From Luminiphilus sp. (GTDB lineage: Bacteria > Pseudomonadota > Gammaproteobacteria > Pseudomonadales > Halieaceae), in NCBI GenBank assembly GCA_029253705.1, contig JAQWYY010000162.1:1-49094 (forward strand): a stretch of 49,094 nucleotides of DNA. The letters run 5' to 3'. Both the position numbers and the translations under genes were made by a program. Below, piece by piece: positions 1 to 49,094 of this stretch (position 1 is its first letter; each line of letters starts with the position of its first letter). Under the pieces are notes generated by a model. That model was not told the DNA's origin. It searched no databases and worked only from the letters and a program-made list of their open reading frames with translations.

Positions 1-888
1 ATTATCGAAATTTCGGGCACGGGTGATTGGCAACAGCTATTGCAGAGCGCAGGGGCTTTGTCGCTTTTTGCTGACCGCAAGCTTATTGAAATTAGACTGC
101 CCTCAGGGAAGCCCGGAACCGAAGGTAGCAAAGCTCTTCAGGAGTACCTCGCCCTCGATACGGAGGATGTTCTGCTAGTCATTGCGGGTAAAGTGGACAA
201 GCAATCGCAACGTGCCAAATGGTTTACACGGATCGACCAGGACGGTTTGGCGGTGCAAATTTGGCCCGTAGGGCGCCGTGAGCTCCCCGGCTTCCTCCAG
301 CAACGACTGAAAAGCGTCGGCCTACGTGCAGACCCCGATGCAGTACAGCTTCTTGCGGAACGTGTTGAAGGCAATTTGCTCGCCGCGGTGCAGGAAGTCG
401 ACAAACTCAAATTATTAGCCACAGAAGAACATGTCACTGTAGACACGGTCTTGAACAGTGTCCTGGCCAACGCTCGCTACAGTACCTTTGGTCTAGCAGA
501 TACCGCGTTAGGCGGTGACGCCGCCGCCGCAATTAGAACACTGCGGGGCTTAGAGGCTGAGTCCACACAGCCCCCTGCCGTGCTGTGGCCTCTCAATCGA
601 GATGTTGCACTACTCGCCGGCCTGCATGACGACTGCGCTAAAGGTCAGCCTTTATCCCGAGCCATGAATCAACGGGGTGTCTGGCGCAGTCGCATGGGCC
701 TCGTCCAAGGGGCAGCGGAACGACAAAACGCCGACGGGATTGGCCGACTCCAAAAACTGGCCTTTCAAGCCGATGCGACGGTGAAGGGTTTTGAAAAAGG
801 GAACCCTTGGGACATATTAGATCAGCTTGTTGTGCTCTTGGCCCAGGGCCCTAACGGCAAAGCTATAAAACCTGCCAGCACTCGATAA
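1..888 (+). CDS. holA: DNA polymerase III subunit delta (3' part, 5' end outside window)
   Basis: This is the clamp-loader delta subunit, which opens the beta sliding clamp within the DnaX complex. The reading frame is open from base 1 (reading IIEISGTGDWQQLLQ) into the segment QSAGALSLFADRKLIEIRLPSGKPG, a typical delta AAA+ N-terminal region. The middle part (ERVEGNLLAAVQEVDKLKLL) and the C-terminal helical collar (WPLNRDVALLAGL) also fit the family. The true start lies upstream, so about 295 codons are visible of a usual 340 or so. An internal TTG at 40 should not be taken as the start. The gene converges on the MFS gene, with only 10 bases between the two stops. In related genomes lptE usually precedes holA, but that is not visible here. 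Confidence 0.93.
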   Translation: MIEISGTGDWQQLLQSAGALSLFADRKLIEIRLPSGKPGTEGSKALQEYLALDTEDVLLVIAGKVDKQSQRAKWFTRIDQDGLAVQIWPVGRRELPGFLQQRLKSVGLRADPDAVQLLAERVEGNLLAAVQEVDKLKLLATEEHVTVDTVLNSVLANARYSTFGLADTALGGDAAAAIRTLRGLEAESTQPPAVLWPLNRDVALLAGLHDDCAKGQPLSRAMNQRGVWRSRMGLVQGAAERQNADGIGRLQKLAFQADATVKGFEKGNPWDILDQLVVLLAQGPNGKAIKPASTR

Positions 889-898
889 TAGGCCATGA

Positions 899-2119
899 TT
901 ACGAAAGACTTGAGCGACGAGCGTAAAGTAACCACAGCACTAGCCAGCCAGCACCAGCGGTTATGGTAAAGACGACGGTGTAACCAAAGCTATCGGTGAG
1001 CACCCCCAAACACGCCGAACCAATCGCGGGCGCCCCCATTGCAAATAGCGTCCACAGGCTCAATACCCGACCGCGATAACTCTCGACCAAGCGCAGCTGA
1101 ATAATCGTTTGGCAACCGGTACCTGCAATAGTCGTGACCAAGCTCAGCGCAAAAATTAATGCCCCCAGCCGGTATAAATTAGAACCCAAGAATAAACCCA
1201 GTATTAACAGGGCAGCGGCGGCAATAGCCATTGCCACTAGGCTGAGCAAACGGGCTGTGTCAGCCTGTTGGCGAGTCATAACCAAACCACCCACAATAGA
1301 TCCTAGGCCCGCGCTCGCTGTCAACGTAGCCAGTTCTCTCGCGCCCCCGCCTAAAAAGCCACCTGCAAAGGCCGGCAGAAGCTCCACGACAGTCCTACCC
1401 AACACACCATTGAGAATAGTGAAAGCAAAGATCAATTGAATAGCCGGCTCCTCGCGCACATAACGAATACCCGCTTTAAATTGTTGTACGTAGGGCTCTC
1501 TAGGTCGTGGCTCACGAACACCTACACCGTGGAGCTTGATCAGGATAGCCGCCGCAATTGCAAACATTATGCTCGCGAGCATAAAAGCCAGCTCGGGACC
1601 GGAACCGGCAATCAGGGCCGCCCCAAGGGCAGGGCCTAGGATACGAGCAATATTGAAGGTGGTGGCAGATAGACCTACAGCACTCGGCAAGGCCGCTCGT
1701 TCAACTAAAAGCGGTATCAGTGCAAGTCGCATCGGGCTATGGCCCGATGTAACAACCCCCATAGCCAATGCCAAAGACAGCAGAACGGGAACCCCAAAGA
1801 CACCTGCCCACAACGCCACTACCCCGGCCAAAGCAATAAAGCCGTGTATGAACATTGAAGCCACTAAACCAGAACGCGGATTGATTCGGTCTGACAAAAT
1901 GCCGAACCAAGGTGACAGCAAGAGCGCAGGGGCAAGCATTAAAGCGGCGGTTATGCCGACCCAGGTTGCCGATAACGTTAGGTCCCAGGCGCTCCAGCCC
2001 AATAAAAAGCGCAACATCCAAGACCCAAGACTGGAAAACCAGCTGGCAGGGAAATAACGCCGAAATGCCACCTCACTTAAAGCTGACCGCCGTACCTGTC
2101 GCTTTTCACGACGCTCCAA
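899..2119 (-). CDS. MFS transporter, EntS/MFS_3-like exporter
   Basis: This is a polytopic inner-membrane protein of 406 residues with about 11-12 hydrophobic segments. The first cytoplasmic loop carries the major-facilitator signature region (FGILSDRINPRSGL). The pattern FPASWFSSLGSWM at the N-terminus and the overall arrangement resemble the EntS-like MFS_3 group of exporters. The substrate cannot be told from sequence. The chosen start is a TTG at 2117-2119, preceded by a strong ribosome site (GGGGAGG, 4 bases away). It is transcribed away from imuA. The LexA box at 2154-2173 lies only about 35 bases upstream of its start, so LexA might also affect this gene, but no divergent promoter is obvious. 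Confidence 0.85.
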   Translation of the reverse strand: MERREKRQVRRSALSEVAFRRYFPASWFSSLGSWMLRFLLGWSAWDLTLSATWVGITAALMLAPALLLSPWFGILSDRINPRSGLVASMFIHGFIALAGVVALWAGVFGVPVLLSLALAMGVVTSGHSPMRLALIPLLVERAALPSAVGLSATTFNIARILGPALGAALIAGSGPELAFMLASIMFAIAAAILIKLHGVGVREPRPREPYVQQFKAGIRYVREEPAIQLIFAFTILNGVLGRTVVELLPAFAGGFLGGGARELATLTASAGLGSIVGGLVMTRQQADTARLLSLVAMAIAAAALLILGLFLGSNLYRLGALIFALSLVTTIAGTGCQTIIQLRLVESYRGRVLSLWTLFAMGAPAIGSACLGVLTDSFGYTVVFTITAGAGWLVLWLLYARRSSLS

Positions 2120-2153
2120 ATAACCTCCCCTTGATTTTGTCGCTCCACAGGAC

Positions 2154-2173
2154 TACTGTTCATATATACAGTA
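2154..2173 (+). promoter_or_regulatory. LexA (SOS) box of imuA
   Basis: The sequence TACTGTTCATATATACAGTA matches the gammaproteobacterial LexA consensus CTGT-N8-ACAG (core 2156-2171). The final TA of the box begins a -10-like hexamer TATCTT (2172-2177). That places the LexA site between -35 and -10 and a start near 2184, giving a leader of about 60 bases before imuA. The imuA ribosome site AGAGGA is at 2230-2235. Confidence 0.9.
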
Positions 2174-2242
2174 TCTTATACAGCAGTACATACAGTCATC
2201 AACGCATCTAGCTGTAAGTCCCTAGCCGCAGAGGAACACAAC

Positions 2243-2986
2243 ATGTCTGATCCACTTGAACACATCATAAGTCGCTCTGATACCTGGCGCGGCATGAGTA
2301 CTGGCGAAAATGTATTCGCGATGCGTACATCTGCCAATAGTGACTTACACGGCGTAGACGCACTGCCTACGGGATTTACAGCCCTCGACGATCAAATTGC
2401 CATGGCAGGTTGGCCACTACGCGGCGGCGTTGAAGTTCTAGGTAAGGATAACAGCACTGACTCCATGGGCTTGTTCCTACCCACCATGGCAGCCCTCAGC
2501 GAACAACGCCGTTGGCAGGCTTTTATTGCCCCACCCCATGCCCCTTATGCACCGCTACTCGCCGCCCGTGGGATTGCCACCGAGCAAATTCTGATGGTGC
2601 ATCCTAAAGATCGTGAAGAGTTATTATGGGCCACAGAACAAGCCATCCGTAGCACCACTTGCAGTATCGTTTTCAGCTGGCTGGGAGCCAGTGATTACCG
2701 TTATTCTGAATTACGAAAGCTACAGTTAGCCGCCACTGAAAACGACACACTTGTCGTTCTTTTTAGGGCCAATCAAGCTATAGAACAACATACGCCGTTT
2801 AGCTTGCGCCTAACCGTCGATCGCTATCACACCGTCGATATTCTTAAGCAACGTGGCGGCAGGCCAACAGGTAATATCAGACTTCCTGATGAAGAAGACA
2901 TCATTAACACCCCACAACCCTGGGAGATTTCTGCAGGCAAAATGCGTCGTACTCATACGGGGCAAATACTGACGCCCGTTGCCTAA
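2243..2986 (+). CDS. imuA: ImuA, SOS mutagenesis accessory protein (RecA/SulA-like)
   Basis: ImuA is the RecA-fold partner of ImuB and DnaE2 in the damage-inducible translesion mutasome. It is often annotated as SulA-like or as a translesion DNA synthesis-associated protein. The protein has 247 residues with the family segments LPTGFTALDDQIAMAGWPLRGGVEVLGK near residues 41-68 and SIVFSWLGASDYRYSELRKLQLAA in the second half. The Walker A region is degenerate (GKDNSTDS), as is common in ImuA. The ATG has a good ribosome site (AGAGGA, 7-base spacer) and a LexA box upstream. Unlike the usual imuA-imuB-dnaE2 operon, imuB does not follow directly: osmC and a DUF2788 gene lie between them. Confidence 0.88.
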   Translation: MSDPLEHIISRSDTWRGMSTGENVFAMRTSANSDLHGVDALPTGFTALDDQIAMAGWPLRGGVEVLGKDNSTDSMGLFLPTMAALSEQRRWQAFIAPPHAPYAPLLAARGIATEQILMVHPKDREELLWATEQAIRSTTCSIVFSWLGASDYRYSELRKLQLAATENDTLVVLFRANQAIEQHTPFSLRLTVDRYHTVDILKQRGGRPTGNIRLPDEEDIINTPQPWEISAGKMRRTHTGQILTPVA

Positions 2987-3026
2987 AACGAAGCCATTAA
3001 AAACCGTCACATGACGTCGCATGAAC

Positions 3027-3053
3027 AGGCAAGCTACACTCACGTACTTGCCT
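3027..3053. promoter_or_regulatory. Inverted repeat over the osmC promoter region (possible operator)
   Basis: AGGCAAG (3027-3033) and CTTGCCT (3047-3053) form a perfect 7-bp inverted repeat with a 13-base spacer, 28 bases before the osmC ATG. A -10-like TACACT (3035-3040) lies inside the spacer, so a bound repressor would block it. The identity of any regulator is unknown, and a simple hairpin is an alternative. Confidence 0.35.
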
Positions 3054-3081
3054 AGCCGATAGCCCCTACGGAGCCGACTTC

Positions 3082-3519
3082 ATGGAACCTCTTCCGCACC
3101 ATTACACGGCCATCGCCAGTGGTGACAAAGCCGATAGTCACATTACGGTAACCGCCTCGGGTCTGCCTGATCTCACCACTAATGCCCCTGCCGAATTTGG
3201 CGGCCCGGGCAATCAATGGAGTCCTGAATCACTATTAATGGCTGCCGTAGCAGACTGCTTTGTTTTGACGTTTCGTGCCATTGCTCAAGCATCCAAACTA
3301 CAGTGGGATCAAATTCAATGTCAGGCGACTGGCACGCTTGATCGCATTGACCGCAAGCCACAATTTACGGAGATTCAGTTGCATGTCACCGTAACGCCAC
3401 AAGGCGATATCAGCGCAGAACGCGTACAACGTCTTCTCGAAAAGGCTGAAGACGGCTGTTTAATCACCAACTCTCTAAGTGCGACTGTGTCCATGACCAG
3501 CGATATTCAGCAAGCCTAA
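3082..3519 (+). CDS. OsmC/Ohr family peroxiredoxin-like protein
   Basis: This 145-residue protein has the OsmC fold and would act as a cytoplasmic thiol-dependent (hydro)peroxidase. The motif APAEFGGPGNQWSPESLLMAAVADCF supplies the first conserved Cys. The second lies in EDGCLITNSL near the C-terminus. Both redox cysteines are present, which argues that it is active. It belongs to the general OsmC/YhfA-like group rather than being a clear Ohr. Its stop overlaps the next start by one base (TAATG), so it is co-translated with the DUF2788 gene. It sits 95 bases after imuA and may be read partly from the SOS promoter, or from its own promoter under the inverted repeat at 3027-3053. Confidence 0.88.
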   Translation: MEPLPHHYTAIASGDKADSHITVTASGLPDLTTNAPAEFGGPGNQWSPESLLMAAVADCFVLTFRAIAQASKLQWDQIQCQATGTLDRIDRKPQFTEIQLHVTVTPQGDISAERVQRLLEKAEDGCLITNSLSATVSMTSDIQQA

Positions 3520-3731
3520 TGGCACTGGATACTTGGCTCAGTGAGTGGGGCGTTACCCTCGGTGTAACGGCACTCATGGCACTGATGGTTTTTATTGTTT
3601 GGGACCTGGCGCGCCGCAACAATGCCGGGCGTTACGGCACCTTTATTTTATTTATTGCACTTGCCATGGGCCTGCTAGGCTTTGCCATTAAAGGAGCTAT
3701 CCAGTACTTAATGGAAGGCGGCGGCCTTTAA
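3519..3731 (+). CDS. DUF2788 family small membrane protein
   Basis: This 70-residue protein has two predicted transmembrane segments, roughly residues 10-30 (GVTLGVTALMALMVFIVWDLA) and 42-63 (FILFIALAMGLLGFAIKGAI), joined by a short basic loop RRNNAGRYG. The pattern fits the DUF2788 family of small proteobacterial inner-membrane proteins, whose function is unknown. Its ATG overlaps the osmC stop (TAATG), so the two form a translationally coupled pair. No enzymatic residues are apparent. Confidence 0.82.
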   Translation: MALDTWLSEWGVTLGVTALMALMVFIVWDLARRNNAGRYGTFILFIALAMGLLGFAIKGAIQYLMEGGGL

Positions 3732-4061
3732 ATCTAGCCCTGGTCTAAAGGCGCATTTACCTCATAGAAACCGGCACCATGGGCTGCTCCTCAAACAAGC
3801 GGAAAATTTTTCTTCTCTTCCAATTATTACAAACTGCGAGCGGCGCTATTTTAGACTTACAACAACACAACAAAATACACCATCTACACTCAAGGTTGCT
3901 CCACACAAGCTCGGTTTCGCTCAAGACCTATGCGAGCCAATAGCAATATGCGTAACACCTCGGATTACCATATACACAACTCATAACAGCCATTAAGGCT
4001 GCTAGGGCAATTAAGGCTTCGATAGAGAAAATTCTTTGGCGTCGTTCAAAAGGCTATTCAA
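3732..4061. other. Gene-free interval before imuB
   Basis: This 330-base stretch has no convincing coding region. The only structure I see is a short hairpin CAGCC-ATTAA-GGCTG near 3988-4002, with no T-run after it. The useful signal is the LexA box immediately downstream at 4062. Confidence 0.6.
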
Positions 4062-4081
4062 TACTGTATATATATACAGTA
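4062..4081 (+). promoter_or_regulatory. LexA (SOS) box and promoter of imuB
   Basis: TACTGTATATATATACAGTA is a perfect 20-bp LexA consensus palindrome. The last two bases start a -10 hexamer TATTAT (4080-4085). Six bases later comes the imuB ATG (4092), so transcription should begin at or within a base or two of the start codon. LexA bound here would cover the spacer and the -10. Confidence 0.95.
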
Positions 4082-4091
4082 TTATTGGGGT

Positions 4092-5531
4092 ATGTCCCTC
4101 TGGCTCTACCTTCGCTTTCCCCAGCTTCCCCTTGAGTGTCAACCACTACAGCAGGACTGCCCAGCCGTTGTCATAGAGCGACAGCGCGTAATCGCTGTCA
4201 ACGACGAAGCGCAATTAACAGGCCTTAAACTAGGACAAAGTACTGCCACCGTTCGTGCCCTCGTCGATACATCTCATCTACAACTCCTTGAACGGGATCC
4301 AAGCCAAGAGTTGCGCGCCTTAGAACGCCTAGAGTGCTGGGCTTACAGCATTACGCCCACGCTGGAACGCTGGCAGGATGAGGGAATTCAACTTGAGGTC
4401 GGTCGATGTTTAAAGCTGTACGGCGGTCTGAAAAAGCTATTTGACAACATTCAAAATGACCTCGAGAAACGGGGTTTTACGGTCAAATCAGGCTTAGCGC
4501 CTAACCGTTCTGCCGCTTGGCTACTCAGTCATTGGGAGGAACGTTTTTTATATCCATCGGATCAGAGTCTACGAAAACGGCTTGATAAAATTCCTCTATA
4601 TCTACTGCGAAAAGTTCAAGCAGGTCAATTCTTGAGTGCCATTACCAGCCTCGAAAAAGCGGGGATTCAAACACTGGGAGAGATACTCGAAATGCCTACA
4701 AGCGCACTGGGACGCCGCTGCGGCCAGGCATTTCAAAAATGGCTGGGAGATGTCACGGCGACTTCTGACACCGTTACTCAGGATTTTCATCCGCCCCATC
4801 AGTTTTATGATTCCTTATGGTTCGGCTTTGAAATTCGCAACCAGATCGAACTGCACCCCGCTATGCAGCAATTGCTGCAAGCTTTGGCGCGCTTTTGCCG
4901 TGCGACTCAACATCGGGCAACCCATATCGAGTGGCAGATGTTGCGCATGCATGGCAGCACCGAACGCTTCGAAGTTCGCAGTAGTGAAGCTCATGCTGAT
5001 CCCGAGCTCTGGTTTGAGCTATCACGCCTGAGCCTAGAACAGAGCTCACTGGGTGCTAGTATCGAGGGATTGGCCCTTAATGTTCACCACTTCCAAACCC
5101 AACATGCCGCTGTTGCCGATTTATTTGGTGAAACCCATCATCGTGAACCCCTCCATAATCTGGTCGATCGCCTCAGATCACGGCTAGGACTACAAGCCAT
5201 CAATCAGATCGCCCTACGCGAGGCACATTTACCCGAACACAGTCAGTATTTAAGTCAAGATACCGCACCGCTACAGCCGACCTTGCAGGGGCAGGCACAA
5301 CGACCTTTTTGGCTATTTGATGAGCCCCACCCAATACGGATTAAAGACAATGTATTGCATTGGAACGGTGTACTAACAATCTTGCTAGGACCTGAGCGCC
5401 TTGAAGATAATTGGTGGCAAAAACCTGCCAGCCGAGACTACTACATTGCCCAAACTCAAGCAGGACAACCCATTTGGATTTTCGAAGATCGCTATAGCAA
5501 ACAATGGTATGTACAGGGAATACTGCCATAG
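4092..5531 (+). CDS. imuB: ImuB, catalytically dead Y-family polymerase homologue
   Basis: ImuB is the scaffold of the SOS mutasome, bridging the beta clamp, ImuA and the DnaE2 polymerase. It has 479 residues. The N-terminus MSLWLYLRFPQLPLE replaces the catalytic DxD strand of true Y-family polymerases. The second motif (EGIQLEVGRCLKLYGG) also lacks the SxDE acidic pair, so it should not polymerise DNA. The little-finger region and the ImuB-specific tail follow (RPFWLFDEP ... GPERLEDNWW ... RDYYIAQTQAGQPIWIFEDR). A clamp-binding-like VADLF occurs at residues 341-345. The start is set by the typical N-terminus. There is no properly spaced Shine-Dalgarno, in keeping with a leaderless mRNA from the LexA-controlled promoter 10 bases upstream. 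Confidence 0.93.
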   Translation: MSLWLYLRFPQLPLECQPLQQDCPAVVIERQRVIAVNDEAQLTGLKLGQSTATVRALVDTSHLQLLERDPSQELRALERLECWAYSITPTLERWQDEGIQLEVGRCLKLYGGLKKLFDNIQNDLEKRGFTVKSGLAPNRSAAWLLSHWEERFLYPSDQSLRKRLDKIPLYLLRKVQAGQFLSAITSLEKAGIQTLGEILEMPTSALGRRCGQAFQKWLGDVTATSDTVTQDFHPPHQFYDSLWFGFEIRNQIELHPAMQQLLQALARFCRATQHRATHIEWQMLRMHGSTERFEVRSSEAHADPELWFELSRLSLEQSSLGASIEGLALNVHHFQTQHAAVADLFGETHHREPLHNLVDRLRSRLGLQAINQIALREAHLPEHSQYLSQDTAPLQPTLQGQAQRPFWLFDEPHPIRIKDNVLHWNGVLTILLGPERLEDNWWQKPASRDYYIAQTQAGQPIWIFEDRYSKQWYVQGILP

Positions 5532-5759
5532 GCGCTTCAAGCGCCATGCACAGTAACTTCAAAGTCTGTTCGCGCTAATTAGCTGCGACAATCAACACCG
5601 TGAGTAGGACTGAACGGTTTAAAGAGCTCATACCATAGCGAGGCGCCTCAAAGCCTCAGTCATCAACCGAACAGATTTTAGCGTTTGCTGCTGTCTTTGC
5701 CCCGCCTATCAGACGTCTTTCAAGCGATAAAAATCAAGCTCAAGTTGTAGAACATGCCT

Positions 5760-6290
5760 TTAGTGCAACCAGACCAAGTCATCCACGGCAAACCCCAGAG
5801 CCTGAGCGCGATCGGTAAATGACTGGCGAGTGTCATCGCTGATATCGGTGTCTCGAGCTAGTAGCCACAAGTAATCCGTGTTGTAACCCGCCACAAAGGC
5901 GTATCGATAATTAGGGTCTAACTCAAAGACAATGTAACTACCGTAGAACGGCCCAAAAAATGAAACTTTAAGATGCGCCGTGCCCTCATCGCCAACAAAC
6001 TTAGCGTGACCCTCGGCAACTTTATACTCACCCGTTTCTGAGTCGGTGCCACTGTTGATAACGCGGACAGCACCATCGTCACGTAACGAGTACTCCGCCG
6101 TCACATCAACCAGACCTCGCTCAAAACTGTGATCGAGACGGGCAATTTCATGCCACGTGCCCAGATAGCGTGACTTATCAAAATCGGTCACCGGCTCGAC
6201 ACCCTCAGGCATACCGGTACACCCAGATAACGCCACCAAAATGAGCAAACTAAAACTCAGATATTTAAATATAATTCGGCTCAACGTCAT
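5760..6290 (-). CDS. blc: Blc-like lipocalin lipoprotein
   Basis: This is an outer-membrane lipocalin of the bacterial Blc type, with 176 residues. The N-terminal hydrophobic stretch ends in the lipobox LSGC (Cys23-24 region), and the residues after it (TGMPEG) carry no Asp at +2, predicting sorting to the outer membrane. The lipocalin signature GTWHEIARLDHSFERGL is at about residues 44-60, with FFGPFYGSYIVFELDPNYRYAFV and YLWLLARD further on. Members bind lysophospholipids or fatty acids. The gene lies on the opposite strand between imuB and dnaE2 and separates two SOS genes that normally share an operon. The interval 5532-5759 beyond its 3' end contains only two short GC hairpins (near 5530 and 5640). 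Confidence 0.9.
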   Translation of the reverse strand: MTLSRIIFKYLSFSLLILVALSGCTGMPEGVEPVTDFDKSRYLGTWHEIARLDHSFERGLVDVTAEYSLRDDGAVRVINSGTDSETGEYKVAEGHAKFVGDEGTAHLKVSFFGPFYGSYIVFELDPNYRYAFVAGYNTDYLWLLARDTDISDDTRQSFTDRAQALGFAVDDLVWLH

Positions 6291-6533
6291 GGCACTAACC
6301 TTATGAAATAGTTGTTTTCAGGGCCATGAAGAACCTCACCACAGCCATCGGTGTCCACTGTAACCGCTTCACCATTTGTGAAGGAAGGTGTGCCCACCCA
6401 TATTGCTCAATCAATATTCTTTGATGAGGTTCCTGATGACATAAAACAGCCCTCCGACGTCAAAGAACGTTACCGCTATCAAACCGTTACCCGCCTGTGT
6501 AATAAGCCATTAAATTCCAGCACCACACCATTA

Positions 6534-6553
6534 TACTGTATAAATATACAGTA
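6534..6553 (+). promoter_or_regulatory. LexA (SOS) box and promoter of dnaE2
   Basis: TACTGTATAAATATACAGTA matches the LexA consensus (core CTGT-N8-ACAG at 6536-6551). It runs straight into a perfect -10 hexamer TATAAT (6552-6557), and the dnaE2 ATG at 6564 lies exactly 6 bases after the hexamer. The geometry is the same as at imuB: 10 bases between box and ATG. Confidence 0.95.
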
Positions 6554-6563
6554 TAATAATTGT

Positions 6564-9500
6564 ATGCCTTACGCCGAACTTCACTGTCTTAGTAACTACA
6601 GCTTCCTACTCGGAGCCTCCCACCCCGAAGAATTAGTGGAACGTGCCGCCGCCTGCGGCTACTCCGCATTGGCCATTACCGACGAATGCTCCCTTGCCGG
6701 TGTTGTAAAGGCACATGTCGCTGCAAAACGCTGCGCTATAAAACTTATTATTGGTAGTGAATTTAATTTGGTTGAAGGTATTCGCCTTATTGCACTGGCG
6801 CCCAGCCGAGAGGCCTATGCCGAGCTGTCAGGCCTAATCAGTCGCTCTAGACGCCGCAGCCCCAAAGGCGAGTACACCACCCGACTGCGTGACATTATCT
6901 TTCACTTGAAACGCTGCCTTATTATCTGGCTACCCGGCGACTCTGAGCATGAAATGGGGTCCGGGCAACAACTGGCACGATTATGTCCCGGACGAATCTG
7001 GATTGGCAGTAGTCGCCTACTAGGCAATGATGAAATACGACGCTTTCGCCAGCGTTGGGACTTAGCACAAAAGTTAAACCTACCCTTGGTCGCCTGCGGT
7101 GATGTCCGGATGCACAGCGCATCACGAAAACGACTGCATGATGTACTAACCGCCCTACACCACAACACAACGGTTAGTAAGCTGGGGCTGCGGAGACTTG
7201 CTAACAGCCAACAGCACCTGCGCACTCTTGATAAATTACTCCCGCTCTACCCGCCATCACTGATTGGCGAAACTTTACGCATCAGTCAACAGTGCCAATT
7301 CAGCCTTGATGAACTTCGCTATGAGTACCCAGAAGAAGTTATTCCAACCGGCCAAGATGCCAATACCTATTTACGAGAGCAGGTCGCTCTAGGTGCGGCG
7401 CAACGCTGGCCTAACGGTGTACCCAATAACATTCAGAATCGCATACAACACGAATTAGTACTCATTTCTGAACTCGACTTCGAATACTACTTTCTAACTG
7501 TGTACGACCTTGTTCGATTTGCTAGGGAAAGGCATATCCTGTGCCAAGGTCGAGGCTCTGCTGCCAATTCTGTTGTTTGCTATTGCTTACACATTACCGA
7601 AGTCAATCCCGAGCAAGTTAACTTGCTATTCGAGCGTTTCATATCACGAGAACGCGATGAGCCTCCAGATATTGACGTGGATTTTGAACACGAACGTCGT
7701 GAAGAAATCATTCAATATATCTACCGAAAATACACGCGGAGACGCGCCGCTTTAGCTGCTACCGTTATCACTTATCGGTCCAGAAGTGCGGTTCGAGATG
7801 TCGGTAAAGCCCTAGGTCTCGATGCCATTTTAGTGGAAGATCTTGCTAAGTCACTGGCGTGGTGGAACCGAGAGGGCGAGCTTAGGCAGCGCTTCGAGCA
7901 GCAAGGCATGGGGATGCCCGGCAAACAGGCTCAGCTTTTCCTTGATCTGGTACAGGAGATACTCGGCTTTCCACGCCATCTCTCCCAGCACGTTGGCGGC
8001 TTTGTTATTAGCCGCGGTCCCATATCCAATCTGGTTCCGGTAGAAAACGCCAGTATGGATGAACGAACGGTTATTCAATGGGACAAAGAAGATATTGAAG
8101 CCCTAGGATTACTAAAAGTTGATGTACTAGCTTTGGGTATGTTGTCGGCTATCCGTAAAACTTTGGCGCTAGTAAACCGGGAAAATCCTCAAATAAAGCG
8201 TATTCAGGATATTCCCCGTGAAGACCAGGCAACTTATAAAATGCTTCAGTCCGCCGACTCCCTGGGTGTATTTCAGATTGAGTCTCGAGCACAGATGTCG
8301 ATGTTGCCACGTCTTAAGCCCGCTTGTTTTTATGATCTTGTTATTGAAATTGCCATTGTCCGGCCAGGCCCGATACAAGGCGATATGGTGCACCCCTACC
8401 TACGTAGAAAGCATGGGCTCGAAGTGGTTACCTACCCCAATGAAGATATTAAGTCGGTACTTGAGCCGACATTAGGGGTCCCCATTTTTCAAGAGCAAGT
8501 GATACGCCTCGCCATGGTTGCGGCGGGGTTTACCGGGGGGGAAGCAGACGCACTGCGCCGAGCAATCACCAACTGGGGTCGCAACAGCAAACTCTTAACT
8601 TTTGAAAAAAAACTCAAGGATGGCATGCGCGAGCGAGGCTACAGTGCCGAGTATTCCAATCGCTTGTTCGATCAAATTAAAGGCTTTGGCGGCTATGGTT
8701 TTCCTGAGTCCCATTCAGCGAGTTTTGCCCTATTAGCCTACGTTTCCGCCTGGTTAAAGTGCCACTATCCAGCAGCTTTTTATGTGGGCTTACTCAATAG
8801 CCAGCCCATGGGGTTCTATACACCTTCACAACTCATACAAGATGCCCAACGCCATGGTGTTACGGTATTACCTACAGACGTCAACCACAGCGAATGGAAT
8901 CATCAGCTGCTCAGCCAGACCGATCAGGGCCAGCCCCCAATACGCCTGGGGTTACGACTAATAAAGGGCTTAAATAGACGCGCGGGACATCGAATTGCCG
9001 ACGCCCAGCGACAAATGCCCTTTAAAAACATCAGTGACCTCAGACGTAGAGCACAACTTGAGAAAAGCGACATGGAGGTACTGGCTAGTGCCGACGCTTT
9101 AAAAAGTTTAAGTGGCCATAGACATCAATCGCAGTGGCAGGTCATGGCACTGCAAACGCCCAGCCCCTTACTGCGCGACACTCTCAATGAAAACAGATCA
9201 GAAGGTTTAAGTGATCACATTGAGTTACCAGTGCCCTCTATTGCTGAAAATGTAATGGCCGACTACCAGAGTACCGGAGTCACACTACGTGATCACCCAC
9301 TCGCGTTACTACGTGGGCACGCGCCATTCAACCAATGTCGAAAGTACAGCGAGCTTTCAGGATTGGGAAACAATCGCTTTGTTCGTATCGCCGGTATTGT
9401 TACTTGTCGCCAACGCCCTGGAACAGCTTCTGGCGTGGTGTTTCTGACCCTTGAGGATGAGACAGGTAATCACAACGTTGTCGTCTGGCCAAAAATACAA

Positions 9501-9656
9501 GACCAGTTCAGGCAGGCTCTAATGACCGCACAACTACTCTTAATAAAAGGAACCCTCGAATGCCGCGATGGTGTAATGCATGTAATAGCCGGTGCACTAT
9601 TTGACCATAGCGATGCCTTGACTGAACTGCAGGTTAAGTCGCGAGATTTTCGTTAA
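6564..9656 (+). CDS. dnaE2: Error-prone DNA polymerase DnaE2 (ImuC)
   Basis: This is the C-family translesion polymerase of the SOS mutasome, with 1030 residues. The N-terminal PHP domain begins [24 protein letters not shown]. The palm carries the catalytic pair in PDIDVDF (D371, D373) and the third Asp in [10 protein letters not shown] (D520). A C-terminal OB domain is present ([27 protein letters not shown]). The tau-binding tail of replicative DnaE is missing, as expected for DnaE2. The frame stays open upstream to 6351, but the extra 71 codons have no family similarity and would run through the LexA box and -10, so the start is at 6564. No Shine-Dalgarno precedes it, and the mRNA is predicted to be leaderless. 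It works with ImuA and ImuB, encoded just upstream. Confidence 0.95.
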   Translation: [1030 protein letters not shown]

Positions 9657-10001
9657 CGCCACTTTTTTAGTAAAGCCGACTAATAATCATCTGAAAATCG
9701 CTGCCTGAACCAGCGGTATGAAAATAATCCCAAAATAAAACGTCCGCGGCCTATCGACGACGGCAAAAGATGACACCCATAATCGCAAACCGCTACCACC
9801 GCTGAATGACCACAGTTCTTTTATAGTGAAAGCAGGTACTATGAGCATGATTCGAAGGGTTATATCGGGACGTTGGCTACCTGTTCTCGCTACAGAAAAA
9901 CAAAGCGGTAACCGGCTCTCGAGAACAAAAATTTATGTTTTAGGAGTTTAGCAACGTGCTAATGAATTCAGAATGTATAGCTAACGGCTTAGCTTGAGCT
10001 C
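9657..10001. other. Gene-free interval with inverted repeat and possible micro-ORF
   Basis: No firm gene is visible here. TGTTCTCG (9882-9889) and CGAGAACA (9920-9927) are perfect complements with a 30-base loop. A 36-codon frame starting ATG at 9841 (MSMIRRVISG...) and ending at 9951 has an AGCAGG-like sequence 5 bases before it, but no recognisable family. It may be a leader peptide or chance. The hairpin lies inside this frame and about 75 bases before the EAL gene. Confidence 0.35.
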
Positions 10002-11339
10002 ATGGTGCTTACAGATAATATCAACGTATTGGTAATCGCCGAATCACAGGCCCAAGGGACGCGCCTAAGCAGGATGGTGGGACGCACCCTGTCCGGCCAC
10101 TATCAACCCTGCAGCGAATCTGAATTCCATGGGTATTTGGTGGCTCAACGCTATGACATCATCATCTTAGGAAACCCCAGTAAATTAAGCAGCGACGTGC
10201 TGGAACTTATTCATAACCATCAGCCCAATACCAGCCTCGTTATGTTTGACGCTAACAGCAGCGTAAACGCACAGCTATTAGACCAGCAGGCCAGACGTCT
10301 CAACGTTAACCTAGTCTCGGTACTGCCACTACCCTGCCCGCCGGAGCGCCTCGAAGCCGTCGTAGAACGATTGACTACAGCAGCTCATGAAAACAGCATC
10401 GATAGTGCCCCCATGTCCGCCGAGGAAGTCAGTTCGGCACTTGATGCCGGAAAAATACAGGCTTGGTTTCAACCCAAAGTCCGCATTACTGACGGCGTAG
10501 TGACCGGCTTTGAGGCGTTAGCGCGATGGATTGAGCCCGATGGCTCGATGTTACCGCCGCGAGTATTCATACCCTCAGCGGAAGAATCCGAGGTCATTAT
10601 TCCGCTCACGAGAAAGCTGATCTCTGACAGTATGATTGAGTTAAGCAATTGGAAACGCAGCAATCTCAACCTTAAGGTATCGGTAAATGCTACCGTTGAG
10701 GTACTCGATTCAGACAATTTTGTATCCTGGCTACAGGGTCAGCTTGAACATCATCAGTTGGCGCCGAGTTCAATCACTATCGAAATTACCGAATCTAGAG
10801 TCGTCGGGTCGGCCAGCAAGGTAGTAGAAAATCTCACCCGCTTAAGGCAGCTAGGACTGGGCATCTCCCTTGATGACTTCGGAACAGGTTACTCGTCGCT
10901 TTTACAACTAAGCCGCATGCCCTGCACTGAGCTTAAAATTGACCGATCCTTTGTATCAGGCGCATCTGGCAAAGAGGAGACAGCCGTTTTATTGGGCAAC
11001 AGTGTACGTATTGGACGCGGACTAGGCCTAAACGTTGTTGCCGAAGGCGTGGAAACACGTGCTGACTGGGAGGCCGTAGCAAGGGCGGAAGTTGACGAGG
11101 TACAGGGCTGGTTCGTAGGCAGGGCTCAATCTGCCGATAGCGTTATTCCATGGATTGAAGACTGGAATAGCCGACAACTACTCCTGCAAACCGAACAGCC
11201 TAGGCATGACTCGCAAAAAAACCCAGTGCAAAAGTTGCTTGCACGAGACCAATGGCGCTTTCATCCACCCAACGCCTTGACACTCACATTACTGCTTATT
11301 CTTATGACGCTATCCGCTCTGCTCGCGAGAATAGTTTAA
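10002..11339 (+). CDS. EAL-domain (c-di-GMP phosphodiesterase) protein with pseudo-receiver and C-terminal membrane anchor
   Basis: This 445-residue protein has three parts. Residues about 8-125 look like a CheY-type receiver but lack the phosphoacceptor: the strand reads YDIIILGNPSK where an Asp would follow IIIL. Residues about 140-390 are an EAL phosphodiesterase domain with the signature intact: FEALARW (E171-L173), ITIEITESR, LDDFGTGYSS, LKIDRSFV, VVAEGVET and QGWFVGRA. It is therefore likely to hydrolyse cyclic di-GMP. The last 25 residues (ALTLTLLLILMTLSALLARIV) form one hydrophobic helix, a tail anchor putting the enzyme on the cytoplasmic face of the membrane. A stop (9990) just upstream limits the start to the ATG used. 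The ribosome site is weak. It stands alone as a transcription unit. Confidence 0.88.
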   Translation: MVLTDNINVLVIAESQAQGTRLSRMVGRTLSGHYQPCSESEFHGYLVAQRYDIIILGNPSKLSSDVLELIHNHQPNTSLVMFDANSSVNAQLLDQQARRLNVNLVSVLPLPCPPERLEAVVERLTTAAHENSIDSAPMSAEEVSSALDAGKIQAWFQPKVRITDGVVTGFEALARWIEPDGSMLPPRVFIPSAEESEVIIPLTRKLISDSMIELSNWKRSNLNLKVSVNATVEVLDSDNFVSWLQGQLEHHQLAPSSITIEITESRVVGSASKVVENLTRLRQLGLGISLDDFGTGYSSLLQLSRMPCTELKIDRSFVSGASGKEETAVLLGNSVRIGRGLGLNVVAEGVETRADWEAVARAEVDEVQGWFVGRAQSADSVIPWIEDWNSRQLLLQTEQPRHDSQKNPVQKLLARDQWRFHPPNALTLTLLLILMTLSALLARIV

Positions 11340-11385
11340 AAATGCGCAAACCCACGTAACGATATGTAGCACCGCAAAGTCAACA

Positions 11386-11847
11386 TCACTCGATCACCAG
11401 CTCCGTAACCGGCTGCCCTTTAATACCTGCATAAACTACCAAGATCACTGCATCTTCAGTGCCTACACTTACGCCGCCATGGGGCTGGTTTACAAGTTCT
11501 ATGACTCCATCTCCCGGGCTGACCTCCAAGGTCTCCCCTCCGGGAGTTTTCACTTTCAGGCGTCCTTGTAACAAAAAACCAGCAGTAGCAAAGGGGTGTG
11601 TATGCATAGGGAGCGCGGACCCAGAGGGTATGGTGACACGAACTACTGAAATTTCAGGCTCTCCAGAGCTGTATGAAGGAAGGGGTCGACCATTCCAAGA
11701 TGTATTGGATTTAACCAAAACTTCAGTCGTGATGGACTTCATAGCAGCCATAGTGTCATCTGCCACTACCGTCACAGTGACCAATAGCCCGCCCATAAAA
11801 AGCAAACATTGCCCAAGACCTATAAGCATTCTTTGCAATGTATTCAT
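11386..11847 (-). CDS. Exported cupin-domain protein
   Basis: This is a small single-cupin protein of 153 residues with an N-terminal signal sequence (LIGLGQCLLFMGGLLVTVTVVAD), so it probably acts in the periplasm. The metal-binding cupin motif 1 is seen in LPMHTHPFATAGFLLQGRLKV and motif 2 near PGDGVIELVNQPHGG. The start is placed at the ATG at 11845-11847, which has an excellent ribosome site (GGAGGGG, 4 bases away). The frame extends 16 codons further up, but that segment is basic and non-conserved. The enzymatic activity is unknown. It lies downstream of the CPXCG and monooxygenase genes on the same strand, with 44 bases between it and the CPXCG stop. Confidence 0.8.
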   Translation of the reverse strand: MNTLQRMLIGLGQCLLFMGGLLVTVTVVADDTMAAMKSITTEVLVKSNTSWNGRPLPSYSSGEPEISVVRVTIPSGSALPMHTHPFATAGFLLQGRLKVKTPGGETLEVSPGDGVIELVNQPHGGVSVGTEDAVILVVYAGIKGQPVTELVIE

Positions 11848-11891
11848 AGCCCCTCCCCCATGTGCCCAAGGGCTTCTGACCCTAACCGCAA

Positions 11892-12092
11892 TCAACAGTC
11901 GAGCTCAGATTGCACTCTTGCATCGAGAGCCCCATGCTCGTTTTCGCTAATCAAAAACTCTATGGGCCTGCAGCACACCTGACAGTCTTCGATGTATTCA
12001 ACTCCGACATCCTCAGGATTAAGCAAGACGGAAATGCCCTCCCCACAGTAGGGGCAAGAAACAACCTGTTCTTGCAGTGCCCAATTATTCAT
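11892..12092 (-). CDS. CPXCG motif-containing small cysteine-rich protein
   Basis: This 66-residue protein begins MNNWALQEQVVSCPYCGEGISVLL and contains a CPYC pair and a second CQVC pair (YIEDCQVCCRPIEF). It is a zinc-ribbon-like fold typical of the CPXCG family, whose function is unknown. The start at 12090-12092 lies 7 bases after the monooxygenase stop. A longer frame would overlap that gene by 59 bases, and its extra residues are not family-like. It appears translationally linked to the monooxygenase, though such genes are also found in unrelated contexts, so no functional link should be assumed. Confidence 0.82.
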   Translation of the reverse strand: MNNWALQEQVVSCPYCGEGISVLLNPEDVGVEYIEDCQVCCRPIEFLISENEHGALDARVQSELDC

Positions 12093-12099
12093 AGGGCTC

Positions 12100-13644
12100 T
12101 TAGCTAGCCTTTCGAATTTCAGCAACGCTTTCGACATCGGCGCCGGTAGCTCGTTCAAAGCTTAACGCACCATCTTCTAGCGCCTGATCGCGGAACATTT
12201 GGCGATCCTTGCGAAAATTCTGCGGGTTTACCCAGGGACTTTGATCACCTTGCTTGGGGAACAAGTGCATGACCCGCTGCATATACCCCGCGGAAAAATC
12301 ATCAATCCATAATCGCTTGGGCATAGACTGTGCCAGTGCGGCCGGAATGCGTGGCGTGAACTGGGTGTTTCCCGTTGCCTTTAGATGGTTTACGACACGA
12401 GTTGTCCAGTGGGCGATCAAATCCGCCCGCAGTGTCCATGAGGCGTTGATGTAACCGAAGGTCTGAATCATGTTCGGCACGTTGGTGCACATCATACCCT
12501 TATAAGTCCACTCATTAGAGAAATCGACAGGCTCGCCATCTACCGAGAATTCAGCACCTCCCAAGACCAGCAAGTTAAGCCCAGTGGCAGAAACGATGAC
12601 ATCGGCCTCAAGATACTGCCCTGACTTGAGCAAAATACCCGTCGCATCAATCTGGGCTATGTGGTCGGTGACAACATCAGCTTTTCGCGCTTTCAGCGCC
12701 TCGAACAAATCGTCGTCTGGGACCAAACAAAGTCGCTGGTCCCAAGGGTTGTAGTCGGGTGTAAAGTGCTTGTCGACATCCAGAATATCTCCTACCTCAG
12801 ATTTCACCTTTTTAAGTAAGCTCCGTCGTAAAACACTGGGAGCCACCCGAGATAGACCATAGAAAAACTGCTGCCATACCGTGTTACGCCACCGAGTTAA
12901 GGCGTAAGCCATTTTTTCCGGTAGGTGCCGGCGCAACCAGTTTGCCCCTGCATCGATAGAGGGGCGTGAAATGACGTAGGTGGGCGAGCGCTGCAGCATG
13001 GTGACGTGCTTGGCGGTTGACGCCATGTTGGGCACCAGCGTCATAGCCGTCGCCCCCGAACCAATCACCACCACATTTTTATTGCTGTAGTCGAGATCTT
13101 GGGGCCAAAACTGGGGGTGAACCCAAGTGCCCTCGAAGGCATCTTTACCGACAAAATCTGGCTGATAACCCGCATCGTAGCTGTAGTATCCAGCACACAT
13201 CAGCAAAACATTACAACGGTACTCCACCATGCCACTTGCTAACTCGACCGATAAAATCCACTGGCCAAGCTCGCTCTGCCAATTCGCAGACTTTAGCTGA
13301 TGCTGAAACCGAATATGCTCTCGAACACCGTATTCATCCGCAGTGGCATTCACGTATTCGCGAATAGCGGTGCCATCGGCAATCGCTTTTTCAGCCGACC
13401 AAGGCTTAAAGTCGTAACCCAACGTGTGCATATCGCTGTCAGAACGAATTCCCGGATACCGAAAGATATCCCACGTGCCGCCAATAGCCTCCCGGCGCTC
13501 GAGAATAGCAAAAGATGAGTCTGGGCAGTCACGCTGCAAACGCACCCCAGCACCAACACCTGACAACCCGGCACCTATGACGATAACGTCGAAATACGAG
13601 GACTCTTCAGAAAATGATCTGCTTGTGCCACCGATGCTTTCCAT
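12100..13644 (-). CDS. FAD-dependent Baeyer-Villiger-type monooxygenase, EthA-like
   Basis: This 514-residue flavoprotein monooxygenase has an FAD-binding GxGxxG (VIVIGAGLSGVGAG, about residues 20-33) and an NADPH-binding GxGxxA (VVVIGSGATAMT). Between them lies an exact match to the Baeyer-Villiger fingerprint FxGxxxHxxxWP (FEGTWVHPQFWP). The N-terminal half, for example LERREAIGGTWDIFRYPGIRSDSDM, closely follows mycobacterial EthA and related ketone or thioether monooxygenases. The likely reaction is NADPH/O2-dependent oxidation of a ketone or sulfur compound to an ester or S-oxide. The natural substrate is unknown. It is followed by the CPXCG gene. The ATG at 13642-13644 precedes a poorly conserved Ser-rich lead, so a later start is possible. 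Confidence 0.9.
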   Translation of the reverse strand: MESIGGTSRSFSEESSYFDVIVIGAGLSGVGAGVRLQRDCPDSSFAILERREAIGGTWDIFRYPGIRSDSDMHTLGYDFKPWSAEKAIADGTAIREYVNATADEYGVREHIRFQHQLKSANWQSELGQWILSVELASGMVEYRCNVLLMCAGYYSYDAGYQPDFVGKDAFEGTWVHPQFWPQDLDYSNKNVVVIGSGATAMTLVPNMASTAKHVTMLQRSPTYVISRPSIDAGANWLRRHLPEKMAYALTRWRNTVWQQFFYGLSRVAPSVLRRSLLKKVKSEVGDILDVDKHFTPDYNPWDQRLCLVPDDDLFEALKARKADVVTDHIAQIDATGILLKSGQYLEADVIVSATGLNLLVLGGAEFSVDGEPVDFSNEWTYKGMMCTNVPNMIQTFGYINASWTLRADLIAHWTTRVVNHLKATGNTQFTPRIPAALAQSMPKRLWIDDFSAGYMQRVMHLFPKQGDQSPWVNPQNFRKDRQMFRDQALEDGALSFERATGADVESVAEIRKAS

Positions 13645-13768
13645 ACCTTTACCTCACCATCCTAAATTCGAGTTCGCTCACACTGAGATTAGAACACAGT
13701 GGAGCGCCTCTACGAGATTACCCACGGATAGGAGCGGGGGGCTTTTCAAACACCTACCTACCCAGACA

Positions 13769-14986
13769 CTAGCGCTGTGAACGACCTCTTTGCGCCGCGA
13801 TACGCATCCGCAGTGCATTAAGCTTAATAAATCCCTCAGCGTCCTGTTGATTGTACGCCCCTGCATCGTCTTCGAAGGTCGCAATACTCTCATCAAATAA
13901 CGAGTCATCGGAGCGCCGACCTAAAACCGTCACGTTACCTTTGTACAACCGCAGTCGAACGTCTCCATTCACCCAGCGCTGGCTGTCATCGATCGCCGAC
14001 TGCAACATAAGCCGTTCTGGAGACCACCAGTAGCCGTTGTAGATAAGTTTAGCGTACCGAGGCATGAGTTCGTCTTTCAAATGCATCGCCTCACGATCGA
14101 GCGTAATCGACTCCATCGCCCGGTGAGCGCGCAGCATAATAGTCCCGCCCGGGGTCTCGTAGCAGCCCCTAGACTTCATCCCAACGTATCGGTTCTCGAC
14201 AATATCTGCACGTCCAATGCCATGTGCACCGCCGCGTTGATTTAATATTGCAAGCACCTCAGCGGGGGTGTGGGCAACTCCATCAATGGCTGTAATATCA
14301 CCGCAGCTAAAACTGAGAACTATTTCTTCGCCTTGATCAGGTGCTGTTTCTGGACTAACCGTCCAGCGCCACATTGACTCTTCGGCATCAGCCCATGGGT
14401 CCTCAAGTACACCACCCTCATAGGAAATATGCAGGAGATTGGCATCCATAGAATAGGGCGATTTTTTTGAGGCTCCTGAAAAATCGACCGGTATCGCCCG
14501 TTGCTCACAGTAGGCCATTAGTGACTCTCGCGATCCTAAATCCCACTCCCGCCAAGGAGCGATAATCTGAATACCGGGCTTTAAAGCGTAAGCGCCTAAT
14601 TCGAACCGAATTTGGTCGTTACCTTTTCCTGTAGCACCGTGGGAAATAGCATCTGCACCGGTCTCATTGGCAATCTCAACCAAGCGCTTGGCGATTAGCG
14701 GGCGAGCGATAGACGTTCCAAGCAAGTATTCCCCTTCGTATACGGTGTTGGCACGAAACATGGGATAAACAAAGTCACGGACAAACTCTTCTCGCAGATC
14801 GTCAATAAAAATCTCTTTGATACCCAGTGCCTGCGCTTTTGCTCTGGCGGGTTCAACCTCTTCGCCTTGACCAATATCGGCAGTAAACGTAACGACCTCG
14901 CAGTCGTAGGTCTCCTGTAACCAACGGACAATAACCGATGTATCGAGACCGCCAGAATAGGCTAGTACGACTTTATTGACTGACAT
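13769..14986 (-). CDS. argG: Argininosuccinate synthase
   Basis: ArgG joins citrulline and aspartate in an ATP-dependent step to form argininosuccinate, the penultimate step of arginine synthesis. The 405-residue protein has the N-type ATP pyrophosphatase P-loop in [18 protein letters not shown] at the N-terminus. Further family blocks are [24 protein letters not shown] and [17 protein letters not shown]. The ATG at 14984-14986 (MSVNKVV) is preferred to a GTG two codons earlier; AAAGG lies about 10 bases before the ATG. It is divergent from pyrC, with about 110 bases between the starts. argG near pyrC-rnt is also seen in Pseudomonas. Confidence 0.97.
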
Positions 14987-15098
14987 GAACACACAACCTT
15001 TAAAACAGTGAAGGAATAAGAGGCGCCAAGTTTACGCCTAGAGTGTGGGCTTGCCCAGCGCACCCCTGATAGACTTACAACATAGTATGGAGTTCGCT

Positions 15099-16139
15099 AT
15101 GAAAACACTTACCATTACCCAACCCGACGATTGGCACGTTCACCTGCGGGACGGATCCGCTCTGGAGAGGACTGCCAATGATATTGCCCGTTGGGCGCAT
15201 CGCGCGATAGTTATGCCTAATCTTGCTCCTCCGGTGGTAGATGTTGCCGCCGCAGAAGCCTATCGTGACCGGATTATTGGCGCATTAACGCCTGAAAATC
15301 GTCACTTTGACCCCCTAATGACCCTCTACCTCACGGATAACACCTCGGCTGCCGAGGTGGCTCGAATCGCTGAATCCTCGGTAGTTCACGCCATTAAACT
15401 CTATCCCGCTGGCGCTACAACCAATTCCGCCGCCGGAGTTAACGACCTCTCCAACCTTTTTCCCGTCTTTGAGGCAATGGAAAAGCATGATGTGCCCCTG
15501 CTTATACACGGCGAAGTCACTGATTCAGAGGTCGATATTTTTGATCGTGAGAAAGCGTTTATTGACCAGCACCTAGGGCCCCTTGTCGATCGCTTTCAAG
15601 GTTTGCGAGTGATCTTCGAGCACATTACCACCGAGGACGCGGTGGCTTTCGTCGTAGCGGCAAGGGAAGGTGTTGCAGCAACCATCACCGCTCATCACCT
15701 GCTTTACAATCGCAATGACATGCTGGCGGGAGGAATTCGGCCTCATTTTTTCTGCTTACCGATACTTAAGCGCGATCAACACAGAATGGCACTTTGCCGG
15801 GCAGCAACCTCGGGTAATCCTCGCTTTTTCCTCGGCACAGACTCAGCACCCCATGTTCGCGCTGACAAAGAGTCTAGCTGCGGCTGTGCCGGCTGCTATA
15901 CGGGCCATGCGGCCATGGAGCTTTATGCCGAGGTCTTTGAAGCTGAAGGCGCTCTAGGACAGCTGGAAGGCTTTGCAAGTCATTTTGGTGCAGATTTTTA
16001 TCGGCTACCGCGCAACGAAACGACCATAACTTTGATACAGAATGCAAACCCGGTGGCAGCCCAGCTGTCTTTAGGCGATGCAGACACTGTCATTCCCATT
16101 CGTGCGGGTGAGATGTTGCGCTGGGAGTTGGTAACGTGA
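15099..16139 (+). CDS. pyrC: Dihydroorotase (class II)
   Basis: PyrC interconverts N-carbamoyl-aspartate and dihydroorotate in pyrimidine synthesis. The 346-residue protein starts MKTLTITQPDDWHVHLRDG. The HxH zinc ligands are in HVHLRDG. The carbamylated Lys is in HAIKLYPAGATTNS, and further metal-site residues are in IHGE, FEHITT and LGTDSAPH. GCAGCYTG near the C-terminus is typical of the short homodimeric type. The start is fixed by GGAG with a 6-base spacer. An upstream extension of 18 codons is rejected. The stop overlaps the rnt start by 4 bases (GTGA), so the two are translationally coupled. Confidence 0.97.
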   Translation: MKTLTITQPDDWHVHLRDGSALERTANDIARWAHRAIVMPNLAPPVVDVAAAEAYRDRIIGALTPENRHFDPLMTLYLTDNTSAAEVARIAESSVVHAIKLYPAGATTNSAAGVNDLSNLFPVFEAMEKHDVPLLIHGEVTDSEVDIFDREKAFIDQHLGPLVDRFQGLRVIFEHITTEDAVAFVVAAREGVAATITAHHLLYNRNDMLAGGIRPHFFCLPILKRDQHRMALCRAATSGNPRFFLGTDSAPHVRADKESSCGCAGCYTGHAAMELYAEVFEAEGALGQLEGFASHFGADFYRLPRNETTITLIQNANPVAAQLSLGDADTVIPIRAGEMLRWELVT

Positions 16140-16786
16140 CCACGATGCCTGACTATTTTATGCGAGATCGCTTTAGAGGCTTCCTACCGGTGATCGTCGA
16201 TGTGGAGACAGGCGGGTTTAATGCCGCAACCGACGCGCTGCTGGAAGTAGCCGCCACGCTGGTCCACGTGGATGACCGAGGCGAAGTGGTTTTGGGTGAC
16301 ACTCTCAGTTTTAACGTTGAACCTTTTGAGGGCGCCAACATTGAGCAATCAGCTCTCGAATTTACGGGTATAGACCCTGAGAACCCTCTTCGCGCTGCGC
16401 TGCCCGAAGCAATCGCACTGGGTGAGCTGTTCACCCGGATTCGCAAGGAGGTTAGAGATACCGGCTGCAACAGGGCCATATTGGTAGGACACAATGCGCA
16501 CTTTGATGCCGGCTTTATTAACAGTGCCAGCCTTAGATGCGACATTAAGCGCAACCCCTTTCACCCCTTCTCGCATTTCGACACTGCCACATTAGCCGGG
16601 CTTGCATTTGGGCACACGGTGCTTGCTCAAGCATGCCGACGGGCCGGCATCGAATTTAACAATAGCGAGGCACACTCGGCAGCCTATGATGCGACTAAAA
16701 CCGCCGAGTTATTTTGCTGTATTGTTAATCAGTGGCAGCGACTCGGAGGCTGGCAGTGGCCGGCAATTCCTGAGGGCCACGAATAA
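16136..16786 (+). CDS. rnt: Ribonuclease T
   Basis: RNase T trims 3' ends of tRNA and other stable RNAs and drives tRNA end-turnover. The 216-residue protein shows the DEDDh exonuclease motifs: VDVETGG (Exo I), HNAHFDAGF (Exo II) and AHSAAYDATKTAEL (Exo III, with the catalytic His). The start is a GTG overlapping the pyrC stop. An ATG three codons later is an equally possible start. The 3' end overlaps the convergent deacylase gene by 62 bases, so both C-termini share DNA. Confidence 0.95.
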   Translation: MTTMPDYFMRDRFRGFLPVIVDVETGGFNAATDALLEVAATLVHVDDRGEVVLGDTLSFNVEPFEGANIEQSALEFTGIDPENPLRAALPEAIALGELFTRIRKEVRDTGCNRAILVGHNAHFDAGFINSASLRCDIKRNPFHPFSHFDTATLAGLAFGHTVLAQACRRAGIEFNNSEAHSAAYDATKTAELFCCIVNQWQRLGGWQWPAIPEGHE

Positions 16787-18479
16787 GCGTGCCCGGATAC
16801 TGATTGTGGAACTTACCATCGCTAAAGGTGACTACACCCGACTTGATCGTCGCTTTGTATCCTCTGGCGTCCTGCAGTAGGCGCATGCCGCCCGCCGGAA
16901 GGTCATGGGCAACCCAAGGCTGATTCAACCCCAAAGCATCAAGATCAATGACATTGAGGTCAGCAAGGTACCCCTTAGAAATTAACCCGCGGTCATTGAG
17001 GCCATAAAGCTGTGCCGTACTTGAGCACTGACGCCGGATAGCTTGTTCAATGGTTATGCGGCCTCTGCTGCGATCACGCACCCAGTGCTGTAGCAGAAAC
17101 GTGGTCGCTGCGGCATCGCAAATCGTTCCGCAGTGGGCTCCGCCATCAGACAACGAATTAACACAATCATCCGATGCGAGAATTGGCTCCAGGAAATCGA
17201 GGTTACCATCGGCGTAGTTCAGCAGCGGGAAATAGATAAATCCCTGACCGTCATTGGCCATCATGGCGTCATAGGCGAAGGCCTCGGGTGACATGCCCGC
17301 CTCCTCTGCAAGCGCAGCAATGGAATCTTTAGAGGTGGGCTCGTAGTCGAAACCATCGGCCATTGGATACTGCATTTGAAAAGCAGAAATCATGAGCTCC
17401 AATAACAGTTTGAGATCTGTTTCTGGCAGATCGGGCTCCTCAGCCAACAACTGCTCTTTGAAGTTTGAATCCTTAAGCTTTGCCAGCTGCTCCGACCAGG
17501 TGAGATCCTTAATAGCCAACCAACTCGGTTTAAACGAAAAGGGATGAAAAGTCGCCTGCCAACCCAGAATCAACCCAGTGCCACGCAACGCAATCTGCGC
17601 CACAAGATGTGCTCCCCTTGCATTTTCTTCCCTCATTGAGGCGAGTTGGTTTTCGAGGGCCATAGCTTTGATGGGAGACTGCAGGGCCGTAAAACTTACC
17701 GGCAAGCCTGTCTCCCGACTTAGCGCACCCATCCACTCAAATTCATTCCACTCGGGCATCAGGTCGCTGGACAACTCGAATACGCCATAACCCACTCGAC
17801 CCATCGCGCGCCCAATACCGATAAGCTCCTCTGGTGTCGCCGTTGTCCCGGGCACCAACTCGCCATCAACTGACTTGTGCAATACCGTGCGTGAGGTTGA
17901 GAACCCCAGCGCTCCCGCTCGTAAACCTTCCTCAACGATGGCCGACATACGAGCAATATCTGTTTCGGTGGGTGCTTCATTAGCGGCACCGCGATCGCCC
18001 ATTACATAGGCTCTAACCGCACCATGGGGCACCTGAGTCGCTATATCGATGCTTCTGGGCAAGGCCTCCAAAGCATCGAGATATTCAGGAAAAGACTCCC
18101 AATTCCACTCCATGCCTTCGGACAAAGCTGACCCTGGAATATCCTCAACACCCTCCATTAACCCGATAAGCCAATCGTGCCGATCCTTAGCTGCCGGGGC
18201 AAAACCCACGCCACAGTTGCCCATTACCACGGTGGTAATACCGTGCCAGGCCGAAGGCGCCATTTCCTGATCCCAAGTAGCTTGACCGTCGTAATGGGTA
18301 TGAATGTCGACAAAGCCCGGAGTCACGTAGCAGCCCTCCGCTTCAATTTCTTTAGCAGCAGTGCCCAAATCCTGCCCCACTGCTGCAATCAGGCCATCCT
18401 TAACAGCTACGTCTGCTAAAAAAGGGGTGCCACCCGAACCGTCCACGACAGTGCCACCTCTAATAATTAAATCGTACAT
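16725..18479 (-). CDS. N-acyl-D-amino-acid deacylase family amidohydrolase
   Basis: This 584-residue zinc amidohydrolase is of the D-aminoacylase type. It begins with the small beta domain [20 protein letters not shown], followed by the metal motif [17 protein letters not shown]. Other family features are [10 protein letters not shown], the Cys that bridges the metals in D-aminoacylases, [12 protein letters not shown] near residue 465 with the catalytic Asp region, and [13 protein letters not shown] at the end. Such enzymes hydrolyse N-acyl-D-amino acids or related amides. The length is greater than the typical 480-500 residues and fits the long amidohydrolase subgroup common in environmental bacteria. 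The 3' 62 bases overlap rnt. It may be the last gene of the mpl-RND-YkgJ-LON group (61 bases after the LON stop). Confidence 0.88.
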
Positions 18480-18540
18480 ATATAGTGTCCTCGGTTTATC
18501 TCATAAGCAGAATTTAACAAATCCCGCTCAATCTCCAAAA

Positions 18541-19140
18541 CTATCCCTCTTCACCTGAAATTTGGTTGAGCAACACATCGAGCTCAACAATCAACTCATT
18601 CAGAGTGGCCATACCAAGCAGCTCATATTTAATAGATTCCTCAAAGGGCAGAAGCTGAACCAAAGTAAAAGCCACTTCCCATGCATTGCTGTAATCAATC
18701 GTCAAATTCATGCGCTGTATGTGGGGGTGGGATTCAAGGCCACGCAGCACAATTTCCAAGGAGCGCAGCTGATCGGTCATTGGAGCCGGCTCCAGGGGCC
18801 CCTCCATACTGACCCGTGATCGGATCAAACCCGAGGGATCTCGCCATACCTCTGCAATGTCGAACCGCTCGTCTCCGCGAATAGTGATTCCTAGCAATCC
18901 ATTGGGTAACTGGTCAAAGTCGGTAATTCGGGCGTGAGTGCCGTAATCGCCAACGTCCGGCGTAGTCTGCGAGCCGCCACTGATTTCAGATCCCTGCCGC
19001 AACCAAACAACGCCAAAACCGGTGCCGGTACGCATACAAGCCGCCACCATATCCAAATACCGTTGCTCAAATATTTGCAGCGGCATGTAACCGTATGGCA
19101 CAAGTGCTGATGATAAGGGGAAAAGGGGTATCTCAGTCAT
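18541..19140 (-). CDS. LON substrate-binding domain protein
   Basis: This 199-residue protein consists only of the N-terminal substrate-binding domain of Lon-type proteases, with no ATPase or protease part. The typical start is MTEIPLFPLSSALVPYGYMPLQIFEQRYLDM, followed by GFGVVWLRQGSE and LPNGLLGITIRGDERF. Stand-alone LON domain proteins are widespread in proteobacteria, and their role is not established. Its ATG overlaps the stop of the YkgJ gene by 4 bases (ATGA), so it belongs to the same transcript. Confidence 0.9.
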   Translation of the reverse strand: MTEIPLFPLSSALVPYGYMPLQIFEQRYLDMVAACMRTGTGFGVVWLRQGSEISGGSQTTPDVGDYGTHARITDFDQLPNGLLGITIRGDERFDIAEVWRDPSGLIRSRVSMEGPLEPAPMTDQLRSLEIVLRGLESHPHIQRMNLTIDYSNAWEVAFTLVQLLPFEESIKYELLGMATLNELIVELDVLLNQISGEEG

Positions 19141-19430
19141 AATGAAGTCTCGGGGCGGCTGGCGCTTTCCAAATAGTTCAATAACTCTAACGCTTGCTCC
19201 GCACTGTCACCACAGACATCAACATGGGGTTTAAAAGTTCGGCAAACCGCCGGCCTTCTGACATCTTGATATAGGCCGCAGCGACGCTGCGCATCAAGAT
19301 GGACACAGGGCGTGCCAGGAGGTTTGCCCTGCGGCATACCAAAGAAGGGTCGCGTGATGCCGGGCGCAATACAACAGGCACCGCAACCAGTTCGACACGC
19401 TAAGACCTCAACGACCACCTTCGGGTCCAA
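19137..19430 (-). CDS. YkgJ family cysteine-cluster protein
   Basis: This short protein (97 codons from the TTG used here) has the Cys cluster CRTGCGACC, then PCVHLDAQRRCGLYQDVRRPAVCRTF. That is the YkgJ/CxxCxxCC pattern thought to bind zinc or iron. Its biochemical role is unknown. The start is uncertain: a TTG at 19430 or a GTG at 19418 both fit and both overlap the RND gene end. Its stop overlaps the LON gene start (ATGA). Confidence 0.82.
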   Translation of the reverse strand: MDPKVVVEVLACRTGCGACCIAPGITRPFFGMPQGKPPGTPCVHLDAQRRCGLYQDVRRPAVCRTFKPHVDVCGDSAEQALELLNYLESASRPETSL

Positions 19431-21981
19431 GCGGTTGAAATACCAAAATTAGCTTGGGCAATAACAGCAGCGCTCCCGCGACCGCTGCGATCATCGCTAA
19501 ATCGGTCAACAACCCAAAGTATAAGCTAGGGGTAAAATTTGAGAGTGTCAGTAGCGAAAAGCCCACCATCACTGTCAAAGTAGTGTAATACATGGCTCTA
19601 CCTATACTTCCATGACTGCGGTGCATAGCTGCGTGATAATTCTGGTCGATCGCAAATTCGCTGCGAAAGCGATGAATATAGTGAATACAATCGTCCACCC
19701 CGATACCAACCACTATGGCCGCGATCGTAATGGTCATGATGTCTAGGGGAATCCCCAGCAAACCCATCACCCCCAGTACTAGTCCCGCTGCCAAAACATT
19801 CGGAGCCAACGCCAAAAGCGCTAAGGTTAGCGAGCGAAATAAGGCCCAAAACATAAGCCCTATCACTAAAAAAACAACGCCCAGTGTTAAAATTTGCGAC
19901 TTGAAAAGGCTTTGCAGCACATTGTTGTATAACACCAACAACGACGTAAACTGAACGCGATCGGGTTCGACATCGAGGGTCTCGACCAACTCTAGATGTA
20001 ACTCTCGAAGAAATTCATCGCGCTTTAGATCTTTACTGGTTTCTTTTGCTCGAACAGAAATTCGGGCCTCATCGGTGTCAGGATAAAAATAGGGCCTAAC
20101 CAATGTCGCGGCGACGTCCTCCGGCATGCTGTTTTGTACGAGGGCCAGTTCAATTGCACCTAAAGGTGCTCCGTACAAACCGTCCATGACCTCAAACGCA
20201 GTCGATAACGAGAGGACCTTGCCCGTTTCGGTACGAGCTTCAATTAACTCATGGGCCTTATCCAGAAGGTCACGGCCCTGGGGTGAAAACCAAAATGAGG
20301 GCGCAACACTTCCCTCCTCGGCGAAAAAGTCATCACCGCCAAAGCCATCATCGGCAAAAGGGTCGTCTGCAAAGGAGTCAGCTAAGCCACCAATAGCGGT
20401 GGTTTCAACAGCGTCCGAATACTGCGGCACCGCTGCATCAACACTTCTGACAGCGTCGCTGTTAACCTCCTCCTCACGGGGTGGATAGAGCACAACATCT
20501 AACGGAATCGTTCCGCCTAAACGCGCATCCAATAGCTCCATACCCTGATAGATCTCAGTGCTCTCTTTGAAATAATCAATGAATCGATTTTCTACCTTTA
20601 ACCGAGAGATACCGACAGCGATGAGCAGGACTAAAACACCTGAAAATACCAGCACCGCCACACCGTATCGTTCAACCCAGCCAGCGAATCGCACTGTCAT
20701 CCCGCTATTAAGGGCTGAAGAGGCCATCCTTCCTGACGCGGGCATTAAAGAAATCAGTGCCGGTACCAACAAAAAGGTCGAGACAAACGCGAGGACAATA
20801 CCTACGGTCATCATAAGACCGAAATCTATCACTGGCTGAATGCCCGCGACCATCAAGGACGCAAAGGCGACAATAGTCGTCAACGCCGTATAACCACAGG
20901 GTATTAACATCAGTTGCGCGGCACTCGCGGCACGTCGTTGGCGATTTTCATCTGGATTTACCAGCTCCAACTCCCGGTAACGCACCACAACATGCACCGA
21001 TAAAGACAGCGTAATAATCAAAAGTACAGCAACAAAGTTTGATGAGATTACGCTCATTCGCCAGTCCAAAAAACCCAGCAAACCCAGCATGACTGCCGCA
21101 GTCATTGAACAATTAACTATAGGTATTACGACCCAGCGCCAGTCGCGAAAAATGATACCTAGCACAAGCATCATAATACCGATAATCGCGATGCCGAAGA
21201 CAATCAGGTCAGCGCGGATAAAATCAATCATATCGGCAGCGATCATTGGCACCCCACCCACAAAAATTTCTGCGTGACTTTTAAACTGCTCGGCCACAGC
21301 CCGCACCTCAGCGACCAACTTGCTGCGCCGCTCACCCTCGACAGCTATAAAAGCGTCATAGAGCGCCTCAACCTCTCGCAAACGCGCCTCACCATTGAGG
21401 TCTAATTCGCCTGTCAGCGCCTGACCGCGAAGGGCTTCACGTTCATCTAAGAGCGAGGGGCCTTTTGGGTCAGTCGCTAGACTGACCTGTATAGCGCTGA
21501 CATCTCCCCTAGCGCCAACCAAAAGGTCTCTATAAACCGGACTTGTCGTAAACTCGTTAAAAGCAAGCTCGATATCAACTGCAGGATCACGAAGGGTGGG
21601 TAGTTCCTCGGCTTCGGACAAATCCGTGAGACTCAAAGGGGGGCTTTCCAACAAAGGAACGTCAAGTATGCTGGTGACCGAGGATACTCCCGAAATTTCT
21701 CTCAGAGCCGTCACCATGGCCGCAAGAGGCTCCAGAGAACTGGTCGACAGCAAATCTCCCGCGGGCCGCCACGTAAGAATAAGAAACTCGCTTGACGCGT
21801 AATGGCGACTTGTTTCACGGAAAAAAGCCAAGTCAGGATCGCCCTGCAGCAATAGCGAATCTGAAGACGCGTCTAATCGAATTTTCCCTAGCTGCCCACT
21901 TGCGAGAGTCACCAGCAACATGAAGAAAAGAACAACCAGCCACGCTTTGTGAGTAACCTGTCGAAAATATGACTCAATCAT
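19408..21981 (-). CDS. RND superfamily (MMPL/HpnN-type) exporter
   Basis: This 857-residue inner-membrane protein is built as two repeats of one membrane helix, a large periplasmic loop and five more helices. The hydrophobic blocks are at about residues 14-30, 250-400, 425-450 and 700-850. The family segments DFGLMMTVGIVLAFVSTFLLVPAL and GVDDCIHYIHRFRSE close the two halves. Relatives export hopanoids, lipids or other hydrophobic compounds, and the substrate here is not known. The second periplasmic loop (about residues 528-553) contains an unusual Asp/Phe-rich run (FADDPFADD, FGGDDFFAEE). It starts 11 bases after the mpl stop and overlaps the YkgJ gene, forming an mpl-RND-YkgJ-LON operon. 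Confidence 0.9.
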   Translation of the reverse strand: MIESYFRQVTHKAWLVVLFFMLLVTLASGQLGKIRLDASSDSLLLQGDPDLAFFRETSRHYASSEFLILTWRPAGDLLSTSSLEPLAAMVTALREISGVSSVTSILDVPLLESPPLSLTDLSEAEELPTLRDPAVDIELAFNEFTTSPVYRDLLVGARGDVSAIQVSLATDPKGPSLLDEREALRGQALTGELDLNGEARLREVEALYDAFIAVEGERRSKLVAEVRAVAEQFKSHAEIFVGGVPMIAADMIDFIRADLIVFGIAIIGIMMLVLGIIFRDWRWVVIPIVNCSMTAAVMLGLLGFLDWRMSVISSNFVAVLLIITLSLSVHVVVRYRELELVNPDENRQRRAASAAQLMLIPCGYTALTTIVAFASLMVAGIQPVIDFGLMMTVGIVLAFVSTFLLVPALISLMPASGRMASSALNSGMTVRFAGWVERYGVAVLVFSGVLVLLIAVGISRLKVENRFIDYFKESTEIYQGMELLDARLGGTIPLDVVLYPPREEEVNSDAVRSVDAAVPQYSDAVETTAIGGLADSFADDPFADDGFGGDDFFAEEGSVAPSFWFSPQGRDLLDKAHELIEARTETGKVLSLSTAFEVMDGLYGAPLGAIELALVQNSMPEDVAATLVRPYFYPDTDEARISVRAKETSKDLKRDEFLRELHLELVETLDVEPDRVQFTSLLVLYNNVLQSLFKSQILTLGVVFLVIGLMFWALFRSLTLALLALAPNVLAAGLVLGVMGLLGIPLDIMTITIAAIVVGIGVDDCIHYIHRFRSEFAIDQNYHAAMHRSHGSIGRAMYYTTLTVMVGFSLLTLSNFTPSLYFGLLTDLAMIAAVAGALLLLPKLILVFQPLGPEGGR

Positions 21982-21992
21982 AGTAGGCCAAG

Positions 21993-23372
21993 TCAGCTTG
22001 AATTCGCGGGTGTGCCCAAACGCTGCAGCAGTTTTTCATGAATTCCACCAAACCCTCCGTTGCTCATTATGACCACGACATCACCAGATCGTGCTGTTGC
22101 CGCAATGGCATCAATCAATTTGTCAGTCTGTTGCCACACCGACTGCCCCGCGCGTTCGGCGACCAACTCCCCCAAGGGCCATGATAAACCTGGAGGCTCA
22201 TACCAAAAAACCTCATCAGCGTCAGCGGTGGCGGCAACCAATGTGGCTTGATGATGCCCACTCTTCATTGTGGCGGATCGCGGCTCAATGACTGCAAGCA
22301 AACGACCTGAATCAGCACCTACCCGCTGACGCATTGCTTCTAAAGTCAGCGCGATAGCCGTTGGATGATGTGCAAAATCATCATAAACCGCTACTCCGGC
22401 TGGCGTCCCTCGAAGCTCAAGTCGTCGCTTCACACCGGCGAAACTTTCCAAGGCCCGGGCAGCAATTGCTAAAGGCACGCCGGCATGGTGTGAGGCGGCT
22501 ATCGCAGCGCACGCATTCAAAAGGTTATGCGCCCCAATTAGGGACCAATTAATAACTTCTACCGCGCCCGCCGGTGAGGACACTTCGAACTGCTCCCCCG
22601 CCGCCGACAAAGCTCGCACACTCCATGAATTATTTGTTTGGCTGCCAAAGCTTTGTCGCGGGGTCCAAACACCCCTTGAGAACACCCGCTCAATTGCCGG
22701 AGCGTCTCCGTGGATAATAAGCCCTTCACTGGGCACACAGCGAATCAGATGGTGAAACTGAGTTTCAATTGCGGCTAAATCAGGGAAAATATCGGCATGA
22801 TCGTACTCAAGGTTTGCCATCACCAACGTGCGAGGTTTGTAATGGACAAACTTTGATCGCTTATCAAAAAACGCCGTATCGTACTCGTCTGCTTCAACAA
22901 CAAAGAAGTCTGACCGCCCCAGGCACGCAGATTGCCCAAAGTTTGCAGGGACCCCTCCCACAAGAAATCCAGGCTCCATCCCTGCACATTCTAAAATCCA
23001 AGCCAGCATACTGGTGGTGCTGGTCTTTCCATGGGTGCCCGACACTGCAATAACCCAGCGCCCTGCGAGCACATTTTCACCCAACCATTGCGGCCCAGAC
23101 ACATAGGGCAAACCCAAGTCCAACACCGCCTCCACTTCCGGATTTCCTCTGGAGAGCGCATTGCCCATGACCACTAAATCAGGCCGCGGCTCTAGATTCT
23201 CTGCAGAGAACCCCTCGGTAAGAACGATACCGGCATCAATCAACTGCAAACTCATTGGCGGGTAAACATTGGCGTCTGAGCCCGACACTTGGCAGCCTAA
23301 CTGTCGAGCCAGCAGGGCCACGCCACCCATAAACGTGCCACAAATACCGACAATGTGAATGTGTTGTGCCAC
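21993..23372 (-). CDS. mpl: UDP-N-acetylmuramate:L-alanyl-gamma-D-glutamyl-meso-DAP ligase
   Basis: Mpl recycles the murein tripeptide by joining it to UDP-MurNAc. The protein has about 459 residues of the Mur ligase family. It begins AQHIHIVGICGTFMGGVALLARQLG, a hallmark of Mpl, followed by the ATP loop VSGTHGKTSTTSMLAW, the DEYDTAFFDKRSKF block and DDFAHHPTAIALTLEAMR. I place the start at a GTG (23372), since GGAG lies 6 bases before it. An ATG four codons upstream lacks a ribosome site. The gene heads the RND-YkgJ-LON operon and diverges from the phosphofructokinase gene. Confidence 0.95.
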   Translation of the reverse strand: MAQHIHIVGICGTFMGGVALLARQLGCQVSGSDANVYPPMSLQLIDAGIVLTEGFSAENLEPRPDLVVMGNALSRGNPEVEAVLDLGLPYVSGPQWLGENVLAGRWVIAVSGTHGKTSTTSMLAWILECAGMEPGFLVGGVPANFGQSACLGRSDFFVVEADEYDTAFFDKRSKFVHYKPRTLVMANLEYDHADIFPDLAAIETQFHHLIRCVPSEGLIIHGDAPAIERVFSRGVWTPRQSFGSQTNNSWSVRALSAAGEQFEVSSPAGAVEVINWSLIGAHNLLNACAAIAASHHAGVPLAIAARALESFAGVKRRLELRGTPAGVAVYDDFAHHPTAIALTLEAMRQRVGADSGRLLAVIEPRSATMKSGHHQATLVAATADADEVFWYEPPGLSWPLGELVAERAGQSVWQQTDKLIDAIAATARSGDVVVIMSNGGFGGIHEKLLQRLGTPANSS

Positions 23373-23470
23373 AGCTAACTCCATTGATACCGGCAGCTTA
23401 CCACGGGGATTGCACTAAGCCGCCTAGCACACTACTTTAAGCAACCTTATTCCTTACTCAAGACGTCCTT

Positions 23471-24739
23471 ATGCCCAAAGCCAATGCATTTTATGCGCAA
23501 TCTGGTGGCGTTACGCCCGTTATCAACGCTTCCGCTTGTGGGGTGCTAGAAGCAGCCGCAAAAAGGAAAGATGCCATTGGTAAAGTCTATGCCGGCCGCA
23601 ATGGCATTGTGGGGGCGCTGCGGGAGGACCTTATCGATACAAGCAAAGAAACGAAAGCGGCTATTCGTGGCTTATTAACAACTCCTGCTGGCGCATTTGG
23701 ATCTTGCCGATACAAACTTCGAAGCCATGAGGACAGCCGGGCAGAATATGAGCGCCTGATAGCGGTCTTCAAAGCCCACAACATCAGGTACTTTTTTTAT
23801 AACGGTGGCGGCGACTCAGCAGACACCTGCCTCAAAGTGTCTCAGCTCTCCCAAAAGCTGGGCTACGACCTGCAAGCCGTGCACATTCCAAAGACAATCG
23901 ACAATGATCTGCCCTTTACCGATAACTCACCCGGCTTTGCCTCGGTCGCAAAATATGTTGCCATATCTACCCGAGAGGCGGCCTTAGACGTTGCCTCCAT
24001 GTGCGAAACATCAACCAAAGTCTTTATCCTCGAAGTAATGGGACGGCACGCAGGTTGGATCGCCGGAGCTTCGTGCCTTGCAAAAACCGATGCGAATTCA
24101 GCGCCACACGTCATACTGTTTCCAGAAATAGCGTTTAATGAAAAAAAATTCCTTGCTAAAGTTCAAAGCACTGTGGATCGGTGCGGCTACTGCGTCATTG
24201 TCGCCTCAGAGGGTGCACAAACCGCAGACGGACAATTTTTAAGCGATAGCGGGGTGCGTGACGCCTTTGGTCATGCGCAGCTAGGAGGGCTGGCACCGAC
24301 CCTAGCCAACCTGATTAAAAGTCGGCTTGGCTTAAAATATCATTGGGCCGTCTCTGACTACCTACAACGAGCTGCCCGCCATATCGCCAGCCAAACAGAT
24401 GTCGACCAAGCTTATGCTGTTGGAGAAGCTGCGGTTACTATGGCCTTGGCAGGGAAAAATGCCGTAATGCCAACCATTATCCGCGATCCCGGCGAACGCT
24501 ATCGCTGGCGGATTGGAGAAACTCCCCTAACGAAAGTGGCCAACCGAGAGAAAAAGATGCCCCGAAAATTTATTAGCCGCGATGGCTTCGGCATTACCCC
24601 TGCGGGGCGAGCCTATTTTGAGCCCTTAGTCCAAGGTGAAGCGTATCCCAAGTACAAAGGTGGCATGCCCGTTTACACAACACTCAAAAACCTGCCCGTC
24701 GCAAAACGACTCGCCCAAAGCTTCGAAGTGTCGCTATAA
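23471..24739 (+). CDS. Pyrophosphate-dependent 6-phosphofructokinase
   Basis: This 422-residue enzyme reversibly phosphorylates fructose 6-phosphate using PPi instead of ATP. The assignment rests on GGGDSADTCLKV, in place of the GGDGS of ATP enzymes, and on the Lys in PKTIDNDLPFTDN, where ATP enzymes have Gly. The catalytic TIDND and substrate MGRHAGWIAG motifs are intact. The closest known sequence pattern is the PPi-PFK of methanotrophs and related gammaproteobacteria. It allows glycolysis and gluconeogenesis through one enzyme. The next gene encodes a soluble pyrophosphatase, which would compete for the same PPi. Confidence 0.92.
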   Translation: MPKANAFYAQSGGVTPVINASACGVLEAAAKRKDAIGKVYAGRNGIVGALREDLIDTSKETKAAIRGLLTTPAGAFGSCRYKLRSHEDSRAEYERLIAVFKAHNIRYFFYNGGGDSADTCLKVSQLSQKLGYDLQAVHIPKTIDNDLPFTDNSPGFASVAKYVAISTREAALDVASMCETSTKVFILEVMGRHAGWIAGASCLAKTDANSAPHVILFPEIAFNEKKFLAKVQSTVDRCGYCVIVASEGAQTADGQFLSDSGVRDAFGHAQLGGLAPTLANLIKSRLGLKYHWAVSDYLQRAARHIASQTDVDQAYAVGEAAVTMALAGKNAVMPTIIRDPGERYRWRIGETPLTKVANREKKMPRKFISRDGFGITPAGRAYFEPLVQGEAYPKYKGGMPVYTTLKNLPVAKRLAQSFEVSL

Positions 24740-24789
24740 TAGACAGCAGCTGTAATTTAAAAAGCTACCCCCATTTAAAACCTTAGGTT

Positions 24790-24814
24790 AACTGCGCACT
24801 GCAGTTGTTATTTT
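24790..24814 (+). terminator. Weak intrinsic terminator after the phosphofructokinase gene
   Basis: A 6-bp stem AACTGC/GCAGTT with a 5-base loop is followed by GTTATTTT. The stem is short and only half GC, so termination may be partial. Confidence 0.4.
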
Positions 24815-24880
24815 GGCGCGCCCTCGAAGCAAGCCGCCACTCCTAATGATTTTTTTTACTCGGGCAGGAGGCCCCGATCA

Positions 24881-25516
24881 ATGTATACCGACGAACCTTT
24901 CTCAGCATATCGGCGTCACCCCTGGCATGGGCTTGAGCCAATCCCAGAGGGCGTAGAGCCCGGAATTGTTCGGGCCTATATCGAGATGCTGCCCAGCGAC
25001 ACCGTGAAATACGAGCTCGACAAGAGCACCGGTTTTCTAGTCGTAGATCGCCCACAGCGAACGACAGCCACACCCCCAGCGCTTTACGGCTTTATCCCAC
25101 GAACCTACTGTGCCGAAGAAGTCGCAGCCCGCTGCGCACATGCCGACATTGCGGATGGTGACCCTTTAGATATTTGTATTTTTTCAGAGCGCCTAATTAC
25201 GCGGGCGGACATTCTGCTCAATGCCAGAGTCGTCGGGGGCATTCAAATGATTGATGAAGGGGAAGCTGACGATAAAATTATCGCGGTACTTGAGGGTGAT
25301 AACATTTGGGGGGAAGTCAACGACATCAAAGATTTGCCGCCTATTAAAACCGAACGACTTCAACACTATTTTTCGACGTATAAAATGATCCCGGGCAAAA
25401 ATGTCGAAATCCGTGTTGACGGAGTTTACGGTCGCGAGGAGGCGCTGGCGGTCATTGCTGCGTCACAGAAAGATTATCAGAACCACTACGGGCATTTGCT
25501 ACAAAAAAGCGAGTAA
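24881..25516 (+). CDS. ppa: Soluble inorganic pyrophosphatase (family I)
   Basis: This enzyme hydrolyses PPi to two phosphates. It is a 211-residue cytoplasmic protein containing the family I signature DGDPLDIC, with the conserved metal-binding aspartates. It also has the early KYELDKSTGFLVVDR, the YGFIPRTYC block and VEIRVDGVYGREEAL in the C-terminal half. AGGAGG lies 9 bases before the ATG. It is rather longer than E. coli Ppa (about 175 residues) and resembles the longer bacterial type. It stands 141 bases after the PPi-dependent phosphofructokinase on the same strand. Confidence 0.95.
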   Translation: MYTDEPFSAYRRHPWHGLEPIPEGVEPGIVRAYIEMLPSDTVKYELDKSTGFLVVDRPQRTTATPPALYGFIPRTYCAEEVAARCAHADIADGDPLDICIFSERLITRADILLNARVVGGIQMIDEGEADDKIIAVLEGDNIWGEVNDIKDLPPIKTERLQHYFSTYKMIPGKNVEIRVDGVYGREEALAVIAASQKDYQNHYGHLLQKSE

Positions 25517-25572
25517 ACCTGCGCTGGGGCATTGGCTGCAGCCTGAACCTTGGACATAACTGCAGGCTAGGG

Positions 25573-26319
25573 CTAGACCCAATAGCTTCGAACGTATCGC
25601 GCCATAATGGCGTCGAATTGTGGCTCCACCTCCTCGAGGCCCTCAAGAGCCTCGAACTTGACTGAATCGCGCAAGTTGCCGAGGCGATCTGACCACACTT
25701 CAATAAGTGGCGCGCTGTCCACCAGGGATTGAAAACCTCGGGCACTGGGACGGTGACTTAAATGCCATGGTTCGGGAGCAACCCCCCCAACCTCCCCAGT
25801 GTAGGGCCGATAAAATCCCTCGGCATCATCCTTGCTGATTAACGAAGTCAACCAGTCAGTCAGGGGTTCAAAAGGCCCACCCTCAGAGTATTCACTGGGA
25901 TGCAGCTGAAGCTCATAACCGGTAGGCGGCGCAGTGGGATCCCAAATATCAAAATCAGTCCCCCAATGGTGTCTGGAAGTACCCGGCAAAGCTGAGTAGC
26001 GGAGAATGGCGTGTAGCCACTGTGCACTTGAGAGGGTTTGCCTAGTTATAGCTAGTCCTGTATCCCCGTAAACCGGACGCTCGCCACGCATTTTGGCATT
26101 GAAAATAGCTAGTTGCCGTCCATAATCGCGGTATCCCGATGCCACCGACAGCTTAAAACCTGCCTGTCGAGCCCTCGCGATCAACCGCTTTAAGGCTTCT
26201 GCTGCTGCCTCATTGGCCAGCCCCACCTCCGGCAAATCGGCAAGACCTTCACGACTTAGGCCCATAGCCCGAAGAACAGAAGTTCCAGCGATGCCCTTTT
26301 TATTTGTTACCAAGATCAC
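25573..26319 (-). CDS. M15 family D-Ala-D-Ala carboxypeptidase-like protein
   Basis: This VanY/DdcY-type zinc peptidase has 248 residues. The Zn-site motif SRHHWGTDFDI gives the His and Asp ligands, and EPWHLSH supplies the catalytic Glu-side and third His. The upstream block LSVASGYRDYGRQLAIFNAK is also typical. The substrate would be peptidoglycan stem peptides ending in D-Ala-D-Ala, but no signal peptide or membrane anchor is visible, so access to the cell wall is unclear. The first codon is uncertain: a GTG at 26319, a TTG at 26313 with GAGGGG 7 bases before it, or an ATG at 26265. The 5' end overlaps the sfsA 3' end by about 20 bases, indicating co-transcription. Confidence 0.87.
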   Translation of the reverse strand: MILVTNKKGIAGTSVLRAMGLSREGLADLPEVGLANEAAAEALKRLIARARQAGFKLSVASGYRDYGRQLAIFNAKMRGERPVYGDTGLAITRQTLSSAQWLHAILRYSALPGTSRHHWGTDFDIWDPTAPPTGYELQLHPSEYSEGGPFEPLTDWLTSLISKDDAEGFYRPYTGEVGGVAPEPWHLSHRPSARGFQSLVDSAPLIEVWSDRLGNLRDSVKFEALEGLEEVEPQFDAIMARYVRSYWV

Positions 26320-27025
26320 ACCCCTCTATGACAAGCGGTTGCGTCGCTCGCAGACCTTGCGGTGAGATTTCCAAGCCCAACCCATAAACCTCAACGCCTG
26401 CCTGAACCGCTCGCGCAAGCGCCTCCGCATACTCTGGGTCTACTCCTTTTGCGGGCGCAATCCGCTCAATTCCCGAGTGAAAAGCGCAAAATATTAAAGC
26501 TCCCCGGCAATTAGACCTTACAAGGCTCGCTAACTCTTGCACATGCTTACGCGCCCTGAGGCTTACCGCATCGGGAAACTGCCCAAGCCCCCCTTCAACG
26601 CACCAAGACACCGCTTTAACCTCTACCCATATCGGGGCAGCGTCAGCCTCGAGCTTGAAATCTATGCGTGTGCCAACCCCAGACCTCACTTCTCGGAGCA
26701 ACCGATCAAAACCTTTCAATTCGGGAACAATGCCCTCGTGTAAGGCTGCTTCTACCACTGGATTTGCCAAAACCGAGTGCACACAAACCAAGCTACCGTT
26801 GTCTTCAACCAACTCAAGGGTCCACGCGAGTTTGCGCTTGGGATTGTCGCTGCGTGACAGCCACACTCTCGAGCCCGGCTGCTGACACCCCCGCATCGCG
26901 CCGGTATTGGGGCAATATACGACCACAATATCGCCATTTTCTAATTGTACATCGGCCAGAAAGCGCTTGTAACGCCTCTGCAGAGTACCCTGTTGCAGTT
27001 GATTAAAGCCCCAATGCCACGTCAT
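26300..27025 (-). CDS. sfsA: SfsA family DNA/RNA nuclease-like protein
   Basis: This 241-residue protein has the characteristic SfsA segments. GTLQRRYKRFLADVQLENGD at the N-terminus is followed by CPNTGAMRGC, SRSDNPKRKLAWTLELV and IWVEVKAVS with the endonuclease-like acidic and Lys residues. SfsA was first described in E. coli as affecting maltose utilisation. The family fold is nuclease-like, and the in vivo role is not settled. It starts at ATG 27025. The next gene, on the same strand, encodes the M15 peptidase and overlaps its end. Confidence 0.92.
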   Translation of the reverse strand: MTWHWGFNQLQQGTLQRRYKRFLADVQLENGDIVVVYCPNTGAMRGCQQPGSRVWLSRSDNPKRKLAWTLELVEDNGSLVCVHSVLANPVVEAALHEGIVPELKGFDRLLREVRSGVGTRIDFKLEADAAPIWVEVKAVSWCVEGGLGQFPDAVSLRARKHVQELASLVRSNCRGALIFCAFHSGIERIAPAKGVDPEYAEALARAVQAGVEVYGLGLEISPQGLRATQPLVIEGCDLGNK

Positions 27026-27085
27026 GTCTTTAACTCATTTTAGCCCACTTTTATATTGTGCCACGTGCAGTAATGGTAAATTCAG

Positions 27086-27101
27086 TGGCACGAACGCCGC
27101 T
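27086..27101 (+). promoter_or_regulatory. Candidate sigma-54 promoter upstream of dksA
   Basis: TGGCACG-AACG-CCGCT has a perfect -24 element and the GG-N10-GC spacing, but the -12 element (CCGC) differs from TTGC at two bases. A start near 27112 would leave a leader of about 107 bases before the ATG. GTGCCAC at about 27057-27063 is the inverted copy of its GTGGCAC. No activator site is evident. Confidence 0.3.
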
Positions 27102-27218
27102 AATCTGGTAGCTTCCCGACCCCGTTGTGGGAGTGAGCTGTAGAAGCCTCCTACGCGCAGTCCTTTTTGCGGTGTTTAGACTGCCTTTATAAACAACTCG
27201 GTAATCAGGTAACTTGCC

Positions 27219-28175
27219 ATGGCCACTAAAAAATCCAACGCCAAGACCAAAGTAGTAGCTAAAAAAGCGACTTCTAAAGCTGCTACGCCTAAAAAGCCCA
27301 GCAGCAAGAGCAAGTCAAAGAGCCCAGTGGCAAAGAAGGCTCCGGCGAAGAAGGCTCCGGCGAAGAAGGCTCCGGCAAAGAAGGCCGCCGCCAAAAAGCC
27401 CGCTGCAAAAGCTGCCGCAAAGAAAGTAGCGATTAAGACCCCAGCGAAAAAAGCCGCCGCTAAGAAAGCTCCAGCAAAAAAAGCTGCTGGTAAAAAAGTT
27501 GCCAGCGCGGCGCCAGCAAAAAAGGCTGCTGTGAAATCAGGCTCAGCGAAGGCTCCAGCAAAAAAAGCTGCTGGCAAAAAGGTCGCCGCCAGCAAGCCGG
27601 CAGCGAGCAAAGCTGCTGCCAAGAAGACACCCGCAAAAGCCGCCAAGACAAAAGCGACCGCAGTTGCCAAAAGCACTGCAGGACTAAAGCCCACCAAGAA
27701 GAAGCCCGCCAAAAAGGCGGCCAGCGCGACTAAAAATACAGCTCGGGCAGTGGGCAATGTACAAAATTTTGATGACTTCAAGCCCTATAAGCCATCCCGC
27801 GGTGAATCCTACATGAACGAGGAGCAGCTTGAGCACTTCCGCGGCCTATTACTGCATTGGCGCACAGAGCTCGTAGACGAGGTCACCCGTACTGTTTCGC
27901 ATATGAAAGATGAAGCATCGAACTTTCCGGACCCTGCAGACAGAGCCACTCAGGAAGAAGAATTTAGCCTCGAGCTCAGAACCCGCGACCGGGAACGCAA
28001 ATTGATTAAAAAAATCGATGGCACCCTCGAGCGCATCACGATAGACGATTACGGCTATTGTGATGCCTGCGGCATTGAGATCGGCGTTAAACGACTTGAA
28101 GCTCGCCCCACGGCCACTTTATGTATTGATTGTAAGACCCTATCTGAAATAAAAGAGCGCCAAGAACTGGGCTAG
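27219..28175 (+). CDS. dksA: DksA with a long histone H1-like Lys/Ala/Pro N-terminal tail
   Basis: DksA binds the RNA polymerase secondary channel and works with ppGpp in the stringent response. The 318 residues split in two. Residues about 1-185 are almost entirely Lys, Ala and Pro (KKAPA, KKAAGKKVA units), like AlgP or histone H1 tails. Residues about 186-318 are a complete DksA: FKPYKPSRGESYMNEEQLEHF, the coiled-coil tip FPDPADRATQ with the key DxxDxA, ELRTRDRERKLIKKID, and the C4 zinc finger CDAC...CIDC. E. coli DksA has 151 residues, so the tail doubles the protein and should bind DNA or RNA non-specifically. Frame and composition are continuous through the junction, with no internal stop. 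The start is an ATG with AGG 9 bases before it. gluQ follows after 70 bases, the usual dksA-gluQ pairing. Confidence 0.9.
   Translation: MATKKSNAKTKVVAKKATSKAATPKKPSSKSKSKSPVAKKAPAKKAPAKKAPAKKAAAKKPAAKAAAKKVAIKTPAKKAAAKKAPAKKAAGKKVASAAPAKKAAVKSGSAKAPAKKAAGKKVAASKPAASKAAAKKTPAKAAKTKATAVAKSTAGLKPTKKKPAKKAASATKNTARAVGNVQNFDDFKPYKPSRGESYMNEEQLEHFRGLLLHWRTELVDEVTRTVSHMKDEASNFPDPADRATQEEEFSLELRTRDRERKLIKKIDGTLERITIDDYGYCDACGIEIGVKRLEARPTATLCIDCKTLSEIKERQELG
27333..27377 (+). repeat. 15-bp tandem repeat, three copies, in the dksA tail
   Basis: Three in-frame copies of AAGAAGGCTCCGGCG (the last ending GCA) encode KKAPA three times. Further on, a longer block encoding APAKKAAGKKVA occurs twice with few base changes (about 27467-27506 and 27551-27590). 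The tail has evidently grown by internal duplication and should vary in length between strains. Confidence 0.85.
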
Positions 28176-28245
28176 TACCAGCTGTCTTGGGCGCCATTGG
28201 GGCCTAAAAATTAACACCTCAAATGCTGTTGATAGATCAGCTGTT

Positions 28246-29085
28246 GTGGGACGCTTTGCACCGTCCCCAACGGGCCCTATGCACGCGGGGTCTCTATTAG
28301 CGGCCGTAGGGAGTTTCCTTCACGCACGCGCTTCGGGTGGTTATTGGCACCTGAGAATCGATGACATTGATCCTCCCAGGGCTGTTTCAGGCTCAGCAGC
28401 AGGCATTCAAACGAGTCTTAAAACTCACGGCTTGCAATTCGATAGCGACCCTCAATACCAAAGTCATCACTCCAGTCGCTACGAACAAGCTTTACTGACC
28501 CTTCATGAGCAGGGTGATCTCTTTCGCTGCGTCTGCACCCGAACAATGCTCGGCCCCAGTGGTAGCTGTCAGGGTTCATGCGCAAATGAAAACCCAACTG
28601 AAATGGTGACAGGAAGTCTGCGAATTAAGGTACCCCCCAACACCGTCATTGCATTAGATGACGCTTTTTTGGGTCGGCAAAGCTGGCACCTCGGCAAGCA
28701 ACTCAGCGATTTTATTGTTAGGCGTCGGGACGGTTTGTACGCATACCAGCTTGCTGCCGCAGTAGATGATGCCAGCCCTTTTACGACACAAGTGGTGCGT
28801 GGACGAGATTTGCTTGACTCCACTCCACGACAGGTCTTTTTACAACGCAGGTTGGGCCTGTCTTCGCCAAGCTATGGGCACCTGCCCATTTTAACGGACC
28901 AATACGGCTTCAAACTTAGTAAACAGCAAGGTGCAACAGCGATAGACAATGACCAACCCACTACCAATGTAAGGGCCGCTCTTGAAATATTAGGCCAGCC
29001 CAGCCCCCCCTCAAAGCTGAGGGATTCAGCGTCTTTACTAGCTTGGAGTTTGTCCCGCTGGGACCCCTGCCGGGTACCTAGGTAA
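28246..29085 (+). CDS. gluQ: Glutamyl-Q tRNA(Asp) synthetase
   Basis: GluQ (YadB) charges the queuosine base of tRNA(Asp) with glutamate. The 279-residue protein resembles the catalytic half of glutamyl-tRNA synthetase and lacks the anticodon-binding domain. The motifs are GRFAPSPTGPMHAGSLLAAV (HIGH-like), a zinc-site cysteine cluster (CVCTRTMLGPSGSCQGSC), DFIVRRRDGLYAYQLA and FKLSKQQGA (KMSKS-like). The start is a GTG, since no ATG lies upstream in frame. The order dksA-gluQ is conserved in enterobacteria and Pseudomonas. Its last bases overlap the first GTAAC motif of the following regulatory cluster. Confidence 0.94.
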   Translation: MGRFAPSPTGPMHAGSLLAAVGSFLHARASGGYWHLRIDDIDPPRAVSGSAAGIQTSLKTHGLQFDSDPQYQSHHSSRYEQALLTLHEQGDLFRCVCTRTMLGPSGSCQGSCANENPTEMVTGSLRIKVPPNTVIALDDAFLGRQSWHLGKQLSDFIVRRRDGLYAYQLAAAVDDASPFTTQVVRGRDLLDSTPRQVFLQRRLGLSSPSYGHLPILTDQYGFKLSKQQGATAIDNDQPTTNVRAALEILGQPSPPSKLRDSASLLAWSLSRWDPCRVPR

Positions 29086-29138
29086 CAAATAATCCCATTT
29101 TGTTACTTGGTTACTTAAAGTAATGTTACCTTCGTTAC
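29082..29138. promoter_or_regulatory. Cluster of GTTAC/GTAAC motifs before the cbrB-like gene
   Basis: GTAAC at 29082 is followed by GTTAC at 29102, 29110, 29125 and 29134. GTAACAAA (29082-29089) and TTTGTTAC (29099-29106) form a perfect 8-bp inverted repeat, and TTACTTAAAGTAA (29111-29123) is another palindrome. The same GTAACA core occurs twice in the repeat upstream of the predicted small RNA (30597, 30618). This suggests that the activator controls its own gene. Confidence 0.55.
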
Positions 29139-29175
29139 AGGTTCTAGGCTTCTTTGCGCAGCGGATTCAGATGAC

Positions 29176-30570
29176 ATGCCACTCATATTACTAGTTGATG
29201 ACGAGCCCTCTCAACGACAAGCCCTGCGTCGCGTGCTTGAGGCGAGGGACTACAAAGTCGTAGAGGCCTCCGGTGTGCAGGAAGCAGAAACCCAGCATAA
29301 CCTCGCTGAATTTGACCTAATCGTCACCGAGCTAAAGCTGGCGGGGGCTAGCGGCGCAGAACTTATCCGATCGGCAAGCCCCGTACCCGTCATTGTTATG
29401 ACAAATTACGCCAGTCTGCGCTCAGCAGTTGATTCTATGAAAGCCGGGGCTGTCGATTATTTAGCCAAGCCTTGCTCCGATGATGATTTACTCAGCGTAG
29501 TGGCTGCGGCGCTCCCCCAGCAGGGCCGGACAGGTAGTACAAACAAGCAAGGGGTCCAGCCCACCCGTCAATTTTTTCAAGGGCAATGCCCGACATTGCG
29601 TAAACTTGATGAGCAAATACAAAAAGTCGCGCGCACCGACTCAACGGTACTCATACAAGGTGAAACTGGGACAGGCAAGGAACTGACCGCCAGACGCGTA
29701 CACACCTTAAGTCGACGAAATGGCCGCCCCCTTGTGTCTCTAAACTGTGCAGCCATTCCAGAGTCCCTCATTGAATCAGAACTTTTTGGCTACGAAAAAG
29801 GTGCATTTACAGGCGCGACCAGCAATCGTATGGGACTCATTGAAGCGGCGAATGGCGGCACACTTTTTCTCGACGAAATTGGAGAGCTCCCGCAGTCTGC
29901 ACAAGCCAGATTACTTCGCTTCATTCAAGAGGGTGAAATTCGACAAATTGGTGCCGTCAGTAGCAAGACAGTGGATGTCCGACTTATCTGCGCGACCCAT
30001 CGGGATTTATCGGCACTCGCAAGCCGAAACGAGTTTCGAAGTGATCTCTTTTATAGAATAAACGTTTTGGGTCTAACAATTCCTCCCCTAAGGCAGCGAT
30101 CAGTAGATATTGCCTCGATGGCTCAGTGGTTTGCTGAGACGCTGGCGGACAAACTTGGTATCCAGCACCGCGCTCTGAGCGCAAACGCCATAAATACGGT
30201 AGCGCAACACCCCTGGCCAGGTAATGTAAGAGAGCTCGAACACGCCGTAGAGCGAGGCTTAGTCATGGCCGAAGGAGAGTTTGTGGAGGTTTCCGATATG
30301 GGCTTGACGCCCTTAACAGTAAAGGAAAACGAAGCATCACTCTCAATCGTTGTGGATTCAACAACCGGTATTGAACCTGAGGACCCGTCAGCTACCGACG
30401 GAGAGCTCTCTTTGGAAGATTACTTTATGCGCTTTGTCCTCGAACACCAGGACTCCATGAGTGAGACACAACTGGCGCAAAAACTGGGAGTTAGTCGCAA
30501 GTGCCTGTGGGAACGGCGGCAGCGTTTTGGCTTACCCCGCAGTCAGCCAAGTAAGCGCGGCCATTGTTGA
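29176..30570 (+). CDS. cbrB: CbrB-like sigma-54-dependent activator with Glu in place of the phosphoacceptor Asp
   Basis: This 464-residue NtrC-family activator has three parts. The receiver (residues 1-120) keeps the acidic pair (D8, D9), T76 and K98, but the phosphorylation site reads VTELKL with Glu52 instead of Asp; the codon is GAG at 29329. The AAA+ domain is complete: GETGTGKE near 162, GAFTGA at 209-214, which contacts sigma-54, and [11 protein letters not shown]. The C-terminal Fis-type helix-turn-helix ([20 protein letters not shown]) and [16 protein letters not shown] match Pseudomonas CbrB. The position between gluQ and pcnB is also that of CbrB. The kinase gene cbrA, which should precede it, is missing: only 90 bases separate gluQ from this start. 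Regulated targets probably include the small RNA immediately downstream. A 6-bp GC hairpin (30573-30590) follows the stop. Confidence 0.9.
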
Positions 30571-30594
30571 GCGAGGGCGCCAAAGCCCTCCGCG

Positions 30595-30630
30595 AGTAAC
30601 ACTATAGGGTATAAAAGTAACACTTTAGGG
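30595..30630 (+). promoter_or_regulatory. Direct-repeat enhancer (putative activator binding sites)
   Basis: AGTAACACTATAGGG (30595-30609) and AGTAACACTTTAGGG (30616-30630) agree at 14 of 15 positions and are spaced by 21 bp, two helical turns. They lie about 100-125 bases before the predicted start at 30724, the usual place for upstream activator sites of sigma-54 promoters. Each contains the GTAACA core also clustered before the cbrB-like gene. Confidence 0.75.
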
Positions 30631-30697
30631 GGAGGCAGCCGCACTAAAGCACAGCCAAAAAATACTAAGCCCTTGTTATTTCTGTGGTTTTATCTCT

Positions 30698-30713
30698 TGG
30701 CACGTTGTCTGCA
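30698..30713 (+). promoter_or_regulatory. Sigma-54 promoter of the CrcZ-like small RNA
   Basis: TGGCACG-TTGT-CTGCA matches the consensus TGGCACG-N4-TTGCA at all but one base. The essential GG (30699-30700) and GC (30711-30712) are exactly 10 bases apart. Transcription is expected to start near 30724. Confidence 0.82.
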
Positions 30714-30723
30714 GTTTTGTACC

Positions 30724-30814
30724 GCAGAGCCCAAATAATAATAAGCGGCCCAAAAGCAATAATAAAGCAAGAACGGACCTGGGTGGGGAAGAATACTTCC
30801 CCATGTTTCTTTTT
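30724..30814 (+). ncRNA. Predicted CrcZ-like Hfq/Crc-decoy small RNA (about 90 nt)
   Basis: The interval has no coding frame of its own and sits exactly where Pseudomonas carries crcZ, between cbrB and pcnB. It begins just after a sigma-54 promoter. It contains two A-rich (ARN)n runs, AAATAATAATAA (30733-30744) and AATAATAAA (30758-30766), of the type that binds the distal face of Hfq in complex with Crc. It ends with an intrinsic terminator. CCGC (30722) and GCGG (30745) could display the first A-rich run in a loop. Pseudomonas CrcZ is about four times longer, so this would be a minimal version. Sequence similarity outside the motifs cannot be judged here. Confidence 0.7.
30784..30814 (+). 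terminator. Intrinsic terminator of the small RNA
   Basis: TGGGGAAG (30784-30791), loop AATA, and CTTCCCCA (30796-30803) form a perfect 8-bp stem followed by TGTTTCTTTTT. An outer pair AACGGAC (30772-30778) and GTCCGTT (30815-30821) could extend the structure if transcription reads through towards pcnB. Confidence 0.88.
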
Positions 30815-30890
30815 GTCCGTTAGAAACCCAATCTCCCCCTCAGCGTCTCTGGATAGTACACTACCGCCCAAAGTGCTCAGAGGACATTCT

Positions 30891-32165
30891 GTGTCTCTAA
30901 TTCCCAAGGATATGAACAAGGTCAATCGTAAACACGTGAGTCCCGCCGCCATTCGTGTGGTGGAAAAGCTCCGTGCTGCAGATTACGAGGGCTATATCGT
31001 GGGTGGTGCTGTCAGAGACCTTATCCTCGGAAGCAAGCCGAAAGATTTTGACGTCGCGACAAATGCCACACCAGAAGAAATAAAGGGGCTTTTTCGGAGT
31101 GCACGAATTATTGGCCGACGCTTTCAGATTGTGCACGTAAGAGACGGCCGCGAGATCATTGAAGTCACAACCTATCGAGGCCCTCACCTGAACGAAGGCC
31201 CGATTAAAAGTGCCAGCAAACAGTCCGACAAAGGCCTACTGCTGCGTGACAACGTTTATGGCACTTTGGCAGAAGATGCAGCTCGACGTGATCTCACGAT
31301 AAACGCCATGTATTACAACCCTATCGACGGCTCTGTGCTAGACCAAATGGAGGGGCAAAAGGACATTAATGCTCGACTTGTCCGTGTTTTGGGTGACCCT
31401 CAAACGCGTTACCGCGAAGATCCAGTGCGAATGCTTAGAGTCGTCCGATTTGCCGCAAAACTGCAATTTGATATCGAGGCGGAGACCGAAGCGGCCATAG
31501 GCTTGTGCGGGCCGCTGTTGGCAGAAATACCACCTGCGCGGCTTTTCGATGAATTTTTAAAGCTGTTTATGGCTGGCCACGGTCGCCCCACGCTTTTGCT
31601 GCTTCTGCGGTATCAGCTGTTAGACAGCTTGTGCCCAGGCGCCGCTTTTCTTATCGAAAAAGAACCACGGTTCAAGACGCTGGTAACCCAAGCCACAGGC
31701 AATACCGATCAGAGGGTGAAAGACGGGCGCCATGTAACCCCCGCTTTTTTGCTCGCGGCACTGCTGTGGCCTGTCGTACAAACCCGCGCCGATAACTTGG
31801 TGAGAGCTGGAGAGGCGATTGCCCAAGCCATTCACAGCGCGGGACAGCAGGTCATTGCCGAAACCTGCCAAAAAATGGCGATTCCAAAGCGATTTTCTTT
31901 CCCGATCAGAGAGATTTGGGAGCTACAAACCCGCCTTGAGCGACGACAGCCTAAACGCGTCAAAGATCTCCTTGCAGATCGTAGATTTCGAGCCGCTTAC
32001 GACTTACTTCTTCTTCGCGAGGAATCGTCAGAAGCGCTGAACAGTGCCGGAAAATTCTGGGAGCAGCAACAATTGGAATATCCAGACTTGGTCGGCACCG
32101 CACCACCACGCACAGAAGATAAGCCGCCCCGTCGCCGCAGACCTAGAAGGAAAAAAGAGGATTGA
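30891..32165 (+). CDS. pcnB: Poly(A) polymerase I
   Basis: PcnB adds poly(A) tails to RNA 3' ends and promotes decay. The protein has 424 residues from the chosen GTG. The nucleotidyltransferase core reads YIVGGAVRDLILGSKPKDFDVATNATPEEI with the catalytic Asp pair in DFD. Next come the RRFQIVHVRDGREIIEVTTYRG block and DLTINAMYYNP, then YREDPVRMLRVVRFAAKL. The C-terminus is a very basic tail (RRRRPRRKK). The GTG at 30891 has AGAGGA 6 bases before it and gives the typical SLIPKDMNKVNRKHVS lead. A longer frame from 30684 would run through the small-RNA region, and the ATG at 30912 has a badly placed ribosome site. The stop overlaps the folK start by 4 bases. Confidence 0.94.
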   Translation: MSLIPKDMNKVNRKHVSPAAIRVVEKLRAADYEGYIVGGAVRDLILGSKPKDFDVATNATPEEIKGLFRSARIIGRRFQIVHVRDGREIIEVTTYRGPHLNEGPIKSASKQSDKGLLLRDNVYGTLAEDAARRDLTINAMYYNPIDGSVLDQMEGQKDINARLVRVLGDPQTRYREDPVRMLRVVRFAAKLQFDIEAETEAAIGLCGPLLAEIPPARLFDEFLKLFMAGHGRPTLLLLLRYQLLDSLCPGAAFLIEKEPRFKTLVTQATGNTDQRVKDGRHVTPAFLLAALLWPVVQTRADNLVRAGEAIAQAIHSAGQQVIAETCQKMAIPKRFSFPIREIWELQTRLERRQPKRVKDLLADRRFRAAYDLLLLREESSEALNSAGKFWEQQQLEYPDLVGTAPPRTEDKPPRRRRPRRKKED

Positions 32166-32677
32166 GTGAGGCATTCGTGGGGCTGGGTTCGAACATTGAA
32201 GAGCCCGCACGGCAACTTCTCCGGGCCTGTAACGCCCTGGCAGTGTTACCCGATACCCGCCTTGTTGCGGTCTCCTCAGTTTATGAGTCACTGCCAATGG
32301 GCCCTAGCGATCAACCGTCATTTCTTAATGCCTGTGCGCACATTGAAACAACGACCGATCCGACCGACCTACTGGCAGCCCTCCTTAGCATAGAAACCAC
32401 AATGGGGCGGGTGCGTAAGAGACGTTGGGGAGAACGCTGTATCGACCTCGACCTGCTTTTCTACGAAAATGTGCAAATACAAAGCGAACAATTGACGCTA
32501 CCTCACCCCGGGCTCTATCAAAGAGATTTTGTACTAAAGCCCCTTGCCGAGCTACTAGGCAACGAATATCTGATGCCCAATGGTGTGGATATTGGTACAT
32601 TACTTCAGGGCTGCTCCACGCACGGCCTAAAGCTTAATCCAGTTCAACTTCACAACGGCGAAATTCCTGGAAATTAA
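32162..32677 (+). CDS. folK: 2-amino-4-hydroxy-6-hydroxymethyldihydropteridine pyrophosphokinase
   Basis: HPPK transfers pyrophosphate from ATP to 6-hydroxymethyl-dihydropterin in folate synthesis. The 171-residue protein has the expected VGLGSNIEEP start, the Pro-rich VYESLPMGPSDQPSFLNAC loop, and the signature WGERCIDLDLLFYEN with the Mg-binding aspartates, followed by LPHPGLYQRDFVLKPLAEL. The start is a TTG at 32162 overlapping the pcnB stop, as the coupling and the family N-terminus both require. The pcnB-folK order is conserved in enterobacteria and Pseudomonas. Confidence 0.95.
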   Translation: MSEAFVGLGSNIEEPARQLLRACNALAVLPDTRLVAVSSVYESLPMGPSDQPSFLNACAHIETTTDPTDLLAALLSIETTMGRVRKRRWGERCIDLDLLFYENVQIQSEQLTLPHPGLYQRDFVLKPLAELLGNEYLMPNGVDIGTLLQGCSTHGLKLNPVQLHNGEIPGN

Positions 32678-32679
32678 CT

Positions 32680-33375
32680 TTGAACGCCAACCCTCACAGC
32701 AGTTTTAATCCTGCGAATTTAGACTTGCGGGGACGCACCCCACCCGGATACATAGCGGTCGAGGGGCCCATTGGCGTGGGCAAAACGACCCTAGCGCGAC
32801 GCCTCGCAGAGGCTTTTAATTATCAGGTATTGCTAGAGGACGCGCACGAAAATCCTTTTTTGGAGCGTTTCTACCAAAATCGTAAAGAGGCCGCCTTGGC
32901 CACGCAGCTCTTTTTCCTTTTTCAGCGCAGCCAAAAAATTGCTGACCTGCGTCAAACTGACATATTTGAGCCCGTCAGAGTGTCTGACTTTCTGATAGAC
33001 AAAGATCCTTTGTTTGCGAGAATCAATTTAGACCCCGATGAGTATTCTCTCTACGAAAAAGTGTTCCAACAGCTGACAATAGATGCACCCTTACCCGACC
33101 TTGTAATCTATTTACAGGCTTCTCCAGATCGTCTCCTTGAGCGCATACTGACGAGAGGTGTTTCCAGCGAGCGCAGCATCGACCATGTGTACCTTGAGCA
33201 AATCAATGAGGTCTACAGCGAATTTTTTCTTTATTATGACGCCGCGCCTTTGCTAATCGTAAACGCCAACGAGATTGATTTGTCTCAGGGACAAGAGGAT
33301 TTTTCTCAGCTTGTGGACTATCTACTCGATATTCGTAGTGGACGGCACTATTTCAATCCCACCTTCTTCGGTTAA
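32680..33375 (+). CDS. Deoxynucleoside kinase (dGK/dAK family)
   Basis: This 231-residue kinase of the deoxyadenosine/deoxyguanosine kinase family has the P-loop VEGPIGVGKTT (residues 28-37). Other features are ENPFLERFYQN, the FFLFQRSQKI helix, SDFLIDKD with the catalytic-side acidic residues, and the LID region LLERILTRGVSSERSI. It salvages purine deoxynucleosides by 5'-phosphorylation; the exact base preference is not decided by sequence. The start is a TTG 2 bases after the folK stop. The gene lies between folK and panB, as in many gammaproteobacteria outside the enterics. Confidence 0.88.
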   Translation: MNANPHSSFNPANLDLRGRTPPGYIAVEGPIGVGKTTLARRLAEAFNYQVLLEDAHENPFLERFYQNRKEAALATQLFFLFQRSQKIADLRQTDIFEPVRVSDFLIDKDPLFARINLDPDEYSLYEKVFQQLTIDAPLPDLVIYLQASPDRLLERILTRGVSSERSIDHVYLEQINEVYSEFFLYYDAAPLLIVNANEIDLSQGQEDFSQLVDYLLDIRSGRHYFNPTFFG

Positions 33376-33428
33376 CCTTGCACCTACAGGAAACCTAGCG
33401 ATGACATACAGGAAATCGGATAGCGCAA

Positions 33429-34223
33429 ATGAGTAGCAGGATAACCATCGGTAAGCTCAATACAATGAAGGCGGAGGGCGAAAAATTCGTCATGATGACG
33501 GCTTATGACGCTACTTTCTCTCGCCTAATTAGTGATGCAGGTGCAGAGACTATTCTTGTTGGCGACTCCCTGGGAATGGTGTTGCAAGGCCACGATACAA
33601 CGATCCCCGTTACCATTAACGATATGGCCTATCACACCAGCTGTGTATGTCGCGGACGTCCACAATCCCTCGTGGTGGCGGACATGCCATTTATGAGCTA
33701 CGACACAACCGATAAAGCCTTGGAATCAGGCATGATGTTGATGCAGGCAGGCGCCCAGATGGTAAAGCTGGAGGGGGGTGTTTGGTTGAGCGAAACTATC
33801 CATCAGCTCGTGGAGCGCGGTATTCCAGTATGCGCCCACCTAGGTCTAACGCCTCAGTCGGTGAACGTCTTCGGTGGCTACAAGGTGCAGGGAAGGACCC
33901 CAAAAGAAGCCAAATCGATCCTAGCCGATGCCGTTGAAATTCAAGATGCAGGGGCTAGTTTGCTCGTGCTTGAGTGTATACCAGCACACCTTGCGGCAGA
34001 CATCAGCTCAAAGCTTGATATTCCAGTGATAGGCATTGGCGCAGGCCCGGGTACTGACGCCCAAGTTTTAGTGTTACACGACATGCTAGGGCTCAGCGAG
34101 CATCCCCCAAAGTTTGTAGAGAACTTCATGACAGGCTCAACATCCGTGCAAGTCGCTTTACGCGCTTTCGTAGAGGCCGTAAAGAACGGGGTATACCCCA
34201 AAGAACAGCACACGTACTCCTAG
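33429..34223 (+). CDS. panB: 3-methyl-2-oxobutanoate hydroxymethyltransferase
   Basis: PanB forms ketopantoate from alpha-ketoisovalerate and methylene-tetrahydrofolate, the first committed step of pantothenate synthesis. The 264-residue TIM-barrel protein contains VMMTAYDATFSRLISDAGAETILVGDSLGMV with the Mg-binding Asp, then MVKLEGG, the HLGLTPQSVNVFGGYKVQG loop and IPVIGIGAGPGTDAQVLVLHDMLG. It is followed after 17 bases by panC in the same direction, so the two are co-transcribed. Confidence 0.97.
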   Translation: MSSRITIGKLNTMKAEGEKFVMMTAYDATFSRLISDAGAETILVGDSLGMVLQGHDTTIPVTINDMAYHTSCVCRGRPQSLVVADMPFMSYDTTDKALESGMMLMQAGAQMVKLEGGVWLSETIHQLVERGIPVCAHLGLTPQSVNVFGGYKVQGRTPKEAKSILADAVEIQDAGASLLVLECIPAHLAADISSKLDIPVIGIGAGPGTDAQVLVLHDMLGLSEHPPKFVENFMTGSTSVQVALRAFVEAVKNGVYPKEQHTYS

Positions 34224-34240
34224 CCGAGGTACACGGGTCA

Positions 34241-35089
34241 ATGGAGATAGCCAAAGACTCCCACGAGCTGCGTCAACAGCTGCAGTCGGTACGTGGGGGA
34301 AACACAGTTGCCTTTGTGCCAACAATGGGCAACTTACACGAGGGGCACCTAAACCTAGTTCGACAAGGCTTGACCAAGGCTGAGCATGTGGTTGTGTCGA
34401 TCTTCGTAAATCCACTGCAGTTCAGTCCCACCGAAGACCTCGACGCCTATCCCAGAACACTGGAGCAAGACCTTGAACTCCTCACCGCGGAGGGGGTTGC
34501 CCTCGTATTTACGCCTGACGTGGAGGATTTATATCCCGAGGGTTTAGAAGCGCACACCAAGGTTACCGTTCCTGGCCTCACCGATGTGTTGTGTGGCGGT
34601 CAGCGTGTCGGCCACTTTGATGGTGTGACCACAGTCGTTTGTAAACTGCTAAACCTGGTCGCAGCTGATATCGCCTTGTTTGGGGAGAAGGATCTACAGC
34701 AGCTGCTTGTAATAAAAAAAATGGTGGCTGACCTCGGAATACCCGTACAGATCGAAGGCGTTCCCACCCAGCGAAACGCCGACGGGCTGGCTCTCAGCTC
34801 TCGAAACAACTATCTGACCTCCGAGGCCCTACACTTAGCCCCCGCCTTATATCGCAACCTCACCGCCGTTAGTGAAGCAATTCAAGGGGGCGCCAGAGAC
34901 TATGAAGGGCTTTGCAGCGGTGTCATCCAGCGCCTCAACAAACTTGGCTTTGTCAGCGAATATTGTGAAGCTAGACGCTGCTCAGATTTACTACCTGCCC
35001 AAGAGAACGATACAGATATTGCTATTTTTTGCGCGGCTTCACTCGAGGGAACTCGCCTCATCGATAATATTGTAATAGAGCATTGCTAA
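34241..35089 (+). CDS. panC: Pantothenate synthetase
   Basis: PanC condenses pantoate with beta-alanine using ATP. The 282-residue protein contains FVPTMGNLHEGHLNLV (HIGH-like), SIFVNPLQFSPTEDLDAYPRTLEQD, GVTTVVCKLLNLVAADIALFGEKDLQQL and the KMSKS-like LALSSRNNYL. It ends the pan pair. panD, which often follows in Pseudomonas, is absent here; instead a convergent hypothetical gene overlaps the stop by 4 bases. beta-Alanine must therefore come from a panD elsewhere or another route. Confidence 0.97.
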   Translation: MEIAKDSHELRQQLQSVRGGNTVAFVPTMGNLHEGHLNLVRQGLTKAEHVVVSIFVNPLQFSPTEDLDAYPRTLEQDLELLTAEGVALVFTPDVEDLYPEGLEAHTKVTVPGLTDVLCGGQRVGHFDGVTTVVCKLLNLVAADIALFGEKDLQQLLVIKKMVADLGIPVQIEGVPTQRNADGLALSSRNNYLTSEALHLAPALYRNLTAVSEAIQGGARDYEGLCSGVIQRLNKLGFVSEYCEARRCSDLLPAQENDTDIAIFCAASLEGTRLIDNIVIEHC

Positions 35090-35553
35090 TCGCCAGATTG
35101 AGTGAAGGTTAGTGCGACCTCGCCAAACCAAGTCGCCCCACTAACACCGGTTACTACTCTGAGTCGGTCTTCACTCGACGGTGTTACCGCAAAGTTATGA
35201 ACCCACCGTACCTGCTCAGCCGACACCGGCAAGGCCTTCACCGGCCCCTGATCATTCTTAGACACCAACCCGACCAGAATAAAATCTAGAGGCACTGCAG
35301 ACATCATGCGCAGTTGCCCCGAGGGCAGCAAAGCAATCGCCAACTTAAAATCTTCGTTAGACAATCCACAATCACCGCCCGGGTAGCGACACCCCGGACG
35401 CTCAATCAAGGGATACGAATCGCCGGCTTGGGCAGGCACAGCCTGCAGCTCCTCACCATCACCCAGAAACCCGGCGCCATACCAAGCGAGCACAGCGAGT
35501 ATTGGTGCTACCAAAAGTGCGGCTAGAACGTGCTTATTGGTGATCATTGACAT
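35086..35553 (-). CDS. Membrane-anchored hypothetical protein
   Basis: I do not recognise this 155-residue protein. It has one N-terminal membrane helix (VLAALLVAPILAVLAWYGAGFL, about residues 9-30) and a soluble, presumably periplasmic remainder. Two cysteines close together (RPGCRYPGGDCGLS, about residues 53-66) could form a disulfide. The C-terminal half (VHNFAVTPSSEDRLRVVTGVSGATWFGEVALTF) looks beta-rich. The first ATG or one two codons later could be the start. It is convergent with panC, with overlapping stops, and stands 31 bases downstream of the symporter gene on the same strand. Confidence 0.7.
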   Translation of the reverse strand: MSMITNKHVLAALLVAPILAVLAWYGAGFLGDGEELQAVPAQAGDSYPLIERPGCRYPGGDCGLSNEDFKLAIALLPSGQLRMMSAVPLDFILVGLVSKNDQGPVKALPVSAEQVRWVHNFAVTPSSEDRLRVVTGVSGATWFGEVALTFTQSGD

Positions 35554-35584
35554 ATCAAGAGTCCAAAATCAAAAAATTGAGGGT

Positions 35585-37324
35585 TTAGTGTTGAGCCGGC
35601 GCAGCCACTGAGCCCGCTGGTATACGTATCTCCTGCACCAACCTGCGAACACGCTCTGGAGGCTCACTTGTGAGGCGGCTCACGCTCAGGGCAACAACAA
35701 AGTTAACGGCGGCACCGATACAACCAAAGGCATTCGGCTCTATACCAAAGAACCAGTTCTTGCCGAGACTGGGGAAGAACCGCCAGTCGGCAACAAACAT
35801 GACGCCCTTATGCTGGAAAACGTAGAACAAAGTGACGCCCAAACCAATCACCATGCCACTGATTGCCCCCTCCCGAGTGACTCGACTGGAAAAGATACCC
35901 ATCATCAGAGCAGGAAAAATAGACGCGGCTGCAAGCCCAAAGGCTAACGCCACAGTCCCCGCCGCAAACCCTGGGGGATTTAAACCCAAATATCCCGCGC
36001 CCAGTACAGCAACAGCCATAGCCCCTCTGGAGGCATTAAGCTCCATCTTCTCCGAAATCGATGGATAGAAGGTGCTTTTAAGTAAATCGTGGGAGATCGC
36101 AGACGAAATGGCCAGGAGCAAACCTGCAGCCGTGGAAAGTGCAGCGGCTAGACCGCCAGCAGCCACCAGTGCAATGATCCAATTCGGTAGTTGCGCGATC
36201 TCGGGATTGGCCAAAACAAGTATGTCGTTATCGAGTTTCACCAGCTCATTGATTTTTGGATCGGCTACATATTGCAGCCGCCCATCGCCGTTTTTATCCT
36301 GTATAGCCAGCAGCCCCGTCTGCTCCCAGTTTTTAAACCACTGCGGACGTTCCTCAATCAACATATGTTGCCCCTGACTGGGCTCGATAGTCTGCATAAT
36401 ATTAAGCCTAGCCATCGCCGCGACTGCCGGAGCCGTTGTGTAAAGAATCGCAATAAAGACCAGCGCATAGCCCGCTGACTTACGTGCGTCTCGCACCTTG
36501 GGAACCGTAAAAAAGCGAATAATGACGTGAGGTAGACCGGCCGTTCCAATCATTAAAGACGCTGTGTAGGCAAACATATTGAGTGTGCTAAGTCGTACTG
36601 ACGTCGTGTACTCCTTGAAGCCTGTCTCCATCAACACCCTATCGAGTTTGTCGAGTAAAAAAGTATCACTGCCGACAAGGGTGCTCCCCAAGCCCAACTG
36701 GGGAATAGGGTTGCCTGTTAGCTGAAAGCTGATAAAAATTGCCGGGACTGTGTAGGCAAGAATGAGCACAACATACTGGGCAATTTGCGTGTAGGTGATG
36801 CCCTTCATGCCGCCCAGCACAGCATAGAAAAACACAATTATCATTCCTATGTATAACCCTGTCTCGTAATCTGTCTCCAAAAATCGAGAGAAGGCCACGC
36901 CAATGCCCTTCATTTGTCCAATGACATACGTCACGGAGCATAAAATCAAACAAATGACGGCTACCACGCGAGCCGTGTCAGAGTAATAGCGATCACCGAT
37001 GAATTCGGGAACTGTGAACTTGCCATACTTGCGGAGATAAGGTGCCAGAAGCATGGCCAGAATAACGTATCCCCCGGTCCACCCCATTAGAAAAACCGAG
37101 CCACCATAGCCGTTGTAGGATATGCCAATCAATCCCGCCATAGAAATAAAAGACGCCGCCGACATCCAGTCAGCAGCTGTCGCCATACCGTTTGCTACGG
37201 GGTGTACGCCTCCACCTGCCACATAAAATTCCTGGGTCGAACCCGCCCGGGCGGCAATAGCAATGACGATGTAAACCGCAAAACTCAGACCTACCACGAT
37301 GTAGGTAATGGTGGCCAATTCCAT
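35585..37324 (-). CDS. Sodium:solute symporter large subunit (SLC5 family, VC_2705/ActP-like)
   Basis: This 579-residue inner-membrane protein has about 13 predicted helices. The SLC5 core is clear: YVAGGGVHPVANGMATAADWMSAASFISMAGLI, QMKGIGVAFSRFLE, MKGITYTQIAQYVVLI and the sodium-site region NWIIALVAAGGLAAALSTAAGLLLAISSAISHDL. A soluble loop before that contains DKNGDGRLQYVAD, an EF-hand-like calcium loop typical of this subgroup. It is co-transcribed with the DUF4212 small subunit (TGATG overlap), the known two-gene organisation. Placement opposite acs suggests uptake of acetate or another short-chain carboxylate. This is inference. Confidence 0.9.
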   Translation of the reverse strand: MELATITYIVVGLSFAVYIVIAIAARAGSTQEFYVAGGGVHPVANGMATAADWMSAASFISMAGLIGISYNGYGGSVFLMGWTGGYVILAMLLAPYLRKYGKFTVPEFIGDRYYSDTARVVAVICLILCSVTYVIGQMKGIGVAFSRFLETDYETGLYIGMIIVFFYAVLGGMKGITYTQIAQYVVLILAYTVPAIFISFQLTGNPIPQLGLGSTLVGSDTFLLDKLDRVLMETGFKEYTTSVRLSTLNMFAYTASLMIGTAGLPHVIIRFFTVPKVRDARKSAGYALVFIAILYTTAPAVAAMARLNIMQTIEPSQGQHMLIEERPQWFKNWEQTGLLAIQDKNGDGRLQYVADPKINELVKLDNDILVLANPEIAQLPNWIIALVAAGGLAAALSTAAGLLLAISSAISHDLLKSTFYPSISEKMELNASRGAMAVAVLGAGYLGLNPPGFAAGTVALAFGLAAASIFPALMMGIFSSRVTREGAISGMVIGLGVTLFYVFQHKGVMFVADWRFFPSLGKNWFFGIEPNAFGCIGAAVNFVVALSVSRLTSEPPERVRRLVQEIRIPAGSVAAPAQH

Positions 37325-37590
37325 CAGTCTTCCTCCACCCCAAACTCACGGTCCAACCGGGCCATTGCCACTACGTAATAAAAAATCAAACCAATAAAAA
37401 CAAAAATAGACCCTTGTTGTGCGAACCAAAACCCCAATTTGTAGCCACCTATCTGGATAAGATTGAGCGTGTCGACCCACAAGATCCCGCATCCAAAACT
37501 GACTACAAACCAAATGATCATTAAGCGAATCATCAAACTCCGATTACGTTTCCAGTATTGCTTAGCCTGCGCTTCCGACAACTGACTCAT
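37324..37590 (-). CDS. Sodium:solute symporter small subunit (DUF4212)
   Basis: This 88-residue protein has two membrane helices (LMIRLMIIWFVVSFGCGILW and IFVFIGLIFYYVVAMA). Between them is the family hallmark IGGYKLGFWFAQQGS, and it ends RLDREFGVEED. It is the partner of the SLC5 protein encoded immediately downstream, whose ATG shares one base with its stop. I chose the ATG at 37588-37590 (MSQLSEAQAKQYW), since AGGG precedes it and the longer frame has a non-conserved lead. Confidence 0.9.
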   Translation of the reverse strand: MSQLSEAQAKQYWKRNRSLMIRLMIIWFVVSFGCGILWVDTLNLIQIGGYKLGFWFAQQGSIFVFIGLIFYYVVAMARLDREFGVEED

Positions 37591-38137
37591 AATTAGCATC
37601 CCTAAACATCTTGTTGCATGTACCACTTCAATTTATAACGGCCAGAAAAGATCAATTGGTTAAGACTACCTGAATCTCGATTCTCAAGTCGCTTAGTCGC
37701 GAAAATATACCCACAGCGCAAAAATATTATGTCGCACAGCCGTATCAAAATTAGAATGTCCTGAGACTCAATGTTTGGGGTAACAGCATTGCGGTGGCCG
37801 CCTGTAACACCTCTAACAGCTGCCTCTCCAACATAAACAGTTACGCCTCTAGACACCCTCCCCCGCCCATACCAATATTCTGAATGCCTGCGGTACTAAC
37901 GAGCTAAACGGCATTATTTTTAGAGCTTCAAAATCAGCATTACAGGGCTATTTTGTACGTCCAGCCGATTCATTTTCACTCCAGTGCTAAAACAGCGTGG
38001 CAGCGGCCTAGTGCCTTAGTGGTGATCTGGGCACAGCCTATCAATTTCAGGACACGCCCTTCTGCTTCAGCATTGACCCTACTAAGAGTAAACTTAGAAA
38101 TGTAGTTCGTAGCCATCCACTACAAGAGCGATAAAGA
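37591..38137. promoter_or_regulatory. Divergent control region between the symporter operon and acs
   Basis: This 547-base region has no gene. Three similar direct elements occur: GTAACAGC (37780), GTAACACC (37804) and CTAACAGC (37813), with an inverted GTTAC at 37840. The GTAACA core is that of the repeats near the cbrB-like gene, though here it is less regular. No strong sigma-54 or sigma-70 promoter stands out. Confidence 0.4.
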
Positions 38138-40084
38138 ATGTCTGAGCATCCCCTTTACCCGGTACCTGCTAGTTTTTCCAAGGCACATATCAGCCCCGAA
38201 ATATATGAACAATGGTATCGGGAGTCCCTTGAAGACCCCTCTCGCTTTTGGGCAGACCGTGCTCGGGAGTTTCTAGTATGGGATACACCATGGAATCAAG
38301 TTGTCGATTCTGATTTGGCTACCGGAAAGGCCAATTGGTTTGTCGGTGGCAAACTTAATGTTTCGGTGAACTGCATTGATAGGCATTTACCAGAGCGCGC
38401 CGAGCAGACGGCCTTTATATGGGAAGGCGATGATCCTGCAAAGAGCCAGCACATCAACTATCAAGAATTAAAAGACGCCGTTTGCCGTCTCGCCAATGTG
38501 CTCAAGGCACAAGGTATTGGACGAGGCGACCGCGTTTGTATTTACATGCCTATGATACCCGAGGCAACCTATGCCATGCTGGCATGCGCACGCATTGGGG
38601 CGGTTCACTCAGTGGTGTTTGGCGGTTTTTCTCCTGAAGCTCTGCTAAATCGAATCAACGATTCCGACTGCGCCATGGTGATAACTGCAGACGAGGGCGT
38701 TCGTGGGGGGCGGAAAATACCACTCAAAGCTAATGTCGATGCTGCATTGGAAAGTTGCAGCGGTGTGAGTTCCGTCATTGTGGTCGCGCATACCGGCGCT
38801 AATGTCAACTGGCAAGGTGACCGTGATGTCGATTACGCCTCTGCTTGCCAGGCTGCTGACGTTGAATGCGCGCCCGAAGCAATGGGTGCAGAGGATCCAC
38901 TCTTTATTTTGTATACCTCAGGTTCTACGGGAAAACCCAAAGGAGTACTTCACACAACGGGGGGCTATCTGCTTCAAGCAGCCATGACCTTTCGCTACGT
39001 TTTTGACTATCAGCCAGGAGATATATGGTGGTGCACCGCAGATGTAGGCTGGGTGACGGGCCACACGTATATTGTCTATGGCCCCCTCACCAACGGCGCC
39101 ACGTCGGTCATTTTCGAAGGCATTCCCACATATCCTGATGCCGGCCGATTTTGGCAGGTGGTAGAAAAACATTCGGTGAATTTATTTTTTACTGCCCCAA
39201 CTGCCATTCGTGCGCTAATGGGAATGGGGGATGACTGGGTGACCCAGCACTCCAGAAAAACATTACGTGTTCTTGGCTCTGTAGGTGAGCCCATCAATCC
39301 CGAAGCTTGGGAGTGGTATCACAAAACCGTAGGTGATGGTCGTTGCCCGATTGTCGACACCTGGTGGCAAACCGAAACCGGGGGCATCATGATCACGCCT
39401 CTACCGGGGGCCCACGCCCTCAAGCCCGGCTTTGCCAGCTTTCCATTTTTTGGCGTTGAGCCAGTGCTACTCGATGAAAATGGCCAAGAGCTTGCGGGCG
39501 AGGCTGCGGGTTATCTGGCGATAAAACGTTCCTGGCCAGGACAAATACGCTCGGTCTACAACGACCATCAACGTATGCTTGATACCTATTTCAGCACCTA
39601 TAAGGGCTATTATTTTACCGGCGACGGCGCACTAAGAGACGCAGAGGGCTATTACCGAATCACGGGACGAGTTGATGACGTCCTCAATGTGTCTGGCCAC
39701 CGTATGGGGACAGCAGAGGTGGAAGCCGCACTGGGAGAACATCCTGACATTGCGGAATCTGCAGTTGTTGGATTTCCCCACGACATCAAGGGGCAAGGTA
39801 TTTATGCCTATGTCACTCCAAAAACGGGCGTAACAGCCAGCGATAATTTAAAGGCGGAGTTAATCCAACTTTGCGTCAAAGAAATAGGACCAATTGCCAA
39901 ACCCGATATCATCCAATGGGCACCGGGACTGCCAAAAACCCGCTCAGGAAAAATTATGCGGCGGATTCTAAGAAAAATCGCAGAGCGCGATTTTGATAAC
40001 CTCGGCGATATTTCAACACTAGCCGACCCTTCGGTGGTAAAAAATCTAGTCACCCATAGAAACGCCGGCTCTGAGTCCAGTTGA
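38138..40084 (+). CDS. acs: Acetyl-CoA synthetase
   Basis: Acs activates acetate to acetyl-CoA through acetyl-AMP. It has 648 residues with the usual order of motifs: [17 protein letters not shown], the P-loop [52 protein letters not shown] and [20 protein letters not shown]. The acylation-regulated Lys in [16 protein letters not shown] near the C-terminus is kept, so control by protein acetylation is likely. The Trp in WWQTETG fits an acetate-sized pocket rather than propionate. It diverges from the symporter operon, and together they form an acetate use unit. Confidence 0.96.
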
Positions 40085-40124
40085 AGAAGGTTGCAAGATA
40101 GGCCCTAGAGAGAAATAACAGGGT

Positions 40125-40150
40125 AAAAAAAACCGCGACATGTCGCGGTT
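40125..40150 (-). terminator. Intrinsic terminator of pnp
   Basis: AACCGCGACATGTCGCGGTT (40131-40150) is a perfect palindrome. Read on the minus strand it is followed by eight T, directly after the pnp stop. On the plus strand no T-run follows, so it does not serve acs. Confidence 0.9.
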
Positions 40151-40169
40151 CTCATCGGTGCTACAACAT

Positions 40170-42314
40170 TTACTCCCCTGAAAGATCCTCGGGCTCTGCT
40201 TCCACCGCCGGCTCTGCAGCGTCAGTGCCCTCGTCAGCAGCAACTTCCTTTATAGAGAGCTTAATGCGACCACGTTGATCAACGTCGAGTACTTTAACTC
40301 GAACTGTCTCACCTTCCTTGAGGTAGTCTGTAACATTCTCAACACGCTCTTCAGCGATTTGTGAAATGTGCACCAAACCGTCCTTACCAGGCAAGATGGT
40401 GACAAACGCACCGAAATCGACAATGCGCGCAATCGTACCTTCGTAGATTGCACCCACCTCGGCTTCAGCAGTGATCGCCATAATCGCGTTTACTGCGTGA
40501 TCACGAGACTCTTTAGTGACACCAAAGACTTTCACTGTACCGTCATCTTCAATATCTACGGTCGCGCCAGACTCTTCAGTGATTGAACGTATCGTTGCCC
40601 CACCCTTACCAATAATGTCTCGTATCTTATCTGAATCAATTTTCAACTGCACCATGCTGGGCGCATTTTCTGACACGATCTCACGAGGTGCGGCCAGGAC
40701 TGAGTTCATCTGCCCCAAGATATGCAAGCGAGCCTGCATAGCCTGCTCGAGAGCAACCTCCATGATTTGCTCGTTGATACCTTCGATCTTGATATCCATC
40801 TGGAGTGCGGTAATACCCCCCGAGGTGCCGGCTACCTTGAAGTCCATATCACCAAGGTGGTCTTCATCACCAAGAATATCCGTAAGGACCGCAAAATTGT
40901 TGCCTTCTTTAACCAAACCCATGGCGATACCCGCTACCGGAGCCTTTACAGGCACGCCCGCTGCCATCATGGCCAATGAGCCCACACAAACAGATGCCAT
41001 AGAGCTAGAACCATTGGACTCGGTAATTTCCGACACAACGCGAACTGTGTAAGGAAATTCCTCTTCCGTGGGCAATGTTGCAGCAAGACCCCGTCGAGCC
41101 AGGCGACCATGACCAATTTCACGTCGACTAGTGAAGCCAATACGACCGGCCTCGCCTACAGAATAAGGAGGGAAATTGTAATGCAGCATGAAGGGATCGC
41201 GGCGCTCACCTTCCAGTGCGTCGATAATTTGAGCATCACGACTCGAGCCCAGTGTTACAGCACCAATGGCCTGAGTTTCACCACGGGTAAATAAAGCCGA
41301 CCCGTGCGCCTTATCTAGCACATCGACCTCGCAGACGATGGGCCTAACTGTGCGGCCGTCGCGGCCGTCAATACGTGGTTCACCACTGATGATGCGTTGG
41401 CGAACAATGCTCTTTTCAAGGGCTTTAAATTGATCTTTGACCTCATCTTTGGTCGGTCCGCCTTCCACAACGAGTGCCGAAATTGTAGCGTCTCTAACCT
41501 CGCCCACACGCTGATAACGCTCGGTTTTCTCTGTGATTCGGTAGGCTTCGCCTAAACCAGACTTAGCTTCACCTTCAACAGCCGCCTTCAAGGCCTCGTC
41601 TACTGGTGCTGCAGACCACTCCCAGCGTGGCTTGCCTGCCTCTTCAACCAATTCACTGATTGCCTTAATCACTGTTTGCATTTCTTGGTGGGCAAATAAC
41701 ACCGCACCGAGCATTTGATCTTCGCTCAGCTCCTGAGCCTCGGACTCAACCATTAAAACAGCTTCCGAGGTGCCAGCAACAACCATATCGAGCTGACTAC
41801 TCTTTAGTGCGCTGTAGCTTGGGTTGAGCAAGTAACCCTTCGCCTCGGTAAAGCCAACCCGAGCACCGCCAATAGGTCCATTGAAGGGGCAGCCGGAGAT
41901 CGCCAACGCCGCTGATGTACCGATCATCGCAGGTATATCGGGGTCAGTTTCGCTATCAGCAGACATCACGGTACAAACCACCTGCACTTCATTCATAAAC
42001 CCATTGGGGAACAGCGGGCGAACAGGCCGATCAATCAAACGTGAAGTGAGCGTTTCTTTCTCACTAGGACGCGCCTCGCGCTTGAAAAAGCCCCCCGGTA
42101 TCTTTCCTACTGCGTACCTTTTCTCGATGTAATGTACCGACAGCGGGAAAAAATCTTGTCCCGCACGCATTTCTCGCGCCGCGACAACAGTGCACAAAAC
42201 ACTGGTATTTCCCATGGTAACCATAACGGCACCGCTTGCCTGCCGCGCAATACGACCTGTCTCCAGAGTGATCTCATGGTCACCGTACTGGAATGTTTTT
42301 TTGACTACATTCAC
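40170..42314 (-). CDS. pnp: Polynucleotide phosphorylase
   Basis: PNPase is the 3'-5' phosphorolytic exoribonuclease of the degradosome. The 714-residue protein shows the first RNase PH domain ([21 protein letters not shown], then [28 protein letters not shown]), a helical linker, the catalytic second RNase PH domain ([35 protein letters not shown]), a KH domain ([20 protein letters not shown]) and an S1 domain ([31 protein letters not shown]). An acidic tail ends the protein. GGAG lies 11 bases before the ATG. It follows rpsO, as in E. coli, with a terminator hairpin between the two. Confidence 0.98.
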
Positions 42315-42332
42315 TAATTTTCTCCAATAAAT

Positions 42333-42355
42333 AAAAAGGCCGGCGTTCGCCGGCC
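42333..42355 (-). terminator. Intrinsic terminator between rpsO and pnp
   Basis: On the minus strand the stem GGCCGGC/GCCGGCC with a 4-base loop GAAC is followed by TTTTTATT. It lies 13 bases after the rpsO stop and before the pnp ribosome site, so part of the transcript should stop here and part continue into pnp. Confidence 0.9.
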
Positions 42356-42368
42356 AAAGAAATAGTCT

Positions 42369-42638
42369 TTACCGACGAAGACCGAGACGCTTAATTAAAT
42401 TTGCATAGCGCGCCGTGTCTTTGCTTTTCAGGTAATCCAGCAGTTTCCTACGCTGGTTGACCATACGAATAAGGCCACGCCGAGAATGGTGATCTTGTGC
42501 GTGCTCTTTGAAGTGAGATTGCAACTGTTCAATGTTTGCTGTGAGCAGTGCTACTTGCACTTCTGGGGAACCCGTATCGCCTTCTGACTGCTTGTAGTCG
42601 GTGACAATTTGGGCCTTGGTGGCTGCATCTAGAGCCAT
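42369..42638 (-). CDS. rpsO: 30S ribosomal protein S15
   Basis: S15 is the 16S rRNA-binding protein needed early in 30S assembly. The 89-residue protein reads [36 protein letters not shown] and contains [33 protein letters not shown]. The start follows GGAG with a 10-base spacer. A frame extending five codons further up is rejected. In E. coli S15 represses its own mRNA through a pseudoknot at the start; I did not see a clear equivalent. Confidence 0.98.
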
Positions 42639-42742
42639 GGTTATTTTCTCCAACCTGCTTGTAAGATCAGGCTCTGTCCGTGCAGGTTTACAGACAGGTC
42701 CGTTATGAAATCGGGTCTTGCGTTGAGACTCTTGAATGGATA

Positions 42743-43666
42743 CTAGGAATCGTTCACAAGTCGGCGCGGTGCAACACGCCCGTCATCGAGTACCTCACCG
42801 ATGCCAAGAAAGCGTTGATCCGCTGTATAAAGCCGGAGTGTACCATTTGTAGGGGCATTTGGCACCAGTACGGGCTGACCTCTTTGTAGGTAAAAAGCAG
42901 AGGACTCAACCAAGCTCACCGCCGGCAGTGCCTGCAGTGAGCCGTCCATAGGGCACAGACAGTCATCCAGCCCCTCTATTCCAGTTGCAGCGATTTCTTC
43001 CAGGCGCTTTAGGGAGATTGACTCCTGCAAAACATAAGGACCTGCCAACGTACGCCGCAAAGCACTGACGTGGGCTGGTAATCCCATTTTTTCACCCAGA
43101 GCTTCGGCCAAACTGCGTATATAGGTTCCTTTGGAGCAGTGAACGGCCACATCAACCTCAGCAGCCGCACCGGGGCGAAATGCCAGACACTCAAACGCCT
43201 TAATACTAACGCGACGAGAGGGCCGCTCGACCTCTACGCCCTGCCTAGCCAGCTTGTAAAGCGGCTGACCATTGCGCTTTAAAGCCGAGTACATGGGTGG
43301 CACTTGCTCGATATCGCCCGTCAGTGCAGATATGGCACTTTTCACAGCACCTTCGTCGAGGATGGAGGCATCGGCTCTTGCCGTAATTTGCCCCTCAACA
43401 TCCAGAGTGTCGGTCCCAACACCCAGTACAAAGGTACTGGTATAAGCCTTATCGGCATCCAATACGAATTGCGAGAATTTTGTAGCCTCACCAAAGCAAA
43501 GGGGTAAGACACCGGTTGCCAAAGGATCCAAACTGCCGGTATGCCCTGCTTTAGCGGCGTCAAACAAACGCTTACAAATTTGCAGTGCGGCGTTGGACGT
43601 CAGGCCCATTGGCTTATCGAGGACTAAAACACCGTTGACAGCTCGGCCCCGCCGCCGCCTTGCCAT
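42743..43666 (-). CDS. truB: tRNA pseudouridine(55) synthase
   Basis: TruB makes pseudouridine 55 in the T-loop of tRNAs. The 307-residue protein has the N-terminal [17 protein letters not shown], the catalytic block [25 protein letters not shown] with the nucleophilic Asp, and [18 protein letters not shown]. The C-terminal PUA-like region ends [19 protein letters not shown]. It lies 2 bases after the rbfA stop in the rimP-nusA-infB-rbfA-truB-rpsO-pnp order common to gammaproteobacteria. Confidence 0.97.
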
Positions 43667-43668
43667 AC

Positions 43669-44067
43669 TTATTCATCCTCTGCGCTGTCTGGCTCACCAC
43701 CCAGCTCGCCATCTGCAGCACGCACATCGCGAATGAGCGCCTCCATATCGCGCCCACGCCCAACACTTTCGTCGAAGCAAAAACGCAATTTGGGCACCGT
43801 ACGCAGCGTTGCGGTTCTTGCTATTTCTGATCGCAAAAAACCACTGGCTCGATCTAAGGTGGAGGTTGTCATCGCCGCGGCCTCGGCGTCATCTACCCCC
43901 ATTTGCGTGAAAAACACTTTCGCATGGGATAAATCACGACTGACGTCAACGCCAGTCACGCTCACCATTTTTAAGCGCGGGTCACTGAGGGTGAATTGCA
44001 GCAGTCGAGCCAACTCCTGCTGCAAAAAGTCCCCAATACGCTGTGTCCGACTGTAATCTTTAGGCAC
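43669..44067 (-). CDS. rbfA: Ribosome-binding factor A
   Basis: RbfA binds the 30S precursor and is needed for 16S 5'-end maturation. The 132-residue KH-like protein starts MPKDYSRTQRIGDFLQQELARLLQF and contains DPRLKMVSVTGVDVSRDLSHAKVFFTQ and LRTVPKLRFCFDESVGRGRDMEALI. An acidic C-terminus is common in the family. It lies 6 bases after infB, so the two are translated from one transcript. Confidence 0.96.
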   Translation of the reverse strand: MPKDYSRTQRIGDFLQQELARLLQFTLSDPRLKMVSVTGVDVSRDLSHAKVFFTQMGVDDAEAAAMTTSTLDRASGFLRSEIARTATLRTVPKLRFCFDESVGRGRDMEALIRDVRAADGELGGEPDSAEDE

Positions 44068-44073
44068 GGGCGA

Positions 44074-46809
44074 TCAGAGCGTTCGTGCAATCTCGTTGAC
44101 GTCAAAGACTTCAATGAGGTCACCTACTTTGACATCGGTATAGTTTTTCACCCCGATACCACACTCAACACCATTGCGGACTTCGGCAGCATCGTCCTTA
44201 AAACGTCTGAGTGATTCAAGCTCACCCTCATAGATGACGATGTTGTCTCGAAGTACTCGAATAGGCTTAGCGCGATAAACCGTTCCTTCGGTCACCATGC
44301 ATCCAGCGATCTGACCAAACTTTGGCGATCGGAATACGTCTCGAACCTCAGCAATGCCAATAATTTCTTCACGAAGCTCTGGCGACAACATGCCACTGAG
44401 CGCTGATCGGACATCATCAATTAAGTCATAGATGACTTTGTAGTAGCGCACCTCCACGCCTTCTTGCTCTGCAAGTCGACGAGCGCCTGCGTCAGCCCGC
44501 ACGTTGAAACCAAACATGATCGCTTCAGAGGTTAACGCAAGACTGACGTCAGACTCGGTCAATCCACCGACGCCGCTGGCGACCACATTAACCTTAACCT
44601 CATCATTGCCAAGATCGGCCAGAGCACCCTGCAGAGCCTCGAGAGAACCACGCACATCAGTCTTAATAACAAGGTTCAAGACTTTACGTTCGCCCGCAGT
44701 CATGGACTCAAACATATTATCGAGCTTGGCAGCTTGCTGACGTGCCAGACGGTTAGTACGGAGCTTTTCAGAACGACTTTCAGCAATCTCTCGAGCTCGC
44801 TTTTCACTCTCGACAACGACAAAGGAGTCTCCGGCATCTGGTGTCCCGTCGAGGCCCAAAATTTCTACCGGTATACTGGGCCCAGCGTCGTCAATTGGTT
44901 GTGACGACTCATCCAACATAGCCCGGACACGACCATATTGCAGTCCGGCCAACACGATATCGCCTTGACGAAGCGTGCCTTGCTGGACCAATAGCGACGC
45001 CACTGAGCCGCGGCCCTTATCGAGGCGAGACTCAATAACAATACCTTGTCCCGACGTATCTCTGGGCGCCTGCAACTCTAATAGCTCTGACTGCAGCAAC
45101 AGCGCATCTAACAGTGCATCAATACCCTGGCCGGTTTGCGCCGATACTTCAATAAATTGGGTGTCGCCGCCCCAGTCTTCAGGAATAACGTCCTTCGCAG
45201 CCAGTTCATTCTTCACCCGATCAGGATCAGCAGCTTCTTTGTCTATTTTGTTGACCGCCACAACCAAGGGCACTTCAGCCGCACGAGCATGCTGGATTGC
45301 TTCCTCGGTTTGCGGCATGACGCCGTCGTCTGCTGCGACAACCAAAATCACGATGTCAGTTGAACGCGCGCCACGTGCACGCATAGAGGTAAACGCGGCG
45401 TGCCCTGGGGTATCAAGGAACGTAATCATTCCCTGCTCTGTTTCAACGTGGTAGGCGCCAATGTGTTGGGTTATGCCGCCTGCCTCTCCACTGGCAACTT
45501 TCGTTTTACGAATGTGGTCCAACAGAGAGGTCTTGCCATGGTCAACGTGCCCCATGACCGTAACAACGGGCGCACGTGGCGTAAGCGTGCCCTCTTGGCT
45601 AGCCATGGTTTCCTCGAGTTTATCCTCAAGCTCATCTTCGCTAACCAACCTAACTCTGTGTCCCAACTCCTCAATAACGAGGGACGCCGTGTCCTGATCT
45701 ATCATCTGGTTAATCGTGGCCATAACACCCAAACGCATCAATTCTTTGATGACCACGCCAGCCTTCACAGCCATTTGTTGAGAGAGCTCTCCCACCGAAA
45801 TGTTGTCGGGGACATTAACGTCGTAAATAATTTTTTCTGTGGGCTGAGCAAACCCGTGTTTAGTGTGTTCTTCGTGGCCTTTTTTACGTCGTCCACCGCG
45901 GCGACGCCCTGCACCGCCCTCAGCAGCTTCAATGTCACTCATTGACAGGTTGTGTCCGCGCTGTTTACCCCTGGCGCCCGCAATGGAAGTTCTAGCAAGA
46001 CGGCCTCGACCGGTTTTCTTACGATCGGTATCGTCGCGAGTCGTTCGCGTTACCGGTGCATCGTGCATACGCTTAGGTTTTCGATCTGTATCGGCTTCAC
46101 TTGGCGCAGCTGACTGCTTGGCTGCCTCTGCCTGTCGTAGCTTAGTTTCCTCGACCTTGCGCTGCTCATCCCTCTTGCGCTCTTCAGCAGCATTCTCCAA
46201 GGCCTGTTTACGCTGCTCCTCCTCTGCCTTACGGCGAGCGGTCGCGCGCTGGCGTAACACTTCAGGATCGAGGTTTGTTGGATCTTCATCAATAGCTTCG
46301 ATTGCGCCTGCTGTATCAACAGCCGCCTCAATTTCTGGCTCGACCTCAGCCGCTTCGTTTGAAACCTCCTCCGCACTACCGGCAGCTGCGACATCCGCAG
46401 CAGCATCTACCGCCTGCACGGTCTCAGCTTCAGTGCTAACAGTGTCGTTTCCGCTGTCACCGGCTACCGCTGAACCATCAGCAACTTCTTCAATGGCCTC
46501 GCTCGGCTCTTCCTGTTCGTCGCGCTTGACGTAAGTCCGCTTCTTACGCACCTCAACGTTCACAGTGCGTTTACCACCACCGCCCGTTCGCAGCGTGCTG
46601 AGCTGCTTGCGCTTGAGCGTGATTTTACGGGGCGCGGCTTCTCCCTCCCCATGACTGCGCTTTAAGGCGGCCAAAAGAGTTTGTTTATCCTCCTCTGAAA
46701 CCTCCTCGTCTGCAGCTGAGTGCGATAAACCTGCCTCTTTCATTTGAGACAGCAATCTCTCGACGGAGGCACCCACCGTTTCGGCTAACTGTTCTACTGT
46801 CTGTGCCAT
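44074..46809 (-). CDS. infB: Translation initiation factor IF-2
   Basis: IF-2 is the GTPase that brings fMet-tRNA to the ribosome. The 911 residues comprise an IF2_N domain at the start ([28 protein letters not shown]), a long charged and Ala-rich linker (about residues 60-310), and the G domain with [25 protein letters not shown] and [14 protein letters not shown]. Domains II to IV follow, ending [23 protein letters not shown]. The ATG has AGGAG 7 bases before it. The tRNA that it delivers is encoded at the right end of this window, in the same direction. Confidence 0.98.
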
Positions 46810-46862
46810 GTGTTACTCCTGATCCGTAAGACTTGGTTGATATGGATTTAACCCGATAAAAC

Positions 46863-48353
46863 TCAGGCCTCTTCCTCCGCAAACCAAGGTGCTCGAGCGG
46901 TCATAATCAACTCTCCCGCTCGCTCTTCGGTCATATCTTCTATGTCCATCAAATCGTCAACGCCTTGTTCGGCAAGATCTTCCATCGTTACGATACCCCG
47001 GCTCGCGAACACAAATGCCAAGTGCCGCTCCATGCCGTCCATAGTAAGAAGGTCTTCCGCAGGCTCCACATCCAACTTTTCTTCTGTCGCGATCGCCATT
47101 GTCAGTAATGCATCTTTAGCACGGGCACGAAGCTCTTCTGATATCGCCTCATCAAAACCTTCTATCCCCATCATCTCCTCAAGAGGCACGTAGGCCACCT
47201 CATCAAGGGTAGTAAATCCCTCTTCGACCAGCACCACCGCGACATCTTCATCAACATCGAGGGCGTTCATGAAGGTTTCTATGATTTCTCCAGCTTCCGC
47301 TTCCTGACGCTCGACAGCCTCATCAGTACTCATCACGTTAATAGTCCAGCCGGTGAGATCTGAAGCGAGGCGCACATTTTGCCCCCCACGCCCAATAGCC
47401 TGAGCCAAGTTGTCTTCAGCGACAGCAACCTCCATCGTGTTGCTATCTTCATCAACAACAATCGATTCCACTTCCGCTGGAGACATCGCATTGATAACTA
47501 GCTGCGCGGGGTTATCGTCCCAGAGAATAATATCAACACGCTCGTTATCGAGTTCATTGGAGACGGCTTGCACGCGGGAACCTCGCATACCTACGCAGGC
47601 CCCAACTGGATCGATGCGCTGATCCCCGGTTTTCACCGCAATTTTCGCCCTAGATCCGGGATCACGCGCCGCCGCACGGATCTGAATAACGCCTTCTGAG
47701 ATCTCGGGCACTTCGATTTTAAACAGTTCAGTGAGCATCTCCCGACAGGCCCTTGACATAACTAGCTGCGGACCGCGGGACTCGGTATTAATCTCGCTCA
47801 AAATAGCGCGAACCCGATCGTTAATACGGAAGGTCTCCCTACCTACCAACTCTCCGCGCGGTAATAGGCCTTCAGCATTGTTGCCCAAATCAACGATCAC
47901 GTTATCGCGGGTGACTTTTTTCACAATCCCCGCCAAAAGCTCACCAATACGATCGCGATATAGATCGACGATTTGCGCGCGTTCGGCATCACGAACTCGC
48001 TGCACGATAACCTGCTTGGCCGTCTGTGCTGCGATGCGACCAAAATCTGCATTTTCAATAATTTCTTCATGTACATCGCCGACTTGCAGATTCGCATCAG
48101 CTTCTGCGGCTTCCTCAGTGGTGAACTGCGTCCCCAACAGAGCCAGCTCAGTGTCAGGTACCACCAACCAACGCCTGCGGGTTTCATATTCACCGCTCTC
48201 GCGGTCGATCACCACTTCAATATCGGACTCCTCGTCGAAACGCTTTTTCGCCGCCGTCGCAAGTGCCAATTCGATAGCCTCGAAAATAATATCTTCCGAA
48301 ACACCTTTCTCTGCGGAGACCGCCTCCGCTACCATCAATATTTCTTTACTCAT
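46863..48353 (-). CDS. nusA: Transcription termination/antitermination factor NusA
   Basis: NusA binds RNA polymerase and RNA, tuning pausing, termination and antitermination. The 496-residue protein starts [39 protein letters not shown]. It has the S1 domain near residues 135-200, KH1 and KH2 ([19 protein letters not shown] and [18 protein letters not shown]), and two acidic C-terminal repeats with helix-hairpin-helix motifs ([21 protein letters not shown] and [20 protein letters not shown]). The start with GAGGA 5 bases away is chosen over one four codons earlier. It lies between rimP and infB. Confidence 0.97.
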
Positions 48354-48405
48354 CGTATTCCTCACAGCGACCCGTTAACCTGGGCGACCTTGTTTCTCTC
48401 TTGAA

Positions 48406-48912
48406 TTACTGCCCGGATTTTTCCGGCGACTTTGCTTTCTTTCCACCCGTATCCAACCTAGGTTGTACACGAGCTCGATCAATTTGTTTAAGCGGAAGAA
48501 GATAATCGTGATCTTCTACACGAACTACTACGTCCTCCCCCTCAATGCCCATCAACCAACCCCGAAAGCGGCGCCTGCCCTCAAATGGAAATCGCAGCTT
48601 CACCTCAATCGGTTCACTAATATAAAGCTCATACTGCTCGACTTTAAACAAAAGTCGATCGATCCCAGGAGAGGACACCTCTAGAGTGTAATCGCCTGAT
48701 ATTGGGTCTTCGACATCAAGCACTCCGCCTACATGTCGACTAACCTTGGCGCAATCATCAACGCTGACACCTGTTTCCGCCTCAATAAAAAGTCGCAGCG
48801 TCGGGCGCCGATTGGGCGACAAAAGCTCTAACCCCCACAGCTCGAACCCTAAAGATTCCACCGTTGGCGTCAGTAAATCCGACAATCGCGATTCCTTTCC
48901 TGACATACACAT
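48406..48912 (-). CDS. rimP: Ribosome maturation factor RimP
   Basis: RimP assists late 30S assembly. The 168-residue protein has the N-terminal domain LLTPTVESLGFELWGLELL, the central VDDCAKVSRHVGGVLDVEDPISGDYTLEVSSPGIDRLLF block and the C-terminal SH3-like domain (VRVEDHDYLLPLKQIDRARVQPRL). Two ATG codons two residues apart could serve as the start, and neither has a strong ribosome site. A terminator lies between it and the tRNA gene upstream, so its expression may depend on read-through or a separate promoter. Confidence 0.95.
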   Translation of the reverse strand: MCMSGKESRLSDLLTPTVESLGFELWGLELLSPNRRPTLRLFIEAETGVSVDDCAKVSRHVGGVLDVEDPISGDYTLEVSSPGIDRLLFKVEQYELYISEPIEVKLRFPFEGRRRFRGWLMGIEGEDVVVRVEDHDYLLPLKQIDRARVQPRLDTGGKKAKSPEKSGQ

Positions 48913-48941
48913 TGCATCTCAAGTGCGTTTTCAGCGGGTAC

Positions 48942-48962
48942 AAAAAAGCCCCAAACAGGGGC
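48942..48962 (-). terminator. Intrinsic terminator/attenuator between tRNA-fMet and rimP
   Basis: Read on the minus strand, the stem GCCCC-TGTTT-GGGGC is followed by six T. It lies 40 bases after the tRNA 3' end and 30 bases before rimP. This recalls the E. coli metY leader, where transcription partly stops before the rimP-nusA-infB genes. Confidence 0.85.
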
Positions 48963-49002
48963 TTAAACGTGACGACAGCCTGAGCAATGGCTGCCATCGA
49001 TT

Positions 49003-49079
<77 letters not shown>

Positions 49080-49094
49080 TCAAAACCTGTTGTG

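Follow-up and report, generated by a model that had tools for sequence, protein, structure and literature searches.

A short CrcZ-type small RNA predicted between cbrB and pcnB in Luminiphilus, a genus in which the sensor kinase CbrA was not detected

The small RNA CrcZ of Pseudomonas aeruginosa is 407 nt long and contains six A-rich stretches; three Hfq-shifted bands were obtained with a 151-nt fragment that carries three of the stretches (PMC4063720). The A-rich motif of amiE fills six distal pockets of Hfq (PMC5815094). Second copies of the RNA, CrcY and CrcX, are described in some Pseudomonas and Azotobacter (PMC8871633). In Pseudomonas putida, CbrB recognizes TGTTAC (F1) and GTAACA (R1 and R2) subsites that lie on one helical face at a spacing of 20-25 bp; IHF is placed between them, and the promoter is of the GG-N10-GC type (PMC6296734). 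CbrB is phosphorylated at Asp-52 (PMC8871633). The CbrAB system and the crcZ locus are said in a review and a research paper to be exclusive to the Pseudomonadaceae (PMC8871633, PMC6296734), and no description of CbrA, CbrB, or CrcZ in the Halieaceae or in Luminiphilus was found among the titles and abstract openings of the open-licence literature.

The window analysed here, the whole stretch of 49,094 nucleotides from a Luminiphilus species of the Halieaceae, comes from a genome of 2.28 Mb in 278 contigs that is 82% complete; many of the genomes compared with it were also metagenome-assembled drafts. The gene order in the window, based on a domain scan in which cbrB scored as an NtrC-type regulator only, is dksA, gluQ, cbrB, the RNA, pcnB, and folK. 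The features of the locus are as follows.

28246..29085, + strand: gluQ (NCBIfam GluQRS, 310 bits), directly 5' of cbrB
29082..29138, + strand: five GTAAC/GTTAC half-boxes, a candidate region for CbrB autoregulation, the first overlapping the end of gluQ
29176..30570, + strand: cbrB, 464 aa, an NtrC-type activator with receiver, sigma-54 AAA+, and DNA-binding parts
29329..29331, + strand: codon GAG, Glu52 of CbrB, where CbrA-bearing relatives have the phospho-acceptor Asp52
30595..30609, + strand: CbrB-type subsite R1 (GTAACA, a subsite of PMC6296734), copy 1 of the direct repeat, AGTAACACTATAGGG
30616..30630, + strand: CbrB-type subsite R2 (GTAACA), copy 2 of the direct repeat, AGTAACACTTTAGGG, 21 bp from R1
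30666..30677, + strand: TAAGCCCTTGTT, IHF-like by the IHF consensus, lying 3' of the boxes and 5' of the promoter
30698..30712, + strand: sigma-54 promoter motif (-24/-12), TGGCAC-N6-TGC, TGGCACGTTGTCTGC
30724..30815, + strand: predicted mini-CrcZ sRNA, ~92 nt, from a partial match to Rfam RF01675 and from RNA model R1; both ends predicted
30734..30745, + strand: A-rich (ARN)4 tract 1, AATAATAATAAG, read from the sequence
30752..30766, + strand: A-rich (ARN)5 tract 2, AAAAGCAATAATAAA, read from the sequence
30773..30783, + strand: conserved block ACGGACCTGGG just 5' of the terminator, no function assigned
30783..30804, + strand: intrinsic terminator hairpin, then a T-rich run to ~30814
30912..32165, + strand: pcnB (TIGR01942, 460 bits)

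A preliminary description of this DNA had placed a small RNA between a cbrB-like gene and pcnB, with a 15-bp direct repeat spaced by 21 bp upstream, and both proposals agree with the analysis. The gene on the 5' side (29176-30570) encodes an NtrC-type activator whose AAA+ domain was confirmed by Pfam (Sigma54_activat, 229.5 bits), pcnB begins at 30912, and the two copies of the repeat are identical at 14 of 15 positions with a period of 21 bp. With up to two mismatches allowed, 2 matches to the repeat were counted where 0.07 would be expected; none of 100 shuffled sequences had 2. By its sequence the repeat is best read as the R1 and R2 subsites of CbrB, and together with TGGCAC-N6-TGC it gives a promoter of the CrcZ type with two of the three subsites only. 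The sigma-54 promoter had been given as GG-N10-GC with one mismatch; the promoter stands, but its core is perfect and the mismatch in TGGCACGTTGTCTGC lies in the longer sigma-54 consensus. The sigma-54 motif alone is no rarer than chance (1 found, 0.65 expected, and one present in 45 of 100 shuffled sequences), though a chance cluster of motifs was rejected for the element as a whole because of its conservation in relatives.

The predicted 5' end of the RNA, at about 30724, is 12 nt after the GC of the -12 element, and the predicted 3' end is at about 30815. Two A-rich runs and a perfect 8-bp terminator hairpin with a T-run had also been reported, and these were found as (ARN)n tracts at 30734-30745 and 30752-30766, and as eight Watson-Crick pairs at 30783-30804 (TGGGGAAG-AATA-CTTCCCCA, followed by TGTTTCTTTTT). 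The terminator motif had 2 overlapping matches in the stretch, compared with 0.5 in shuffled sequences. The fold of the window RNA on its own is unremarkable (z -1.74). For trimmed RNAs, the z-scores were -0.9 in the window, -0.2 in another Luminiphilus, and -4.2 and -3.3 in two other Halieaceae. A stable overall fold was considered and rejected, and a long pairing of ACGGAC with GTCCGT around the terminator was rejected because it is broken in L004, L006, and L007 and only partly kept in L005.

A hairpin that holds tract 1 in its loop was evaluated by comparing its arms with permuted partners. Among 48 RNAs from outside Luminiphilus, mostly from Halieaceae, the arms scored 12.04 against 10.47 for permuted partners, and none of 5000 permutations reached the observed value, a statistic that ignores kinship. 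Among 45 Luminiphilus RNAs there was no support (9.83 against 10.14, 4754 of 5000), so we make no claim of this hairpin in the window. Applied to the 48 RNAs from outside Luminiphilus, RNAalifold found only the terminator.

The relation to CrcZ was examined with the Rfam model (RF01675), as the preliminary description had proposed. The search (cmscan) gave a match over the predicted RNA at 30721-30816 with 22.5 bits (E 7e-4 in 801 bases), covering positions 280-375 of the 398 in the model, which is its 3' part only; the gathering score of 95 bits was not reached. The window RNA is therefore a variant of CrcZ and not an Rfam CrcZ, and because of its score the gene would escape curated annotation. 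Among 390 genomes of the order, matches above the threshold were found in 19, in families f21 and f2 alone and none in the family of the window, while matches at E ≤ 0.001 were found in 72 genomes, including the window genome and seven more of its family. This order-wide search at E ≤ 0.001 gave no match in three of the Luminiphilus genomes listed (G006, G016, and G017).

Like the Rfam-grade CrcZ of L018 in family f21 (306.8 bits, in its cbrB-pcnB gap), the window RNA is encoded 3' of cbrB and 5' of pcnB. It also resembles CrcZ in having a sigma-54 promoter, GTAACA subsites for CbrB, an IHF-like site, several A-rich tracts of the (ARN)n/CA, Hfq-binding type (here of 4 and 5 triplets), and a terminator, and in being encoded by a genome that has Hfq and Crc. 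It differs in its length of ~92 nt with two A-rich tracts, against 407 nt with six (PMC4063720), in its score below the Rfam threshold, and in the absence of the F1 subsite. Both tracts are shorter than the six distal Hfq pockets that the amiE motif fills (PMC5815094). Since three tracts gave three Hfq shifts (PMC4063720), two tracts suggest about two Hfq hexamers per RNA. Judging from these sequences, the RNA sits at the crcZ position and probably works like CrcZ as a short variant.

Conservation of the promoter, A-rich runs, and terminator in relatives, a check that had been named beforehand, was borne out by the alignment of Luminiphilus gaps. RNA model R1, built from 15 Luminiphilus loci, matched 52 of the 57 Luminiphilus genomes with one match each, 37 of them outside the building set, and all 17 of those that were at least 90% complete. 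In the Halieaceae as a whole it matched 130 of 140 genomes, 77 of 78 near-complete genomes, and 26 of 28 genera; these matches are from outside the Pseudomonadaceae, and the earlier proposal that control of the CrcZ type extends to another lineage appears, from sequence comparison, to be sound. The mean pairwise identity among the 15 Luminiphilus genomes was 0.82 for the RNA, 0.88 and 0.93 for the two boxes, and 0.73 for the promoter, with lower values in the flanks (0.29-0.46 for the spacers, 0.54 for the IHF region, and 0.42 for the stretch from the RNA to pcnB). This conservation is the best evidence, within what sequences can provide, that the element is not due to chance. A pair of GTAAC boxes 19-25 bp apart was present in 49 of 50 Luminiphilus loci, the exception (G075, locus L051) being cut by a contig end. 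The TGGCA(C/T) promoter was present in all 50, loci collected with a model of which the promoter is part, and the IHF-like pattern was present at the spacing of the window in 30. The F1 subsite is missing from the window; GTTAC occurred in just 5 of the 50 Luminiphilus loci, not always at the F1 place, and GTTACC was present in all 12 cbrB-bearing gaps examined outside the genus.

An RNA of about 90 nt with two motifs had been suggested for this genome, and the predicted size and motifs hold, but they are not peculiar to the genome and are widespread in the Halieaceae. The 97 distinct RNAs were divided by the letters after the terminator into 49 of the Luminiphilus type and 48 others, which include a few from other families. 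Measured from the predicted 5' end through the terminator stem, the RNAs were 76-80 nt long in the former and 78-100 nt in the latter, and two ARN tracts were present in 48 of 49 and in 40 of 48, respectively. A strict AAYAAYAA motif was absent from 14 of the 49 Luminiphilus-type RNAs. Fifteen cbrB-pcnB gaps of other families were also analysed: ten had at least three ARN tracts, two had two tracts (L017 and L028), and three had none (L013, L014, and L021).

In Halieaceae outside Luminiphilus, the first A-rich unit was often followed at ~90-260 bp by another, which had a separate terminator. Such a second unit was found in 8 of 12 gaps (L203, L204, and L206-L211; not in L193, L195, L199, or L205), and also in L091, L099, L120, L141, and L142; in 7 of the 8 there was no recognisable sigma-54 promoter before it. 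The second units of many Halieaceae recall CrcY and CrcX, which are Hfq/Crc decoys driven by CbrB, as the window RNA is predicted to be. Unlike those, they stand in tandem in one gap and mostly have no recognisable sigma-54 promoter, and Luminiphilus has a single RNA match per genome.

The partners that a CrcZ-type RNA would need are encoded in the window genome. RpoN is present, as is Hfq, whose gene is split over two contig ends; Tyr25, which is required for distal-face binding by PAO1 Hfq (PMC4063720), is readable. The neighbours of hfq are miaA-like and hflX-like frames, named by eye. There are two proteins with the nuclease fold (PF03372), one of which is the Crc orthologue by its structure matches. 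Its best solved structures were P. aeruginosa Crc (4jg3, E 1.2e-60; 4f1r, E 5.3e-60), followed by 2myi (E 2.9e-57), which is labelled exodeoxyribonuclease III and which we take to be a Crc, and then by 2jc5 (E 1.6e-41). This protein, encoded between frames read by eye as pyrE and rph, has LQD as in Crc and SSH where Crc has SQH; enzymes of this fold carry LQE and SDH at these positions. As a query it matched 137 of 140 genomes of the family at E ≤ 1e-20, a threshold that also caught the XthA paralogue, and Crc-grade matches (E ≤ 1e-96) were found in 50 of 57 Luminiphilus genomes. At the level of sequence, the CrcZ-like interpretation in the preliminary description is therefore supported by the position in the gap, by the conserved promoter, boxes, A-rich tracts, and terminator, by the presence of RpoN, Hfq, and Crc, and by the weak match to the 3' part of the Rfam model.

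CbrA was searched for with a full-length query of 987 aa from a related family. It was found in 17 of 21 genomes of other families of the order (one genome per family), in one of them in two pieces, and in all 17, among the matches listed, it was beside cbrB, which in these genomes is a relative of the window cbrB. In loci with cbrA the identity to the window CbrB was 49-57%. The order in CbrA-bearing Halieaceae is gluQ, cbrA, cbrB; the gluQ-cbrB junction of the window is too short to hold cbrA. The best match in the window genome (82% complete) was E 5e-31, to the kinase part, and in all 37 Luminiphilus genomes searched, two of them single-contig, the best match was weaker than E 5e-35. Among the matches listed, those in Luminiphilus were to the kinase part, except for one transporter-part match in G010. 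At E ≤ 1e-100, CbrA was detected in 0 of 57 Luminiphilus genomes compared with 70 of 83 other Halieaceae. The 13 other genomes in which it was missed belong to genera g24 (3), g28 (4), g29 (1), g34 (2), g35 (1), and g44 (2), and many of them are incomplete. In g28 (L193-L196) only the C-terminal kinase part was found, matching CbrA residues 629-977, beside a CbrB with an intact receiver; to judge from the sequence, the transporter half was lost.

Genus g24 had a weak RNA match in 2 of 3 genomes (L197 5516-5623; L198 442-553, - strand), between gluQ and pcnB in a locus that has no cbrA, cbrB, or GTAACA box pair. No sigma-54-like site was seen in L197; a weak one (TGGCAAGCGCACGC) in L198 lies ~110 bp 5' of its first A-rich tract. 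This genus seems to lack Crc as well, since the sole Crc-like protein, found in 2 of 3 genomes, retains the motifs of AP endonucleases. RpoN was matched in all three genomes, as a fragment in G083; these genomes are 60-88% complete.

The absence of CbrA in Luminiphilus coincides with changes in the CbrB receiver; the preliminary description had noted neither the undetected kinase nor the changed phospho-acceptor. At position 52, 13 of the 49 receivers read had Glu, 19 had Gly, and 17 had Asp; the remaining eight of the 57 genomes were left out, three because of contig ends and five because there was no RNA match. The Glu group includes the window, HTCC2080, and L. syltensis. Other CbrB proteins had an intact EDDTK set in 29 of 30 cases, and the exception, G118 of g35, has Asn52 and is also without cbrA. 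Asp and the motif DLRLPG were kept in all 36 genome contig loci with cbrA in view. There were two counter-examples outside Luminiphilus in which Asp is kept without a detected CbrA: G140, an 89% complete genome in which the contig ends 154 bp from cbrB, and G038, which is 75% complete and shows no cbrA in the ~2 kb of contig upstream of cbrB.

In an unrooted tree of the part of CbrB after the receiver, the 49 Luminiphilus proteins formed one clade (100/98), and the Glu (93/89), Gly (100/97), and Asp (100/100) proteins were each one clade within it. Luminiphilus and the rest of the Halieaceae are not united in this tree (a weak fork, 70/91), so a single loss of CbrA in Luminiphilus is no more than likely.

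The window CbrB resembles that of the CbrAB system in being orthologous by gene position and sequence and in having DNA boxes of identical type; the differences are that no CbrA transporter-kinase was detected in the genus and that the phosphorylatable Asp52 is Glu in the clade of the window. The same substitution was made in the laboratory in NmpR, an NtrC-like protein in which D54E is an active phosphomimetic (PMC6211767). In Luminiphilus, unlike NmpR, the Glu is natural, is present in all 13 receivers read of one clade, and accompanies the absence of the kinase gene. With CbrA undetected and the phosphorylation switch replaced or altered, CbrB probably acts without phosphorylation. The CbrB of P. 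putida is described as 'barely dependent on phosphorylation' (PMC6296734), so the promoter could remain active even after CbrA was lost.

In the mechanism proposed here, CbrB on the two GTAACA boxes would act with sigma-54, and probably IHF, to start a transcript of ~92 nt that would stop at its own terminator ahead of pcnB. Through its two (ARN)n tracts the RNA would engage Hfq at the distal face and, together with Crc, draw it away from catabolic mRNAs, and this withdrawal would relieve catabolite repression. The Luminiphilus circuit would have lost its sensor, CbrA, and the CbrB of the genus has a phosphorylation switch that is altered or, in the clade of the window, replaced by the change of Asp52 to Glu. 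The level of the RNA would be set by the amount of CbrB, which is possibly autoregulated, rather than by a signal from CbrA. We infer transcription, binding of Hfq and Crc, phosphorylation-independent activity, and autoregulation from the sequences. That the gap encodes a minimal CrcZ-type sRNA for titration of Hfq and Crc, driven by a CbrB that is free of CbrA and independent of phosphorylation, is considered the probable reading, with good though not high confidence.

Among the alternatives, the one that survives best also has a CrcZ-type decoy of Hfq but keeps CbrB under signal control, by another kinase or by a ligand of the receiver, so that the sensor was swapped. Other histidine kinases exist in Luminiphilus genomes, the altered receivers are retained in open frames and not deleted, and Asp and Lys are kept at the aligned places in 17 of 49 receivers, on which another kinase could still act. 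These 17 have a degraded context of the DPGRN type and a switch Thr changed to Ala. Against a swapped sensor are the Glu and Gly at the phospho-acceptor of the other 32 receivers, since neither residue is known to accept a phosphoryl group. In the Gly clade, as far as such diverged receivers can be aligned, Lys is also replaced by Arg in 19 of 19 and Thr by Leu (15) or Ser (4). All four g28 proteins, with a kinase half at the locus, retain Asp52 and the complete receiver set. A swapped sensor is on this evidence unlikely, although it deserves the most weight after the CbrA-free reading.

It is less probable still, and by a good measure, that the RNA is mainly a base-pairing sRNA that would use the ACGGACCTGGG block to pair with mRNAs and its A-rich tracts only to hold Hfq. 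No other part of the RNA is as well conserved as this block (0.94 identity in 15 Luminiphilus genomes), and GACCTGG(A/G)(C/T)GGGGAAG, by which the gaps were found, occurs among the matches listed in cbrB-pcnB gaps of Halieaceae, Spongiibacter, Oceanicoccus, and Dasania. The block, however, abuts the terminator and may aid termination or stability, and the ARN tracts keep their number even as the sequence around them varies. The pattern search returned 100 stretches, five of which (L088, L092, L093, L105, and L107) contain no gluQ, cbrA, cbrB, or pcnB and are chance matches. One record, L096, is labelled as a Verrucomicrobiaceae MAG and contains a gluQ-cbrA-cbrB-RNA-pcnB locus; it is probably mislabelled or a mixed bin.

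A leader or attenuator of pcnB, in place of a separate RNA, is quite improbable. In the window the RNA precedes pcnB by ~100 bp on a common strand, and pcnB comes next in the loci that reach that far, but a conserved intrinsic terminator lies between, the intervening stretch is poorly conserved (0.42), and the A-rich tracts and CbrB boxes match those of crcZ. The least probable account is a decaying relic of a pathway dead after the loss of CbrA, which would fit the altered receivers of three clades. It does not fit the 50 Luminiphilus loci with an RNA match, of which 49 retain the boxes and all retain the promoter, also where Asp was lost, or the Crc-grade matches in 50 of 57 Luminiphilus genomes.

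A CbrB that acts without CbrA would make its own level important, and the region before cbrB is of interest in this respect. In the 150 bp before cbrB, at least two GTWAC boxes were present in all 42 distinct sequences without cbrA (41 from Luminiphilus and 1 from g35; mean 2.7), and five in the window, compared with ~0.24 expected by chance from the window-wide rate. Where cbrA or the kinase half is upstream (n=56), the mean was 1.4 and at least two boxes were present in 24. These counts leave out 27 rows, 23 of them cut at the start of the locus and four (L028, L097, L129, and L202) with no clear upstream gene. The multiple boxes suggest that CbrB may control its own level; because relatives with cbrA also have boxes, they are not specific to the loss of CbrA. 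A sigma-70 promoter overlapping the boxes before cbrB was looked for, and there was none on the + strand.

These data place a predicted CbrB/sigma-54/CrcZ/Hfq-Crc circuit in a second, marine family, with an RNA about one quarter of the length of CrcZ, which as a predicted natural minimal decoy of Hfq may be useful for structure-function work. The larger surprise appears to be not the RNA but the CbrA-free CbrB with an altered receiver that is predicted to drive it. The absence of the kinase is linked to a change of the phospho-acceptor in Luminiphilus and in one g35 genome, against its retention with the kinase half in g28, and this link makes the need of CbrB for phosphorylation testable. A broader proposal, to which we give somewhat less than an even chance, is that catabolite control in Luminiphilus was cut from its sensor by an apparently single loss of CbrA. 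CbrB would have been retained as a phosphorylation-independent sigma-54 activator of a minimal CrcZ present in single copy; in one clade it would be a natural phosphomimic through the Asp-to-Glu change, and in two others its receiver is altered. If so, catabolite repression would be permanently relaxed or set by the dosage of CbrB, which could suit an ocean oligotroph that lives on many dilute substrates simultaneously.

Two further features of the window were observed. The dksA gene (27219-28175, + strand) encodes a DksA with an N-terminal extension of ~185 residues rich in Lys, Ala, and Pro, followed by a normal DksA domain (186-316), and the extension matched a histone H1-like model (residues 2-96, E 1.6e-6). 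An Rfam S15 ribosomal leader at 42582-42701 (- strand) scored barely above its threshold (40.5 against 39.5 bits).
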